Assembly (NCBI RefSeq): GCF_018613235.1
Contig: NZ_JAGGQP010000006.1
Coordinates: 1-64,000 of the forward strand
Length of the DNA: 64,000 bases
Origin: Bacillus sp. ISL-41
GTDB lineage: Bacteria > Bacillota > Bacilli > Bacillales > Cytobacillaceae
Direction of reading: 5' to 3'
The first letter of the stretch is position 1. The number at the start of each line of letters is the position of its first letter. Position numbers and translations under genes: made by a program. Shown here in pieces: positions 1 through 64,000 of the stretch. The notes under the pieces are model-generated. The model saw only the letters and a list, made by a program, of their open reading frames with translations. It did no database searches and was not told where the DNA came from.

Positions 1-54
1 ATGTTCTTATAGAAGAAACATGATCATTTATTGTTTGTTGACGCTTGTTTGTTT

Positions 55-218
55 AGTTTTCAAAGAGCAATTCTTGCATCGTCGCCCAGAAGCGACTTTA
101 ATAATATAACATTTACTAACTGTATAAGTCAATAACTTTTTTCAAAAACTATTGATTTGAAAGTTGTTGTCTCGTTACTGACTTTGAAGATTATATCAGG
201 CAAATTATTTTAATGCAA
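55..218 (-). promoter_or_regulatory. Tandem rRNA operon promoters P1/P2 and leader boxA
   Basis: On the minus strand two sigma-A promoters lie in tandem. P1 has -35 TTGCAT (213-218) and -10 TATAAT (190-195) with 17 bp between. P2 has -35 TTGACT (127-132) and -10 TATATT (103-108) with 18 bp. Downstream at 55-69 is the boxA-like antitermination sequence TGCTCTTTGAAAACT typical of Bacillus rRNA leaders. The 16S gene itself must lie left of position 1. In B. subtilis an rRNA operon also follows gyrA, so the context agrees. The promoters and boxA are seen directly; the rRNA operon is inferred. Confidence 0.8.
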
Positions 219-306
219 TACTTTTTAGCCACTTTCTTAAAACTATATAGTTTTTTAGGTATATCTCTTTTTCAGATCACAAAAGACAGCGGCATGCTCT
301 CCATTT

Positions 307-338
307 TAAAAAACAAAAGCCGGCTTAGAACGCCAGCT
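307..338 (-). terminator. Rho-independent terminator of the HD-GYP gene
   Basis: On the minus strand the stem AAGCTGGC / GCCGGCTT overlaps the stop codon and is followed by a T-rich run (TTTTGTTTTTT). Confidence 0.8.
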
Positions 339-1423
339 TACTGAATGATTTCCTCGATATGCAAGTACCTGTTCTTTTCCAAGGCAAGAATCTGTTCTGT
401 CTCAAGCAACTTAACCAGCGGCCTTGCCGGGTTCTTCTCTTCTACAAAAATGATTTCTGCTGCCTGTCCATCTGAAAGGCGGATTTTTGTTCCAACTGAA
501 TAATTCATAATGGCAGAACTCAATGCTTTCAGGGCGGTAATGTCGAATTCGCCAAATAGCTCCTCATTGATCATCTCTAGTACTTTAAATGGGGAGTGTT
601 TTGGCTTATAAATCCTTTCTGAAGTCATTGCATGGAAAGAATCAGCTACAGCAAGGATTTTTGCAAAAGGATGGATCCTGTTTGCCTTTTCTCCAAATGG
701 ATAGCCGCTGCCATCCATTCTTTCATGATGATGGAGAATGGCAATCTTTGTAGCATCCTTCAGCAATGGACTGTTTTTTACCATCTGATAGCTGTATGTA
801 GGATGCTTTTTGATTTCTTCAAATTCATCTACAGTCAAAGTCGAGTTTTTATTAAGAAGTGTTGGACTGATCTTCGCCATCCCGCAATCCGATAAACATC
901 CAGCCAGTGCAATCTGGGTGATATCCCCTTTGCTGTAATTCAGCTTTTTGGCGATGAAGGCACTGATGATGCCTACGGCCAATGGATGATCGTATATGTA
1001 TTCAGTCTTGGTTGAATAATGATGAAGATTGAATATATCCGAAGAAGTCAGCTCTGTCTGCTCGATCAAAGGGACAATAATCGTTCTTAGTTTAGCGATA
1101 TCTATCTGCATTCCTGATTGCCAGGAGATAAACTCTTTCCTGAATTTCTGTCTGGCCTGTAAAAACAGATCGATAAAAGTCTCTCCATCCTCATTAGACT
1201 TGAAGCCCGCTTTCTTATCGCTGCCAGTCGAAGGGGCATGAAAAGGCAAACCATTCACTAATGTTTTCTCCACATCCACTTCTTTAATCAGAAACACTTT
1301 CAGGATTCCTATTAGATGTTCTGATAATACTGTTTTTTTATTCATGATAGGTCTATTCGTTTTACTAAGAACATCATCAGTAAGGATACAGCCCTCTTTA
1401 AGGTTGTCTACTAGTACACGCAA
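338..1423 (-). CDS. HD-GYP domain protein with altered HD motif
   Basis: A 361-residue protein whose C-terminal half matches HD-GYP domains, which in active members hydrolyse cyclic di-GMP with a metal centre. Residues visible: H146 (DHPLAVG), SDCGMAK at 178-184 where the family has HDIGK, H207, and HHHERMDGSGYP at 231-242. The histidine of the HD pair is therefore serine here while Asp and the GYP motif remain. The N-terminal 120 residues have no domain I recognise. Start is TTG with GGGGTGG six bases upstream. It follows gyrA on the same strand and ends at its own terminator before the rRNA promoters. Phosphodiesterase activity is doubtful; it may be a degenerate, regulatory member. Confidence 0.8.
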   Translation of the reverse strand: MRVLVDNLKEGCILTDDVLSKTNRPIMNKKTVLSEHLIGILKVFLIKEVDVEKTLVNGLPFHAPSTGSDKKAGFKSNEDGETFIDLFLQARQKFRKEFISWQSGMQIDIAKLRTIIVPLIEQTELTSSDIFNLHHYSTKTEYIYDHPLAVGIISAFIAKKLNYSKGDITQIALAGCLSDCGMAKISPTLLNKNSTLTVDEFEEIKKHPTYSYQMVKNSPLLKDATKIAILHHHERMDGSGYPFGEKANRIHPFAKILAVADSFHAMTSERIYKPKHSPFKVLEMINEELFGEFDITALKALSSAIMNYSVGTKIRLSDGQAAEIIFVEEKNPARPLVKLLETEQILALEKNRYLHIEEIIQ

Positions 1424-1477
1424 GGCTTTCCACCCCAGAATTTTAATTTTCTTACAATTTATTTTACTTTATTTTAC

Positions 1478-1508
1478 CAAAAAAGAGGAACACATTTTTG
1501 TGTTCCTC
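1478..1508 (-). terminator. gyrA terminator
   Basis: Perfect stem GAGGAACAC / GTGTTCCTC with a six-base loop, followed on the minus strand by TTTTTT. Confidence 0.9.
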
Positions 1509-1516
1509 TCAAAAGT

Positions 1517-4069
1517 TTATTCTTCATCCACTTCAGTTGGCAGTTCAGTCGTTTCTGTTTCTTCACTGGCAACTTCTTCTGGGTCAACTGTTGCTTCAGC
1601 ATTTTCATCCAGTTCGGCGTCTTCAGGCTTTTCTTCTTCCTTATCGACTTTCGCAACTGTAGCAACATATTCATTTTCTGCTTTGTTGAGGCTGATCAAT
1701 TTTACACCCTGTGTATTACGGCCTGTCATGGAGATCGAGCTTACCGGGATGCGGATCAGGACACCGCCTGTTGTGATCAGCATCAGGTCTTCCTCGCCAG
1801 TCACGACTTTCATCGTCACAAGGTCGCCGTTTTTATCAGTGATGTTACATGTCTTGATTCCTTTACCGCCTCTGCCTTGCCTTCTGTATTCTTCGGAAGG
1901 GGTTCTTTTTCCGTATCCGTTCTTCGTTACAACAAGGATTTCAGCAGTTTCTTCAAGGACTTCCATGCCGACAACTTCATCATCACCGGACAGGGTAATA
2001 CCTTTAACACCTGTGGCAGTACGGCCCATAGAGCGAACATCGGTTTCAGGGAAACGAATCAGTAAGCCATTCTTCGTGCCGATGATCATTTCCTTGCTGC
2101 CATCTGTCATCCGGACTGAGATCAATTCATCGCCTTCACGCAAGTTCAGGGCAATTAGTCCATTGTTCCGGATATTCGCAAATGATGAAAGCGGTGAACG
2201 TTTTGAGATCCCTTCTTTCGTTGTGAAGAATAGGAACCAGTCATCCACGAATTCCGAAACAGGAATGATGGCGTTGACCCACTCGCCTTTCTCGATTTCC
2301 AATAGGTTGATAATTGGTATTCCCTTCGCTGTACGGCTGAATTCAGGGATTTCGTAACCCTTCGAACGATACACCTTACCCTTGTTTGTAAAGAAAAGAA
2401 TGGTATCGTGCGTTGAAGTAGTGATCAGATGTTCTACAAAATCATCTTCATTCGTTCCCATACCCTGGATTCCTCGGCCGCCGCGGCGCTGTGCCCTGTA
2501 TGTTGATACAGGCAGGCGCTTAACGTAGCCGTTATGTGTCAGGGTAATGACGATATTTTCACGAGGAATCAAGTCTTCATCCTCGATCATTTCCAATCCG
2601 CCCGATACGATTTCCGTACGGCGCTCATCGTTGAAGCGCTCTTTGATTTCAGTTAGCTCTTCGCGGATGATTTCAAGAACTTTTTCATTATCAGCAAGGA
2701 TCGCTTTTAATTCCGAAATCAGCTGCATAAGGTTCTGGAATTCTTCTTCGATCTTTTCGCGTTCCAAGCCTGTAAGTCTCTGCAGACGCATATCAAGTAT
2801 TGCCTGCGCTTGCTTTTCAGACAACTTGAATTGTGTCATCAATCCTTCTCTTGCTATATCCGTCGTGCGTGAGCTTCTGATCAGGCTAATGACCGCATCG
2901 AGGTTATCGAGCGCGATTCGCAGACCTTCGAGAATGTGGGCACGTGCTTCAGCCTTCCTAAGTTCAAACTCTGTGCGTCGTCTAATGACGACTACCTGGT
3001 GGTCAAGGTAGTATTCCAGGCATTGCTTGAGGTTCAGAACCTTCGGCTGTCCATCGACTAAAGCAAGAAGGTTGATACCAAAGCTTGTCTGCAATGCAGT
3101 TTGTTTATAAAGGTTATTTAAAAGGACATTGGCATTCGCATCCTTGCGAACTTCAATTACAATCCTCATACCCTTGCGGTCAGATTCATCTCGCAGGTCT
3201 GTGATGCCGTCAAGCCTCTTGTCGCGGACTAATTCAGCGATTTTCTCAATCAGCTTGGCTTTGTTGACCTGGTAAGGCAGTTCTCTAACGATGATAACTT
3301 CCTTGCCATTTGATTTCTGTTCGATTTCAACTTTCGCACGGAGGGTGATCGATCCGCGGCCTGTCTCATAAGCCTTGCGAATGCCACTGCGGCCTAATAT
3401 CAATCCCGCTGTCGGGAAGTCAGGTCCTGTGATGATTTCCATCAATTCCATGATGGTCATGTCAGGATCCTTACTGATTGCCAGTACTCCATCAATTACC
3501 TCGCCAAGCTGGTGTGGAGGGATGTTTGTCGCCATTCCGACAGCGATTCCTGAAGTACCGTTGACGAGCAGGTTCGGAAACCTTGATGGCATAACAATCG
3601 GCTCTCTTTCAGAACCGTCATAGTTGTCCTGATAATCAATTGTATCTTTGTTGATGTCACGTAAAAGCTCCATCGAGATTTTCGACATACGTGCTTCTGT
3701 ATAACGCATCGCAGCAGCGGCGTCGCCATCGACAGAACCAAAGTTTCCATGTCCATCTACAAGCATATAACGATAGTTGAAATCCTGTGCCATACGGACC
3801 ATAGTGTCATATACAGCAGAGTCACCGTGCGGGTGATACTTACCGATAACTTCACCGACGATCCTCGCCGATTTTTTGTAGGCCTTATCCGAATGCATAC
3901 CAAGGTCATGCATCGCGTACAGTATCCTTCTATGTACCGGCTTCAAGCCGTCACGGACATCCGGAAGCGCACGTGCCACGATAACACTCATGGCATAATC
4001 CAGGAAAGATGAACGCATTTCCTGGCTAATATTAATCTCTTTTACACGTGGATTTGGTGTTTCAGCCAT
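1517..4069 (-). CDS. gyrA: DNA gyrase subunit A
   Basis: 850 residues; the breakage-reunion subunit of the A2B2 topoisomerase that introduces negative supercoils. The catalytic tyrosine is Y123 (MRYTEAR). The quinolone region reads [12 protein letters not shown] (79-90) with Ser84 and an acidic residue at 88, the wild-type susceptible pattern. The C-terminal beta-pinwheel carries the GyrA-box QRRGGRG. The last 40 or so residues are strongly acidic and make the protein longer than B. subtilis GyrA (about 820). RBS AGGAGG lies upstream of the ATG. It follows gyrB by 129 bp on the same strand, the usual Bacillus arrangement. Confidence 0.98.
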
Positions 4070-4198
4070 TTAAGAGAGACCTCCTTTAGGAACTCTGTTC
4101 AGCACGGCCATATAGGGGCAAGGCGCTCTGCGCGGCCCCTTGGCCATTTCAGAAAAAGCAGGATAGAGGCAGAACCTTCTATCCTGAGCATATATTTA

Positions 4199-6136
<1,938 letters not shown>

Positions 6137-6235
6137 CTACACTTTCATTTTGACTCAACTTTTTGAAAACATATCTATTAGCTATTTTCGCATATATCGT
6201 TGTTTTTCGACATTTTTTGCGAAGATGCCGATCTA

Positions 6236-6484
6236 TTAAAATTCCTGAACGGATAATTTTTGGGAGCGTTTCTTTAATGTTCCTGATGCAAGTGGGGAAT
6301 AATATATATGATTTCCTGTTACCACGATTGATTTGACCGTTCCTTTGGCCAAATGGATTATCTGCTGGCCCTGGCGCGTTATGAACTCCTCCATGAATGG
6401 AGAAGAACTAGCGCTTTCAATATCTAATATCGCTATAATATCTTTTGTCCTGACTAGGACTTCTTCACCAACATGCAAATACAT
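6236..6484 (-). CDS. remB: Extracellular matrix regulator RemB (DUF370)
   Basis: 82 residues, aligning by eye along its whole length with B. subtilis RemB/YaaB: MYLHVGEE, the core KSIVVTGNHIYYSPL and TLKKRSQ. RemB is a small DUF370-family protein linked to biofilm matrix gene activation together with RemA. GAGGTGG lies six bases before the ATG at 6484; the longer GTG start at 6493 would put the RBS inside the gene. The RBS overlaps the end of recF, so the two are translationally close. Confidence 0.93.
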   Translation of the reverse strand: MYLHVGEEVLVRTKDIIAILDIESASSSPFMEEFITRQGQQIIHLAKGTVKSIVVTGNHIYYSPLASGTLKKRSQKLSVQEF

Positions 6485-6494
6485 GTAATCCACC

Positions 6495-7613
6495 TCATTG
6501 GATTCTTGACATTTCGCCGGTTTTCACTTTGTAAGTGGCTGCTTCCCTTAATGTCTGATGGTCAATCCCATCCACACTAGTGGTCGTGACGAAGGTTTGG
6601 ACTTTCCCCTGGATGGTATTTAATAAATGGGATTGGCGATAATCATCTAACTCAGACAGGACATCATCAAGCAGCAGGATTGGATATTCGCCAATTTCTG
6701 AATTGATCAATTCAATTTCCGCCAGCTTTACCGAAAGTGCTGTCGTCCGCTGCTGACCCTGCGATCCGAATGTCTGGACATCACGGCCATTCACGAAAAA
6801 TTGCAGATCATCCCGGTGCGGCCCGAACATGGTGGTCCCCCGGTCAATTTCTCTCATCTTCATTTTAGCAAATTTTTCTTCATACACTGCTATCATTTTC
6901 GACAAATCATCATCTTCTGATACCTCTGCTGAGGGTTTATAGACTATTTTTAAATCCTCAAGCCCTCTCGATATACCATGGTGGATTGGTAATGCCCACT
7001 GTTCGAGCAAATTCAGGAATTCAAACCGCTTCACGATGATCCTGGCAGCTGCCTGGATAAATTGTTCAGTGAGAATATCGAGCATGGTATGGTCTGATGC
7101 TTTTTTGATTTGCAGCTGCTTGAGATAATGATTCCGCTGCTGAAGGATTTTGTTGTACTGGCCCATATCATGCAAATAAATCGCCGATACCTGGCCAATT
7201 TCCATATCGACAAACCGTCGTCTTACTTGAGGACTCCCTTTTACAAGATTAAGATCCTCAGGAGCAAACATGACGACATTCATATTGCCGACATACTGGC
7301 TTAGCTTCCGCTGTTCAAGATGATTGACCTTCGCCTTCTTGCCTTTTTTTGAAATGACAAGCTGCATGGGCAATGAACCGTTGTTTTTTTTAATCCGTCC
7401 CTCTATTTTAGCATATTCCTCATCCCAGCGAATTAAATCTTTATCATTGGAGGTACGGTGCGATTTTGCCATTGCCAGCACATAGATGGACTCCATGACA
7501 TTCGTTTTCCCCTGAGCATTCTCCCCGAGGATGACATTTACCTTATTTTCAAATGCCGCCTCTAATCCCTGGTAATTGCGGTAATTCCTTAATTGCAGTT
7601 CCTCTATATACAT
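6495..7613 (-). CDS. recF: DNA replication and repair protein RecF
   Basis: 372 residues. An SMC-like ATPase that helps load RecA at single-strand gaps with RecO and RecR. Walker A is GENAQGKTN near residue 31, the ABC-like signature is FGSQGQQRT, and Walker B with D-loop is [15 protein letters not shown]. Length matches the family (about 370). It lies directly after the S4-domain gene yaaA and before remB, the order conserved across Bacillus. Confidence 0.97.
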
Positions 7614-7632
7614 GAACAGTTCATCCTCTGGA

Positions 7633-7848
7633 TTATTGCGTTATGCTGAACTCGCCTAAACCAGGAATTGATACCTGATCTCCGGAACGAAGCTTCCTTC
7701 CTCTTCGCTGATCTTGTTCACCATTGATAAAAACATCATGTTCACTTAAAAACCACTTTGCCATTCCGCCTGATTGGATTACATCGGCAAGTTTCAGGAA
7801 TTGGCCAAGCGTGATATATTCCGTATCAATTTTTATTTCCTCATTCAC
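7633..7848 (-). CDS. yaaA: S4 domain RNA-binding protein YaaA (RlbA)
   Basis: 71 residues if the GTG at 7848 is used, equal in length to B. subtilis YaaA. The S4 fold is visible in [31 protein letters not shown] and the final [17 protein letters not shown] lies six bases upstream of this GTG; the longer frame from GTG 7857 has no spaced RBS. S4 domains bind structured RNA; the protein is linked to ribosome assembly in the family. Here it is separated from dnaN by a 380 bp gap filled by a repeat. Confidence 0.93.
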
Positions 7849-7930
7849 GTTTCTCACCCTTTTCTTCCAAAAGGACTTAATACTTTATTTTACTAAATTT
7901 TTTCCATAGAAACAAATTTTCTTATATTCA

Positions 7931-8176
7931 GATGGATTTTCGCTCCAGGCACTTCGCTTTCCGCGGGAAGAATATGAAAAAGACCACTTGCCGTCTTTTT
8001 CATAAGCAATTCTTCCTTGGGGCTGGCGGTGAGCCTCCTCGGAGCAAGCCCCTGTGGGGTCTCACCTGTCCAGCTGATCCCGCAGGACATTGAATTACTT
8101 CCTCGAGTCTGCCCACGCACGATGGAAATGCGTTAGCATTTTCGAGGAGTCTTCGTGCCTCCCGCTACAATCCAAT
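7931..8176 (-). repeat. Interspersed repeat family 1, copy 1
   Basis: Fills the yaaA-dnaN gap. Read on the minus strand it matches the copies at 11571 and 45471: the start GAAGACTCCTCGAAAATGC, GCATTTCC, CGTGCGTGGGC, then GCGGGATCAGC, GTGAGACCCC, GCCGAGGAGGCTC, the AAGGAAGAATT core and the end CCGCGGAAAGCGAAGTGCCTGGA. It breaks the normal compact dnaN-yaaA spacing. A spurious reading frame (7893-8120) runs through it. No transposase or clear terminal inverted repeat is seen. The match is by eye. Confidence 0.85.
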
Positions 8177-8201
8177 TAGTATACATTTTCAAGCTATAAG
8201 T

Positions 8202-8228
8202 AAAAAGCCACCAGCAAAAACTGGTGGC
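8202..8228 (-). terminator. dnaN terminator
   Basis: On the minus strand GCCACCAG / CTGGTGGC closes a six-base loop and is followed by TTTTT. It separates dnaA-dnaN from yaaA-recF and the gyrase genes. Confidence 0.85.
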
Positions 8229-8237
8229 GTTATGAAA

Positions 8238-9374
8238 TTAGTAAGTTCTAACCGGCAGGATCAGCTGCAGGATGGAGTCATCGTGGAGCGGTCGGATGAC
8301 GAATGGTCTCATTGCGCCTGTAAAGCTGATCTGGATTTCTGTTCCTTCCAATGCTTTCAGGGCATCCATCATATATTTTGCGCTGAATGAAATTTTCAGA
8401 TCCTCGCCATCGATTGATTGGCTTTGGATTTCTTCGACAACAGTACCGATTTCTGGCGTGTTGGAGGAAACCTCGATAGCGCCCCCTTCGATTGTAGAAA
8501 ATTTAACAACATTGTTTCTTCCTTCTCTGGCAAGCAGGGATGCACGATCGATTGCATGAAGGAATTCTTTTGTGTTAACGACTACATCTGTTTTGCTCTC
8601 AGTCGGGATCAATCTTCCTGTGTCAGGATAATTTCCTTCAAGCAGTCTTGAGAAGAACAATAAGTGCTTTGCTTTAAACAATACTTGGTTTTCTGTAATG
8701 ACGATATCGACTGACTCTGAGCTGTCATCAAGAATCTTGCTCAATTCTGTCAAACTTTTACCCGGGATGACCACATTATAGCTTCCAGTGTTCTCCGCCT
8801 CGAGTTTCGCTTTTCTTAATGCAAGCCTGTGGCTATCTGTTGCAATACAGATTAATTCATTGTTTTCGACCTTCCAGTTTACACCTGTCAAGATTGGGCG
8901 TGTTTCTGAGGTGGACACTGAAAAGACAGTCTGGCGAATCAGGCCTTTCAATAAGTCTGTAGGAATTTTGAATACATGCTCTTCCGAAATTTGCGGAAGG
9001 TGTGGATATTCCTCAGCATCCAGGCCATTTAGGTTAAATTCTGATTTACCAGAACGGATAATGGTTTGCAGATTATTGTGGACTTCGATTTCTACTGAAT
9101 CTGTAGGAAGCTTCTTAACGATTTCACTAAAGAAACGCGCCTGCAAAACAATAGATCCTGGCTGTTTGATTTCGACGATTTCATCCCCAGCTTCTTCTTT
9201 AGGAATGAAAGATTCGATGGAAATATCAGAATCGCTGCCTGTAAGAGTTACTCCCTCTTCAGTCGCAACAATCTTAATACCTGTCAAAATGGGGATTGTT
9301 GTTCTGCTCGTCACTGCCTTCATTACGTCTTGGACGCTTTGGAGCAATGAATCGCGCTGGATAATAAATCTCAT
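8238..9374 (-). CDS. dnaN: DNA polymerase III beta sliding clamp
   Basis: 378 residues, the standard length for the three-domain clamp that dimerises round DNA and tethers the replicative polymerase. The N terminus MRFIIQRDSLLQSVQDVMKA, the internal LDAEEYPHLP and the C-terminal PVRTY are all typical, and no gap is seen. It lies 182 bp downstream of dnaA on the same strand; that gap holds the DNA unwinding element of oriC. Confidence 0.98.
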   Translation of the reverse strand: MRFIIQRDSLLQSVQDVMKAVTSRTTIPILTGIKIVATEEGVTLTGSDSDISIESFIPKEEAGDEIVEIKQPGSIVLQARFFSEIVKKLPTDSVEIEVHNNLQTIIRSGKSEFNLNGLDAEEYPHLPQISEEHVFKIPTDLLKGLIRQTVFSVSTSETRPILTGVNWKVENNELICIATDSHRLALRKAKLEAENTGSYNVVIPGKSLTELSKILDDSSESVDIVITENQVLFKAKHLLFFSRLLEGNYPDTGRLIPTESKTDVVVNTKEFLHAIDRASLLAREGRNNVVKFSTIEGGAIEVSSNTPEIGTVVEEIQSQSIDGEDLKISFSAKYMMDALKALEGTEIQISFTGAMRPFVIRPLHDDSILQLILPVRTY

Positions 9375-9437
9375 TTTTTAGCCTCCGTTTAGGAATATTT
9401 TTTATCTTAAATGCATATATTAATATGTTTTAAAAAA

Positions 9438-9476
9438 TAGTAGAAGTACTAGTAGGGCCTGTGGATTTGTGGATAA
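9438..9476. other. oriC unwinding element: DnaA-trios, GC stretch, DnaA boxes
   Basis: On the plus strand TAG-TAG-AAG-TAC-TAG-TAG (9438-9455) is followed by GGGCC, a near-consensus box TGTGGATTT (9460-9468) and a perfect box TGTGGATAA (9468-9476). This is the order of the B. subtilis basal unwinding system: DnaA-trios next to two DnaA boxes, with an AT-rich stretch (9400-9437) on the far side to be melted. The motifs are seen directly; the role is inferred from B. subtilis. Confidence 0.85.
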
Positions 9477-9502
9477 GTGGATTTTTTCAAAGGAAACACA
9501 GC

Positions 9503-9551
9503 CTATCCACATGTGGACAGACTGTGCGTAACCAATGGAGAGTTATTCACA
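9503..9551. promoter_or_regulatory. Further DnaA boxes between dnaA and dnaN
   Basis: CTATCCACA (9503-9511) has one mismatch, TGTGGACAG (9512-9520) two, and TTATTCACA (9543-9551) is perfect to TTATNCACA. They complete the dnaA-dnaN half of a bipartite origin. Confidence 0.75.
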
Positions 9552-9556
9552 CTTTC

Positions 9557-10906
9557 CTAAACCCTTAATTGTTCATTTATTTCTTTTAGCTGCTTTTGCA
9601 GACTTGAATCAACAGCAATCATCTTAGAGATTTTTTCATGGGCATGGATGACCGTCGTGTGGTCACGCCCTCCAAATTCTTCGCCAATTTTAGGCAGAGA
9701 GAAGTCGGTCAGTTCTCTAGATAAGTACATAGCGATTTGCCTAGGGAATGCGACTGATTTTGTCCTTTTCTTCGCTTTAAAGTCCTCTAGCTTCACATTG
9801 AAATGCTGGCCTACGACTCTCTGGATGTCGAGAATCGTGATTACCTTCGGCTTGGAACTCGGGATTATATCCTTTAGCGCTTCAGCCGCCAGGTCCGCAT
9901 TGATATCCTTGTTGATCAGTGATGAATAAGCAACGACACGAATCAATGCTCCTTCAAGCTCACGGATGTTGGAGTCGATTTGGTTCGCGATATAGAGCAT
10001 AACCTCATTCGGGATATCCAGGCCTTCTGCTTTAGCCTTTTTACGGAGAATCGCAATCCTGGTCTCGAGATCTGGAGGAGTGATATCCGTAATCAACCCC
10101 CATTCAAAGCGGGATCTCAGCCTGTCTTCAAGCGTTGGAATTTCTTTTGGCGGACGGTCACTGGAGATGACAATCTGCTTGCTTTCCTCATGCAATGTAT
10201 TGAATGTATGGAAAAACTCTTCCTGTGTTTGTTCTTTTCCAGCCAAAAATTGAATATCATCAATGAGCAGGACATCGACATTGCGGTACTTATTGCGGAA
10301 ATCTCCCGCTTTATTGTCCCTGATAGAATTGATGAATTCATTCGTGAATTTTTCGGATGACAAATAAACCACTTTCGCATTCGGATTATGGTCCTGGACA
10401 TAATGTCCGATTGCATGCATCAAGTGGGTCTTACCAAGTCCTACGCCCCCATAAATGAATAAGGGATTATAGGCTTTTGCCGGCGCTTCAGCTACTGCAA
10501 GCGACGCTGCGTGTGCGAAACGGTTGCCTGAACCAATGACAAAAGTATCGAATGTATACTTCGGGTTCAGCATGCTGACAGGCAAATCTGGAATATCGTC
10601 TTCTTTCTTCACTCGTCTTGGCGGCAATGGAATGTCGAGATCCTCTTCGTTCTGGTTCTGAGGAATGATGAATTTTACAGAAAGCTCTTCACCAGTGATT
10701 TCATACAAAATACCGCTGATTAACTGGGAATAACGTTCTTCCAGCCAGTCACGGGCAAACTCATTCGGGGCTGTAATCGTAAGGACGTCCCCTTGCAAGG
10801 AATGTGCCTTAGTTGATTTAAGCCATGTATCGAAACTTGGCTTGCTGATCTTTTTCTCGATTTTAGCGAGAGCGTTGTTCCAGAGATCTGCAATGTTCTC
10901 CAACAA
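9557..10906 (-). CDS. dnaA: Chromosomal replication initiator DnaA
   Basis: 449 residues. AAA+ initiator that binds DnaA boxes and melts oriC. Domain I is at the N terminus ([18 protein letters not shown]). The AAA+ domain has Walker [14 protein letters not shown] and Walker [14 protein letters not shown]. Domain IV ends with the box-recognition signature [15 protein letters not shown]. Length and motifs match B. subtilis DnaA. Box clusters lie on both sides, so autoregulation by DnaA is likely. An ATG follows a GGAGGG-type RBS. Confidence 0.98.
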
Positions 10907-11126
10907 TTATCCCTCCTTTTCTCGTCGTTTTACGCTTTTTTATTTGTATCTGGCTGCATTTGCACTCACAGTTTCATAATTTAATCTTCTGCATCCATGC
11001 TCGAAAAGCACAAAATCAAAGGTTATACATGCTGTACAACCCTTGGATTAATAAATATACAAAACTATTAATGTGGAAAAATATATAATAAGGAAGAAAT
11101 GAAGCTTTTCGACAATATCCACTTTC

Positions 11127-11389
11127 TGTGGACAAAGTTTTACAACAGGTCTGAATAACCTATCCACAGCTTATCCACAATTTGTGGATAAGTATATTTT
11201 CGTTATCGAATTATTAAGAGTGAAAACACAAATATAATATCAGATAATCTAGCATGGCGCAACGCTTTTTAATACATTATCCACAATACACTATCACTGT
11301 GGAGATTAATTGTCCACAGGCACTTGAATTGTGTAAAAGCTGTCAGAAAGGGCTGTGGATAATAAAAAACGTGTCGATTTTTGTCCACA
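11127..11389. other. oriC upstream DnaA-box cluster
   Basis: The region between dnaA and rpmH holds perfect boxes TTATCCACA (11171-11179), TGTGGATAA (11183-11191), TTATCCACA (11277-11285) and TGTGGATAA (11354-11362). One-mismatch boxes lie at 11127-11135, 11160-11168, 11298-11306, 11310-11318 and 11381-11389. With the dnaA-dnaN cluster this makes a Bacillus-type bipartite oriC. The 10907-11126 part is AT-rich and presumably includes the dnaA promoter, which I could not place confidently. Confidence 0.9.
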
Positions 11390-11570
11390 GGACGCTGGAA
11401 AGAGAAAAAATGGCGGATAAATATTGGGATTAATATTTATTTTGTTGGGAGAAAATATTCTTCTTTAAATGTTTTTGATGTCAATGGAAAAATTCTATGA
11501 TCCGTACTGCTGGATTAACTTTTTCTTATAAAATGGCTTTAGACAATAGTAAGTTTTGAGGACCGGTTGA

Positions 11571-11817
11571 TTGGAGTTGAAGGCGTGAAGACTCCTCGAA
11601 AATGCTAACGTATTTCCTTCGTGCGTGGGCATTTTCGAGAAAGCTAATTCAAAGTCCTGTGGGATGAGCAAGTCATCGGGAGACCCCGCAGGTGTGTTAA
11701 CGCCGAGGAGGCTTCGGGACTCCAAGGAAGAATTTAATTTTTGAAAAAGCCGGCAGTTGGGCTGTTTCTTAATTCTTCTCCGCGGAAAGCGAAGCACCTG
11801 GAACAAAATCAACAGCC
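11571..11817 (+). repeat. Interspersed repeat family 1, copy 2 (within the dnaA-rpmH origin gap)
   Basis: About 247 bp, closely similar to 45471-45722 and inverted relative to 7931-8176. Shared blocks include GACTCCTC, AAAATGCTAACG, GGGATGAGCAAGTCATCGGG, AGACCCCGCAGG, GCCGAGGAG, TTTTTGAAAAAGCCGGCAG and CGCGGAAAGCGAAG. The minus-strand reading frame 11495-11812 lies inside it and is not taken as a gene. It sits between the DnaA boxes and the rpmH promoter. Confidence 0.88.
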
Positions 11818-11913
11818 TAATTTACCAAGCCGAGACCTTTTTAAGAGAACGAATTAAATCATGGGCATTAGGAACTTAAATTTTGCCAATGCCGTCGATT
11901 TCCGAATAGGCAC

Positions 11914-11943
11914 TTGACAATATACGGTGCCCCTCTTTATAAT
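11914..11943 (+). promoter_or_regulatory. rpmH promoter
   Basis: Consensus -35 TTGACA (11914-11919) and -10 TATAAT (11938-11943) separated by 18 bp, about 48 bp before the rpmH start. Confidence 0.85.
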
Positions 11944-11990
11944 TACAAAGACTGTCTGTAACAGCTATTCCTCAGGGAGGTGTAACATAT

Positions 11991-12125
11991 ATGAAACGCA
12001 CTTATCAACCAAATAAACGTAAACACAGCAAAGTTCACGGATTCCGTGCCCGCATGAGCAGTGCAAATGGCCGTAAGGTTCTTGCTCGCCGTCGTCGCAA
12101 AGGAAGAAAAGTATTATCAGCTTAG
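11991..12125 (+). CDS. rpmH: 50S ribosomal protein L34
   Basis: 44 residues beginning [19 protein letters not shown] and ending in the basic [12 protein letters not shown], the complete L34 of the large ribosomal subunit. GGGAGGTG is a strong RBS. It has its own sigma-A promoter and a terminator right after the stop codon, and is followed by rnpA, the universal rpmH-rnpA-yidC order. Confidence 0.97.
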
Positions 12126-12152
12126 GCCACTGAAATGTCAGTGGTCTTTTTT
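12126..12152 (+). terminator. rpmH terminator
   Basis: Stem GCCACTGA / TCAGTGGT with a four-base loop, then TTTTTT. Some read-through into rnpA is expected, since no separate strong promoter is obvious before it. Confidence 0.85.
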
Positions 12153-12304
12153 CTCTTTGGGCAATACTATTTTGGGAGCTGGAATTACTGGCGAATGGGC
12201 TTTACGGGATTTGTTTTTGGAAATACTTATAAATGAATCCCGGTGGAGCCATTTTTAAAAGATCCCTAAAAAAACGGATCCATAGAGAATTGTAGGTGTT
12301 ATAG

Positions 12305-12649
12305 ATGAAAAAAGACTTCAGAGTGAAAAAAAATAAAGAATTCCAAGAAGCTTTTAAAAAGGGAAGATCAGTCGCGAACCGGCAATTTGTCGTTTATATT
12401 TTGAAAAAACCGGAGCAGGAAAATTTCCGCATCGGGCTGTCAGTGAGCAAAAAAATCGGCAATGCCGTCATGCGCAACCAGATCAAGCGTTATATCCGAC
12501 AATCCTTTCATGAATTTCAGGACCGCGTCCAAAATGGTAATGACTACATCATCATCGCCCGAAAGCCGACTGCTGAAATGGACATGCATGAAGTGAAGAA
12601 AAGCCTGGAGCATGTCTTGAAGGTCGGAAAGGTTTTGAAGAAGCCATAA
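12305..12649 (+). CDS. rnpA: Ribonuclease P protein component
   Basis: 114 residues. Protein subunit of RNase P, which helps the catalytic RNA bind and process the 5' leader of precursor tRNA. The signature basic helix is [18 protein letters not shown] near residues 50-68, the RNR-type motif of the family, and the N terminus [19 protein letters not shown] is typical. A TAGGTG RBS precedes the ATG. Confidence 0.97.
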
Positions 12650-12829
12650 CCTGGAGATAATGGAAGAGGCAAAAATATTTACCGAATTGCATTTTTTAAA
12701 AGCGCTTCCCTATAAAAGATGTTAAAATACTCTTGATTGCATTGTGCTGGCAAAGCTAAATGTACATAAATTTTGGGACAAACTATTGAAAATAAATGAA
12801 CGCACCGGGAAGTTAGGAGGAAATGAAGC

Positions 12830-13603
12830 TTGAAAAAAAGAATATTATTGATAATGGGCTTGCTTTTAGTGATGACCGTGCTGACAGGCTGTATGGAGTA
12901 TGATCAGCCAATCACTGAGGAAAGCAAGGGTTTTTGGAATGAATACATTGTTTATCCATTGTCCTTGTTAATCGTCAAGATGGCTGAATGGCTCTGGGGC
13001 AGCTTCGGTTTATCGATTATCGCTGTTACTTTGATCATCCGCCTGGCTATCCTGCCGCTTATGATCAAACAGACAAAGAGTTCCAAGGCAATGCAGGCGT
13101 TGCAACCGGAAATGCAGAAGCTGAAGGAAAAATACAGCTCGAAGGACCAGAAAACCCAGCAGAAGCTGCAGCAGGAAACGATGGCACTTTTCCAAAAGCA
13201 TGGTGTCAATCCGCTTGCAGGCTGTTTCCCGCTGATCGTTCAGATGCCGATCCTGATTGGTTTCTACCACGCGATTTCAAGAACAAGGGAGATTGCCGAG
13301 CATAACTTCATGTGGTTCGACCTTGGTTCACCGGATCCATATTATATCCTGCCGTTAGTCGCAGGTGCTACAACGTTCATCCAGCAAAAAATGATGATGG
13401 CAGGCCAGGAAGCAAATCCGCAAATGGCGATGATGCTATGGCTGATGCCAATCATGATCATTGTATTCGCGATCAACTTCCCAGCAGCACTTTCATTGTA
13501 CTGGGTAGTCGGTAACTTATTCATGATTGTTCAAACTTACTTTATTAAAGGGCCGGATCTTAAGGCAACTGCTGCCGGCAATGCGGGAGGAGCAAAAAAG
13601 TGA
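12830..13603 (+). CDS. yidC: Membrane protein insertase YidC/SpoIIIJ
   Basis: 257 residues. A lipoprotein-type Sec-independent membrane insertase of the YidC/Oxa1 family. The signal peptide ends in the lipobox LTGC (C21). At least five hydrophobic spans follow, with the typical [13 protein letters not shown] (conserved Arg in the hydrophilic groove), [17 protein letters not shown] and [12 protein letters not shown]. Start is TTG, nine bases after AGGAGG; the nearby ATG is out of frame. The last bases overlap the jag start. The symbol spoIIIJ applies to the B. subtilis orthologue, needed for sigma-G activation. Confidence 0.96.
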
Positions 13604-14220
13604 AACAGGTAACTGCTACAGGACAAAATGTCGACGAAGCAGTAGAATCCGCTTTAGCTCAATTAAAAACAACCAAAGACCGCACAGAAATTGATGTAAT
13701 TGATGAAGGCAAAAAGGGGATTTTCGGACTTTTCGGCACACGCCCGGCTGTCGTCAAGGTGACAGTTAAAATTGATGCTGTTGAAGAAGCCGTAAATTAT
13801 TTGAAATCGGTTGGCTTGCAAATGGGGGCTCCAATTGAAGTTGATGTGAAGAAGGAAGGGAAAACAGTACTCTTTACGATGTCAGGTGAGAAAATTGCTT
13901 TGTTGATCGGAAAAAGAGGACAAACACTGAATTCTCTGCAATTTTTGACCCAGCTCGTAATGAACCGTTACTCTGAACAGTATGCTACTGTCCTGCTTGA
14001 TGCGGAGGATTATCGCCAGCGCAGGAATGATACACTCGTGCAATTGGCTGAACGCCTTGCGCAAAAAGCAGTCAGAACCGGACAGACAGTTGCGCTCGAA
14101 CCTATGCCTTCGTATGAACGCAAAGTGATTCATACTGCATTGATGTCAAATAAAAAAATCAAAACCTTTTCCGATGGCACCGAACCACATAGACATATTG
14201 TGATCGCGCCTTCGAAGTAA
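13600..14220 (+). CDS. jag: RNA-binding protein Jag (KhpB/EloR)
   Basis: 206 residues in three parts: a Jag N-terminal domain (about 1-50, [18 protein letters not shown]), a KH domain (about 75-150, [15 protein letters not shown]) and a C-terminal R3H domain (ERKVIHTAL). Start is GTG, overlapping the yidC stop by four bases (GTGA), so the two are translationally coupled. The homologue binds RNA and affects cell elongation and sporulation. It is followed by a strong terminator. Confidence 0.95.
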
Positions 14221-14229
14221 TAATGAGCG

Positions 14230-14265
14230 AAAAAACCCGATCCAGGAGCTGGTTCGGGTTTTTTT
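14230..14265 (+). terminator. jag terminator
   Basis: AAAAAACCCGA and CCAG pair with CTGG and TCGGGTTTTTT around a three-base loop, a strong hairpin with a T run. Confidence 0.92.
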
Positions 14266-14635
14266 GTGCGATATTTTTAAGGATTTGGCACATATTTTGA
14301 AGTATCTGCTTCATTAATCCTTCATGAGAGTTGAAATTCAATATTTTATGGACTCTCAGTGATGTTAATTTTGTTCATTTAAAATTTTTATTGGCGAATT
14401 GGAAATCATCATGAATTTTTTCCAATTTAACAACCCGCTCATCAGCCTTAAAACATCATTTTTCGTCATCAGTTCCAAACGTCTACCAACATGGAGATCA
14501 CTAGTTGAATTAAAATCAAAATCCAACATTCAGTTCCTCAAGTTCAGACAACTTATGTTCCTTAGCCGGACCTCTAGCAATCCACTTTTCCACAACACAA
14601 ATAAAAATCATTTATTTCCTCATTTGGTTTTATTG

Positions 14636-14692
14636 TTATTCACATGTGGATAAGTTAAAATTAAATAAGTTTATTTAATGAGTTGTGGATAA
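14636..14692. promoter_or_regulatory. DnaA-box cluster between jag and mnmE
   Basis: Three perfect boxes: TTATTCACA (14636-14644), directly abutting the inverted TGTGGATAA (14645-14653), and TGTGGATAA (14684-14692). They lie about 130 bp before mnmE and 3.3 kb from oriC. B. subtilis is known to have origin-proximal DnaA-box clusters that titrate DnaA, one of them, as I recall, at jag-thdF (thdF is mnmE). The rest of 14266-14817 is AT-rich with no convincing gene. Confidence 0.85.
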
Positions 14693-14817
14693 ATTCAGAG
14701 TTGAAAGTATTCCTTTCTTTTTTTCGCTAAAGTGATGTGGTATTCTAGTAATTTGTAGAAAACAAACTTTAATCTTTTTTGATATAAATAATTCTTTTGA
14801 AAAAGCGGGGTGAGCAA

Positions 14818-16203
14818 ATGGAATTTGATACGATTGCGGCGATTTCTACGCCGATGGGTGAAGGTGCGATTGCGATTGTCCGTTTAAGCGGTGATCAGGC
14901 TTTTGAAATTGCAGATCGCCTGTTCAAAGGGGTTGGCAGCAAGAAGCTGAGTGAGGTGGCCTCGCATACAATCCATTACGGCCATCTGATTGATCCGAAA
15001 ACTGGACAAGTCGCGGAAGAAGTAATGGTCTCTGTCATGAGAGGGCCAAAAACTTTTACGAAAGAAGATGTAGTCGAAATCAACTGCCATGGGGGTCTTG
15101 TTTCTGTAAACCGTGTGCTCCAGCTTGTTCTGAATCAGGGAGCGAGACTGGCGGAGCCGGGGGAATTTACAAAACGGGCTTTTTTAAATGGACGGATCGA
15201 CCTTTCCCAGGCGGAGGCAGTCATCGACTTGATCAGAGCGAAAACGGACCGTGCGATGAATCTGGCGCTTGGCCAGATGGAAGGACGCCTATCTAAGCTG
15301 ATCCAGAAGCTGCGCCAGGAAATCTTAGAAGTTCTTGCGCATGTCGAAGTGAATATCGATTATCCGGAGTATGACGATGTAGAAGAAATGACGCATAATA
15401 TGCTTTTGGAGAAGGCGAAGTATGTAAAAGGGGAGCTTGAAAAGCTTCTGCAAACCTCACAGCAGGGAAAAATCCTCCGTGAAGGATTGTCCACGGTCAT
15501 AGTTGGCCGCCCGAATGTAGGGAAATCTTCGCTGCTTAACAGCCTTGTGCATGAAAATAAAGCGATTGTTACTGATATACCAGGGACCACGCGCGATGTC
15601 ATCGAAGAATATGTGAATGTTCGTGGTGTTCCTTTACGACTTCTTGATACAGCGGGGATCCGCGAAACTGAGGATATCGTTGAACGAATCGGCGTCGAAC
15701 GGTCTCGCCAGGTTTTGAAGGAAGCGGATTTGATCTTGCTCGTTCTGAATTATTCGGATGGGCTTTCGGAAGAGGATCGGAACATTTTCAAAGCGGTTGA
15801 GGGGATGGACGTGATTGTCATCGTCAATAAAACAGACCTGCCGCAAAAAATTGATATGGACCAGGTGAAGGAGCTTGCGAATCAGTATTCCCTTGTAACA
15901 ACCTCATTGCTGGAGGACAAGGGAGTGGATGAGCTGGAAGAAGCGATATCCAGCCTGTTCTTCTCAGGTGCGATCGAATCGGGAGACATGACGTATGTTT
16001 CGAACAGCCGCCATATCGCACTCCTGAATCAGGCTGTCCATTCAATAGAAGAAGCAATCTCGGGTGTTGAAATGGGAACTCCAATCGATATCGTCCAGAT
16101 CGATCTGACTCGTTCCTGGGAGCTGCTTGGCGAAATCATTGGAGAAAGCGTCCATGAAAGCTTGATCGACCAGTTATTCTCCCAGTTCTGTTTAGGGAAG
16201 TAA
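14818..16203 (+). CDS. mnmE: tRNA modification GTPase MnmE
   Basis: 461 residues. With MnmG it installs the carboxymethylaminomethyl group on U34 of certain tRNAs. N-terminal formyl-THF-binding domain, central helical part, G domain with G1 GRPNVGKSS near 227, DTAG in switch II and NKTD, and the C-terminal CLGK with the conserved cysteine. Start is the ATG at 14818 after GGGGTGAG; the upstream TTG adds seven residues and would contain the RBS. mnmG follows after about 110 bp. Confidence 0.97.
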
Positions 16204-16316
16204 TAGGAAAGAAACTATTTTCATAAAACATTATCTCTTGCTACTAGAGAATTATCTGGTGTAGCACTTTTGGACTATAAAGGTATTTGAATGGAGCATA
16301 AAAAGGAGGCAGCAGG

Positions 16317-18197
16317 ATGGGTTATGAAGCCGGAAATTTTGATGTGGTTGTAGTTGGTGCCGGCCATGCGGGCGTTGAGGCGGCCCTTGCGCCAGCACGC
16401 ATGGGTGCGAAAACAGCGATGATTACCATCAATCTTGATATGATTGCGTTCATGCCGTGCAACCCGTCAATCGGCGGACCTGCAAAGGGTATTGTTGTAC
16501 GGGAAATTGACGCATTGGGCGGAGAAATGGGCCGCAATATCGATAAAACTTACATCCAGATGAGGATGCTGAATACAGGAAAGGGACCTGCAGTACGTGC
16601 GTTGAGGGCCCAGGCCGATAAATTCGATTATCAAAATGAAATGAAAAAGACGCTGGAAAATGAAAAGAACCTTACATTGGTACAAGGCATGGTTGAGCGC
16701 CTGATTGTAGAGGACGGAGAATGTAAAGGGGTCATTACGCAGACTGGAGCCATTTATCGCGCAAAAACAGTCGTCATTACGACTGGTACGTATATGCGCG
16801 GGGAAATTATCCTCGGCGAATTGAAATATTCAAGCGGTCCGAACAACCAGCAGCCGTCAATCAAGCTTTCAGAGCATCTTGAGGAGCTTGGCTTTGACCT
16901 GGTTCGTTTTAAAACGGGAACGCCGCCTCGTGTGCACAGCGACAGTATTGATTATACAAAAACAGAAATTCAGCCTGGTGATGATGTCCACCGTGCATTT
17001 TCTTATGAAACGACGAAATACATCACAGATCAGCTTCCTTGCTGGCTGACATATACGAATGAGCGCACACACCAGCTGATTGATGACAATTTGCACCGGT
17101 CACCAATGTATTCCGGAATGATCAAGGGAACTGGCCCGCGCTACTGCCCATCCATCGAGGATAAGGTCGTCCGATTTAATGACAAGCCGCGCCACCAGAT
17201 CTTCCTCGAGCCGGAAGGCAGGAACACTCAGGAAGTGTATGTTCAGGGACTATCAACCAGCTTGCCTGAAGAGGTCCAGCATAAAATCCTTCAGACGATA
17301 CCTGGTCTTGAAAAAGTACAAATGATGCGTGCCGGCTATGCGATTGAGTATGATGCTGTTGTGCCGACGCAGCTGTGGCCAACATTGGAAACAAAACTAG
17401 TCAAAAATCTTTATACAGCTGGCCAAATCAACGGTACTTCTGGCTACGAAGAAGCTGCCGGCCAGGGAATCATGGCTGGAATCAATGCCGGCAGAAGGGC
17501 GTTGGACAAAGAAGAAGTCATCCTGAGCCGCGCCGATGCCTATATCGGGGTATTGATCGATGACCTCGTGACAAAAGGAACAAATGAACCATACCGTCTA
17601 TTGACATCCAGAGCGGAGTACCGCCTGCTTCTGCGTCATGACAATGCAGATCTTCGCTTGACTGAAAAAGGATACGAAATCGGCTTGATTACCGAAGAAC
17701 GTTACCAGAAGTTTTTAGCGAAAAAAGAAGCAATCGAAGGTGAGAAACAACGCCTGCAATCGATCATCATCAAACCGACAGCGGAAGTTCAGGAACTGAT
17801 CCGTTCACTTGGCGGCAGTGAGCTGAAGGATGGCATCCGTGCTTCAGATTTATTGAAGCGACCTGAGGTTTCTTATGAGCATATCAAGCAGCTTGTTCCT
17901 GCAGCAGGCGAACTTGATTTTGAAACAGAAGAACAGACCGAAATCCAAATCAAATATGAGGGATATATCGAGAAATCTCTTCAGCAGGTTGAAAGGCTGA
18001 AAAAGATGGAAGACAAGAAAATCCCGGAAAATATTGATTATGATGCGATTTCTGGATTGGCGACAGAAGCCCGCCAAAAATTAAAAGAAGTACGTCCGCT
18101 AACCTTGGCACAGGCATCGAGAATCTCAGGTGTGAACCCTGCTGACATCTCAATTCTGCTTGTCTATATGGAACAGGGGCGTATTGCACGGATCTAA
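16317..18197 (+). CDS. mnmG: tRNA uridine-5-carboxymethylaminomethyl synthase MnmG
   Basis: 626 residues. FAD-dependent partner of MnmE. The Rossmann motif [13 protein letters not shown] is near residue 10, followed by the very conserved [15 protein letters not shown] and [14 protein letters not shown]; a second conserved block is [15 protein letters not shown] and the helical C terminus ends VYMEQGR. AAGGAGG precedes the ATG. It lies between mnmE and rsmG, as in B. subtilis. Confidence 0.97.
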
Positions 18198-18248
18198 TCG
18201 TTCATTTTTTGTAAGGAAATCACCAGCAAGGACAGAAAGGGTTGGCTT

Positions 18249-18965
18249 ATGAATACAGATCAATTTAAAGCTTTGCTCGCTGAAAAGGGGATTGAGCTTT
18301 CCCAGAAGCAAATGGAGCAATATGAAAAGTATTACCAAATGCTCGTCGAGTGGAATGAAAAAATGAATTTAACTGCGATCACAGAAAAGCCTGATGTGTA
18401 TTTGAAGCATTTCTATGATTCCGTTTCCGCAGCATTTTATTTTGATTTTAACAAGCCGCTCAATTTGTGTGATGTTGGTGCCGGTGCCGGTTTCCCAAGC
18501 ATCCCGATTAAAATTGCTTTCCCGGAAATCAAGGTGACGATTGTTGATTCCCTGAATAAGCGAATTACGTTTCTGGAGCAGCTTTCGAAGGAATTGGGTC
18601 TTGAAGGAACGACTTTCATTCACGATCGCGCCGAGACATTCGGACAGAATCCTTCTCATCGTGAAAAATATGAGGTTGTGATGGCAAGGGCAGTTGCAAG
18701 GATGTCAGTATTAAGCGAGCTTTGTCTCCCGCTGGTGAAAGTAGGCGGGACATTCGTCGCCATGAAAGGCAACCAGGCAGGGGAAGAACTGCAGGTTGGC
18801 GAAAAAGCGATTTCTGTCCTTGGCGGGAAGCTGGAATCCGCTCACTCCTTTACTTTGCCGGTGGAAGAGAGCGAACGGAATATTTTAATCATTAACAAAC
18901 TAAAAGCAACACCTAAGAAGTACCCAAGAAAACCGGGAACTCCGAATAAAACGCCGATTGAATAG
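18249..18965 (+). CDS. rsmG: 16S rRNA (guanine-N7) methyltransferase RsmG
   Basis: 238 residues. Class I SAM-dependent methyltransferase that modifies the 530-loop guanine of 16S rRNA; loss gives low-level streptomycin resistance. The SAM-binding motif is [13 protein letters not shown] near residue 77; the N-terminal [17 protein letters not shown] and the C-terminal [11 protein letters not shown] are typical. An AGAAAGGG RBS precedes the ATG. No terminator with a T run is seen after it. Confidence 0.96.
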
Positions 18966-19155
18966 AGGCATCCATCATCCGCAGCACCTCCAGTCAAAGA
19001 CCCGAGGTGCACGGTTGATGAAACCGGCCATGTTCACGTATGCTCTTTGGTCTATTTTGAAAAATGAATTTAGTTTATAATAGAGTCTATAGGCAGGAAC
19101 TTGTCATTTTTATAGAGAATATGTAATAGGGAGTTCATAAAGGTGGTGTAGGGTG

Positions 19156-20049
19156 ATGAAGCCTTCTTTTTCGCGCTTTTTTGGCCTTGGGGAAAAGGAA
19201 AAAGAACGGAATCAAATGGAAGAACAGAACCAAGTGGAAGAACAGACGGTTGAGGATATTGACAACATAGAAAACGAAGAAATAAAGAAAATTCCGATTG
19301 ACCATATTATTCCAAATAGATACCAGCCAAGAACTGTATTTGATGATGAAAAAATTGAAGAATTGGCCCGTACCATTCACATACATGGAGTGATCCAGCC
19401 TATCGTCGTCCGGGAATTCGATCAGGATCGGTTTGAAATCATCGCAGGTGAACGCCGCTGGCGAGCGATGAAAAAGCTTGAGTGGGAAGAAGTTCCTGCA
19501 ATTGTTAAGAACTTATCCGATTCCGAAACGGCATCCGTTGCTTTGATCGAGAACCTCCAGCGTGAGGAGCTGTCACCGATTGAAGAAGCAATGGCTTATG
19601 GTAAATTGCTGGAAATCCATAACCTTACCCAGGAAGCCTTGGCGCAAAGGCTGGGAAAAGGTCAATCAACCGTTGCGAATAAGCTGCGATTGCTTAAGCT
19701 TCCACAGGAAGTGCAGGATGCACTTTTGAATAAGTTGATCACAGAACGTCATGCCCGTTCGTTAATTCCGTTAAAAAACCCTCAGCTTCAGGTACAGCTA
19801 TTGGCAGAGGTCATTGAGAAAGCCCTCAATGTCAAACAAACGGAAGAACGCGTCGTAAAGCTACTGAGTCAGAATGAAGAGAAGCCAAAGCCAAAGCGGA
19901 AGGCATTCAGCAAGGATATGAGGATTGCCGTCAATACAATCCGCCAGTCACTGACAATGGTTTCCGACAGTGGCATCAATCTCGATTCGGAAGAAGAAGA
20001 GTTTGAGGAATTCTATCAATTCACGATTCGCATACCAAAGAAGAAATAA
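19156..20049 (+). CDS. noc: Nucleoid occlusion protein Noc
   Basis: 297 residues, ParB-family CTP-switch protein that keeps the divisome off the nucleoid. The N-terminal membrane-targeting helix [16 protein letters not shown] matches B. subtilis Noc and separates it from Spo0J. The ParB core has GERRWRAMK and [15 protein letters not shown]; the helix-turn-helix is [24 protein letters not shown]. The codon before the ATG is an in-frame GTG (19153), so the start is uncertain by one residue. It is a paralogue of Spo0J encoded 1.4 kb downstream. Confidence 0.95.
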
Positions 20050-20060
20050 TAGATTGCTAG

Positions 20061-20089
20061 CGGGGGACAGGCTGTCTCCCGTTTTTTTT
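20061..20089 (+). terminator. noc terminator
   Basis: Stem CGGGGGACA / TGTCTCCCG with a three-base loop, then eight T. Confidence 0.9.
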
Positions 20090-20129
20090 GTTGCAAAATT
20101 AAGGTTATCAGCTGAAGAAGAGTGCTGTG

Positions 20130-20189
20130 TATATAAGTTGAACTTATGAATTCGAAATGAAAAGTAAACTTTCTGGTTCAACTTATATA
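20130..20189. repeat. Long perfect inverted repeat between noc and soj
   Basis: TATATAAGTTGAAC (20130-20143) and its exact complement GTTCAACTTATATA (20176-20189) enclose 32 bases. There is no T run, so it is not a normal terminator. It may be a cruciform, an operator or the trace of a small mobile element. Its function is unknown. Confidence 0.75.
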
Positions 20190-20381
20190 GTTAAATAACT
20201 TTTCATATTACCGCATTATTACTTTGGCATAAAAATTCTATCAACTATCTTGATTCATGATAAAATAGAATACATGATTGCTTTTTTTAAGATTTGTTTC
20301 CCTTGATTCAGTGAGGATTCATAATCTCCTTTTATAATTTATGTTTCTACTTCGATGAGTGTCTAGCTCCAGCGCCTAGCC

Positions 20382-20440
20382 AGTTTTCTTCCCTGCTAGT
20401 GCTTCCTCGAGTATCTTGCGAGAAGCGTTAGCTTTGAGCA
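20382..20440 (+). repeat. Structured insert, divergent copy inside repeat family 2
   Basis: A 59 bp block that starts AGTT, contains CTTGCGAGAAG and ends TTTGAGCA, as do the three 66-67 bp inserts in the tRNA cluster (37047, 37181, 37579). The intact family 2 copy lacks it, which shows it to be an insertion. As in the tRNA cases, GCTC upstream and GAGC at its end could pair. Confidence 0.55.
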
Positions 20441-20468
20441 GCTCGAGTCGCTTGTCTAGTGTCGCCTC

Positions 20469-20549
20469 CTAGAAACTCCGAAACTTCAACTCCGCCGGCA
20501 GAAGCAAAAAGCGCTTCTTTGTCGGAGTCTCCAGTTTCTGCGTTTCTGG
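20469..20549 (+). repeat. Long imperfect hairpin inserted in repeat family 2
   Basis: Arms of about 26 bases (20469-20494 and 20523-20549) are roughly three-quarters complementary, with AGAAGC / GCTTCT forming an inner stem. The block is missing from the intact copy near 62500. It could be a miniature insertion element; no gene is present. Confidence 0.65.
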
Positions 20550-20692
20550 GCAGTCGGCTATACATTTCGATTTCAGTCCTGCCAATGAAGTCAAAGAGCG
20601 ACTTCACTGTCAGGCCCTCCAGCGCTTGTCGGGGCTGACCAAGGCCCTTGCGCTTTTCTAATTATTTTACGGGTTTGAAAGAAGGTGACAAT

Positions 20693-21454
20693 GTGGGAAA
20701 AATCATTGCGATTGCGAATCAAAAAGGCGGAGTCGGCAAAACGACGACATCGGTGAATCTTGGTGCTTGCCTTGCATACATAGGAAAAAAGGTGCTGCTT
20801 GTCGATACGGACCCCCAGGGAAACGCTACGAGCGGTGTGGGGATTGAGAAAGCGGATGTTGAGCAATGCATCTATGATGTTCTTGTTGACGATGTTGAAG
20901 CCAAGAATGTAATCCATCCAACAGCGGTAGAAAATTTATATACAATTCCTGCAACGATCCAGCTTGCTGGAGCAGAAATTGAGCTTGTACCCACAATTTC
21001 AAGGGAGGTTCGCTTGAAGCGGGCCCTCGAGGAAGTAAAGGATCGTTTTGATTATATTATCATCGACTGTCCGCCGTCCCTTGGGTTATTGACACTGAAT
21101 GCTTTGACGGCTTCAGATGCTGTCATCATCCCTGTCCAGTGTGAGTATTATGCGCTGGAAGGACTAAGTCAGCTCCTGAATACGGTCCGGCTCGTACAAA
21201 AGCATTTGAACCAGGATTTGAAGATTGAAGGCGTCCTGCTTACCATGCTTGATGCGCGTACGAATCTTGGTCTCCAGGTCATCGAGGAAGTGAAGAAATA
21301 CTTCCAGGACAAGGTATATAAGACAGTCATTCCACGGAATGTCCGGTTGAGTGAAGCTCCAAGCCATGGAGAGCCAATTATCATTTATGATCCAAAGTCC
21401 CGAGGGGCAGAGGTTTATTTAGATCTTGCAAAGGAAGTGGTTGCAAATGGCTAA
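20693..21454 (+). CDS. soj: Chromosome partitioning ATPase Soj (ParA)
   Basis: 253 residues. Deviant Walker A ATPase KGGVGKTTTSVNLG near residue 11, with DTDPQGNATSG and the DCPPSLGLLT block. It works with Spo0J in origin segregation and in Bacillus also regulates DnaA. The frame is open from 20648, but AAGGTGA lies four bases before GTG at 20693, and GKIIAIANQKGG is the family N terminus, so that start is chosen. It overlaps spo0J by eight bases. Confidence 0.96.
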   Translation: MGKIIAIANQKGGVGKTTTSVNLGACLAYIGKKVLLVDTDPQGNATSGVGIEKADVEQCIYDVLVDDVEAKNVIHPTAVENLYTIPATIQLAGAEIELVPTISREVRLKRALEEVKDRFDYIIIDCPPSLGLLTLNALTASDAVIIPVQCEYYALEGLSQLLNTVRLVQKHLNQDLKIEGVLLTMLDARTNLGLQVIEEVKKYFQDKVYKTVIPRNVRLSEAPSHGEPIIIYDPKSRGAEVYLDLAKEVVANG

Positions 21455-22295
21455 AGGCTTAGGTAAAGGATTGAATGCATTCTTTAATATGGAAGCTGAA
21501 CAAGAAGAGAAAGTCCAGGAAATAAGCATCAAAGAAATAAGGCCGAATCCTTATCAACCACGAAAAGTTTTCCAGCCAGAAGCGATCGAGGAATTGAAAC
21601 TATCAATCCAGGAACATGGTATCCTTCAGCCGATTATTGTCAGGAAAACGATAAAAGGCTATGAAATTGTCGTTGGGGAAAGACGTTTCCGCGCAGCGAA
21701 GGAAGCAAAGCTGGAAACAGTTCCGGCAGTTGTCCGCGAATTGAATGAGCAGCAAATGATGGAGCTTGCCGTATTGGAAAATCTTCAGCGTGAAGACCTG
21801 AATCCGATCGAAGAGGGTATCGCCTATCAAACTCTGATTGAAAAGCTGAAGCTCACACAAGAAGAGTTAGCGAAAAGGCTGGGCAAGAGCCGGCCGCACT
21901 TAGCAAACCATATACGTTTGCTGTCGCTGCCTCCTAAAATACAGCATCTGATTTCAGATGGCAAGATATCAATGGGACACGGGCGCGCGCTACTAGGGTT
22001 AAGGAAGAAGGACAAGCTTCCGGTGCTGGTGGATAAAATCCTTAAGGATGGAATGAATGTCCGCCAGCTTGAGCAGCTGATCCAGCAGATGAACGAAGTT
22101 GTTCCACGTGAAACAAAAAAGGAAAAAGTGACAAAAGATGTTTTCATCCGTGAACGGGAAACGACGCTTCGAGAGCGCTTCGGCACAACAGTGAACATCA
22201 AACAATCCAAAAACAAAGGGAAGATTGAAATAGAATTTTTCTCTAAGGATGATCTCGAACGTATTTTGGAACTATTAGATCAGCAAAACTCTTAA
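21447..22295 (+). CDS. spo0J: Chromosome partitioning protein Spo0J (ParB)
   Basis: 282 residues. CTP-dependent DNA clamp that loads at parS and recruits SMC; with Soj it also affects sporulation. The N terminus MAKGLGKGLNAFF is the Soj-stimulating peptide. ParB motifs follow: GERRFRAAK, LENLQREDLNPIEEG, then the helix-turn-helix LTQEELAKRLGKSRPHLANHIRLL. The ATG at 21447 lies inside the end of soj, so translation is coupled. A perfect parS site lies within the gene at 22100. Confidence 0.97.
   Translation: MAKGLGKGLNAFFNMEAEQEEKVQEISIKEIRPNPYQPRKVFQPEAIEELKLSIQEHGILQPIIVRKTIKGYEIVVGERRFRAAKEAKLETVPAVVRELNEQQMMELAVLENLQREDLNPIEEGIAYQTLIEKLKLTQEELAKRLGKSRPHLANHIRLLSLPPKIQHLISDGKISMGHGRALLGLRKKDKLPVLVDKILKDGMNVRQLEQLIQQMNEVVPRETKKEKVTKDVFIRERETTLRERFGTTVNIKQSKNKGKIEIEFFSKDDLERILELLDQQNS
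22100..22115. other. parS site in spo0J
   Basis: TGTTCCACGTGAAACA, a perfect 16 bp palindrome identical to the B. subtilis consensus, inside the spo0J coding region as in B. subtilis. Confidence 0.95.
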
Positions 22296-22322
22296 GCTAT
22301 CGATTTGATGGCTTCTTTTTTT
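22294..22322 (+). terminator. spo0J terminator
   Basis: AAGCTATC / GATGGCTT around a five-base loop, then C and a run of T. It overlaps the stop codon. Confidence 0.85.
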
Positions 22323-22364
22323 ACATACACGTATTCATACAAAATCTGAAGATAGGTGAACAAT

Positions 22365-23075
22365 ATGTTTTTACTTGGCACCATTGTAAATGGTTTATTA
22401 ATTATTGTAGGGACCTTGCTGGGCAGACTATTGACAAGAATCCCTGAAAATATGAAAGCTACAGTCATGCATGGCATTGGGCTTGCTGTAATGGTGCTGG
22501 GACTGCAAATGGGCTTTAAAAGTGCTAATTTCCTGATCGTCATTTTAAGTCTTGTGATTGGTGCGGTGCTCGGAGAAGCCTGGCAGTTGGAGGATAAGCT
22601 GAATTCAGTTGGGGACTGGCTTGAAAGAAAGCTTGGCTCAAAAGGTGAAGGGAGTATTTCACAAGGGTTTGTGACTGCGACGCTGATTTTCGTCATTGGC
22701 GCCATGGCCATTATTGGCGCTCTCGACAGCGGGATCCGAGGCGATCATGATGTCCTTTATACAAAGGCAATTATTGACGGCTTTACGGCACTAATTCTGA
22801 CTACTACACTAGGTATTGGCGTTCTTTTTTCAGCCATTCCGGTTATGCTTTACCAGGGGACAATTGCATTATTCGCGACGCAAATTGATAAGTTTATTCC
22901 ACAGGCATTGATGGACAGCTTTATCCTTGAATTGACTGCAACCGGGGGTGTCATGATTTTTGCCATCGGCTTGAACCTGATCGGTTTGACAAAAATCAGG
23001 GTTGCGAACCTCCTGCCAGGTATCCTGGTTACTGGCGTGCTTGTTACGATTTCACACTATATGATTGGCCTATAA
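22365..23075 (+). CDS. DUF554 family membrane protein
   Basis: 236 residues, mostly hydrophobic with about seven predicted membrane spans. The start MFLLGTIVNGLLIIVGTLLGRLL, the FVIGAMAIIGALDSGIRGDHDVL block and the end GLNLIGLTKIRVANLLPGI mark the DUF554 (YqgA-like) family. Function is unknown. AGGTGA precedes the ATG at 22365 by about six bases; the GTG at 22356 would sit on the RBS. It is convergent with yyaC across a shared hairpin. Confidence 0.9.
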   Translation: MFLLGTIVNGLLIIVGTLLGRLLTRIPENMKATVMHGIGLAVMVLGLQMGFKSANFLIVILSLVIGAVLGEAWQLEDKLNSVGDWLERKLGSKGEGSISQGFVTATLIFVIGAMAIIGALDSGIRGDHDVLYTKAIIDGFTALILTTTLGIGVLFSAIPVMLYQGTIALFATQIDKFIPQALMDSFILELTATGGVMIFAIGLNLIGLTKIRVANLLPGILVTGVLVTISHYMIGL

Positions 23076-23082
23076 AATTGAA

Positions 23083-23109
23083 AAATGCCTGGATAGCCTC
23101 CAGGCATTT
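23083..23109. terminator. Bidirectional terminator between DUF554 gene and yyaC
   Basis: AAATGCCTGGA pairs with TCCAGGCATTT around a five-base loop. The T run is better on the minus strand (TTTTTC). Confidence 0.8.
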
Positions 23110-23117
23110 CAGGCAAT

Positions 23118-23750
23118 TTATTCGGCAACTGTTGGCTGCTCAGTTTCTAGGTCCCAGTTGATTTTAGGCCAATCCTGCTTCTTCGGCAGCTGCTGGCTGC
23201 TCTCAAAAATACCATTCGCAATCGTTTTCGCCATTTTTAAGACGAGGTTCAACCTTGTGTTTTGCAAAACAAAGAATTCCATGAACCCGCTGACATTGAC
23301 GATGCCTGTAATGTGCATATTGCCGACCTCAGGAAGTTCCTTATTCACTCCGGCACCTGGCTTGACTGGCCCATTGCCTACCTGGATGGACCCGACACTT
23401 TTTAACCTGCCGAGACAGGCGTCTATGCCAATAATAAAAGGATTGAAGTGTTTTTCTTTGATTTCCGCCAGTTTTGCATCCATATTGACAGCATGTATCG
23501 GATCATCGAGAGTTCCATATACATGGTAAGGTGCAATTTCTTTTTCCTCGAGAAGCGTTCCGATTAGCGGACCCAATGAATCACCGGTAGAGCGGTCAGT
23601 TCCAATACAGACAAAAACAATTGGGCGTGTGCTGAAATTAGGCAAATGGTCCAGGATTTCAGAAGCCAGCTTTTCGGCAGCTAGCTCATCTTCATGGTTA
23701 ATTTTTGCCACATTGTTTTTCCGCTCGAAAAAATGGTTTTTGAGATTCAT
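23118..23750 (-). CDS. yyaC: Spore protein YyaC, Gpr-like
   Basis: 210 residues with the YyaC-family pattern VFVCIGTDRSTGDSLGPLIG, DDPIHAVN, IIGIDACLGR and GSIQVGNGPVKPGAGV. The family has structural similarity to the germination protease Gpr and is found only in spore formers. The substrate is unknown. GGAGTTGATCC is the RBS. It is convergent with the DUF554 gene and divergent from mscS. Its presence supports a spore-forming host. Confidence 0.92.
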   Translation of the reverse strand: MNLKNHFFERKNNVAKINHEDELAAEKLASEILDHLPNFSTRPIVFVCIGTDRSTGDSLGPLIGTLLEEKEIAPYHVYGTLDDPIHAVNMDAKLAEIKEKHFNPFIIGIDACLGRLKSVGSIQVGNGPVKPGAGVNKELPEVGNMHITGIVNVSGFMEFFVLQNTRLNLVLKMAKTIANGIFESSQQLPKKQDWPKINWDLETEQPTVAE

Positions 23751-24125
23751 TGGATCAACTCCTTAAAAATTCGTACTATCAGTATACGGACTTTTTTTGT
23801 AATCTATACATACCTGTAAACAGAAAGATTTAAACAGGGTCTTTTGGAGCAGCGAATCTTTTTCGGAGGAAAAAGGACTTATTTTTTATGAAAGACTTAA
23901 TAATGGTTGAGTCCCTATCACAAAATGATTATTCTATATTAAAATAATAAAATGTTGATTTTGAATGAAACCTTCATACTATCTACTTATACCACCAACT
24001 TACAGTAACAGCCTTCTTTAACTACATTATAAAACTTGTTAAAATGATTGTGCTTGTATGAAATCTTCTACTTTGTTACATAAAGTATGATAATGTAAGC
24101 GTGAAATTTACAGGCGGGTGAAATT
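23751..24125. other. Divergent intergenic region yyaC / mscS
   Basis: 375 bp of AT-rich sequence between two divergent starts. It must hold the yyaC and mscS promoters, but no candidate is good enough to call. I see no gene, repeat or terminator. Confidence 0.5.
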
Positions 24126-25034
24126 ATGACTAAAACGGAAGAAAGTCTGACCAGAACACAAGCATTTTTAAATAAACTCAGTCAAAAGCTGATGGATGAA
24201 GAACTCTGGTTCGCGATTGGGGAAAGTGCCCTGAAAATCCTGGCGATCCTGATTATTTCAGGTTTGCTGATCAGAGTTGGCAAGGTTGCGATCCAGAACT
24301 TTTTCAAGATGAAAACAAGGGGACCAATCAAAGTTTCTGAACGGCGAGAAATGACCTTAATGAAGCTGCTCGAAAATGTCCTAAAGTATGTTGTGTACTT
24401 TATTGCGATCATGTCCATTCTTGCGGCGCTGACGATCGATGTCAAGGCAATGCTTGCCGGTGCCGGGATTGTCGGTTTGGCTGTCGGTTTCGGTGCACAG
24501 AGTCTCGTAAAAGACATCATCACCGGTTTCTTCATTATTTTTGAAGATCAGTTCTCTGTAGGTGATTATGTCAGAATCGGACAATTTGAAGGAACGGTAG
24601 AGGAAATTGGGCTGCGGACGACGAAGATTAAAAGCTTTACAGGGGAAATCAATATTCTTCCAAATGGCAGCATCATAGAAGTCACCAACTTCTCGGTTTA
24701 TAACAGCGTTTCGGTTCTCGATATAGGGATTGCTTATGAAGGGGATATTGAATACGCTGAAAAAGTACTGCAGGATTATCTTGAAACAACAACTGAAAAG
24801 TATCCAGAACTGGTGAAGACACCCGAGCTTTTAGGTGTCCAGCAATTTGGCGCTTCAGAGGTTGTGATGAGGATCGTCGCGGAAACACTTCCGATGAAAC
24901 ACTGGTATATCGGAAGACAGCTCCGCAAGGACATCAAGCTTCTATTGGACCAGCACGGAATTGAAATTCCATTCCCAAGAATGGTTATGTATTCACGCCA
25001 GGAAGGCGGAGAGCAAAAAGAATTCGGTAAATAA
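24126..25034 (+). CDS. Small-conductance mechanosensitive channel (MscS family)
   Basis: 302 residues. Three hydrophobic segments in the first 130 residues; the pore helix is glycine-alanine rich (MLAGAGIVGLAVGFGAQSLVKDIITG), followed by the beta domain FIIFEDQFSVGDYVRIGQFEGTV and the C-terminal alpha-beta part. This is the MscS signature of channels that release solutes at hypo-osmotic shock. The N terminus has no extra domains. GCGGGTGAAATT serves as RBS. The DUF951 gene follows after 17 bp. Confidence 0.93.
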   Translation: MTKTEESLTRTQAFLNKLSQKLMDEELWFAIGESALKILAILIISGLLIRVGKVAIQNFFKMKTRGPIKVSERREMTLMKLLENVLKYVVYFIAIMSILAALTIDVKAMLAGAGIVGLAVGFGAQSLVKDIITGFFIIFEDQFSVGDYVRIGQFEGTVEEIGLRTTKIKSFTGEINILPNGSIIEVTNFSVYNSVSVLDIGIAYEGDIEYAEKVLQDYLETTTEKYPELVKTPELLGVQQFGASEVVMRIVAETLPMKHWYIGRQLRKDIKLLLDQHGIEIPFPRMVMYSRQEGGEQKEFGK

Positions 25035-25051
25035 ACAAGGAGGTTTTACAA

Positions 25052-25246
25052 TTGGAGCACGAGTTTCAACTGAATGACGTTGTTGAAATGAAAAAACCAC
25101 ATCCTTGCGGCACCAACAAGTGGAAAATCATCCGCCTTGGCATGGATTTCCGGATCAAATGTGAAGGCTGCGAGCACAGTGTCTTGATTCCCAGAAAAGA
25201 GTTCACACGAAAAGTAAAGAAGATTTTATCGAAGCAGGGTGAGTAA
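25052..25246 (+). CDS. DUF951 family small protein (YyzM-like)
   Basis: 64 residues. The pattern LNDVVEMKKPHPCGTNKWKIIRLGMDFRIKCEGCEHSV is the whole DUF951 family; the cysteines (HPCG and CEGC) look like a small metal or nucleic-acid-binding fold, but the function is unknown. Start is TTG, eight bases after AAGGAGG. It is cotranscribed with mscS by position, and the same pair is common in Bacillaceae. Confidence 0.9.
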   Translation: MEHEFQLNDVVEMKKPHPCGTNKWKIIRLGMDFRIKCEGCEHSVLIPRKEFTRKVKKILSKQGE

Positions 25247-25333
25247 TCCTGCTTCTTTTTTTATCGTAATTGTATTATCCTTATTAGTAAAATTAACGAA
25301 CGATATAGAGAATGATTGGGGGGAGATGAGGAA

Positions 25334-27334
25334 GTGGCGACAGTACATCATTCAGCGTGTCCATTGAATTGCTGGGACAGCTGCGGGTTCCTTGTTACCG
25401 TGGAGGACGGAAAAGTAACAAAGGTTGAAGGGAATCCGGAGCACCCGATTACACAGGGGAAAATTTGCGGTCGCGGCAGGATGCTTGAGAACAGGGCAAA
25501 CTCGGAAGACAGATTGCTTTATCCTCTGAAAAAAATCGACGGCAGATTTCAGCAGATTTCCTGGGAGCAGGCGCTCGAGGAGATTGCCGAAAAACTGGCC
25601 TATTATAAAGAAAGTTTTGGTACCACTTCCGTTTTGCACAGTCATGATTATGCCAACGGTGGCTTGCTTACCAATCTCGACAGCCGCTTTTTTAACCTCT
25701 ATGGCGGTGTGACTGAATTGACCGGATCGATTTGCTGGGGAGCAGGGATTGAAGCGCAAAACTGGGATTTTGGCGATGCTTACAGCCATGCACCAGAGGA
25801 TTTGAAAAACAGCAAACATGTTGTGATCTGGGGCAGGAATGTCGCCCGGACGAATATGCATCTTTTCCAAAACCTCCAGGCTGCGAAAAAGAATGGGACG
25901 AAGATCTATGTGATTGATCCTATATATAATGCAACGGCCAAGCTGGCACATGAATATATCTCTATCAAGCCAGGTTTTGACGGACTTTTAGCGGCGGGTA
26001 TCATGAAAGAACTGCTCAGGATGGGTTTGCAGGATGGCGAGTTCCTGGAGAACCATACTGTAGGGTTCGAAGATTTGAATGCATTGCTCGATAGCGTTTC
26101 AATAGACTATATCAGTGGAGTGACGGAAGTACCGGCTGACATCATCACCCATCTGGCCGAGGTATATGCTGATAAGCCGGTATCGACCATCATTGGACTT
26201 GGTATGCAGCGCTATGAAAATGGCGGAAATACAATCAGGCTGCTGGATGCTCTGGTCGCTGTCAGCGGCAATATCGGCATTTCGGGCGGCGGTGCCAACT
26301 ATGCGAACAAGCAGGTAGGACAAAGTTTTGACTACCAGAATATGACCATGCCAGAACGGAAAAATTCATCACGTACGTTTACAATGATGAGGCAGGCAGA
26401 GGAGATATTGTCGGCGGTGGACCCTGTGGTGAAAATGGGAATCGTTACATGCGGAAATCCATTGACACAGGTACCAGATACGAACAGAGTTCGAGAGGCT
26501 TTTGAATCGCTTGAAACCCTCGTGGTGATTGACCAGTTCATGACGGATACAGCGGAGCTAGCGGATTATGTGCTGCCGGCTGCGACAGCTTTTGAGGTAG
26601 AAGATGTTTACTACTCTTCTATGTACCATCATTATGTGAACCATGGCCCGAAGCTCGTCGAACCGCCGGGAGAAGCGAAGCCGGACGCATGGGTCTGGAC
26701 TGAACTAGCGGCTAGATTAGGCTTCGGTGACGAATTTGATTTTAAAAGAGAAGAATTCATCGAGATGGGTCTGGCATCACTGACTGCAAAGGGAATCAGC
26801 CTTGATAAAATCCGTGTGGAAAGATTTGCGGAGCTTCCCGTGGAAAAAATACCTTGGGCAGCCAGGAGATTCAAAACGCCAAGCGGCAAGTATGAATTCA
26901 CATCTTCTGCAGCCGCTGACGGCGGGATCAAACTGTCACTGCCAACAGAGACGAAGTGGACGAATCCCGAGCTGGCAGAAAAATATCCATATACCTTGCT
27001 GACAATCCACCCGCTTCGTTCCAATCATTCGCAGCATTTCCATCTGTTCCAGCCGGAGCCGTATGTGAAAGTCGAGATTGCTGGCAGCGTGGCTGCTGAA
27101 AAAGGTTTGAAGGATCAGGACGATGTCCGGGTTTGGAATGACAGAGGCGAACTGAAAGGGACAGTTTCAATTTTAAAAATGGCTCATCCGGGAACGGTGA
27201 ATATTGATGAAGGCTTGAGCGCACGATTCGGCGGCTCCGTCAACCAGCTCACATCCAGCCGGGAATCGGACAACGGCCTCGGCAGTACACTTTATGATTG
27301 CCTCGTCAACATCGAAAAAATTGAAAAAGAATGA
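25334..27334 (+). CDS. yyaE: Molybdopterin oxidoreductase YyaE
   Basis: 666 residues. N-terminal 4Fe-4S motif with Cys-x3-Cys-x3-Cys (ACPLNCWDSCG) and the fourth Cys in GKICGRGR. It then has the bis-MGD binding body (VVIWGRNVARTN, VIDPIYNATAKLA, MGIVTCGNPLTQVPD) and the C-terminal dinucleotide-binding domain (LLTIHPLRSNHSQH). This is the DMSO-reductase superfamily; the substrate is unknown. The frame opens at TTG 25316, but the homologous N terminus ATVHHSACP starts at GTG 25334 behind a GGGGGGAG RBS. A terminator follows. Confidence 0.9.
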   Translation: MATVHHSACPLNCWDSCGFLVTVEDGKVTKVEGNPEHPITQGKICGRGRMLENRANSEDRLLYPLKKIDGRFQQISWEQALEEIAEKLAYYKESFGTTSVLHSHDYANGGLLTNLDSRFFNLYGGVTELTGSICWGAGIEAQNWDFGDAYSHAPEDLKNSKHVVIWGRNVARTNMHLFQNLQAAKKNGTKIYVIDPIYNATAKLAHEYISIKPGFDGLLAAGIMKELLRMGLQDGEFLENHTVGFEDLNALLDSVSIDYISGVTEVPADIITHLAEVYADKPVSTIIGLGMQRYENGGNTIRLLDALVAVSGNIGISGGGANYANKQVGQSFDYQNMTMPERKNSSRTFTMMRQAEEILSAVDPVVKMGIVTCGNPLTQVPDTNRVREAFESLETLVVIDQFMTDTAELADYVLPAATAFEVEDVYYSSMYHHYVNHGPKLVEPPGEAKPDAWVWTELAARLGFGDEFDFKREEFIEMGLASLTAKGISLDKIRVERFAELPVEKIPWAARRFKTPSGKYEFTSSAAADGGIKLSLPTETKWTNPELAEKYPYTLLTIHPLRSNHSQHFHLFQPEPYVKVEIAGSVAAEKGLKDQDDVRVWNDRGELKGTVSILKMAHPGTVNIDEGLSARFGGSVNQLTSSRESDNGLGSTLYDCLVNIEKIEKE

Positions 27335-27345
27335 TGTTCGTTTTG

Positions 27346-27380
27346 CCGCACTTTCATTTTGAAGTGCGGTTTTTCTTTTT
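27346..27380 (+). terminator. yyaE terminator
   Basis: CCGCACTT / AAGTGCGG with an eight-base loop, then TTTTTCTTTTT. Confidence 0.9.
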
Positions 27381-27407
27381 GAGAGAATTGGGACCAGCAG
27401 TACATTG

Positions 27408-27502
27408 GCGCCCAAAAAATCAGAATTTCGGAAAAAGAGGTCACCAATAGGCGTAATTAGCGCCCAAAATATCTGAATTTCAAGAAAAGAGGTCACCAAT
27501 AG
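27408..27502. repeat. Two 43 bp direct repeats, period 52
   Basis: Copies at 27408-27450 and 27460-27502 share GCGCCCAAAA, the TGAATTTC/AGAATTTC core and AAAGAGGTCACCAATAG, differing at few positions. They lie between the yyaE terminator and ychF. No reading frame crosses both copies convincingly. Confidence 0.8.
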
Positions 27503-27659
27503 CGTGAATGGGCGGTTCCTGATGGAAGCTGGTAATATCGGACGCTTCCTTTTATAAGCTTGTCTTTTCCTTTCGTAATCTCTATAATTGTGAGAGGAAA
27601 AAATCGTTTAGGTGATTCTTGCTTGAATAGATACATTTTTAAATAGAGGAGTGACATGG

Positions 27660-28760
27660 ATGGCCTTAACAGCAGGTATTGTTGGACTTCCTAACGTTGG
27701 GAAATCTACATTGTTTAATGCGATCACACAGGCTGGTGCTGAATCAGCCAACTATCCGTTCTGTACAATTGACCCGAATGTCGGAATCGTTGAGGTTCCT
27801 GATCATCGTTTAACTAAATTGACTGAGCTAGTACAGCCGAAAAAGACTGTACCGACAGCTTTCGAATTCACTGACATCGCCGGAATCGTAAAAGGGGCGA
27901 GCAAGGGTGAAGGACTCGGAAACAAATTCCTTTCTCATATTCGCCAGGTGGATGCTATCTGTCAGGTTGTCCGCTGTTTTGCGGATGACAATATCACACA
28001 CGTTGCCGGTAAAGTTGATCCTATATCAGATATCGAGGTTATTAACCTTGAATTGATTCTGGCTGACCTGGAATCTGTTGAAAAAAGAATCAGCCGCGTC
28101 GAGAAATTGGCTAAGCAAAAGGATAAGGAAGCATCTATTGAGTTTCCAATCCTGGCTCGACTGCGCGATGCATTTGAAGCTGAACAGCCAGCACGTGCGG
28201 TTGAATTTACTGACGAAGAAATGAAAATCGTTAAACATCTTCATTTGCTCACAATCAAGCCAATGCTTTATGTTGCTAACGTAGGTGAAGAAGATGTCGC
28301 AGATCCAAGCGGAAATGAATATGTACAGAAAGTCCGCGAGTTTGCACAAAAAGATAATGCAGAAGTAATCGTCATCAGTGCCAAAATTGAGGAAGAAATC
28401 GCTGAGCTTGAAGGCGAAGAAAAGCAAATGTTCCTAGAGGAACTAGGCATTGAAGAATCAGGTTTGGACCAGTTGATCCGTGCGGCTTACAGTCTGCTTG
28501 GACTTGCAACTTATTTCACAGCTGGCGTCCAGGAAGTCCGTGCGTGGACATTCCGCCATGGCATGAAAGCACCTCAGTGTGCCGGTGTCATCCACTCTGA
28601 TTTCGAGCGTGGATTCATCCGTGCAGAAACAGTCCACTACGATGACCTTCTTGCAGCCGGATCCATGGCAGCAGCCAAGGATGCTGGTAAAGTACGCCTG
28701 GAAGGTAAAGAATACGAAGTAAAAGACGGAGACATCATCCACTTCCGCTTTAATGTATAA
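27660..28760 (+). CDS. ychF: Ribosome-binding ATPase YchF
   Basis: 366 residues, the exact usual length. Obg-like P-loop protein that prefers ATP. G1 is GLPNVGKST near residue 8, the conserved FCTIDPNVG block follows, DIAGIVKGASKGEGLGN is switch II, and the C-terminal TGS-like domain ends VKDGDIIHFRFNV. The ATG at 27660 follows GAGGAGTG; the longer GTG 27651 start would remove the RBS. In B. subtilis it is yyaF, also just before rpsF. Confidence 0.96.
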   Translation: MALTAGIVGLPNVGKSTLFNAITQAGAESANYPFCTIDPNVGIVEVPDHRLTKLTELVQPKKTVPTAFEFTDIAGIVKGASKGEGLGNKFLSHIRQVDAICQVVRCFADDNITHVAGKVDPISDIEVINLELILADLESVEKRISRVEKLAKQKDKEASIEFPILARLRDAFEAEQPARAVEFTDEEMKIVKHLHLLTIKPMLYVANVGEEDVADPSGNEYVQKVREFAQKDNAEVIVISAKIEEEIAELEGEEKQMFLEELGIEESGLDQLIRAAYSLLGLATYFTAGVQEVRAWTFRHGMKAPQCAGVIHSDFERGFIRAETVHYDDLLAAGSMAAAKDAGKVRLEGKEYEVKDGDIIHFRFNV

Positions 28761-28768
28761 TTCATAAT

Positions 28769-28800
28769 GCCCTGCTCATTAGCAGGGCCATTATTTTTTT
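28769..28800 (+). terminator. ychF terminator
   Basis: GCCCTGCT / AGCAGGGC around CATT, then a T-rich run. Confidence 0.92.
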
Positions 28801-28905
28801 ATTTTAAAATAACTAAGCATGGACAAAAATACGAACATATGTTAGTGTTTTGTTATGGAAATCTATCACATAGAAATAGGCAAAGTAGATTCTCTATACA
28901 TATCG

Positions 28906-28934
28906 TTGCCTTTGAATATGTTCTATGATATAAT
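28906..28934 (+). promoter_or_regulatory. Promoter of the rpsF-ssb-rpsR operon and leader
   Basis: -35 TTGCCT (28906-28911) and -10 TATAAT (28929-28934) with 17 bp between. The leader to 29009 holds GCCC TGTAAT GGGGCC near 28968-28984 followed by CCG. It may be the S6:S18 autoregulatory motif known from other rpsF leaders, but I cannot confirm the fold. Confidence 0.7.
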
Positions 28935-29009
28935 TTCATCTTGTGAGTAATTAATCAATTACTCCTTGCCCTGTAATGGGGCCGTTTAGACCAAAAGGAG
29001 GTGACAGTG

Positions 29010-29297
29010 ATGAGAAAGTACGAAATTATGTACATCATCCGCCCAAACATTGAAGAGGAAGCTAAAAAGGCTCTTACTGAGCGTTTCAGCACAATCCTTA
29101 CAGAAAACGGTGCGGAAGTTGCAGAAGCTAAGGAATGGGGCAAACGCCGCCTAGCTTATGAAATCAATGATTTCCGTGATGGCTACTACCAGCTTGTTAA
29201 GGTAAACGCTACTCCGGCAGCAGTTGAGGAATTCTCTCGTCTTGCTAAGATCAACGAAGATATCCTTCGCCACATCGTAATTAAAGAAGAAGAATAA
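29010..29297 (+). CDS. rpsF: 30S ribosomal protein S6
   Basis: 95 residues, same length as B. subtilis S6. [29 protein letters not shown] and the end HIVIKEEE are typical. S6 pairs with S18 on the platform of the small subunit. AAGGAGG lies eight bases before the ATG at 29010; the earlier in-frame GTG at 29001 overlaps the RBS. First gene of the rpsF-ssb-rpsR operon. Confidence 0.97.
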
Positions 29298-29375
29298 TTA
29301 ATGATATAAATATAAACTTTCAGCGGAAGATGTTTCTTATGGAACATTCATGCTGGGGGGAAGGAGTTGATTCTG

Positions 29376-29873
29376 ATGATGAATCGTGTCATTCTTGTTG
29401 GCCGTTTGACCAAGGATCCTGAATTACGTTTCACACCGAATGGAGTTGCTGTGGCTACTTTCACACTTGCGGTAAATCGTTCATTTACCAACCAGCAGGG
29501 GGAAAGAGAAGCTGACTTCATTAACTGTGTGGTATGGCGCCGTCCAGCCGAAAATGTTGCTAACTTCTTGAAGAAGGGCAGCCTTGCAGGTGTTGATGGA
29601 CGCGTTCAAACTCGCAGCTACGAAGGACAAGATGGTAAGCGTGTATACGTTACGGAAGTTCTTGCTGAGAGTGTTCAGTTCCTTGAGCCAAAAGGACAAG
29701 GTCAAACTTCAGACAGAGGGGATAACAACTATTCCCGTCAAAATGATCAAGGTTCCCCATTCGGGAATCAGAATCAGAATCAACGCCAGAACCAAGGTTA
29801 TACCAAAGTAGACGAAGATCCATTTGCAGGTGGCGGCCAGATCGACATTTCAGATGATGATCTTCCATTCTAA
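29376..29873 (+). CDS. ssb: Single-stranded DNA-binding protein SsbA
   Basis: 165 residues. OB fold over about residues 1-105 ([40 protein letters not shown]), a Gln/Asn-rich linker (about 115-150) and the acidic tip DDDLPF that binds partner proteins. Start taken at ATG 29376 after AAGGAG; a second ATG follows directly. Its place between rpsF and rpsR is the classical Bacillus operon. Confidence 0.96.
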
Positions 29874-29896
29874 TATAACTCGGACTTGAAATATAA

Positions 29897-30160
<264 letters not shown>

Positions 30161-30172
30161 TGATCGGATTTT

Positions 30173-30205
30173 AAAAGGCAGCGGGACTTTCCCGCTGCCT
30201 TTTAT
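30173..30205 (+). terminator. rpsR terminator
   Basis: AAAAGGCAGCGGGA / TCCCGCTGCCTTTT with a three-base loop, a very stable hairpin. Confidence 0.92.
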
Positions 30206-30330
30206 ATTAGCTATATGTCACTTCGTTTGCTTGTCAGTAGTTTAAAAGCTAAAATAGTTCTTATCGATTATTTTAAAAATAGTTCCTACTTTGGTTCAGG
30301 ATACTGTTATAATTTCTAGCTTGAACTATT

Positions 30331-30360
30331 AGGACTGACCAAGGCGCATACGCTTTTCTG
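30331..30360 (+). repeat. Repeat family 2, right-end fragment
   Basis: GACTGACCAAGGCGCATACG followed by CTTTTCTG matches the right end of the repeats at 20359 and 62497. It directly abuts the yybS RBS, so the upstream region of yybS has been formed partly from repeat sequence. Confidence 0.7.
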
Positions 30361-30371
30361 TGAGGTGGATT

Positions 30372-31313
30372 ATGAAGAATACATACAAGCTGACGGAAGG
30401 TTCCATCCTGTTGGCGATTTTTGCGGTTTTATTATTGATCACTTTTTATATACCTGGTCTTGGGTTAGTTGTTAACCTATTCCTTTCTTTGCCATTCTTA
30501 TTTTTCGGTGCTAAGTATGACGGGAAAAGTACGGCTGTGTTTACGCTCGCAGCTGTATTATTATCCATGATTCTAGGGTCCCTTCTGGCAATCCCGCTTG
30601 CATTGGCATATGGGACGACTGGTGCTGTGATGGGTTACATGGTCAGGAAAGGGAAAAGCAGATTTGCTGCATACATAGCTGGTTCCCTCGTGTTTCTTTT
30701 AAATTTAGTGGCACAATATGCATTGTCGGTTATTTTATTTAAAATCAATATCATCGAAGAACTGATGGAGGCTTTTCGAGTCTCTACCGACCAGGCGATC
30801 AAAATACTGGAACAAATGGGACAGACCCCTGATGAGAAACTCATTGAGCAATTTGAAACAATGATTGATATGATGGAAGTACTTATGCCAAGCATGTTCG
30901 TCATGGCTTCATTTTTAATTGTGTTCCTGCTTCAGCTTGTCTCGTTTCCATTCTTGAAGCGGTTTGGGATAAAAGTGCCATCCTGGCCTCCGTTCAGGGA
31001 ATTGAATCTGCCAAAGAGTATCTTATGGTACTATCTCATTACGATGATCGCAGCATTGATCATGCAGCCGGAAAAAGGAACATACTGGTTCTGGGTGATT
31101 TCCAATCTTACATTCATCCTGCAAATGCTGATGGTTCTCCAAGGGATCTCATTGGTGTTTTATATAACACATATTAAAAAGTATCCTAAAGCTGTTCCAA
31201 TCATCGTCATTGTCCTAATTTTCCTCCTGCCATTTGTTCTTTATATTGTGAGGATATTAGGTATAATTGATTTAGGGTTTGACTTAAGAAAACGTCTTGG
31301 GGAGAAGAAGTAA
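30372..31313 (+). CDS. yybS: YybS family membrane protein (DUF2232)
   Basis: 313 residues with about eight hydrophobic spans and a basic cytoplasmic end. Position directly before gdpP and the pattern LTEGSILLAIFAVLLLITFYIPGLG identify the YybS/DUF2232 family; the function is unknown. The ATG at 30372 follows GAGGTGG. The upstream sequence is the end of a family 2 repeat. Confidence 0.88.
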   Translation: MKNTYKLTEGSILLAIFAVLLLITFYIPGLGLVVNLFLSLPFLFFGAKYDGKSTAVFTLAAVLLSMILGSLLAIPLALAYGTTGAVMGYMVRKGKSRFAAYIAGSLVFLLNLVAQYALSVILFKINIIEELMEAFRVSTDQAIKILEQMGQTPDEKLIEQFETMIDMMEVLMPSMFVMASFLIVFLLQLVSFPFLKRFGIKVPSWPPFRELNLPKSILWYYLITMIAALIMQPEKGTYWFWVISNLTFILQMLMVLQGISLVFYITHIKKYPKAVPIIVIVLIFLLPFVLYIVRILGIIDLGFDLRKRLGEKK

Positions 31314-31343
31314 TCAGAAACTAACGCTTTAGGAGCTGAGCAC

Positions 31344-33317
31344 ATGCCTTCTTATTTAGAGAGGCGGCAAATACGTTATCCATTGTATGGATTGATGGCC
31401 GTAACACTGGTGCTGATTGGATTTCTGTCTTACTATAACTGGATTATAGGAGCAGCAGGGTTCATTCTCACTGGCCTGTTGATATATTTGATTTTTCAAG
31501 TGAATCATAAAATCAGGCAGGAGACGGAAGAGTATATTTCCACACTGTCTTATCGAGTTAAAAAAGTCGGCGAAGAAGCTCTGATGGAAATGCCAATAGG
31601 GATCATGCTGGTTAATGATGACTATTATATTGAGTGGACGAACCCATTCATAGCTGCCTGTTTCAATGAAGACTCACTTGTAGGAAAATCGCTTTATGAT
31701 GTTGCCGATGCAGTCATTCCATTGATCAAGCAAGAGGTGGAAACAGAAATCCTCACTCTTCACGACCGGAAGTTCAGGGTCATACATAAACCTGAGGAAC
31801 GCTTGCTCTACTTTTTCGATGTGACCGAACAGGCAGAAATCGAAAAAATGTACCATGATGAGCGCACGGTTATTTCAATCATTTATCTAGATAACTATGA
31901 GGAACTGACTCAGGGAATGGATGACCAGACGAAAAGCAGCTTAAACAGTCTTGTCACTTCCATTTTAAATAAATGGGCGACCAATAATGGGGTATTCCTC
32001 AAAAGGGTTTCTTCAGAACGGTTCATCGCTGTTTTTAGTGAGCATATCCTCCAGCTGCTGGAAAAAGGGAAGTTCTCAATCCTTGATGAAGTAAGGGAAA
32101 CGACATCGAAGCAAAATGTCCCGTTAACATTGAGCATTGGTGTTGGCACAGGGTATTCATCGCTGCCAGAGCTCGGAGCTCAGGCACAGTCCAGCCTTGA
32201 CCTCGCTTTAGGGCGCGGCGGTGACCAGGTGGCGATCAAACAGCCTAATGGCAAAGTTAAGTTTTATGGCGGCAAGACGAATCCTGTTGAAAAGCGGACA
32301 AGGGTTAGGGCACGCGTCATTTCTCATGCATTGAAGGAATTGGTGGTCGAGAGTGACAAGGTCTTAATCATGGGACATAAGAACCCGGATATGGACGCCA
32401 TCGGCTCAGCGATTGGGATTCTCAAAGTAGCGCAAATGAACAAGCGTGAAGGTTTTATTGTCTATAATAAAAATGAGATTGATACAGGTGTACAACGACT
32501 GATGGATGAGATTAAGGAAAATGAATCTCTCTACTCTAGATTCATTTCTCCGGAGCAGGCATATGAAATTGCATCTGATGACACATTGCTTGTCGTTGTC
32601 GATACGCATAAACCGTCGCTTGTGATCGATGAGAGACTTTTGAATCGGATTGAGAACGTCATCGTGATCGACCACCATCGCCGTGGAGAGGAATTCATTA
32701 AAAATCCTCTGCTCGTCTATATGGAGCCTTACGCTTCATCGACAGCTGAACTCGTGACAGAATTGCTGGAATACCAGCCAAAGAACGGTAAAATCCAGAT
32801 GCTTGAGGCAACTGCTTTATTGGCGGGAATCATCGTAGATACTAAAAGCTTCACTCTAAGGACCGGGGCCAGGACATTCGATGCTGCTTCATACCTGCGC
32901 AGCCATGGTGCGGACACCATTCTGGTTCAGAAGTTTTTAAAAGAAGATATTAATACGTATATCAGAAGAGCTAAAATTATTGAGAATGTATATTTTTACC
33001 GGGATAGCATTGTCATTTCAAAAGGCGCGGACGATGTATACTCCGATCATGTGCTGATTGCACAGGCTGCAGATACACTGTTGACGATGGATGGAGTGTC
33101 AGCGTCATTTGTCATCTCAAAAAGATCTGAGGATACCATTGGCATCAGCGCAAGGTCGCTTGGCGACATCAATGTCCAGGTGATCATGGAAAATCTAGAA
33201 GGTGGCGGGCATTTAACCAATGCTGCGACACAAATGTATGATATAACTACGGATGAGGCAGAAACACTTTTACAAAATGCAATAGATGATTATCTAGAAG
33301 GGGGACAAAAAGAATGA
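31344..33317 (+). CDS. gdpP: Cyclic-di-AMP phosphodiesterase GdpP
   Basis: 657 residues. Two N-terminal membrane spans (about 16-55), a PAS-like domain, a degenerate GGDEF domain (about 170-300) and the catalytic DHH/DHHA1 module. DHH metal ligands are seen in [12 protein letters not shown] (about 344) and [10 protein letters not shown] (about 441). The C-terminal DHHA1 part has GGGHLTNAA. It hydrolyses c-di-AMP to pApA, affecting wall stress and potassium balance. It overlaps rplI by four bases. B. subtilis name is yybT. Confidence 0.96.
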
Positions 33318-33763
33318 AAGTAATCTTTTTGAAGGACGTTAAAGGAAAAGGTAAAAAAGGCGAAATCAAAAATGTGGCAGATGGCTACGCACACAATTTC
33401 CTGATCAAACAGGGTCTTGCAGTTGAAGCAAATCAGGCTGCTATGAGTTCCCTTAACGCACAACAGAAGAAAGAAGAGAAAATGGCTGAGCAGGAGCTAG
33501 AAGATGCGAAAGCGCTGAAGGAAAAGCTGGAAAAAGTTACAGTAGAATTATCTGCTAAATCTGGCGAAGACGGCCGTCTTTTCGGCTCAATCACTAGCAA
33601 GCAGATTGCTGATGAACTGCAAAAGGCGAACGGCATCAAGCTTGATAAGCGTAAAATTGAGCTTTCAGATGCAATTCGCACACTTGGATACACAAAGGTT
33701 CCAGTCAAGCTCCATAAAGATGTACAGGCAACTATGAATGTCCATGTAAAAGAAGGAAAATAA
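33314..33763 (+). CDS. rplI: 50S ribosomal protein L9
   Basis: 149 residues, typical length. The N-terminal [31 protein letters not shown] and the long helix followed by [19 protein letters not shown] are diagnostic. L9 stabilises the large subunit near L1. The start codon overlaps the stop of gdpP (ATGA), which couples translation. Confidence 0.97.
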
Positions 33764-33884
33764 TTTACAGTTCCATATAGCCGTAAACATGATAAAATAA
33801 TATAGTTACAGAAATAGGTGATCGGTTCTGCTGATCACTTTTTTCAATTAGACGAGAGAGTCAATTTTGTAAGGGGGCTGGCAG

Positions 33885-35249
33885 ATGAGTGAATTATTCG
33901 CGGATCGACTTCCGCCGCAAAACATGGAAGCGGAACAAGCCGTACTTGGCGCAATATTTTTAGAGCCATCAGCTTTAACTCTTGCTTCAGAAATGTTAAT
34001 ACCAGAAGATTTTTACCGTGTTGCCCATCAGAAAATCTTCAATGTCATGCTGGATTTAAATGATAAAGGCAAAGCCATCGACCTTGTGACCGTTACTGAG
34101 GAATTGGCCTCATCCAAGCTGATTGAAGATGTTGGAGGCGTCAGCTATTTAAGTGAATTGGCTGCATCCGTTCCGACGGCTGCTAATATAGAGTATTATG
34201 CTAGAATCGTAGAAGAAAAATCACTGCTTAGAAGGCTGATCCGCACAGCGTCAGGCATCGCTGAAGATGGCTATATGCGTGAGGATGAAGTCGAAGCATT
34301 GCTTGCTGAAGCAGAAAAGAACATTATGGAGGTTGCCCAGCGCAAAGGCGGAGGAGCCTTCCATAATATAAAGGATGTCCTGGTCAGGACATATGATAAT
34401 ATCGAGGAAATGCATAACCGTAAAGGGGATATTACCGGACTTGAGACTGGATTTACCGAGCTTGATCGAATGACAGCAGGCTTTCAGCGAAATGATTTGA
34501 TTATCGTTGGTGCCCGTCCTTCTGTTGGTAAAACAGCCTTCGCCTTGAATATCGCCCAGAATGTTGCGAAAAAGACAGGAGAAAATGTCGCGATTTTCAG
34601 TTTGGAGATGGGTGCAGAACAGCTTGTCATGCGTGTCCTTTGTGCTGAAGGAAATATCGACGCCCAGAGGCTGCGTACAGGTTCCCTGAATGATGAAGAC
34701 TGGGGCAAGTTGACAATGGCAATGGGAAGCCTCTCGAATGCAGGAATTTTCATTGATGATACTCCGGGTGTCAAAATTACCGATATCAGGTCAAAATGCC
34801 GCCGTTTAAAGCAGGAGCAAGGACTAGGCATGATCATGATTGACTATTTGCAGTTGATCCTTGGAAGCGGCCGTGCCGGTGAAAACCGCCAGCAGGAAGT
34901 ATCCGAAATATCCCGTTCCCTCAAGCAGCTTGCACGTGAATTGCAGGTCCCTATAATCGCGTTGTCCCAGCTTTCCCGTGGTGTGGAACAGCGACAGGAC
35001 AAGCGTCCGATGATGTCCGATATTCGTGAATCCGGTTCAATTGAGCAGGATGCCGATATTGTAGCCTTCCTTTACCGTGATGACTACTATGACAAGGAAT
35101 CGGAAGACAAGAATATCATTGAAATCATAATTGCCAAGCAGCGTAACGGCCCGGTAGGAACCGTAAAGCTGGCGTTCGTAAAAGAATATAATAAATTCGT
35201 CAATATAGAGAATCGATATGACGAATCGTACGCTCCACCAGGGGCATAA
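33885..35249 (+). CDS. dnaB: Replicative DNA helicase (DnaB type; DnaC in B. subtilis)
   Basis: 454 residues. Hexameric fork helicase with N-terminal primase-interaction domain (PPQNMEAEQAVLGAIFLEP) and RecA-like C-terminal domain. Walker A is GARPSVGKTAFALN (about 205), Walker B MIMIDYLQLI, and the arginine-finger region RESGSIEQDADIVAFLYR. B. subtilis calls this dnaC. It follows rplI by 121 bp and ends in a terminator. Confidence 0.97.
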   Translation: MSELFADRLPPQNMEAEQAVLGAIFLEPSALTLASEMLIPEDFYRVAHQKIFNVMLDLNDKGKAIDLVTVTEELASSKLIEDVGGVSYLSELAASVPTAANIEYYARIVEEKSLLRRLIRTASGIAEDGYMREDEVEALLAEAEKNIMEVAQRKGGGAFHNIKDVLVRTYDNIEEMHNRKGDITGLETGFTELDRMTAGFQRNDLIIVGARPSVGKTAFALNIAQNVAKKTGENVAIFSLEMGAEQLVMRVLCAEGNIDAQRLRTGSLNDEDWGKLTMAMGSLSNAGIFIDDTPGVKITDIRSKCRRLKQEQGLGMIMIDYLQLILGSGRAGENRQQEVSEISRSLKQLARELQVPIIALSQLSRGVEQRQDKRPMMSDIRESGSIEQDADIVAFLYRDDYYDKESEDKNIIEIIIAKQRNGPVGTVKLAFVKEYNKFVNIENRYDESYAPPGA

Positions 35250-35250
35250 T

Positions 35251-35285
35251 GAGAATTGACCGTGCAGGTTGATTCTCTTTTTTTT
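35251..35285 (+). terminator. dnaB(dnaC) terminator
   Basis: GAGAATTGACC / GGTTGATTCTC with two wobble pairs and a five-base loop, then seven or more T. Confidence 0.88.
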
Positions 35286-35335
35286 ATATCTCGATAATCT
35301 AGCAGAGCCTTTATTGAGGTCATATAGCACGTGGA

Positions 35336-35380
35336 TTTATACGAACGAATTAAATGAAACACAAATTTAATGTTCGTGTT
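35336..35380. promoter_or_regulatory. Candidate PurR operator before purA
   Basis: Two opposed CGAAC cores, ACGAACGAA at 35341 and the complement of ACACGAACATT at 35368-35378, 25 bases apart. The PurBox pair of the Bacillus purine repressor has the same layout with slightly shorter spacing, and purA is a known PurR target. The left box is a weak match. Confidence 0.5.
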
Positions 35381-35383
35381 TAG

Positions 35384-35413
35384 TTGACTTGTGGTTGTGT
35401 TAACTGGTAAACT
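35384..35413 (+). promoter_or_regulatory. Candidate purA promoter
   Basis: -35 TTGACT (35384-35389) and extended -10 TGGTAAACT (35405-35413), about 55 bp before the start and just after the candidate PurR boxes. Confidence 0.5.
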
Positions 35414-35467
35414 TTATATGTTTGAAACGGAAAAAAATAACCGTATACCTTTGGAGGTGCTTTTTAT

Positions 35468-36757
35468 ATGTCATCCGTAGTAGTAGTAGGGACACAATGG
35501 GGAGACGAAGGAAAAGGGAAGATTACAGACTTCCTATCAGAGAATGCCGAAGTGATTGCTCGTTACCAGGGAGGTAACAACGCCGGACATACAATAAAGT
35601 TCAATGGTGAAACATATAAATTGCATTTAATTCCATCTGGGATTTTTTATAATGATAAAATCAGCGTCATTGGCAACGGCATGGTTGTGGATCCAAAAGC
35701 GTTAGTGAAGGAACTAGCTTATCTTCACGACAAAGATGTTAAGACAGACAATCTGCGCATCAGCAACCGCGCTCATGTCATCCTTCCGTATCACTTGAAG
35801 CTTGATGAGGTGGAAGAAGCGAGCAAAGGTGCCAATAAAATTGGAACGACTAAGAAGGGGATCGGTCCTGCATATATGGACAAGGCTGCACGTATTGGAA
35901 TCCGGATTGCAGATTTGTTGGACCGTGAAGTATTTGAGGAAAAGCTTACACGAAACCTCGAAGAAAAGAATCGCCTGCTTGAACGAATTTACGAAACAGA
36001 AGGCTTCAAGCTTGAAGATATTCTTGATGAGTATTTTGAATATGGACAGCAAATCAAGGATTATGTTGTCGATACATCCGTGGTTCTGAACGATGCGTTG
36101 GACGAAGGACGCCGAGTGCTATTTGAAGGTGCACAGGGAGTCATGCTCGACATCGACCAGGGTACATATCCATTTGTTACTTCTTCTAACCCAGTTGCCG
36201 GCGGTGTGACAATTGGTTCAGGAGTAGGTCCGACGAAAATCACTCATATTGTCGGCGTATCTAAAGCATATACAACACGTGTCGGTGATGGCCCGTTCCC
36301 TACAGAGCTAGACAACGAAATCGGCCACCAGATCCGTGAAGTCGGCCGTGAATATGGTACCACTACAGGCCGTCCGCGCCGCGTCGGCTGGTTCGACAGC
36401 GTTGTCGTCCGCCATGCCCGCCGTGTCAGCGGAATCACGGACCTATCTTTAAACTCGATTGATGTTTTGACAGGAATTGAAAATCTTAAGATTTGTGTAG
36501 CTTATCGCTACAAGGGCGAGTTGATCGAAGAGTTCCCGGCAAGCCTCAAGACACTGGCAGAATGTGAGCCAGTATATGAGGAGCTGCCAGGATGGACAGA
36601 AGATATTACAGGAGTGAAATCACTCGATGAACTGCCGGAAAACGCAAGACACTATCTTGAGCGCATTTCACAGCTGACAGGCATTCCATTGTCCATCTTC
36701 TCAGTTGGCCCGGACCGCACTCAGACAAATGTCGTTCGCAGCCCTTGGAGATCATAA
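35468..36757 (+). CDS. purA: Adenylosuccinate synthetase
   Basis: 429 residues. GTP-dependent condensation of IMP and aspartate, the first committed step to AMP. P-loop [11 protein letters not shown] near residue 7, [12 protein letters not shown], the [13 protein letters not shown] loop and VGPDRTQT at the end are all present. TTGGAGGTG precedes the ATG. It is monocistronic by its own promoter and terminator, and likely repressed by PurR. Confidence 0.98.
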
Positions 36758-36765
36758 TTTTAAAC

Positions 36766-36802
36766 AAATCCCTCGTTCTTTACAACGGGGGATTTGCTTT
36801 TA
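36766..36802 (+). terminator. purA terminator
   Basis: AAATCCCTCGTT / AACGGGGGATTT around a six-base loop, followed by GCTTTTATTTG. Confidence 0.88.
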
Positions 36803-37029
36803 TTTGTAAAACAAACCAACTGTTTTCCAGTTCGCGGAATTAAACAATTTTTATAGAGTCCAGCTAGATAAACAGCATTAAATGTAAACAATAAGAGTAC
36901 GGTATACGCAGGAAAATTACATTTTTAAAGAAAAAAGCAAAAAAAAATTAAAAAAATATATACAAACAATAAAATGCTATGGTAATATAAACAACGTTGT
37001 CACTAATTCGACAAAAAATGATAAGATAC

Positions 37030-37112
37030 GAGCCATTAGCTCAGTCAGTTGCTAACATCTTTGAACTCACTTCAGCGGCAACTTGCGAGAAAGGCCTAAG
37101 GTCTTTTGAGCA
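37030..37112 (+). pseudogene. tRNA-Lys 5' fragment with structured insert (copy A)
   Basis: GAGCCATTAGCTCAGTC (37030-37046) equals the first 17 bases of the intact tRNA-Lys at 37310. The D loop is then replaced by a 66 base block (37047-37112) starting AGTTGCT, containing GCGGCAACTTGCGAGAA and ending TTTTGAGCA. No anticodon arm or 3' half follows. The upstream sequence TTGTCA (about 36993) to GATAAG could be a promoter. Confidence 0.75.
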
Positions 37113-37154
37113 CTGTATCAAGCTAATAATCATTTAGGGTTAAAGTTTTAATAC

Positions 37155-37246
37155 GAGCCATTAGCTCAGTCGGTAGAGCAAGTTGCTCACTTCCTTGAAA
37201 AACTTCTGCGGCAACTTGCGAGAAGGACCGTAAGGTCGTTCGAGCA
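37155..37246 (+). pseudogene. tRNA-Lys 5' fragment with structured insert (copy B)
   Basis: The first 26 bases of tRNA-Lys (37155-37180, through GGTAGAGCA) are followed by a 66 base block (37181-37246). It has AGTTGC pairing with GCAACT, then TTGCGAGAA, the hairpin GACC-GTAA-GGTC with a GNRA-type tetraloop and the end TTCGAGCA. GAGCA is thus present at both edges. The following TCGCAGATGCG no longer matches a tRNA. Confidence 0.75.
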
Positions 37247-37309
37247 TCGCAGATGCGAAAAACAAAACTAACTAGGGTTCACAAAACTAGGTGTTACTTC
37301 TTTTCATAC

Positions 37310-37385
37310 GAGCCATTAGCTCAGTCGGTAGAGCATCTGACTTTTAATCAGAGGGTCGAAGGTTCGAGTCCTTCATGGCTCACCA
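37310..37385 (+). tRNA. tRNA-Lys (anticodon TTT)
   Basis: 76 bases including encoded CCA. The acceptor stem GAGCCAT / ATGGCTC pairs fully, the D arm is AGCTCAGTCGGTAGAGC, the anticodon loop CTTTTAA reads TTT, and the T arm holds GGTTCGAGTCC. Two broken copies of its 5' end lie upstream. Confidence 0.96.
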
Positions 37386-37455
37386 AGATTTTTTTGCGCA
37401 AGCAAAAATAATCTTCCTTAGATTCGCGACAGCGAAAAAGATCAACTTTATATCT

Positions 37456-37530
37456 GGCCCCTTGGTCAAGCGGTTAAGACACCGCCCTTTCACGGCGGTA
37501 ACACGGGTTCGAATCCCGTAGGGGTCACCA
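37456..37530 (+). tRNA. tRNA-Glu (anticodon TTC)
   Basis: 75 bases with CCA. Acceptor stem GGCCCCT / AGGGGTC with one G-T pair, anticodon loop CTTTCAC reading TTC, T arm CGGGTTCGAATCCCG. It lies between the Lys and Phe genes and has no broken copy. Confidence 0.95.
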
Positions 37531-37561
37531 TAATACATATATAATTGAGTAGTTTTATCGT

Positions 37562-37645
37562 GGCTCAGTAGCTCAGTCAGTTGCTTGCTTCTCCGAATAA
37601 GCATCTGCGGCAACTTGCGAGAAAAACCGCAAGGTCATTCGAGCA
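37562..37645 (+). pseudogene. tRNA-Phe 5' fragment with structured insert (copy C)
   Basis: GGCTCAGTAGCTCAGTC (37562-37578) equals the start of tRNA-Phe at 37690. A 67 base insert (37579-37645) starts AGTTGCT, has TGCTT / AAGCA as an inner stem, GCGGCAACTTGCGAGAA, then ACC-GCAA-GGT, and ends TTCGAGCA. After it the sequence runs on as GAGCAAAGGACT, as in tRNA-Phe, before decaying. So the insert sits exactly in the D loop. Confidence 0.78.
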
Positions 37646-37689
37646 AAGGACTTAAACCAGTCAAATTTTAGGAAATAACTTATTATCTT

Positions 37690-37762
37690 GGCTCAGTAGC
37701 TCAGTCGGTAGAGCAAAGGACTGAAAATCCTTGTGTCGGCGGTTCGATTCCGTCCTGAGCCA
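37690..37762 (+). tRNA. tRNA-Phe (anticodon GAA)
   Basis: 73 bases; GGCTCAG / CTGAGCC acceptor stem, anticodon loop CTGAAAA reading GAA, T arm GCGGTTCGATTCCGT. The CCA end is not encoded (ATT follows), so it must be added by nucleotidyltransferase. Confidence 0.95.
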
Positions 37763-37764
37763 TT

Positions 37765-37805
37765 AAAAAAGGGAGCGTGTCATATGACATGCTCTCTTTT
37801 TTTTT
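37765..37805 (+). terminator. Terminator of the tRNA cluster
   Basis: GGGAGCGTGTCAT / ATGACATGCTCTC with a palindromic centre and a run of at least nine T. Confidence 0.93.
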
Positions 37806-37809
37806 GTTT

Positions 37810-37826
37810 TGTAACATTTATGTAAT
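37810..37826 (+). promoter_or_regulatory. WalR-type box upstream of the M23 gene
   Basis: TGTAAC-ATTTA-TGTAAT is a perfect match to the WalR direct repeat TGTWAH-N5-TGTWAH. A near match lies at 38019-38035 on the other strand (TGTAAC-AAAAA-TGTATA). Both lie in the 390 bp region before the wall endopeptidase gene, next to walRK itself. The distance of the first to the start (about 330 bp) weakens the case. Confidence 0.55.
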
Positions 37827-38152
37827 ATAACTGTGAACTTCCTATTTTTAACATGTTTGTGTTGCTATTAACAACAATCTTCAATAACAATCCAACTAAA
37901 GTAGGAGAATACCCTGATATTACTAGGTTTTTGGCTTATTTTCATTTTCCGAGATAGGAAAATGTACCGATTCTGAATACCATTTAACTGACAAAAATCG
38001 TAATTAAATGTCAGCTATTATACATTTTTGTTACATAATGAAGACTAGTCTTCCCATTGATACATTATATGGTAAAGTATAAAGGTACAATTATCAGATA
38101 ATAGTTATTTAGAACTAGACTAATAGTGTTTGACCGTTGTAGGAGGATCAGG

Positions 38153-39637
38153 ATGAAAAATTTTAAACATAGGCTGTCCAATCTTGCCGGCAAAACATCT
38201 AGAGAGATGAAGCCAGCAATAAAAAAGTCGATCATGGCTGCAGTAACTGTAGCTGCGTTGTCTTTTGGTGCAGGAAATGCTGCACTTGCGGCTGAGTCTG
38301 ACTTAACAACCGTGTATTATGTGTATGTAAATGATAAATTTGTAGGAACTGTAGCAGATAAAGCGCAAGTAGAACAGCTGGTGGAAGACAAGTTGGCATC
38401 CGTGAAGAAGGAATACGCTGACCTTGATGTTGAGCTTGGGTTAGACGTATCTTTTATTCCTGAGCAGGTGTTCAGCTCAGCTGCCAACGCAAACACAAGT
38501 GAAGTAATCGAAGTGCTTAAAGACGAGATGACTGTTCAAGCCGATGCGTCAGCTCTTTTGATTGGTGATAATCCAGTAGCATTTGTAAAAGATGCTGAAG
38601 CTGCAAAAGAAGTCCTTAGGACATTAATGCTTGAACACGTTACTGAAGATGAATTAGCTGAGGTGGAGAGTAGAAAACAATCTCCTAATCTACCAGTACC
38701 CGAAGTGAAAGAAAATGAAACTCGTATATTAGACGTTTATTTAACTCTAGAAGTTTCACATTCGGATGAAAAAGTTGATCCTGAAAAAGTACTTTCTGTA
38801 GAGGAAGCTGTCCAGCTTTTTAAAAAGGGTACTTTAGAAGAACAGAAGTACCAGGTTAAAGAAGGGGATGTGTTAGGAAACATTGCCAATTCACATAACC
38901 TAAAGCTTGCTGAATTACTTACTTTGAATGAAGGTCTTACTGAAGACTCTGTACTAAAACCAGGACAGGAATTGAATGTGACTGTCTTGAAGCCTTTCGT
39001 TGAAGTCGTGGTCGACCGCCAGGTTTACGAACAAAAAGAAGTGCCTTTTGAAAGAGAAGTCAAAGAAGACTCATCCATGTTCAAGGGAGATACGAAGAAG
39101 CAGCAGGAAGGTAAAGTTGGCAGGAGTGGTATCACCTATTCAGTGTCAGAACAAAATGGCAGGGTAACCAAGAAGGAAGTCATTAATGAAGTCGTACTTG
39201 AAGAGCCTGTGAAGGAAATTATCATTAAAGGTACAAAGGTTGTTCCTTCACGCGGAGATGGAACTTTTGTATGGCCAACAAATGGCGGGTATGTATCCAG
39301 CAGGCAGGGCTATCGATGGAGCAGGATGCATAAAGGAATTGATATCGCAAGGCCAAGTAACTACACAATCAAAGCTGCTGATAATGGAAGAGTCGTATAC
39401 GCTGGTAACAGGGGCGATGGATATGGCAATAAAGTCATCATCGATCACCAAAACGGATACCGCACAATGTATGCCCACCTTGCCTCCATCTCAGTTAGCG
39501 TAGGCCAGTCAGTTTCTGGCGGTTCGAAAATCGGTGTTATGGGAAGAACAGGTAATTCCACCGGTATCCATCTTCATTTTGAAGTATATAAAAACGGCAA
39601 GATTATTGATCCACTTTCTAAACTAAGTCGAAAGTGA
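38153..39637 (+). CDS. LysM-G5-M23 peptidoglycan endopeptidase
   Basis: 494 residues. Signal peptide with hydrophobic core about 26-45, cleaved after ALA. An N-terminal region of unknown role is followed by a LysM domain (about 240-285, YQVKEGDVLGNIANSHNL), a G5-like domain (about 290-375) and a C-terminal M23 (LytM) domain with the zinc ligands in HKGID and HLHFE. This set suggests a secreted wall hydrolase that cuts peptide cross-links. The start is ATG after AGGAGG. It lies just before walR, and a WalR-type box upstream suggests it belongs to the WalR regulon. Confidence 0.92.
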   Translation: MKNFKHRLSNLAGKTSREMKPAIKKSIMAAVTVAALSFGAGNAALAAESDLTTVYYVYVNDKFVGTVADKAQVEQLVEDKLASVKKEYADLDVELGLDVSFIPEQVFSSAANANTSEVIEVLKDEMTVQADASALLIGDNPVAFVKDAEAAKEVLRTLMLEHVTEDELAEVESRKQSPNLPVPEVKENETRILDVYLTLEVSHSDEKVDPEKVLSVEEAVQLFKKGTLEEQKYQVKEGDVLGNIANSHNLKLAELLTLNEGLTEDSVLKPGQELNVTVLKPFVEVVVDRQVYEQKEVPFEREVKEDSSMFKGDTKKQQEGKVGRSGITYSVSEQNGRVTKKEVINEVVLEEPVKEIIIKGTKVVPSRGDGTFVWPTNGGYVSSRQGYRWSRMHKGIDIARPSNYTIKAADNGRVVYAGNRGDGYGNKVIIDHQNGYRTMYAHLASISVSVGQSVSGGSKIGVMGRTGNSTGIHLHFEVYKNGKIIDPLSKLSRK

Positions 39638-39644
39638 TTCCATT

Positions 39645-39680
39645 TTAAAAAAGTCTCTAGATTAACTAGAGACTTTTTTT
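39645..39680 (+). terminator. Terminator of the M23 gene
   Basis: AGTCTCTAG / CTAGAGACT around five bases with A and T runs on both sides. Confidence 0.93.
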
Positions 39681-39923
39681 ATTAGTTGTTTTGCCTTTTA
39701 GAAGTGATGAGCAGGGAGCTTTATAATGCAGCGCATGAAAATAATCCTGTCAGTTTATTGTTATGGGCAGGATTGGTACAATTGGGAAGAGAAGAATTAG
39801 AAGTTATATAACAGATAAATTCAGTTTTTCTCTGTTTTAAAGTAAAATAGATAAGATAGCTTTTTTAAAGAGAGAAAAATTATTCATATATGATTGTTAA
39901 TTTGGCTTAAAAGGAGAATTGGT

Positions 39924-40634
39924 ATGGAGAAGAAGATACTGGTAGTAGACGATGAAAAACCAATTGCAGATATTTTACAGTTCAATCTAAAAAAAGAGGG
40001 TTACGATGTTTACTGTGCATATGATGGGAACCAGGCAGTTGAAATGGTGGAGGAAGTTCAGCCAGATTTGATCCTGCTGGATATCATGCTGCCGATGCGT
40101 GATGGCATGGAGGTTTGCCGTGAGGTCCGTAAAAAATACGAAATGCCGATTATCATGCTGACTGCTAAAGACTCGGAAATTGATAAAGTGCTCGGACTTG
40201 AACTTGGAGCGGATGATTATGTCACGAAGCCATTCAGCACAAGGGAATTGATTGCCAGGGTAAAAGCAAACCTGCGCCGTCATCAGCAGATTGCAACCAA
40301 AGAAGATGAACAGGAAGAATCCAATGAAATTACGGTTGGCTCCTTGACGATCCACCCGGATGCTTATGTTGTTTCCAAAAGAGGAGAAACGATTGAATTG
40401 ACGCATCGCGAATTTGAACTTCTCCATTATCTTGCCAAGCATATTGGACAAGTCATGACAAGGGAGCACTTGCTGCAAACGGTTTGGGGCTATGACTACT
40501 ACGGAGATGTCCGAACAGTAGACGTAACGGTAAGACGTCTGCGTGAAAAAATTGAGGATAATCCAAGCCATCCGACATGGATCGTGACAAGACGAGGAGT
40601 AGGATACTATTTGAGAAATTCTGAGCAGGAGTAA
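39924..40634 (+). CDS. walR: Response regulator WalR (YycF)
   Basis: 236 residues. Receiver domain with the phosphorylated Asp in LLDIMLP (D53), acidic pocket VVDDE, and conserved Lys in DDYVTKPF. The OmpR-type winged helix is at the C terminus ([35 protein letters not shown]). It is the essential regulator of cell-wall hydrolase genes. Start at ATG 39924 after AAAGGAGAA; the earlier frame has no RBS. First gene of walRKHIJ. Confidence 0.97.
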
Positions 40635-40642
40635 GGACAGGG

Positions 40643-42463
40643 ATGAAAAAGGTAGGTTTCTTTCGATCCATTCATCTTAAATTTGTGATTATTTATGTCC
40701 TGCTTATTCTCGTTGCCATGCAAATCATCGGAGTTTACTTTGTCCGCAAACTTGAGACGACCCTGATGACGAATTACCAGGATTCTATAAAATCCCGTGT
40801 GGACCTGCTGGTTTATGATATACAGGAAGAGCTGGTCAAGGAGCGCGGGAAGGAAGACCCTACGAAAGAGGAAGCGATTAGGGAGATTTTAAGAGATTAT
40901 AAACCTAATGATATTTCCGAAATCAGGGTAATTGACGGGAGCAGCTTTAAAGTACTCGGTACTTCAATCTCTAGTAATCAAGGGATGGTGGGACAGAGGA
41001 CGCCTGATGTCAAAATCAAGCGTTCAATCATCTTTGAAGAAGATGAAGACGGCATCCAGTTGAAAGGTAATGATAGGGTTTGGGTACTATCCACACCTAT
41101 CATGCATAACAGTGAAGCAATCGGCGCTGTTTATCTTGTAGCCCAGATTGAGGATATTTTTAAACAGATGAATGATATCAATAAAATCCTGGCTACCGGA
41201 ACAGCCATTGCCCTGATATTCACAGCCATTTTGGGAGTCTTGCTGGCACAGACGATCACGAGGCCGATCTCTGATATGCGTAAACAGGCATTGGCCATGA
41301 CGCGCGGCAATTTTTCCAGGAAGGTTAAAGTTTATGGGTATGATGAGATTGGCCAACTTGCGATCACTTTCAATAATCTGACGAAAAAATTGCAAGAGGC
41401 ACAGGCAACAACTGAAGGAGAGAAAAGAAAGCTTTCCTCTGTCATTTCCTATATGACCGATGGTGTCATTTCAACCGACCGAAAAGGCCGCATTATCCTA
41501 ATCAATGACCCTGCAACACAAATGCTGGGTGTTCCACGTGAAACAGTGCTGTCCCTGCCGTTGGTTTCAGTACTCGGTCTGGATGAAAATTATACTTTCG
41601 AAGATTTACTGCAGGAGAAGGACTCGATTGTCCTTGATTACAGCACCAAAAGCAAGCCATTTATCCTTCGGGCAAACTTTTCTGTTATTCAAAAGGAAAG
41701 CGGCTTTGTGAATGGATTAATTGCTGTCCTGTACGATATTACAGAACAAGAAAAAATTGATATGGAGAGACGTGAATTCGTTGCGAATGTTTCCCATGAA
41801 CTGCGGACTCCGCTGACAACGATGCGCAGCTATCTTGAAGCGTTAGCGGAAGGAGCATGGCGAGATGAGGAAATCGCTCCAAACTTCCTAGAGACTACCA
41901 GAGGCGAAACGGAGCGGATGATCAGGCTTGTTAACGATTTGCTGCAGCTTTCAAAACTGGATAGTGTGGATTATCGTCTTTCAAAGGAATGGGTCAACTT
42001 CCCGGTCTTTTTTAACAGGATCATTGACCGGTTCGAAATGACCAAGGAACAAAATGTTTCTTTCAAAAGGGAAATCACAGAGGATGCGATTTTCGTAGAA
42101 ATAGATGAAGATAAAATCACGCAAGTACTCGACAATATCATTTCTAATGCCATGAAGTATTCGCCAGAGGGCGGGACGATCACGTTCAGAGTTAAAGAGC
42201 TGGATGACCAGATTGTTGCGAGCATCTCTGATGAAGGTGTTGGTATCCCGAAAGATAATCTTGATAAAATTTTCGACCGTTTTTACCGTGTCGATAAAGC
42301 CAGGACCAGAAAACTTGGCGGGACAGGCCTCGGACTGGCCATTGCCAAGGAAATGGTCAATGCCCATGGCGGCAGAATTTGGGCGGAAAGTGTAGAAGGC
42401 AAAGGAACAACCGTTCAATTTACTCTTCCTTATGACCGGAGTGCAGAGGATGATTGGTCATGA
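40643..42463 (+). CDS. walK: Sensor histidine kinase WalK (YycG)
   Basis: 606 residues. Two membrane spans (about 11-30 and 183-203) enclose an extracellular PAS-like domain. Next come HAMP, an intracellular PAS domain, HisKA with the phosphorylated His in NVSHELRTPLTTM (about 384) and the HATPase with DNIISNAMKYSPEGG, DEGVGIPKDNL and GGTGLGLAIAKEMV. It phosphorylates WalR in response to wall and division state. A perfect parS lies within the gene. Its end overlaps walH. Confidence 0.97.
   Translation: MKKVGFFRSIHLKFVIIYVLLILVAMQIIGVYFVRKLETTLMTNYQDSIKSRVDLLVYDIQEELVKERGKEDPTKEEAIREILRDYKPNDISEIRVIDGSSFKVLGTSISSNQGMVGQRTPDVKIKRSIIFEEDEDGIQLKGNDRVWVLSTPIMHNSEAIGAVYLVAQIEDIFKQMNDINKILATGTAIALIFTAILGVLLAQTITRPISDMRKQALAMTRGNFSRKVKVYGYDEIGQLAITFNNLTKKLQEAQATTEGEKRKLSSVISYMTDGVISTDRKGRIILINDPATQMLGVPRETVLSLPLVSVLGLDENYTFEDLLQEKDSIVLDYSTKSKPFILRANFSVIQKESGFVNGLIAVLYDITEQEKIDMERREFVANVSHELRTPLTTMRSYLEALAEGAWRDEEIAPNFLETTRGETERMIRLVNDLLQLSKLDSVDYRLSKEWVNFPVFFNRIIDRFEMTKEQNVSFKREITEDAIFVEIDEDKITQVLDNIISNAMKYSPEGGTITFRVKELDDQIVASISDEGVGIPKDNLDKIFDRFYRVDKARTRKLGGTGLGLAIAKEMVNAHGGRIWAESVEGKGTTVQFTLPYDRSAEDDWS
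41530..41545. other. parS site in walK
   Basis: TGTTCCACGTGAAACA, the full 16 bp consensus, inside the PAS-domain coding part of walK, about 30 kb from oriC. It encodes a V-P-R-E-T stretch, so coding and parS function coexist. Confidence 0.93.
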
Positions 42464-43773
42464 CATATGAAAATATAAAATCTGTTATTTTAGCATTTCT
42501 CGTTGCTCTGAGTGGTTTCTTAACCTGGAATATTTGGAATTACCAGCCGGATTATGAGTTAGTCAATAATCAAAAAACGGTTGAAGAAGTGAATATTGCT
42601 ACACAGAAGGAACTTAAGAAAATCGTTAAGCCACACCAGATTATTTATCATGCAGGCGGGAAACAGTTTGGCTCTGTAGACAATGGTTATATTGATAATA
42701 TCATTGGTGTCATTTCAAAATGGAAGTACTTTGATATGGAACAGTATCCTGGGCGGATCAGTGAATTTAATGAAAAAATAGCCCAGGGAGACAATACAGA
42801 GATTATTTTTCCAGATGAGGTACCAATTGAACTCTATAAAAGAGTATTGAATATTGACGAGAAGGATATCCCGAAGTTTGATTTCGACCGGATCATCATT
42901 AATTCAGAAACCCAGCAGAAACAAGAGGGAATTGTCTATTTTTACTCGCAAAAAAACCAGGAAGTCTATGTCAGCAATGTCAGTCCTTCCTATATCAATA
43001 GTTTTACAAATAAATACTATGATTCTGCTAGAAGGCTGACGCCATATTTCCTTTATACAGTTTCAGACATCAGGAAAATCTATCTGCCAACCGAAGAAGT
43101 GAAAATGGTGATGCATACCTATTACCAAAATCCACTGGATTCAGAACAGTTTAAGGAAGCGCTATTCACGGACCCGAGTTTTGTTCAGCGCAGCATGGTT
43201 GATGGCGTTGAGGAATACACCGATGATGCCAGCAAAATGATCGTGGATACGCAAACCAATATGATAAACTATGTGAATCCGGTCCGGTCCGGTGATTCGG
43301 TTATCGGCACGAACAATGTTTTACAGAAAAGCATCGAGTTCGTGAATAGTCATGGTGGCTGGACGGAGACTTACCGTTATGTTTATAAGGATGATTTTAA
43401 CCAGAATGTCCTTTTCCGCCTTTACAGCAAGGAAGGTTATCCTGTCTTCAACCAGATAGGAATGTCCGAGATTTATCAACAGTGGAGACAATCGGAAATC
43501 AGCAGATATGTGCGCCCTGGATTCCATCTGGAGCTGCCTTTGAATCCAGATGTCGTCACCAAGACATTGCCGTCTGGATATGAAGCGCTGGAATACCTGC
43601 AAAACAAGAAGGATTTTAAGCTGGAGCTGCTTCAAAACCTTATGCCAGGCTATTACATGACCCAGGGCCCAGAAAATTCATTGATCCTGTTGGAGCCAGG
43701 CTGGTTCTATTTATATGATCAGCAGTGGAGGCAGTTGATATGGGAGGAGGAATTGAATAATGGATTGGAGTAG
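42460..43773 (+). CDS. walH: WalK regulator WalH (YycH)
   Basis: 437 residues. One N-terminal membrane anchor (about 6-24, SVILAFLVALSGFLTWNIW) and a large extracellular part. Together with WalI it forms a membrane complex with WalK, holding its activity down in B. subtilis. The ATG overlaps the walK stop (ATGA) and is preferred to TTG 42454. walI starts within its last 14 bases. Confidence 0.94.
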   Translation: MTYENIKSVILAFLVALSGFLTWNIWNYQPDYELVNNQKTVEEVNIATQKELKKIVKPHQIIYHAGGKQFGSVDNGYIDNIIGVISKWKYFDMEQYPGRISEFNEKIAQGDNTEIIFPDEVPIELYKRVLNIDEKDIPKFDFDRIIINSETQQKQEGIVYFYSQKNQEVYVSNVSPSYINSFTNKYYDSARRLTPYFLYTVSDIRKIYLPTEEVKMVMHTYYQNPLDSEQFKEALFTDPSFVQRSMVDGVEEYTDDASKMIVDTQTNMINYVNPVRSGDSVIGTNNVLQKSIEFVNSHGGWTETYRYVYKDDFNQNVLFRLYSKEGYPVFNQIGMSEIYQQWRQSEISRYVRPGFHLELPLNPDVVTKTLPSGYEALEYLQNKKDFKLELLQNLMPGYYMTQGPENSLILLEPGWFYLYDQQWRQLIWEEELNNGLE

Positions 43774-44554
43774 GATCAAGACAATCTTTATTCTTACCTT
43801 CCTCGTCCTCGATGTCTATCTTGTATATCAGTTCATGAATACGAGGGATGCTGCTCAGTATGAGATTCCAAAGGAAGCAACCCTGGAGGAAAAACTGAAG
43901 AACGATGATATCACCTATGTTGAACTTCCTGATATTAAAAAGAAAGAACAGTATCTAAGTGTCAGGACGAAAACTTTCACAACCGAGGAAATGGCAAAGA
44001 TCAAAGGACAGACAGTCAGCCTTGGAGACGGGACTACTATTGAAGCTAAGCTGGGAAAGCCGTTTAAATTAACGAGCAAGTTCCAGCCAGCCGAGCTGTC
44101 CGATTTTATAAAAACGAACATTTTTGCTGGTGAACAGTATAAGTACTGGAATAAGAATGATGAGGAAAAAACGATCACCTATTACCAGGAACATGACAAT
44201 AAGACTTTTTACTATAACAGCAATGCGAAATTGACGTTTTATTTCAATGAAAATAATGAAGTGACTTCGTATAAGCAAACGTATGTGGAGATCATCGATG
44301 AGCTCTCGGATGCAGAAGAATTGCTGCCGCCATTAAGGGCGCTGGAAACTCTTTATAAAAAAGGTTTAATCAAGCCGAAGAGTGAAATTACCGATTTTGA
44401 ATTAGGATATTCCACTCTTGTTTCACTGACTGCATCACATGTCGTGACACCGACGTGGAGAGTTGAAGTCAATGGCAAAGAGAACCTTTTTGTACATGCA
44501 TTCGAAGGCCGGGTCATCCCGTTGTCTGACGGAGAAAATAAAATGACGGAGTGA
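43760..44554 (+). CDS. walI: WalK regulator WalI (YycI)
   Basis: 264 residues. Membrane anchor at about 5-22 (IKTIFILTFLVLDVYLVYQF) and an extracellular domain of the YycI family. It acts with WalH on WalK. GGAGGAGG lies upstream inside walH. The conserved order R-K-H-I-J supports the assignment. Confidence 0.94.
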   Translation: MDWSRIKTIFILTFLVLDVYLVYQFMNTRDAAQYEIPKEATLEEKLKNDDITYVELPDIKKKEQYLSVRTKTFTTEEMAKIKGQTVSLGDGTTIEAKLGKPFKLTSKFQPAELSDFIKTNIFAGEQYKYWNKNDEEKTITYYQEHDNKTFYYNSNAKLTFYFNENNEVTSYKQTYVEIIDELSDAEELLPPLRALETLYKKGLIKPKSEITDFELGYSTLVSLTASHVVTPTWRVEVNGKENLFVHAFEGRVIPLSDGENKMTE

Positions 44555-44560
44555 AGAGAT

Positions 44561-45355
44561 ATGAGTTTGCATTTTAGTGTTCTCGCCAGCGGGAGTACGG
44601 GAAATGCGATCTATGTGGAGACGGAGGGCCAATCCTTTTTAGTGGATGCCGGATTGAGCGGCAAACAGATGGAGGCATTATTTAAGCAAATTGGCCGTGA
44701 TATAAAGGACCTCTCAGGTATATTAGTGACGCATGAACATAGCGATCATATCAAAGGCATAGGAATCGTTGCCCGTAAGTACAAGCTGCCAATCTATGCG
44801 AATGAAAAAACATGGAAAGCGATGGACGGCTTGATTGGGGAAGTCCCGCTTGAACAGAAATTCTCTTTTGACATGGAAACTGTGAAAACCTTCGGCGGCC
44901 TGGATATCGAATCCTTCGGTGTCTCACATGACGCGGCCGAGCCGATGTTCTACGTATTCCATAAAGAAGGCAAAAAGCTGGTGCTTATCACAGACACAGG
45001 CTATGTCAGCGACCGGATGAAAGGAATCATATCCAATGCTGATGCCTATGTGTTTGAAAGCAACCATGATGTCCAGATGCTGAGAATGGGAAGATATCCA
45101 TGGAGCGTCAAGCGCCGGATCCTTAGCGATTATGGCCATGTCTCGAATGAGGATGCAGCTGTCGCAATGAGCGAAGTGGCAGGGGACAATACAAAACGGA
45201 TTTATCTGGCTCACTTAAGCACAGATAACAATATGAAGGACCTTGCCAGGATGTCAGTCACCCAAACCCTGGAAGGCAAAGGCATCTTAGTAGGGGAGCA
45301 GTTCGATTTGCTTGATACAGATCCAAAGACCCCAACCCCTTTGACAGCCATTTAA
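44561..45355 (+). CDS. walJ: MBL-fold hydrolase WalJ (YycJ)
   Basis: 264 residues. Metallo-beta-lactamase fold with [12 protein letters not shown] carrying the HxHxDH metal ligands (about 65-70), [10 protein letters not shown] at the N terminus and [11 protein letters not shown]. YycJ homologues act on DNA, probably as a 5' exonuclease linking replication with the Wal system; that role is known only from homologues. It starts six bases after walI and ends the operon. Confidence 0.94.
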
Positions 45356-45391
45356 CTTGTTTATAGCCATGAATGAATAGGGAAAGGAGTA

Positions 45392-45428
45392 AAGGCATCA
45401 TGCTTAGATGCTTTTGCTCTTTTTTATT
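45392..45428 (+). terminator. walRKHIJ terminator
   Basis: AAAGGCATC / GATGCTTTT around a six-base loop, then GCTCTTTTTTA. Confidence 0.75.
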
Positions 45429-45470
45429 TTCAAGGCTCTTTTAAAGCTAAGTGTTGTTATTACATCCTGG

Positions 45471-45722
45471 TGATTGAAGTGGAAGGCGCAAAGACTCCTC
45501 CGAAAATGCTAACGCATTTCCATCGTGCGTGGGAAGGTTCGACGAAGCTCTTCAAAGTCCTGCGGGATGAGCAAGTCATCGGGAGACCCCGCAGGCGCTT
45601 GAAGCGCCGAGGAGACTCCCGGACTGCAAGGAAGAATTTGATCTTTGAAAAAGCCGGCAGTTGGGCTTTTTCTTAATTCTTCCCCGCGGAAAGCGAAGCG
45701 CCTGGAACGGAAATCAACAGCC
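45471..45722 (+). repeat. Interspersed repeat family 1, copy 3
   Basis: About 250 bp, same orientation as the copy at 11571 and opposite to that at 7931. It occupies most of the walJ-htrC gap. Shared blocks include GACTCCTC, GAAAATGCTAACGCATTTCC, TGCGGGATGAGCAAGTCATC, GAGACCCCGCAGGCG, GCGCCGAGGAG and CCGCGGAAAGCGAAGCGCCT. Short reading frames over it on both strands are not taken as genes. Confidence 0.88.
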
Positions 45723-45852
45723 GAGTTTAACAGAGCAATTTTCAAAAGGGAATTGAGGGGCTTATGATTTAGAAATTTCCTTCACTGATAGTATAATAAT
45801 CTATATAAAAATAACTAACGTTTCTATTGGTCAATGAAAGGATTGGTGGACA

Positions 45853-47085
45853 TTGGGTTATTATGATCAAGATTATCAAAGCCGGTATAAACCACAAAAT
45901 AGCAGGAAAGGCGGCTTCTGGGCCAGCCTGGCAGGCGCAGTCATAGGAGCATTATTGGTGATCTTCTCGATTCCCTTATTATCTAACTTGGATGTGCTGC
46001 CATATAAAATAGAACCTAAAAATCAAACAGCAATAACAGATGAAGAGCTTGCTGAAGAAAGTGAAGAAGGCAATACAACTAAGAAAAATGTATCGATTGA
46101 TGTTTACTCGCAAATCACTGAAGCAGTTGACAAGGCAGGAGATGCAGTAGTCGGGATTACGAATATCCAGGAAAGTACTAGCTTCTGGGGGCAATCCCAG
46201 GAATCAGGCGGCACAGGATCTGGCGTCGTTTATAAAAAGGAAGGTGACAAAGCCTATATTGTCACAAACCATCATGTTGTGGCGGAAGCCTCCGAACTTG
46301 AGGTCAGCCTTATAGACGGAACGAAGATACCTGCCAAGCTTTTAGGAAGCGATATCTGGACTGACCTGGCTGTATTGGAAGTCCCAGCCGACCAGATTAA
46401 AGTCGTTGCTGAATTCGGCAATTCAGACAACCTGAAACCAGGTGAACCAGTCATTGCAATCGGTAACCCGCTCGGACTTACTTTTTCAGGATCCGTTACA
46501 CAGGGAATCATCTCTGGTTTAGAACGGGCGATTCCAGTCGATATCAATCAGGATGGAACTCCCGATTGGCAGGCAGAAGTTTTACAGACAGACGCAGCCA
46601 TTAACCCTGGAAACAGTGGAGGAGCTTTGATTAATATCGATGGCCAGGTGGTTGGCATTAACTCGATGAAGATTGCCCAGAGTGCTGTAGAAGGAATCGG
46701 TTTATCTATTCCAATCAATTACGCTGCGCCAATCATTGAGGATCTGGAGAAGACAGGAGAAGTGCAGCGGCCATTCATGGGCGTGGAATTAGCGTCCGTA
46801 AATGAGATATCATCCTATCATCAGCAAAATACATTAAAGCTTCCTAAGGATGTTAACTATGGTGTCGCTATTAGAGGCGTACAGCCAAATTCACCAGCGG
46901 CGCAGGCAGGATTGAAGGAGTATGACGTCATTATTGAAATGGATGGCGAGGAAATCCGAGATGTTGTTGATCTTCGCAAGCACCTTTACAATAAAAAGAA
47001 GGTTGGCGATGAGATGCAAATCAAGTATTATCGAAATGGGCAGTTGGAAGAAACGACAATGAAGCTTGGTGGAGAAACACTATAA
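45853..47085 (+). CDS. htrC: HtrA-like serine protease HtrC (YyxA)
   Basis: 410 residues. One membrane anchor (about 23-45, FWASLAGAVIGALLVIFSIPLL), then a trypsin-like domain with triad His in VTNHHVV (about 139), Asp in TDLAVL (about 171) and Ser in GNSGGAL (about 255), and a C-terminal PDZ domain (about 310-405). Degrades misfolded proteins at the membrane surface. Start is TTG at 45853. It follows walJ as in B. subtilis, but the gap is widened by a family 1 repeat. Confidence 0.95.
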   Translation: MGYYDQDYQSRYKPQNSRKGGFWASLAGAVIGALLVIFSIPLLSNLDVLPYKIEPKNQTAITDEELAEESEEGNTTKKNVSIDVYSQITEAVDKAGDAVVGITNIQESTSFWGQSQESGGTGSGVVYKKEGDKAYIVTNHHVVAEASELEVSLIDGTKIPAKLLGSDIWTDLAVLEVPADQIKVVAEFGNSDNLKPGEPVIAIGNPLGLTFSGSVTQGIISGLERAIPVDINQDGTPDWQAEVLQTDAAINPGNSGGALINIDGQVVGINSMKIAQSAVEGIGLSIPINYAAPIIEDLEKTGEVQRPFMGVELASVNEISSYHQQNTLKLPKDVNYGVAIRGVQPNSPAAQAGLKEYDVIIEMDGEEIRDVVDLRKHLYNKKKVGDEMQIKYYRNGQLEETTMKLGGETL

Positions 47086-47100
47086 GAGTTGTGGATAATG

Positions 47101-47130
47101 ACAGGAGGCGGAATGCTTCCTGTTTTTTTG
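47101..47130 (+). terminator. htrC terminator
   Basis: ACAGGAGGC / GCTTCCTGT around five bases, then a T run. It lies between two DnaA boxes. Confidence 0.88.
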
Positions 47131-47215
47131 TGTTAAAATGGTCATTGTGGATAAATTTAAAAGTCAATTTAAGCAAATGATAATGATATAAAAAGAAGTT
47201 GAAAGGATGAGTTTT

Positions 47216-47377
47216 ATGAAGTATTGCTGCGGTGAACATGTAGAATTGGCGCTGGATGAAGCGGTTGATGAGTTTGAAACTGCACCTCAATTAACGAAAT
47301 TAGAGGCTGTTGATAAGTCGGAGTTCGTCTGTGGATACTGTGGACAACCTGCTGTATATATTGTGGCGAACGAATGA
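47216..47377 (+). CDS. CxxH/CxxC small protein (BA_5709 family)
   Basis: 53 residues (MKYCCGEHVELALDEAVDEF at the start, FVCGYCGQPAVYIV near the end). The CCGEH and CGYCG motifs give two Cys/His pairs that look like a zinc-binding site. It matches the small CxxH/CxxC family of Bacillus, found beside rlmH; function unknown. AAAGGATGAG precedes the ATG. Confidence 0.88.
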   Translation: MKYCCGEHVELALDEAVDEFETAPQLTKLEAVDKSEFVCGYCGQPAVYIVANE

Positions 47378-47477
47378 TCGCCTACTAAATGTGGATATCG
47401 ATGTGAATATGTGGATAACTCCTGTTGATAAGTTGTTTGTAAACTGTTTGTAATCTGTTTGTAAAGTGGGGATGACT

Positions 47478-47957
47478 GTGAATATCTCAATCGTGACGGT
47501 TGGAAAATTAAAAGAAAAATACCTGAAGCAGGGGATTGAGGAGTACTTAAAACGACTTGGCAGCTACGCGAAAGTGGAAGTCATCGAGGTTCCTGATGAA
47601 AAAGCGCCGGAGGAATTAAGCGATACTGAAATGATCCAGGTCAAGCAAAAGGAAGGCGAACGAATCCTCGCGAAAATTGGCCCGGATACATTTGTTATCG
47701 CTTTGGCCATTAATGGAAAACTTAAATCATCAGAAGAGCTCGCAGACACCCTCGATAAACTGGCGACGTACGGAAAAAGCAAAATCGCTTTTGTCATCGG
47801 AGGATCCCTCGGGCTGAGTGATGAAGTTTTAAAGAGGGCAGATGAACAGCTAAGCTTTTCAAAGATGACCTTCCCGCACCAGCTGATGCGGCTGATCCTC
47901 GTTGAGCAAATTTATCGGGCTTACAGGATAAATCGTGGGGAACCTTATCATAAATGA
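47478..47957 (+). CDS. rlmH: 23S rRNA pseudouridine1915-N3 methyltransferase RlmH
   Basis: 159 residues from GTG 47478, equal to B. subtilis RlmH. SPOUT-class knotted methyltransferase acting on pseudouridine 1915 of 23S rRNA in the assembled ribosome. Typical blocks: [33 protein letters not shown] (SAM site) and the C terminus [21 protein letters not shown] lies six bases before the GTG. It marks the end of the core syntenic block. Confidence 0.96.
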
Positions 47958-47987
47958 GATTTTTAAATATAGTCAGGAGAAATTATA

Positions 47988-48524
47988 TTGGTAACGATTC
48001 GGCAAATCTATCAAAAAGACTTCCCTGCAGGGAAAAAAGTAGTATATAAATATACGTCAGAAAAATATTATGAAATCCAAATAGAACGCCAAAATAATGG
48101 TTGGGACTTCTCATTAGCTGAAGAAAGATTTGAAATTCCTTTTGTAAAAAAATTTGAAGAAGAAATTTTCGAACCTTATAAGGAAGGATCAGAAGTTTAT
48201 TTGGCGGAGTTTGATGAAGAAGAAGCTGCTGTTATGGTAATACAACACATGGAGTGGAATAATACATTATTAATTCATGATCTATATGTAGATGATCGTT
48301 TTAAGAAAAAGGGGATTGGCAGAGGATTAATTGAAGTAGCTAAGAAAAGAGCAACTGAGTTAGGCGTCAGAGCGATTAATCTAGAAACGCAAACATCTAA
48401 TTATCCTGCCATCCAATTCTATTTGAAAAATGGTTTTGATTTAATTGGATTTAATGCTATTTCTTATTCAAATGAGGATAAAGAGAAAAAAGAAGTGCGC
48501 ATAGAAATGGGCTGTATTTTATAA
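47988..48524 (+). CDS. GNAT family acetyltransferase, SatA-like
   Basis: 178 residues. C-terminal GNAT fold with LLIHDLYVDDRFKKKGIGRGLIEVAKKRA, the acetyl-CoA pyrophosphate loop being KKKGIGRG. The N-terminal half (IERQNNGWDFSLAEERFEIPFVKKFEEE) resembles streptothricin acetyltransferases of the SatA/YyaR type, so an antibiotic-inactivating role is possible but unproven. Start is TTG after AGGAGAA. The codons are more AT-rich than in neighbouring genes, and it stands where core synteny ends, so it may have been acquired. Confidence 0.75.
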   Translation: MVTIRQIYQKDFPAGKKVVYKYTSEKYYEIQIERQNNGWDFSLAEERFEIPFVKKFEEEIFEPYKEGSEVYLAEFDEEEAAVMVIQHMEWNNTLLIHDLYVDDRFKKKGIGRGLIEVAKKRATELGVRAINLETQTSNYPAIQFYLKNGFDLIGFNAISYSNEDKEKKEVRIEMGCIL

Positions 48525-48741
48525 AAACTCATATAGACATTTCATTCTTAAACCTTATATAAAAACTTCTCACTTTTTTACTATGGAAAAATAGTTTATA
48601 ATAATCAGTAAATAGTAGAAATTTTAAACTATAAATCATTATAATTGAATATGTTAAGGTTTGAACGAACGATTAAGGTGTGCACATAAGTGGTATATAT
48701 GCTGGCGCGCCTACTCAAATATATGGACAAGGAAGGGTATA

Positions 48742-50241
48742 ATGAGCAACGTACAGAAAGCAACAGACGTTATCTTAATTGGTGCCGGAGTCATGAGTGC
48801 GACGTTGGGATCCTTACTGAAAGAGTTAGCACCAGAGTGGGAAATCAAAGTGTTTGAGAAACTTGCTTCAGCTGGTGAAGAAAGCTCGAACGAGTGGAAT
48901 AACGCTGGTACTGGCCATGCCGCATTGTGCGAACTTAACTACACACCTGAAAAATCAGATGGTTCAATAGATATTAGTAAAGCAATTAACGTAAATGAGC
49001 AGTTTCAGATTTCAAGGCAATTCTGGGCTCATCTTATAAAAAGCAATTTGATTCACAATCCCCAGGACTTTATCAGGCCCCTGCCTCATATGAGTTTAGT
49101 AGAAGGGGAAAAAAATGTTGAGTTTTTGAAAAAACGATTTAAAGCGCTTTCAGATATACCTATGTTTCAAGGAATGGAGTATTCGGAGGATCCAGCAAAG
49201 CTGAAGGAGTGGATTCCTTTAGTCATGAAGGGCCGTACATCTAATGATCCGATAGCGGCAACCAAAATTGATTCAGGAACGGATGTTAACTTTGGCGCGT
49301 TAACTCGTATGTTGTTCGAGCATTTGGAGAGTAAGAACGTCGAGATTAACTATAGACATAGTGTAAAAGATATCAAACGTGCCAGCGATGGTACATGGGA
49401 AGTAAAGGTAAAGAACCTTGAAAGCGGAAGAACAGAATCCCATTATGCTAAATTCATCTTTATCGGTGGTGGAGGCGGCAGTCTGCCGTTGCTGCAAAAA
49501 ACGGGTATTCCAGAATCAAAGCAAATTGGCGGGTTCCCGGTAAGCGGATTATTCATGGTCTGCAACAATCCTGAGATTGTCGAGCAGCACCATGCAAAGG
49601 TATACGGAAAAGCCAAGGTAGGCGCTCCTCCGATGTCTGTGCCGCACCTGGATACACGATTTATCGATAACAAAAAGAGTTTGCTGTTTGGACCGTTTGC
49701 CGGATTTTCACCGAAGTTCCTGAAAACAGGTTCGAATCTGGACTTGATCGGTTCTGTTAAACCAAATAATGTAGTGACTATGCTGGCTGCAGGCATGAAG
49801 GAAATGGCATTGACTAAGTACCTCATTGAGCAGGTAATGCTCTCTCATGAAAAACGGATGGAAGAACTCCGTGAGTTCATTCCCAATGCCAAGAGCGAGG
49901 ACTGGGGTATCGTCGTCGCAGGACAGCGTGTACAAGTCATCAAGGATACCGACACTGGCAAAGGGACCCTGCAGTTCGGAACAGAGGTTGTAAGCGCCTC
50001 TGACGGCTCAGTAGCCGCATTGCTAGGAGCATCCCCAGGAGCATCTACTGCGGTTAACGTCATGCTTGAGGTACTGGAAAAATGCTTCCCAGAGAGAATG
50101 TTCGAATGGAAAGATAAAATCAAAGAAATGGTACCTTCGTATGGAGTGTCTTTAGTCGACAACCCTGAGTTGTTCCATGATATTCATGAATCAACAGCTA
50201 AAATGCTTGGATTAAATGAAAAAGTAAAGGTCCTCAGTTGA
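48742..50241 (+). CDS. mqo: Malate:quinone oxidoreductase
   Basis: 499 residues. FAD-dependent membrane-associated enzyme that oxidises malate to oxaloacetate and reduces quinone. FAD motif [16 protein letters not shown], then [22 protein letters not shown], and the C-terminal [24 protein letters not shown] are diagnostic. The frame is open from 48661, but AAGGAAGGG lies before the ATG at 48742, and [10 protein letters not shown] is a family-like N terminus. A terminator follows. Confidence 0.96.
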
Positions 50242-50249
50242 TATAGTTT

Positions 50250-50288
50250 TAACCTTCGATCCGCTTGGATTGAAGGTTATTTTTTTTC
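50250..50288 (+). terminator. mqo terminator
   Basis: AACCTTCGATCC / GGATTGAAGGTT around four bases, then about eight T. Confidence 0.92.
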
Positions 50289-50320
50289 TATACTCCGCTG
50301 TCAGGTCTGAAGCATATTGA

Positions 50321-51025
50321 TTATTTATATAAAAATATTTTAAGGATGTCTTTATTATCAAGGGTGGCAAGCAGGACATCTCGAACCTCTGTCTGAAATA
50401 CTTTTTCTAAATTTGAGACAACCCAGCCTTCGTCCTTGTGAACTTGATTCAATACTTCGTAATTTATTTTTCCTTCTTTAATGATCGTCCTTGGAAAATT
50501 GAATGGCTCTGCAGCCATTTGCAGAGAGGAGGGAGTCAGTGGTTCATATTTTGGATCTAAGAAAACGGATAATTTTCCGTCAGCCTCCCAAATCGCCAGG
50601 GCTACTTTTTTCACATCTTCTATTTTTCTTTCTCGCAGCTCTTCCAATAATACATCAATGGAGATTCTTGCTTTTTTTAATCCTTTGTTAAGTATTTCTC
50701 CATTTTCAACAATGGTGGTTGGTGCATGGTTGAGTAACCTTCTAAACCAGGGAAATTTGAGTATCAGATAGATTCCGCCAAGATATAATGCCAATAAGAC
50801 AGTAGTTGTGATGATAGAGCCTTTTAACCCTAGATGCTCGTCTGATAGGGGATGGGCAATAATGTTCCCGATTACTAAGGCAATGGCAAAATCCAGGGGT
50901 CTTAATTGGGAGATGGCCCGTTGCCCAAGAGCTCTGGTTACAATTAATAAAAAGAAAAAACCAATAATAGCCCGCAGCACCCACTGAATAGCAGTAAGCG
51001 ATTCCTGGCTCTGGAAAAAATCCAT
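50321..51025 (-). CDS. DUF421 (YetF-like) membrane protein
   Basis: 234 residues. Three hydrophobic spans in the first 95 residues (with the family pattern VTRALGQRAISQLRPLDFAIALVIGNI), then a cytoplasmic two-lobed YetF domain (APTTIVENGEIL, LLEELRERKI, EPFNFPRTIIKEGK). Function is unclear; relatives occur in spore germination clusters. The start at ATG 51025 is chosen because AAGGATGTGA precedes it; the ATG at 51079 has no RBS. Confidence 0.88.
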   Translation of the reverse strand: MDFFQSQESLTAIQWVLRAIIGFFFLLIVTRALGQRAISQLRPLDFAIALVIGNIIAHPLSDEHLGLKGSIITTTVLLALYLGGIYLILKFPWFRRLLNHAPTTIVENGEILNKGLKKARISIDVLLEELRERKIEDVKKVALAIWEADGKLSVFLDPKYEPLTPSSLQMAAEPFNFPRTIIKEGKINYEVLNQVHKDEGWVVSNLEKVFQTEVRDVLLATLDNKDILKIFLYK

Positions 51026-51160
51026 TAAAGTCACATCCTTTACCCAGAAGCTATCACTTAGTTTATCTCCCAGGTCCATCTATTAATCCAATTTAGTGAG
51101 TAATAGTTATCTCTTTTATCCATACAATAATCTTTTTCCAAAAAACTAGTCTCTAGAAAA

Positions 51161-51206
51161 TAAAAAGCGGACTCTAAAGGCGTCATTCAACGACCTTTGG
51201 AGTCAG
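51161..51206 (-). terminator. ahpF terminator
   Basis: On the minus strand GACTCCAAAGG pairs with CCTTTAGAGTC, followed by GCTTTTTA. Confidence 0.82.
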
Positions 51207-51225
51207 CTTCTTTCTTGCATATAAA

Positions 51226-52755
51226 TTAATTTCGGATTAAATAATCAAACGCACCTAATGCTGCAGTTGCACCTGATCCCATTGAAATGATGATCTGTTT
51301 GTATGCACTGTCCGTGCAGTCGCCTGCAGCAAAGACGCCAGGTAGATCTGTGGCACCTTGCTTGTTTACGACGATCTCACCGAAACGAGTGCGTTCAAGA
51401 GTGTCACCGAGCCATTCTGTGTTCGGTACAAGGCCGATCTGGACGAATACACCTTGCAGTTCAACATGGTGTTCTTCACCGGTTGCACGGTCAACATAGG
51501 AAATACCGTTCACTTTGTCTGTTCCGGTAATTTCAGTTGTTTGTGCGTTAGACACGACTGTAACATTCGGAAGGCTGTTCAAGCGTTCTTGTAAAACGGC
51601 ATCAGCTTTAAGTTCTGGGTTGAACTCGATGACTGTTACATGCTTTACGATACCCGCAAGGTCGATTGCTGCTTCAACACCGGAGTTTCCTCCGCCGATA
51701 ACCGCAACGTCTTTTCCTTCGAACAATGGACCGTCACAGTGAGGGCAGTAAGCAACACCTTTGTTCTTGAACTCAGCTTCTCCTGGTACGTTGACATTGC
51801 GCCAGCGGGCACCAGTGGAGATGATGACAGTTTTACTCTTAAGGACTGCACCATTATCAAGTTCAAGTTCAATAAGGTCTTTTTTCGACAGGCGTTTTGC
51901 GCGCTGTAAGTTCATGATATCAACGCCATACTCTTTTACATGCTCCTCAAGGCTTGCGACAAGCTTTGGACCTTCAGTATGCTTCACACTGATGAAGTTC
52001 TCAATGCCCAAAGTATCCATAACCTGTCCGCCGAAGCGTTCTGCAACGATACCTGTACGGATTCCTTTACGAGCCGCATAGATTGCCGCACTGGAACCAG
52101 CTGGTCCGCCGCCGACAACAAGGACATCGTAAGGTTCTTTATCGTTCAATTCAGATGCATCAGGGCCTGAACCCATTTTTGCAAGGATTTCTTCCAGGGA
52201 CATACGTCCGCTTCCGAATGTTTCACCATTCAGGAAGACCGTTGGCACGGCCATGACCTGCTTGCTTTCAACTTCATCTTTAAAAGCAGCGCCATCAATC
52301 ATGACATGGGAAATGCCAGGGTTTAAAATGCTCATCAGGTTCAAGGCCTGCACCACATCAGGGCAGTTATGGCAGCTGAGGCTGACATAAGTTTCAAAAC
52401 GATATTCGTCTTTAATCGCTTTTACCTGATCGATGACTTTCTGGTCTACTTTAGGGGCTCTTCCGCTAACCTGCAGCAGAGCCAGGACTAATGAAGTGAA
52501 TTCATGTCCTAAAGGAATGCCCGCGAAAGTCACGCCAGTGTCTTCACCAGGGCGGTTGACACTGAAGCTGGGTGTTCTTTCTAATTCAGCATGCTCCACT
52601 TTAATATGGGATGACATTGTTGCCAATTCGTCTACTAAAGCCAGCATGTCTCGTGATACATCATCCGATCCTGCGCTAACTTTAAGCAGCACATCGCCCT
52701 CCATCATTTGAAGATATTGGGCTAATTGTGCTTTAATTTCTGCGTCTAATAACAT
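51226..52755 (-). CDS. ahpF: Alkyl hydroperoxide reductase subunit F
   Basis: 509 residues. NADH-dependent flavoprotein that recycles AhpC. N-terminal tandem thioredoxin-like domains with CHNC (C128, C131), linker, then a thioredoxin-reductase-like part with the FAD motif [21 protein letters not shown], redox pair CPHC and NAD motif [19 protein letters not shown]. It starts 13 bp after ahpC on the same strand, so the two form one operon, probably under PerR. Confidence 0.96.
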
Positions 52756-52768
52756 GGGAGTGTACCCC

Positions 52769-53332
52769 TTAAATCTTTCCTACAAGATCAAGGCTTGGCT
52801 TAAGAGTTTCTCCGCCTTCTTTCCACTTTGCAGGGCAAACTTCGCCTGGGTTGTTGCGTACATATTGTGCTGCTTTTAGCTTGCTTACTACTTGGCTAGC
52901 GTCACGGCCGATTCCGCCTGCGTTGATTTCAACAGTCTGGATAACGCCATCTGGATCGATGATGAAAGTTCCGCGCTCTGCAAGACCATCTTCTTCGTTC
53001 AATACGTCGAAGTTGCGAGAGATTTTCTGTGAAGGGTCGCCGATCATGATGTACTCGATTTTGCCGATTGCTTCTGAGTGGTCATGCCATGCTTTGTGAG
53101 TGAAGTGAGTATCAGTTGATACAGAGTATACTTCAGCTCCCATTTCTTTTAATGTAGCATATTCGTTTTGCATGTCTTCAAGCTCAGTTGGGCATACGAA
53201 TGTGAAGTCAGCAGGGTAGAATACTACTACGCTCCACTTGCCTTTAAGGTTTTCTTCAGAAACAGTGATGAATTCTCCGTTGTGGAATGCGTTTGCTGTG
53301 AATGGTAAAACTTGAGTGCCGATTAATGCCAT
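52769..53332 (-). CDS. ahpC: Alkyl hydroperoxide reductase AhpC (peroxiredoxin)
   Basis: 187 residues. Typical 2-Cys peroxiredoxin: peroxidatic Cys C47 in FTFVCPTEL and resolving Cys C166 in GEVCPAKW. It reduces hydrogen peroxide and organic peroxides and is recharged by AhpF encoded just downstream. AAGGAGG-type RBS upstream of ATG. A PerR-like operator lies 80 bp upstream. Confidence 0.97.
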
Positions 53333-53410
53333 GATTAATTTCCTCCTTGAATGGTTGAATTATTTTTTGAAATAGTTTCACTGATAGAGTTCAGTTAACT
53401 ATTCGGTAAA

Positions 53411-53464
53411 CTAGAATAATTCTAATACAGTAACGATTATTATATAAAACCTATTAAGTGTCAA
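53411..53464 (-). promoter_or_regulatory. ahpC promoter with PerR-like box
   Basis: On the minus strand -35 TTGACA (53459-53464) and an AT-rich -10 near 53436-53445 precede the near-palindrome TTAGAATTATTCTAG (53411-53425), 12 of 15 matches to the PerR box TTATAATNATTATAA. ahpCF is a known PerR target in Bacillus. The remainder of the 53333-53639 gap is AT-rich and holds nothing else that I can call. Confidence 0.65.
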
Positions 53465-53639
53465 GTGATAAACTCCGGCTTTTAATACTTCATCATTATT
53501 TCAGAAAAAAGACACATTTATACCGCAGTTTATAACTTGCCATCTATCAGCTTGTCCAACTTTCGCCCTTGTAATGAATTCATCAGCAAACTTATGTATA
53601 GTATTAAGTAGATGAAAAATTCAGAAAAGAGGGGATAGA

Positions 53640-54590
53640 ATGGTCTCCACTGAGAAAAACCGCTCATTTCCTTATCCATTTGGTGAACATGATGTCTATA
53701 GATATTCTAACAATGCCATTCCATTAAATCCACCAATTGCAATCGAAGTGACGGAATCTTATATAGAAGAAATGAATTTGAAAAGAGAGCTGCTGAAAAA
53801 GCATCCCGAGCGTTGTTATCACTCAGAGCCACATACGATGGATGCCCAGTGGGAAGCGGTGGATTTAATCCTGCACCAGCTGGCCAAATATTATCCTGAA
53901 ACATTCAAGCTTGTTAACAATGATGATCATTGGATATTCACTAACCTGCAAACGGATGAAAAACAATCTTTCACCTTTGGAGATCCGACTACACTGGACG
54001 TGGAGCCACTGGATTATGTGGGGCGGCATGTCCAGGAAGACTTGATCCTGATGATGCAGAGGGACGGCGATTTATTCCTGGATGCGGGCCAGCTTTGTTT
54101 CCCGGCCAATTGGTCATTGTATTTTGATGCTGGCATGTCCTTCAAAGAAATACATACACCCATTCCAGGCTTCAAATCGGAGTCTCTTGATGAACGGATC
54201 CTTCAGTTTTTAATGAGAATCGAGGCCGGAAGCCCATGGTGGAGGAAAAACTGGTCACTGATGGCAGGAAACCGGTTGGATACATCGCTTGAAACCTTTG
54301 CGGAATGGGGCCAGGCTCGTAAAAAGGTGACAAAAGAAAATGTGGGCGATCTGGTACATCTTCGAGTGGAGGTCCAAAAATTATTCCGTCTGCCAAAAAG
54401 CAATGGAATTTTATTTACGATCCATACCCATATGCTTCCTCTTGAGGAATTCATTGAGCATACACCATGGCTGGAGCAGTTTTTTGCGATTCTCAAAGAA
54501 CTTCCGGAATTCATAGCTGACTATAAGGGCATCTCTCTCTACCGTGAAGTTGTCCTGGAGTATCTGGAAGGGGAATTAAAAAAGAGATGA
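53640..54590 (+). CDS. Heme-dependent oxidative N-demethylase family protein (DUF3445)
   Basis: 316 residues. The pattern PYPFGEHDVYRYSNNAIPL, YVGRHVQEDLILMMQRDGDLFLDAGQLCFPANWSL, PIPGF and RIEAGSPWWRKNWSL marks the HODM alpha-subunit family (formerly DUF3445), relatives of which oxidise dimethylamine-type N-methyl groups. The two following genes, a DmmA-family protein and an FNR/2Fe-2S reductase, complete a dimethylamine monooxygenase-like set. Its stop overlaps the next start (ATGA). The true substrate is unknown. Confidence 0.85.
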   Translation: MVSTEKNRSFPYPFGEHDVYRYSNNAIPLNPPIAIEVTESYIEEMNLKRELLKKHPERCYHSEPHTMDAQWEAVDLILHQLAKYYPETFKLVNNDDHWIFTNLQTDEKQSFTFGDPTTLDVEPLDYVGRHVQEDLILMMQRDGDLFLDAGQLCFPANWSLYFDAGMSFKEIHTPIPGFKSESLDERILQFLMRIEAGSPWWRKNWSLMAGNRLDTSLETFAEWGQARKKVTKENVGDLVHLRVEVQKLFRLPKSNGILFTIHTHMLPLEEFIEHTPWLEQFFAILKELPEFIADYKGISLYREVVLEYLEGELKKR

Positions 54591-55045
54591 TTCAAGATCA
54601 TTCTTCATTAATAGAAGGTAAGAGAAAGTTTCTATTCTGTGCAGGTCCGGAAGGGGCCAGGTCTTTATATATTCTCGTTCGCCAGGCGATGGATGAGAAT
54701 GTGCCATTTGATTTTCAAATTTTCCTAGAAGAAAGCGAAGAAGGATTTGTGAACGAATGGTTTAGCCAGCAGAAAATGGGTGCGTATCTCTACATTTCAG
54801 GTAAGCCTGATTTTTTAAAAAGGATACAAGGTGAAGCCATCAAGGCAGGCTTTTCGGAACATGACTTTCAATTGCTCACTATTGAACCTGCTAAAAGGAG
54901 ACTGATCTGCTGCACTTGCCATGCCGAAAGTGAAGTTTCGGAGCAAACGCATATTATTTGTGCATATTGCGGCCAGGAACTTGAAGTGTCGGACCATTTT
55001 TCACGCCGTTTGGATGCTTATTTAGGTTATGTCAATATCAAGTAG
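54587..55045 (+). CDS. Dimethylamine monooxygenase subunit DmmA family protein
   Basis: 152 residues. The N-terminal two thirds look like a flavodoxin-like or reductase NAD-domain fragment (FLFCAGPEGARSLYILVRQ, YISGKPDFLKRIQGEAIKAGF). The C-terminal part has CCTCH and CAYCG, a four-cysteine metal site. This combination is the DmmA-like family. The start overlaps the preceding stop by four bases. It probably transfers electrons or scaffolds the reductase; this is inference. Confidence 0.78.
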   Translation: MIQDHSSLIEGKRKFLFCAGPEGARSLYILVRQAMDENVPFDFQIFLEESEEGFVNEWFSQQKMGAYLYISGKPDFLKRIQGEAIKAGFSEHDFQLLTIEPAKRRLICCTCHAESEVSEQTHIICAYCGQELEVSDHFSRRLDAYLGYVNIK

Positions 55046-55063
55046 AATAGGAGGAGCCTTCGA

Positions 55064-56023
55064 TTGCATCGTAATTCGACTCTGGACATACGGATAAAAT
55101 CAATTAAACAAGAAACAACGACGATTAAAAGGTTCACTCTGCAGGCGCTTAATGAATCGAAGCTGCCACCCTACAGCGGGGGATCGCATATCACCACTTA
55201 TTTGCCGAAGAAATCAGGGACATTGGAGAGATCATATTCAGTTTTTAACCTGTCTGAACCCGGCTTGATCGAAGTCGCAGTCAGGCTGGCAGAACCTTCA
55301 ACTGGCGGCTCTGAGTACTGGCATCATCATGTTTCTGAAGGTGATGTGTTAAAGGTCAGCTATCCAAAAAATCACTTTCCTTTGAGTTTTCAGGCCAGGC
55401 ATCATGTTTTTTATGCAGCAGGTATTGGGATCACGCCCTTTTTATCGATGATGGCTGAGCTTGCTGAAAAAAACCAATCCTTTGAGCTGCACTATGCAGC
55501 TAAATCAAAAGAGCAGTGTGCGTTTTATGATTACTTGAACGAGACCTATCCCGGGAAATGCCATTTTTATTTTTCAGAAGGGGAGAAGCCGGAACGCTTA
55601 TCTTCGAATCTACTAACGGATCATCGAATCGGCACACATGTTTATTTTTGCGGGCCGGAAAAAATGATCGATGAATTCGCAAGTGCAGCCAAAAGCTATG
55701 GCTATCCTGCGTTTAATGTTCATTATGAACGCTTCTCGCCACCTGTAATGAAGGATTCAGTCCCGTTTGCAGTTACATTGAACCAGAGCGGTAAGCATCT
55801 CAATGTGCCTGCAGACCAATCGCTGCTCGATGTCCTTCTTGAAAATGGCATTGATATCCCGTATTCCTGCAAAGTCGGCGGCTGCGGTACATGTGAAGTA
55901 AAGGTGGCAGAAGGAGAGATCAACCATTACGATTCCTTCCTGACAGAAGAGCAGCAGAGCGCCAATCACATGATGCTAAGCTGTGTTTCACGTGGGAAGG
56001 GAAATTTAGTATTGAAAATATAA
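55064..56023 (+). CDS. PDR/VanB-type ferredoxin oxidoreductase
   Basis: 319 residues. N-terminal FNR-like flavin domain (YSGGSHITTYLP, ERSYSVFNL), NAD-binding domain (FYAAGIGITPFLSMM, VYFCGPEKMI) and a C-terminal plant-type 2Fe-2S domain with CKVGGCGTC and the last ligand in MMLSCVSRG. This is the reductase layout of Rieske-independent and heme oxygenase systems, and here it would deliver electrons from NAD(P)H to the N-demethylase. Start is TTG after AGGAGGAG. Confidence 0.9.
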   Translation: MHRNSTLDIRIKSIKQETTTIKRFTLQALNESKLPPYSGGSHITTYLPKKSGTLERSYSVFNLSEPGLIEVAVRLAEPSTGGSEYWHHHVSEGDVLKVSYPKNHFPLSFQARHHVFYAAGIGITPFLSMMAELAEKNQSFELHYAAKSKEQCAFYDYLNETYPGKCHFYFSEGEKPERLSSNLLTDHRIGTHVYFCGPEKMIDEFASAAKSYGYPAFNVHYERFSPPVMKDSVPFAVTLNQSGKHLNVPADQSLLDVLLENGIDIPYSCKVGGCGTCEVKVAEGEINHYDSFLTEEQQSANHMMLSCVSRGKGNLVLKI

Positions 56024-56028
56024 TGGAG

Positions 56029-56060
56029 ACCAAATGTCATTTGTACATTTGGTTTTTTTG
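56029..56060 (+). terminator. Terminator of the N-demethylase operon
   Basis: ACCAAATG / CATTTGGT with a nine-base loop and seven T. Confidence 0.9.
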
Positions 56061-56228
56061 TTCACCAAATAGACAAGAGGATTTTTAGCTGTTGTAGCAA
56101 ATTACTAAAAGAATAAGCTCTTTTTGTAAACCTTTGTTGCTTTTACACCTACGATCTCGGTTTAGGATCATAAATGATAGCAACAATCAATGCGAAAACA
56201 GCTGAAAAGTTCTAAAGGTGGTGAAATT

Positions 56229-56984
56229 ATGACAAGCAATGTTGTGGAATTTTTACAGACAGGAACCAGGACGAAAAAATTTCGGGCAGCCCATCCATTA
56301 TCCAGAGAGTTACAGGAACAAATGGTTAACGAAGTATGGAACGACTTCACGGTGTTTGCATTAAAAGAATACTACCCTGTATATTTAACGTTTCTCAAGG
56401 AACTGATGGAGAATATGGATGTAATGGAGGAAAAGGGAGCTGCTCTGCTGCAAAATCTATTTTGGTGGCGGCTATCCTGCGAATCAAAATTATCTTTCAG
56501 CAGCACATGTATAGATGAATATATTATCACCCATAAACAAATTTTTAAGAACCAGCCTATTTTGGAATCGTGGATGAAAACATTCGATCGAGCGGTTACA
56601 AAGTTTTACGCTATTGTGTATAAGTTTAACGATGATGTCCTGATTGTCATGGACATGCTGGAAGAGAAGCTGATAGATGTAATCGTGGTGGATCCGCTAG
56701 CAGTCCCTGTAAAAGTTGGAGAAGTTGTGGTCGGAACCCTAATGCCAATGGGGGACGGACTGTATTTCCCGGTTACCGATTTCTATCATTTTGATTATGA
56801 AGCCAGAAAAGATATGGGCGTACATTTTCATCCACTCTTCGCTCACCAATTACAAACATCCCCAATGTACGAGGCCTTCATATACGTACTCTCCGCGATG
56901 CTTCATATTGAAAAAACAGTTTCCGAAGTTTCAGCTGCTGAAATCGATTCTCTATCTGGCAATTTGAATAATAACGAAGTATAA
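56229..56984 (+). CDS. Uncharacterised protein, 251 residues
   Basis: I do not recognise a family. There is no signal peptide or clear membrane span. The middle is alpha-helical with many aromatic residues (QNLFWWRLSCESKLSF, WMKTFDRAVTKFYAIVYKFNDDVL). A beta-rich part follows (VIVVDPLAVPVKVGEVVVGTLMPMGDGLYF) and then FYHFDYEARKDMGVHFHP. AAAGGTGG precedes the ATG at 56229; the frame before it has no RBS. It stands alone between two terminators. Codon use is like the neighbours, so it is likely a real gene. Confidence 0.75.
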   Translation: MTSNVVEFLQTGTRTKKFRAAHPLSRELQEQMVNEVWNDFTVFALKEYYPVYLTFLKELMENMDVMEEKGAALLQNLFWWRLSCESKLSFSSTCIDEYIITHKQIFKNQPILESWMKTFDRAVTKFYAIVYKFNDDVLIVMDMLEEKLIDVIVVDPLAVPVKVGEVVVGTLMPMGDGLYFPVTDFYHFDYEARKDMGVHFHPLFAHQLQTSPMYEAFIYVLSAMLHIEKTVSEVSAAEIDSLSGNLNNNEV

Positions 56985-56997
56985 GTATTTGAAATGC

Positions 56998-57029
56998 GAA
57001 AAAACCGCATCCCATAAGATGCGGTTTTA
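56998..57029. terminator. Bidirectional terminator before the symporter gene end
   Basis: AAAACCGCATC / GATGCGGTTTT with a six-base loop; T runs both ways, longer on the minus strand. It serves two convergent genes. Confidence 0.9.
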
Positions 57030-57037
57030 ATCAGTTA

Positions 57038-58267
57038 CTATCCAGCCATTTCAGCCTTCTTTTCAGATTGGTCGACAACTGCTGCACCAACCACGTCTCC
57101 TACTACATTAGAGGCTGTTCCGGCCATCCCGATAATGGCATCGACGCCGGCAATCAGCGCTACGACCTCCAGCGGCAAATCAAACATCGTCAGCACGACT
57201 GATAAAGTCACCAGCCCTGCGGCAGGGATGCCTGCTGTGCCAATGGAAAGGAGAGTCCCGATCAGCACGATCGTAATGAAGTCAGTCAGTGAGAAGCTGA
57301 TCCCTGTTACATTGGCAGCAAAGACTATCGAGGCACCCATCCGAAGTGCGCCGCCATCTGAGTTGAACACAGCTCCCAAAGGTAAACTGAAATTCACCAT
57401 TTTTTCGCTGATGCCCGCCTTCCTCGCACTTTCAATCGCCACTGGCAATGAGGCAATGCTGCTGGAGGTGAAGAACGCAGTCGTGTAGGCATCCTTAGTG
57501 TTGGCAAAAAAGCTTCTGACCGGAATCTTGAATAGTTTCAATGTTCCGCTGTAAACAAAGATCCACAGAATGATGACCCCGATATAGAATACCGCTGTAA
57601 ACTCCAATAGCGAAGTTAATGTATCCCAACCTTGTGTACCGAATGTCGAAGCACTTATCGCAAAAATACCGATTGGTGCATAAAGGAGGATGCCCTTTAG
57701 AATCCTGAAGAATAATTCATTCGCCGCTTCAAAAAATGCTTGCAGCTGGGCTCCATAGTTTTGGGTTTTCTCCTCACCAGCAAATCGCATCCCCGAAATT
57801 GTAAATCCAATAATGATCGCCAGAAACAGGATGGCCATTAGATTTCCTGAAGTAAAAGCGGAGAAGAAATTATCCGGGACAATATTGAAGATCACATCTG
57901 ATATGGAAGGTGTCGCAGGCTTCTCAACTACTGCATCAGGCAGTGAAAGGGAATTCCCTGGATTGATCCACAGCGCAAGTCCAAGGCCGATCAAGACGGC
58001 TGCTGCCGTCGTTGCCCCATAATAAAGTACAAGCTTCCCTCCGGTCCTGCCTAATTGCGCAGGATTCATTTGATTGACCGCAAGCACAACCGTCAAGAAT
58101 ACAACAGGCGTAGCAATCAGGTTAAGTAGCTTTATTAACAGCGTTCCAAACGGCTTGAAGACCTCTGCCTCCGCCCCAAATAAAACACCAGCCAATATAC
58201 CAACCACAAAGCCGACCGTCATTTTTAAAATAAAAGATGAGTTTTTGTATGAATGCCAAATGTTCAC
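57038..58267 (-). CDS. Dicarboxylate/amino acid:cation symporter (DAACS family)
   Basis: 409 residues with about eight hydrophobic spans. The family marks are TAFFTSSSIASLPVAIESARKAGISEKM, SLPLGAVFNSDGGALRMGASIVFAANVTG and the end AGVDAIIGMAGTASNVVGDVVGA, typical of GltP/GltT/DctP-like carriers, with the serine-rich hairpin TSSSIASLP. Substrate is probably glutamate, aspartate or a C4-dicarboxylate; not decidable here. Start GTG with GAGGCGAT upstream. Confidence 0.92.
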   Translation of the reverse strand: MNIWHSYKNSSFILKMTVGFVVGILAGVLFGAEAEVFKPFGTLLIKLLNLIATPVVFLTVVLAVNQMNPAQLGRTGGKLVLYYGATTAAAVLIGLGLALWINPGNSLSLPDAVVEKPATPSISDVIFNIVPDNFFSAFTSGNLMAILFLAIIIGFTISGMRFAGEEKTQNYGAQLQAFFEAANELFFRILKGILLYAPIGIFAISASTFGTQGWDTLTSLLEFTAVFYIGVIILWIFVYSGTLKLFKIPVRSFFANTKDAYTTAFFTSSSIASLPVAIESARKAGISEKMVNFSLPLGAVFNSDGGALRMGASIVFAANVTGISFSLTDFITIVLIGTLLSIGTAGIPAAGLVTLSVVLTMFDLPLEVVALIAGVDAIIGMAGTASNVVGDVVGAAVVDQSEKKAEMAG

Positions 58268-58696
58268 TTTCTAGTATCGCCTCTTTTTTTATAAAATTGT
58301 TTATTTAACTTAATACCGGTGTTTAGGTCTAAAAAACCCCCACTTAATAATAAACTACACTTGTTATCTGAAACAGACAATAGCGGAATGGGCAAAAGAT
58401 GACCAAATACTAGCCTATATTTGCAAAAGCGGAAAGGCATATGCCGGCGAATAGTTGTACGTTTTAGCAGAGTTTGTTACTAGATCGTTTATGATAGGTT
58501 TTCATGTTATTTTTTTTGGCGATAGTAGTCAGAATTTTTGTTTAATTTATTAGAGGGTATCTTGAAAGATTAGTTAATTAGTAATAGGTAAGGGATTTTC
58601 TAGATACATACTCACTCTTTTTACCTAAGGAGGTGTCAATTCAGTCCAGAAGAGTGAGGGTTTTGATTATTTTACGAGAGAGGATGAGGCGAAGGA
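58268..58696. other. Divergent intergenic region symporter / vpr-like gene
   Basis: 429 bp, AT-rich, between two divergent genes. AAGGAGGTG at 58626-58634 is a perfect Shine-Dalgarno but no start codon lies at a fitting distance in a long frame. Promoters must be present but I could not place one with confidence. No repeat or DnaA box is seen. Confidence 0.5.
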
Positions 58697-61096
58697 ATGA
58701 AGAGGTATTTTCCAAGAGTATTACTTACATTAGTAGCATTCGTCATGATTTTTTCAACATTCGGCTTTGGAGCAGCAGCAAATGGAGGGACAACCTCACA
58801 AACCAAACTGACGGAGCTGCCTTTAGCAGAAATTTTCGGGGACATTGAACTTTCATCCAGCAGGCCGACTTCGGTCATTGTCGAGCTAAAAGCAGAATCA
58901 ATCGTGGAAGCGAAGCATAAAGGAATGAAGCAGACAAAGGCAAGCCTGAAGTCTGAACGAGGAAAAGTAATTGGTGCATTAAAGAACTCCGTTAAAGATT
59001 TAGAGGTGAAAAGGGAGTATGATTATGTGTTCTCTGGATTCTCTGCGAAACTACCAGCAAATGAAATTATCAAACTATTAGCGCTGCCTGGCGTAAAGGC
59101 GGTATACCCGAATGTTCATTACACAGCTGATGTTATTTCTGCCGAAGAAATTTCAGCTGAGGAATTCAGCCCGAATATGATGAACAGTGCTCCATTCATC
59201 GGTTCGAATGAGGCATGGGACGCAGGATTTACAGGTGAGGGAGTTACCGTAGCGGTAATCGATACTGGGGTTGATTACACTCACCCTGATCTTGCGCATG
59301 CATTTGGGGATTACAAAGGATATGACTTTGTAGATGAGGATAACGATCCCCAGGAAGGTGCTGGACAATACCACGGTACGCACGTATCTGGTACAGTGGC
59401 TGCGAATGGAGCAATCAAAGGAGTAGCTCCTGATGCTAAGTTGTTAGGCTATCGCGTTCTGGGTGCGAATGGCGGTACGACAGAAGATGTAGTGGCTGGT
59501 ATCGAATTGGCCGTTCAAGACGGCGCTGACGTCATGAACCTGTCTCTTGGTAACACATTGAACAACCCTGACTGGGCAACTTCGATTGCGCTTGATTGGG
59601 CGATGGCAGAAGGCGTTGTAGCGGTAACTTCAAACGGAAACTCAGGCCCGAACAACTGGACAGTTGGATCACCTGGTACCTCCCGTGATGCCATTTCTGT
59701 AGGGGCTACACAGCTGCCATACAACTATTATAGTGCTGGATTATTCACTTCTGAGGGTGTAGAATATCCAACTGCTAAAGTGATGGGATTCCCATCAGAT
59801 GATGAATTATTGTCGTTAGACGGTGAGGAATATGAGTTTGTTTATGTCGGTCTAGGTGCCGAAAGTGACTTTAAAGGGAAAGAACTTGAAGGAAAAATCG
59901 CTTTAATCAGCCGAGGTGAATATGCATTTGTTGACAAAGCAGAAAATGCAAAGAGTGCTGGCGCAGTTGGTGCCATCATCTTCAACAATGTTGCTGGTGA
60001 ACAACCAGATGTCCCTGGCATGGCTGTACCAACCATCAAGACATCAAATGAAGATGGCCAAAAATTGCTTTCTGAGTTAGAAGCAGGCAACAACAAAGTA
60101 GCTTTTAATGTTAAATTTGCTAAGAAAATCGGTGAAACAATGGCTTCGTTCTCTTCCCGAGGTCCAGTAACGCTTTCTTGGATGATCAAGCCAGATGTAT
60201 CAGCTCCTGGCGTGAACATTGTAAGTACTTTCCCTGGCGAAGGATATGCTGCGTTACAAGGTACTAGTATGTCCTCCCCTCACGTAGCCGGTGCGGCGGC
60301 ATTGCTGTTGGAAAAGAATCCAAATTGGGGTACTGAAGATGTGAAAGCTGCATTGATGAACACTGCAGATGATGTAATTGATCCAGCTACCGAAAAACCT
60401 TATGCACATAACACGCAAGGAGCAGGGAGCATCCGTATTGTAGATGCTTTGAATACAGAAACTCTTGTCGCTCCAGGCAGCCATTCATTTGGCAAGTTTG
60501 TAAAGGATAGCGGCAAACAAGTTGAAGAAAATAGCTTTGAAATCAAGAACCTTTCAGATAAAACCAAGACTTATAGTTTTGATGTTGAGTTTGCTGGAAA
60601 CCCTGAAGGCATCAAGGTGATGACAAGCAAGAACTTGAAAGTGAACGCCGGCAAGTCCCAGCAGGTGAACTTCAATGTTCAGGTTGATACTTCTAAACTG
60701 GAACCTGGCTATTATGAGGGAACAATCGCAGTATCTGATGGATTTGAAATCTTTGACGTTCCTACAATCCTATTCGTTGGAGAGCCTGACTACCCTCGTG
60801 TAACAGGTGCGTATATGGATAAGGTGGAAGATGAATACTATGTTGGAGCCTATCTGCCTGGTGGGGCGGAAGTGGTGGAATATAATCTATTTGTATTAAC
60901 TCCTGATGGAAAGATTGGTGGCTATATTGATACATTAGGAACATTCACCAATGCTCCAACTCCATACCATGAATTCCTATGGGACGGAACAGTTCAAAAT
61001 GGTATTGAACTTCCTAACGGAGACTGGGTACTGGCAGTATACGTTGAAAAAGCAGGCGTTACAGAGTACAAAGCTTACCTGGTAACAAAAGAATAA
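58697..61096 (+). CDS. vpr: Vpr-like extracellular subtilisin protease
   Basis: 799 residues, close to B. subtilis Vpr (806). Signal peptide (about 1-30), inhibitor I9 propeptide (about 55-135), S8 catalytic domain with Asp in VIDTGVDYTHPDL (about 188), His in HGTHVSGTVA (about 228), Asn in SNGNSGP and Ser in GTSMSSPHVAGAAALL (about 523). A PA domain is inserted (about 360-470), and a beta-rich C-terminal region follows. It is secreted and self-matured. The start is ATG 58697 since TGA lies four codons upstream. A bidirectional terminator follows. Confidence 0.92.
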   Translation: MKRYFPRVLLTLVAFVMIFSTFGFGAAANGGTTSQTKLTELPLAEIFGDIELSSSRPTSVIVELKAESIVEAKHKGMKQTKASLKSERGKVIGALKNSVKDLEVKREYDYVFSGFSAKLPANEIIKLLALPGVKAVYPNVHYTADVISAEEISAEEFSPNMMNSAPFIGSNEAWDAGFTGEGVTVAVIDTGVDYTHPDLAHAFGDYKGYDFVDEDNDPQEGAGQYHGTHVSGTVAANGAIKGVAPDAKLLGYRVLGANGGTTEDVVAGIELAVQDGADVMNLSLGNTLNNPDWATSIALDWAMAEGVVAVTSNGNSGPNNWTVGSPGTSRDAISVGATQLPYNYYSAGLFTSEGVEYPTAKVMGFPSDDELLSLDGEEYEFVYVGLGAESDFKGKELEGKIALISRGEYAFVDKAENAKSAGAVGAIIFNNVAGEQPDVPGMAVPTIKTSNEDGQKLLSELEAGNNKVAFNVKFAKKIGETMASFSSRGPVTLSWMIKPDVSAPGVNIVSTFPGEGYAALQGTSMSSPHVAGAAALLLEKNPNWGTEDVKAALMNTADDVIDPATEKPYAHNTQGAGSIRIVDALNTETLVAPGSHSFGKFVKDSGKQVEENSFEIKNLSDKTKTYSFDVEFAGNPEGIKVMTSKNLKVNAGKSQQVNFNVQVDTSKLEPGYYEGTIAVSDGFEIFDVPTILFVGEPDYPRVTGAYMDKVEDEYYVGAYLPGGAEVVEYNLFVLTPDGKIGGYIDTLGTFTNAPTPYHEFLWDGTVQNGIELPNGDWVLAVYVEKAGVTEYKAYLVTKE

Positions 61097-61102
61097 ATAT
61101 TC

Positions 61103-61144
61103 AAAAAGGATTCCCCTGGATTAATCCAGTCGGAATCCTTTTTT
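61103..61144. terminator. Bidirectional terminator, vpr-like / DUF3231
   Basis: AAAAAGGATTCC / GGAATCCTTTTTT with an inner TGGAT-ATCCA stem, between convergent genes. Confidence 0.92.
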
Positions 61145-62136
61145 CATACCTTCCGATCCAAAGCCTGCGGAGGCTGTTCGAGCCATTTTTCGGTGATCGT
61201 CAGAAGCAGGCCTTTTCCGTAAAACTTCTTCATTTGGGTGGATATTATCGTAAATTTGGTGACGATATCTGTCCTCAAACTGGAGGTCAGCGCCTGGTTG
61301 ATCATGATGAAGCAGAACATTCCAAGGCAAGTATTCACGAAAAACAGCATCAATTTATCAGAAAAAGGTGAATTTCTCACATCGAACATATTATAATCCC
61401 CGGAAGCTGAATAGGGGATGTTTTCTTTTTCAAACACATCTCCCAGCGTTTCCAAGACTTTTTCAAGTGCGTCTCTTCCTTTGCTGAAATGCTGCTTAAC
61501 ATCCTTGTGGGACGCCAGTTTGCTAAATGTAACAAGGATCATCTTCGAAAAGCGAGCCCGGTGGATGATTCTTGACAGGTTCGCGATTTCTGCTGCATTC
61601 ACTGGCCGGGAGCCGCCGAATAGTCCGTTGAGGTATTTCATCTCATCAACCAGATCGACTGTATGGTCCATCGCTACCTGAGGGGATTTTAGGTAAGTTC
61701 CCTGGGATAACATTAAATCTGTGATTTCATTTTGGATTTGTATAGTGAATTCTATCGCATTCTGAATAAAATTCCTGACATCCTTCCTGGTGCAGTCAGG
61801 GAATGCGCTTGGATATGTACTTAGTGACAACATCGTTAAGTCATGGCAAATATATAAAATAAAGGTATCTGAAAATACTTTATCCGCGTCCAGCCGTACA
61901 TCCTTTTCGGTAAAGCCCAATGGAATCGTCAGGTTTTCTTTTTTGAAAATAACCTCAAGGTCTTCAAGACTCTTTTGTGAAAACTCCATCATTTTTTCTA
62001 CTATATTTTTAACCTCAGGATCCTCTGCAGTTGCATTGAAATATTGAAAAAACCTCAACTCCATACTGCCTTTCAAGTAGGAAGACCATATATTCGAAAT
62101 TTCAGTTGAGGTAAGTTCTACATTTGTTCCACTCAT
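61144..62136 (-). CDS. DUF3231 family protein
   Basis: 330 residues built as two similar halves of about 165, each with the DUF3231 helical pattern (first: IWSSYLKGSMELRFFQYFN; second: MKYLNGLFGGSRPVNAAEIANLSRIIH). Each half is likely a ferritin-like four-helix bundle. The family is spread among spore formers and its function is unknown. The ATG at 62136 is taken after AAAGGAG; the GTG at 62148 is too close to that RBS. Confidence 0.85.
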   Translation of the reverse strand: MSGTNVELTSTEISNIWSSYLKGSMELRFFQYFNATAEDPEVKNIVEKMMEFSQKSLEDLEVIFKKENLTIPLGFTEKDVRLDADKVFSDTFILYICHDLTMLSLSTYPSAFPDCTRKDVRNFIQNAIEFTIQIQNEITDLMLSQGTYLKSPQVAMDHTVDLVDEMKYLNGLFGGSRPVNAAEIANLSRIIHRARFSKMILVTFSKLASHKDVKQHFSKGRDALEKVLETLGDVFEKENIPYSASGDYNMFDVRNSPFSDKLMLFFVNTCLGMFCFIMINQALTSSLRTDIVTKFTIISTQMKKFYGKGLLLTITEKWLEQPPQALDRKV

Positions 62137-62233
62137 GGGGCGAGTCACTCCTTTGGTATTATTGTTAATCTTTTACTGAGATTTATTACACTTAATAAAA
62201 TAATTTTGAGATTAATTCAACATTCATCTAAAA

Positions 62234-62250
62234 CCAGACATTAAGTCTGG
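62234..62250. repeat. Short perfect inverted repeat
   Basis: CCAGAC-ATTAA-GTCTGG lies between the divergent DUF3231 and lipoprotein genes. It could be an operator for either gene. Nothing further supports a role. Confidence 0.45.
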
Positions 62251-62344
62251 GTAAATCTATTTTTGAGGATCGGTGAATTCTTCCGTAGCGAACTACATAG
62301 AAAAATTAAACCTTGGAAATACTTTTTTCAAAGGAGGAATGAAA

Positions 62345-62494
62345 ATGAAAAAGCTATTGTTTATGCTATTCTTGGCCATTTCTATGTTCACTGTAACTGG
62401 CTGCGGCAATGACGCACCGCCTGAGGAAGGGGAACAGATAGAAGACGTCGAGGAAGAAGATGAAATCGGTGACGGCGAGATAGATGATGAATAA
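62345..62494 (+). CDS. Small acidic lipoprotein
   Basis: 49 residues. A lipoprotein signal peptide ends in VTGC (C20), leaving a mature peptide of 30 residues, of which most are Glu or Asp. AAAGGAGG lies seven bases before the ATG at 62345; an upstream ATG at 62339 is too near. No family known to me. The gene stops two bases before a family 2 repeat. Confidence 0.75.
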   Translation: MKKLLFMLFLAISMFTVTGCGNDAPPEEGEQIEDVEEEDEIGDGEIDDE

Positions 62495-62496
62495 GA

Positions 62497-62619
62497 AAAG
62501 CGTAAGCGCCTTGGTCACCCCCGACAAGCGCTGGAGGGCCGACTGATTAAGTCGATCTTTGACTTCATTGGGCGGACCGAAGCGACTCGAGGGGCTAGGC
62601 GCTGGAGTTAGACACTAAT
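62497..62619 (-). repeat. Interspersed repeat family 2, intact copy
   Basis: About 123 bp on the minus strand, from AGTGTCTAACTCCAGCG to AAGGCGCTTACGCTTTTC. Compared with 20359-20660 it lacks both inserted blocks, so it shows the ancestral form. It begins right after the small lipoprotein gene and may act as its terminator or just be a neighbour. Confidence 0.88.
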
Positions 62620-62661
62620 CTTTATATAAAAGTTCGTACTCTTTCTAGTAAATGAAAAAAG

Positions 62662-62692
62662 AAATCCGCTTCTTTATGAGGCGGATTTTTTT
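62662..62692 (+). terminator. Terminator before the RND gene
   Basis: AAATCCGC / GCGGATTT with an eleven-base loop, then T run. It isolates the efflux promoter from upstream transcription. Confidence 0.85.
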
Positions 62693-62726
62693 ATGCTCTC
62701 TATTTCTAGCTTCTGTACATCCAGGA

Positions 62727-62755
62727 TTGACAAATGACCGGTCAGTCAGTAACAT
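62727..62755 (+). promoter_or_regulatory. RND efflux promoter with TetR-type operator
   Basis: -35 TTGACA (62727-62732) and -10 TAACAT (62750-62755) with 17 bp between. The perfect palindrome TGACCGGTCA (62735-62744) lies in the spacer, in the wider context TGACCGGTCAGTCA typical of TetR-family operators. Repressor binding here would block the polymerase. Confidence 0.75.
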
Positions 62756-62794
62756 TATTATGGTCACTAAAGTCATTTTGAGGTAGGTGCAGTA

Positions 62795-64000
62795 GTGAAA
62801 AATTTAGTCAATTTTGTACTTGGGAATAAATTGGCCGTATGGCTGCTTACGATTATCATAACCGTGTCAGGAATCTATTCCGGCACAAGGATGAACATGG
62901 AGACCATCCCGAATATTTCAATCCCATACCTGATGGTTATGGATGTATATCCTGGGGCGACTCCTGAGAAAGTAATGGAAGATGTGTCAATTCCGATTGA
63001 GAAAGCGGTAGAGGGATTGGAAGACGTTAAATATGTCTATTCGAATTCCTACTCCAATATGTCGAGTATCCAGGTAGAGTACGAGTATGGCATCGATATG
63101 GATGAGGCCAAGCGTGCCTTGCAATCGGCATTGGATATGGTGACACTGCCGGAAGGAGCTCAGGAACCGACCATCACAGCGATCAGCATGAATATGATGC
63201 CAGTTGCGGCATTGAGTGTCAGCAGTTCAAATGAGGATATTGTGGAGCTTACATCAACCGTTGAGGATATTATCCTTCCTAAAATCGATAAAATTGATGG
63301 TGTTGCCTCTGTCACCATGACTGGTCAGCATATCGAAGAAGTAAATTTAACGTACGATGAAGCAAAGCTTGCGCAATTTGGATTAACGGAAACGAATGTA
63401 AAGGAAATGATCCAAGCCAGCAATCTGGGTGTTTCCCTCGGTCTTTTTGAATTTAAGGAAGGCGAGCAGGCTGTTGCCGTCGATGGCAAATTTACGACGA
63501 CAGAAGAATTGAAAAATATGCTGATTCCGGTCACGCCGTCAGCAGCCAATCCATCACCTTTTGTTAAACTGAGTGAACTTGCTGAAATTGAGCTTGTTGG
63601 TAAAGTACAATCCATTTCACGCACCAATGGTGAAGACGCGATTGCCCTTCAGATTGTCAAAGAGCAGCAAGCGAACACGGTTGATGTAGTGAATGCAGTG
63701 AAGGATTTAGTAAAAGAAGAAGAATCCAAAATCGATGGCTTGGTCATTGAAGTATCGCTTGACCAGGGAGAGCCAATTGAAGAATCAGTTTTTACCATGA
63801 TTGAAAAAGCTTTATTTGGAGGTTTAATCGCGATTCTGGTTATCCTGCTATTCCTGCGTGACTTCAAATCTACGATTATATCAATTGTCTCGATTCCAGT
63901 TTCGATTTTTATGGCCCTGCTGCTATTGAACTGGATGAACATCACCCTTAATATCATGACACTGGGCGCGATAACTGTAGCGATTGGCCGTGTGATCGAT
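62795..64000 (+). CDS. RND efflux permease (SwrC/AcrB family), 5' part
   Basis: 402 codons are present and the frame runs on past the window. The first membrane span is about residues 10-30 (LGNKLAVWLLTIIITVSGIYSG), then METIPNISIPYLMVMDVYPGATPEKVMEDVSIPIEKAV, the porter domain, and from about 335 the membrane spans LFGGLIAILVILLFLRDF. The end shows the conserved GAITVAIGRVIDD-type block with Asp. It resembles B. subtilis SwrC (YerP), a surfactin and drug exporter. Start GTG after AGGTAGGTG; upstream TetR-like operator suggests inducible control. Confidence 0.9.
   Translation, partial: MKNLVNFVLGNKLAVWLLTIIITVSGIYSGTRMNMETIPNISIPYLMVMDVYPGATPEKVMEDVSIPIEKAVEGLEDVKYVYSNSYSNMSSIQVEYEYGIDMDEAKRALQSALDMVTLPEGAQEPTITAISMNMMPVAALSVSSSNEDIVELTSTVEDIILPKIDKIDGVASVTMTGQHIEEVNLTYDEAKLAQFGLTETNVKEMIQASNLGVSLGLFEFKEGEQAVAVDGKFTTTEELKNMLIPVTPSAANPSPFVKLSELAEIELVGKVQSISRTNGEDAIALQIVKEQQANTVDVVNAVKDLVKEEESKIDGLVIEVSLDQGEPIEESVFTMIEKALFGGLIAILVILLFLRDFKSTIISIVSIPVSIFMALLLLNWMNITLNIMTLGAITVAIGRVID

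Follow-up and report, generated by a model that had tools for sequence, protein, structure and literature searches.

In the 64,000-nucleotide stretch of Bacillus sp. ISL-41 DNA analysed here (the window), three inserts in a tRNA gene cluster are copies of a conserved structured RNA of two hairpins. Each insert is the body of a unit that opens with a 5' tRNA fragment and closes with a tail. Such units recur in related bacteria on the strand of the tRNA genes that they accompany, carry one of two related classes of body whose folds show covariation, are better conserved than the spacer before them and are inherited slot by slot. The suggestion of an earlier sequence-only reading that the inserts could be a functional tRNA-derived RNA of conserved structure is thus upheld by their presence in many genomes and independent assemblies, by covarying pairs and by conservation above that of the neighbouring spacer.

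The window units and the fold of the body

A small tRNA cluster, Lys-Glu-Phe, lies in the window 3' of a gene which we take to be purA, and its three intact tRNAs were called by ARAGORN. Two units precede tRNA-Lys and one precedes tRNA-Phe. All three read in the same order, with a 5' tRNA fragment from nucleotide 1, an insert of 66–67 nt and a tail, and are followed by an intact tRNA of the same kind, directly or behind a second unit (Table 1). The inserts, here called A, B and C, were found where the sequence-only reading had placed them, and the fragments before them proved to be exact 5' parts of the downstream tRNAs. That reading also held that the GCTC and GAGC strands of the D stem flank every insert, which is the case for A and C; insert B comes only after the complete D arm, and GAGCA recurs at its end. 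B and C (77–78% identical, E 2.0e-13 and 1.9e-10) were retrieved by a search with copy A and its flank, which also brought up a fourth copy, likewise linked to a tRNA, in another part of the genome (E 1.0e-10). The tRNA-Phe of the window (37760–37770) is without an encoded CCA, and the tRNA-Lys and tRNA-Glu of the cluster encode one.

Table 1. Positions of the units, their cognate tRNAs and the repeat-borne body relative in the window
Feature	Position	Strand	Evidence
Unit 1, 5' fragment of tRNA-Lys, nt 1–17	37030..37046	+	identical to nt 1–17 of intact tRNA-Lys at 37310
Unit 1, class-1 body A	37047..37112	+	P1 37047–37052 with 37078–37083; P2 37084–37112; 78.7 bits
Unit 1, tail, 42 nt	37113..37154	+	sequence
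Unit 2, 5' fragment of tRNA-Lys, nt 1–26, whole D arm	37155..37180	+	sequence
Unit 2, class-1 body B	37181..37246	+	P1 37181–37186 with 37211–37216; P2 37217–37246; 86.2 bits
Unit 2, tail, 63 nt, long Lys-type with TCGCAGATGCGA hairpin	37247..37309	+	sequence
Intact tRNA-Lys(TTT), cognate of units 1 and 2	37310..37385	+	ARAGORN, Rfam scan
Unit 3, 5' fragment of tRNA-Phe, nt 1–17	37562..37578	+	sequence
Unit 3, class-1 body C	37579..37645	+	P1 37579–37584 with 37610–37615; P2 37616–37645; 84.8 bits
Unit 3, tail	37646..37689	+	sequence
Intact tRNA-Phe(GAA), cognate of unit 3	37690..37762	+	ARAGORN, Rfam scan
Diverged body relative inside dispersed palindromic repeat	20382..20440	+	25.6 bits, model from tRNA-type copies only

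The fold of this body, termed class 1, was derived with RNAalifold from 26 tRNA-type copies of the own genome and its relatives (alignment A3). It has two hairpins, P1 (RRTTGC/GCAAYY), which encloses a large loop, and P2, the stem of which (UGC-GA-GAA ... UUY-GA-GCA) holds tandem G·A and has a GNRA-like end. In A3, 98.6% of cells were paired and 24 cells had changed on both sides, a number reached in none of 500 shuffles. A larger set of 72 distinct rows, taken from 60 further loci, gave 98.3% pairing in 1126 cells and 129 compensatory cells over 12 of the 16 pairs, again matched by 0 of 500 shuffles; when the pairing partners were shifted by 1 to 3 columns, 2 to 25 such cells remained in place of 129. 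Alignments A4 (75 matches, six of them weak at E 1.1e-6 to 0.023) and A6 were fitted to models and are biased towards the structure. The GA positions were near-invariant (68–71 of 72 rows), and the hand-drawn structure was concordant with RNAalifold for both classes. G-U cells outnumbered A-C cells 58 to 4, an excess that points to an RNA of the tRNA strand.

Folded one at a time, the window copies proved only modestly stable (z -0.9 to -2.5), and P1 was absent from the lowest-energy folds of B and C, so the case is carried by comparison. The pairing of AGTTGC with GCAACT and the short hairpin, both surmised from the window copies, are accordingly backed by covariation despite the missing stem in the most stable single folds of B and C. 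In both classes compensatory changes exceeded those of the shuffles, as is characteristic of a conserved structured RNA.

Distribution, body classes and tRNA context

Covariance model searches of related genomes, which the sequence-only reading had put forward as a check, recovered further copies in many other genomes, with covarying pairs. At E <= 0.01 class 1 matched 94 of the 193 genomes of the family, in 15 of 25 genera, and the best match reached E <= 1e-6 in 73 of the 94, a split that matters because weak matches can be a palindromic repeat. Across the order 22 of 397 genomes matched, and one genome of the own genus (G012) was without a class-1 match. The own genome has five tRNA-type copies among 12 matches at E <= 1, the 7 weakest being copies of the palindromic repeat. 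In genome G128, 7 of 25 matches at E <= 0.01 fell in tRNA operons and 18 in the repeat; no repeat copy of either genome matched class 1 better than 1.5e-4. A high copy number, which 20 class-1 matches of G128 in the family search had suggested, was dismissed on this account, as the matches of G128 are mostly repeat and matches per genome are not units per genome. Fourteen other genomes held 58 mostly weak class-1 matches, and all 30 loci fetched from them contain tRNA genes. Among the matches listed for these genomes a divergent P1 (GATTTTAAAAG with CTTTTAAAATC, or GATTGC with GCAATC) still pairs, and the pair beside the tandem G·A is C-G instead of G-C.

A class-1 pattern scan of the genome collection returned 118 stretches. 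The 80 loci that were read yielded 85 matches, 45 of them near a tRNA and 40 without one that look like chance, as does one of the 45, in a Gastranaerophilales bin (L201); the remaining 38 stretches entered pooled counts only. Assembly error was rejected as an origin of the units, since the same units recur in many independent genomes, including one-contig assemblies. A weak class-1 match (13.7 bits, E 0.21) at 8089–8145 of the window, where the sequence is again GC-rich and hairpin-like, is probably chance or a distant relative.

A body-blind search for repeated tRNA starts, in which cognateness is built in as units are found via their cognate start, returned 235 units. By pattern 185 of these were class 1 and 40 class 2, the second body, which emerged from this search; of the 10 left over, about half were class-2-like and three class-1-like. 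The class-1 units preceded Phe (109), Lys (63), Asn (5), Thr (3) and Gly (2) genes and apparently one each of Met, Ser and Arg, numbers that say nothing on frequency because the loci were mostly fetched for class-1 matches. P1 of class 2 reads AAC-GA-GC/GC-GA-GTT, and its P2 has seven pairs, six with compensatory changes. Out of 24 class-2 sequences that passed the pattern 20 are in alignment A5; the four outside it comprise one that the pattern itself had truncated and three that were intact (L290, Asn; L125 and L134, Asp). Pairing extended to 97.7% of 788 cells, with 77 double-change cells over 6 of 12 pairs; the count of G-U to A-C (8 to 6) is silent on the strand.

The tRNA after class 2 is most often fMet, and Met, Asn, Gly, Asp, Thr and Phe also occur. 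Across the order class-2 model R2 matched 184 of 397 genomes in 79 of 135 genera, the other 213 genomes being without a match. The best-scoring 30 loci were all in tRNA operons. ARAGORN found tRNA genes in 25 of 26 weaker loci from a class-level search, the 26th (L406) showing the fMet design beside a masked stretch. A class-level draw of 398 genomes gave 15 with matches, all in the own order, a draw that does not establish absence elsewhere. Further body variants were seen before Thr, Lys, Phe, Gly, Arg and Met. One variant, GACGCATC..GAGGAAGAG, stands before Thr, Lys, Gly, Asn and Asp genes (L404, L414, L416, L398, L125, L134), and another, starting CGAYCGAA or similar, before Phe, Thr and Lys (L087, L294, L396, L410, L347). 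The Phe unit at L087 combines a CGAYCGAA-type body with a tail like that of the class-1 Phe units of the same genome (L098, L117) and looks as if bodies were swapped.

Strong copies whose flanks were read lie within tRNA operons and are oriented as the tRNA. Of the bodies picked by pattern, 300 have a tRNA no more than 200 nt away, which in 297 lies solely on the strand of the body and in 3 on the other strand; 27 further bodies have no tRNA within that distance. A cognate half matching the downstream intact tRNA was present in 222 of 258 body-anchored units, a count that accepts a half on nt 8–15, with 194 of the 222 also exact at nt 1–7. Per position of nt 1–7, mismatches to the downstream tRNA numbered 5 to 17 in 163 class-1 units and 0 to 4 in 59 class-2 units. 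No recognisable half was seen in the other 36 units. Directly 3' of a tRNA-Thr or tRNA-Gln gene lie 21 of these, and in the cases read the body starts immediately after the CCA of the complete tRNA and the next tRNA is a different one (Tyr, Lys, Cys, Gly). Some others sit at contig edges. Among the class-2 loci, L417 has its body behind a tRNA-Arg, and no tRNA was found downstream of it.

The points of insertion thus range over the D loop, the end of the D stem, the hinge to the anticodon stem, the anticodon loop (Gly) and the position after CCA (Thr, Gln). The statement that the insert always sits at the D arm does not extend beyond the window copies, given points as far apart as the D loop and the end of a complete tRNA, and a D-arm-specific insert is ruled out by this variety. 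The bodies also occur before Asn, Gly, Thr, Met, Asp and Arg genes, in line with the argument that an insert common to Lys and Phe speaks against simple tandem duplication.

Two genomes were surveyed across the tRNA regions listed for them, G016 (one contig, at least 83 tRNA matches) and G128 (two contigs, at least 95). A unit occupied 17 of their 20 inter-tRNA gaps longer than 75 nt, palindromic repeats being present in two of the other three, and the units numbered 10 in G016 and at least 11 in G128. One unit of G128 stands at a single tRNA-Arg gene (L359), which shows that a long operon is not needed. Tails were 42–47 nt long in 48 of 63 units of the own genus. A universal third hairpin in the tail was discarded, such a hairpin being frequent in Phe and fMet tails and absent in others. 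At the purA locus of G016 (L340) the tRNA after the Phe unit is tRNA-Ser(TGA) by ARAGORN, yet its 5' half is that of tRNA-Phe, reflecting an altered gene or a sequence error. Around 1973–2119 of locus L006 one P1 start is followed by two P2 hairpins, which looks like two units fused by deletion.

Inheritance, turnover and the body relative in a dispersed repeat

Sites with and without the insert, as the sequence-only reading had suggested comparing, were found at the purA locus, where units have been gained and lost. Across 31 genomes Lys carries 0 to 3 units and Phe 0 to 4, with four of the 31 loci showing no intact tRNA within the stretch fetched. Body identities were compared within the own genus, using locus–genome links assigned by hand and pattern-picked units, so that diverged bodies are missed. 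Class-1 bodies of the same slot in different genomes were 0.873 identical (257 pairs), those of different slots in one genome 0.791 (75 pairs) and all others 0.796 (1376 pairs); for class 2 the values were 0.951 (21 pairs), 0.833 (only 2 pairs) and 0.81 (55 pairs). In the own genus, therefore, sharing a genome did not make bodies more similar than sharing a slot, as it would for a mobile element, class 2 contributing 2 within-genome pairs. Likeness by slot indicates inheritance in place with local gain and loss, not spread within genomes, and direct repeats of 17–26 bp would allow such local changes.

Same-slot conservation, likewise assessed in the own genus and between different species, was 0.94 for class 1 and 0.99 for class 2 in the first 15 nt of the fragment. 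It amounted to 0.88 and 0.95 in the body, 0.78 and 0.86 in the tail and 0.59 and 0.69 in the 15 nt before the unit, shuffled tails giving 0.49. Nucleotides 1–7 of the fragment scored 0.99 in class 2; in class 1 they did not exceed the body, with 0.883. This gradient, from fragment and body through the tail to the preceding spacer, is not expected of neutral remains, and so we regard the unit as a selected structured RNA of tRNA operons. Gene conversion from the adjacent intact tRNA could maintain the half without selection.

A fourth copy had been suspected at 20382–20440 of the window. It is a real relative of the body (Table 1) that lies, however, in a dispersed palindromic repeat. A search with it touched 32 places in the own genome, 18 of them over most of the query. 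The repeat is a GC-rich palindrome in which the body relative stands between CCTAGCC and CTCGAG, and empty copies read CCTAGCC-CCTCGAG. Among 27 own-genome loci read, 12 were filled, 8 empty and 7 not classed; in G128, which belongs to a different genus, the body relative fills this site in 18 copies. With a class-1 model containing no repeat copies, the repeat supplied the only other own-genome hits at E <= 1 (1.9e-4 to 0.28). We take the body-like sequence of the repeat as homologous to the class-1 body on this similarity; several P1 pairs are lost in the repeat copies when aligned to the model. A past insertion of the body is likely, considering that its relative occupies one repeat site that also exists empty, and the repeat offers the strongest hint of past movement of the body. 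The repeat itself is abundant, GC-rich and common to two genera (window 20350–20660, L035–L062, L426–L443).

Possible roles of the unit and comparison with known systems

We think it rather probable that the unit is a structured cassette that belongs regularly, by vertical inheritance, to the tRNA operons of this order of Bacilli and acts in cis on the downstream tRNA. A two-hairpin body would once have been inserted into a truncated 5' tRNA copy starting at nucleotide 1, the 3' part of which would have been replaced by the tail, leaving an intact tRNA, usually of the same kind, at a similar distance. Transcribed together with the operon, the unit would serve as a folded leader or spacer in the maturation or expression of the next tRNA. 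Action in cis on the tRNA just downstream, and a shared transcript, are suggested by a tRNA start before the body, the common strand and the similar distance to the next nucleotide 1, features of nearly all units. The cognate half would be the scar of the entry of the cassette into a duplicated tRNA copy, kept since the whole unit is useful. Against this reading stand the gain and loss of units, the genome G012 without class 1, the 213 genomes of the order without class 2, the near-balanced G-U and A-C counts of class 2, the first 7 nt of the class-1 fragment, which are conserved no better than the body, the possible upkeep of the half by gene conversion, a tail without a universal fold, the 36 body-anchored units without a recognisable half, and locus L417. 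More tentatively, and with appreciable doubt on our part, the cognate half may be an identity module coupled to a swappable effector body, placed at a set distance before the tRNA that it governs, in use throughout the order and seeded by an ancient insertion.

Filled and empty sites, as expected of a mobile element, were found, and an alternative, which we judge fairly unlikely, is a small element with tRNA genes as its target, whose insertion copies the 5' part of the target gene and thereby leaves an intact tRNA in place. Its DNA might be primed from tRNA fragments or it might be moved by an unlinked enzyme, with the hairpins as recognition ends. Such an element would be in keeping with cognate duplication for many different tRNAs, with insert points at the D loop, hinge, anticodon loop and CCA end, with presence and absence at orthologous sites, and with a body relative in a dispersed repeat that has empty copies in the own genome and 18 filled ones in G128. 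However, the bodies follow the slot and not the genome, matches in the own genome (E <= 1) and G128 (E <= 0.01) are confined to tRNA operons and one repeat, and the repeat-borne copies stand at one site and have probably spread along with the repeat. With blastn, plasmids contained no copy of the class-1 window unit or the class-2 unit and phage records no copy of the class-2 unit, while 4 pattern matches in IMG/VR were without a tRNA and due to chance; phage or plasmid cargo was rejected on these grounds. At about 110–160 nt the unit also has little room for a gene. The tiny mobile or retro-type element with D-arm specificity that the sequence-only reading had entertained thus finds no backing in bodies that track their slot, in plasmid and phage searches without a copy or in varied insert points, and a currently mobile element is not supported at present.

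The presence of some ten or more units per genome in G016 and G128, the tRNA processing sites flanking the body and the class-1 G-U excess would also suit a small RNA acting in trans after excision by tRNA-processing enzymes, for instance as a multi-copy decoy or sponge. We regard this as unlikely, as it leaves the match between the half and the next tRNA and the similar distance unexplained. Were the half instead to rival the genuine 5' strand in pairing with the 3' acceptor strand, the unit could be a fold switch controlling tRNA folding. Nearest-neighbour energies, calculated for 120 of 163 qualifying units, favoured pairing of the half in 109 of the 120, and 6 fMet units favoured it more than their shuffled spacers (-8.07 vs -6.28 kcal/mol). 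Shuffled spacers, however, favoured the half in 120 of 120, and the real sequence exceeded the control only in 17 of 101 class-1 and 8 of 19 class-2 units. The class-1 body in fact weakens the competition and class 2 is about even, and the scheme is inapplicable where a body follows a complete, different tRNA. A switch by acceptor competition is accordingly unsupported against shuffled controls; as these favour the half even more in class 1 and about evenly in class 2, we do not propose it and consider it very unlikely. Least credible to us is a by-product, in which tandem tRNA duplication leaves decaying 5' copies with the hairpins as neutral passengers. Direct repeats favour gain and loss and tandem arrays of units exist, but the unit is better conserved than the preceding spacer and covaries strongly across the order, by which this explanation is already disfavoured.

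Operons of tRNA genes are usually read as tRNA genes and inert spacers. In many genera of one order, they contain conserved, covarying RNA cassettes seated in cognate half-tRNA copies. If the units act on their neighbours, bacteria would tune single tRNAs within operons by leader RNAs, and if the half is an identity module this would amount to a new layer of control over tRNA supply. If the bodies once moved, tRNA genes have hosted a gene-sparing kind of insertion.

At gathering scores Rfam placed no family over the units of the window. Scans of window positions 37000–37700 at E <= 10, of 8 loci at E <= 1 and of 4 loci at E <= 0.5 gave only isolated sub-threshold matches, including JPX_1 (E 0.92) and GlsR5 (E 1.6) on the minus strand over body C, which we take as chance. 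A literature search found no description of cassettes in half-tRNA copies. The rtT RNA of the E. coli tyrT operon is a tRNA-operon spacer RNA of repeats containing a piece of a tRNA gene, and the units resemble it in this respect. However, rtT RNA carries a 3' tRNA piece and belongs to one operon, whereas the fragments of the units begin at nucleotide 1 rather than comprising the 3' tRNA end, derive from many tRNAs, are cognate to the next gene and are joined to two covarying body classes in many genera. T-box leader RNAs are structured RNAs that relate to a particular tRNA, as the units do, and stand before protein genes; the units precede tRNA genes instead, and no T-box match appeared in the Rfam scans of the window, of its positions 37000–37700 or of the 8 and 4 loci. 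Nor do the units resemble tRNA introns between two complete exons, as tRNA sequence resumes for at most a few nucleotides after the body in the units read.

Half-tRNA genes with a structured extension, such as the units possess, have been described among the split tRNA genes of archaea (PMC4390854). In contrast to these, as far as the cited account goes, an intact gene follows the unit, so that no separate 3' half is needed, and the matching intact tRNA is present in 222 of the 258 body-anchored units. Comparative genomics has produced candidate motifs that are likewise conserved, covarying bacterial RNAs without a known function (PMC2864571, PMC8632094); unlike the motifs as presented there, the units sit in tRNA operons and are joined to tRNA fragments. 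We rate their architecture as new; as conserved structured RNA they have precedents.
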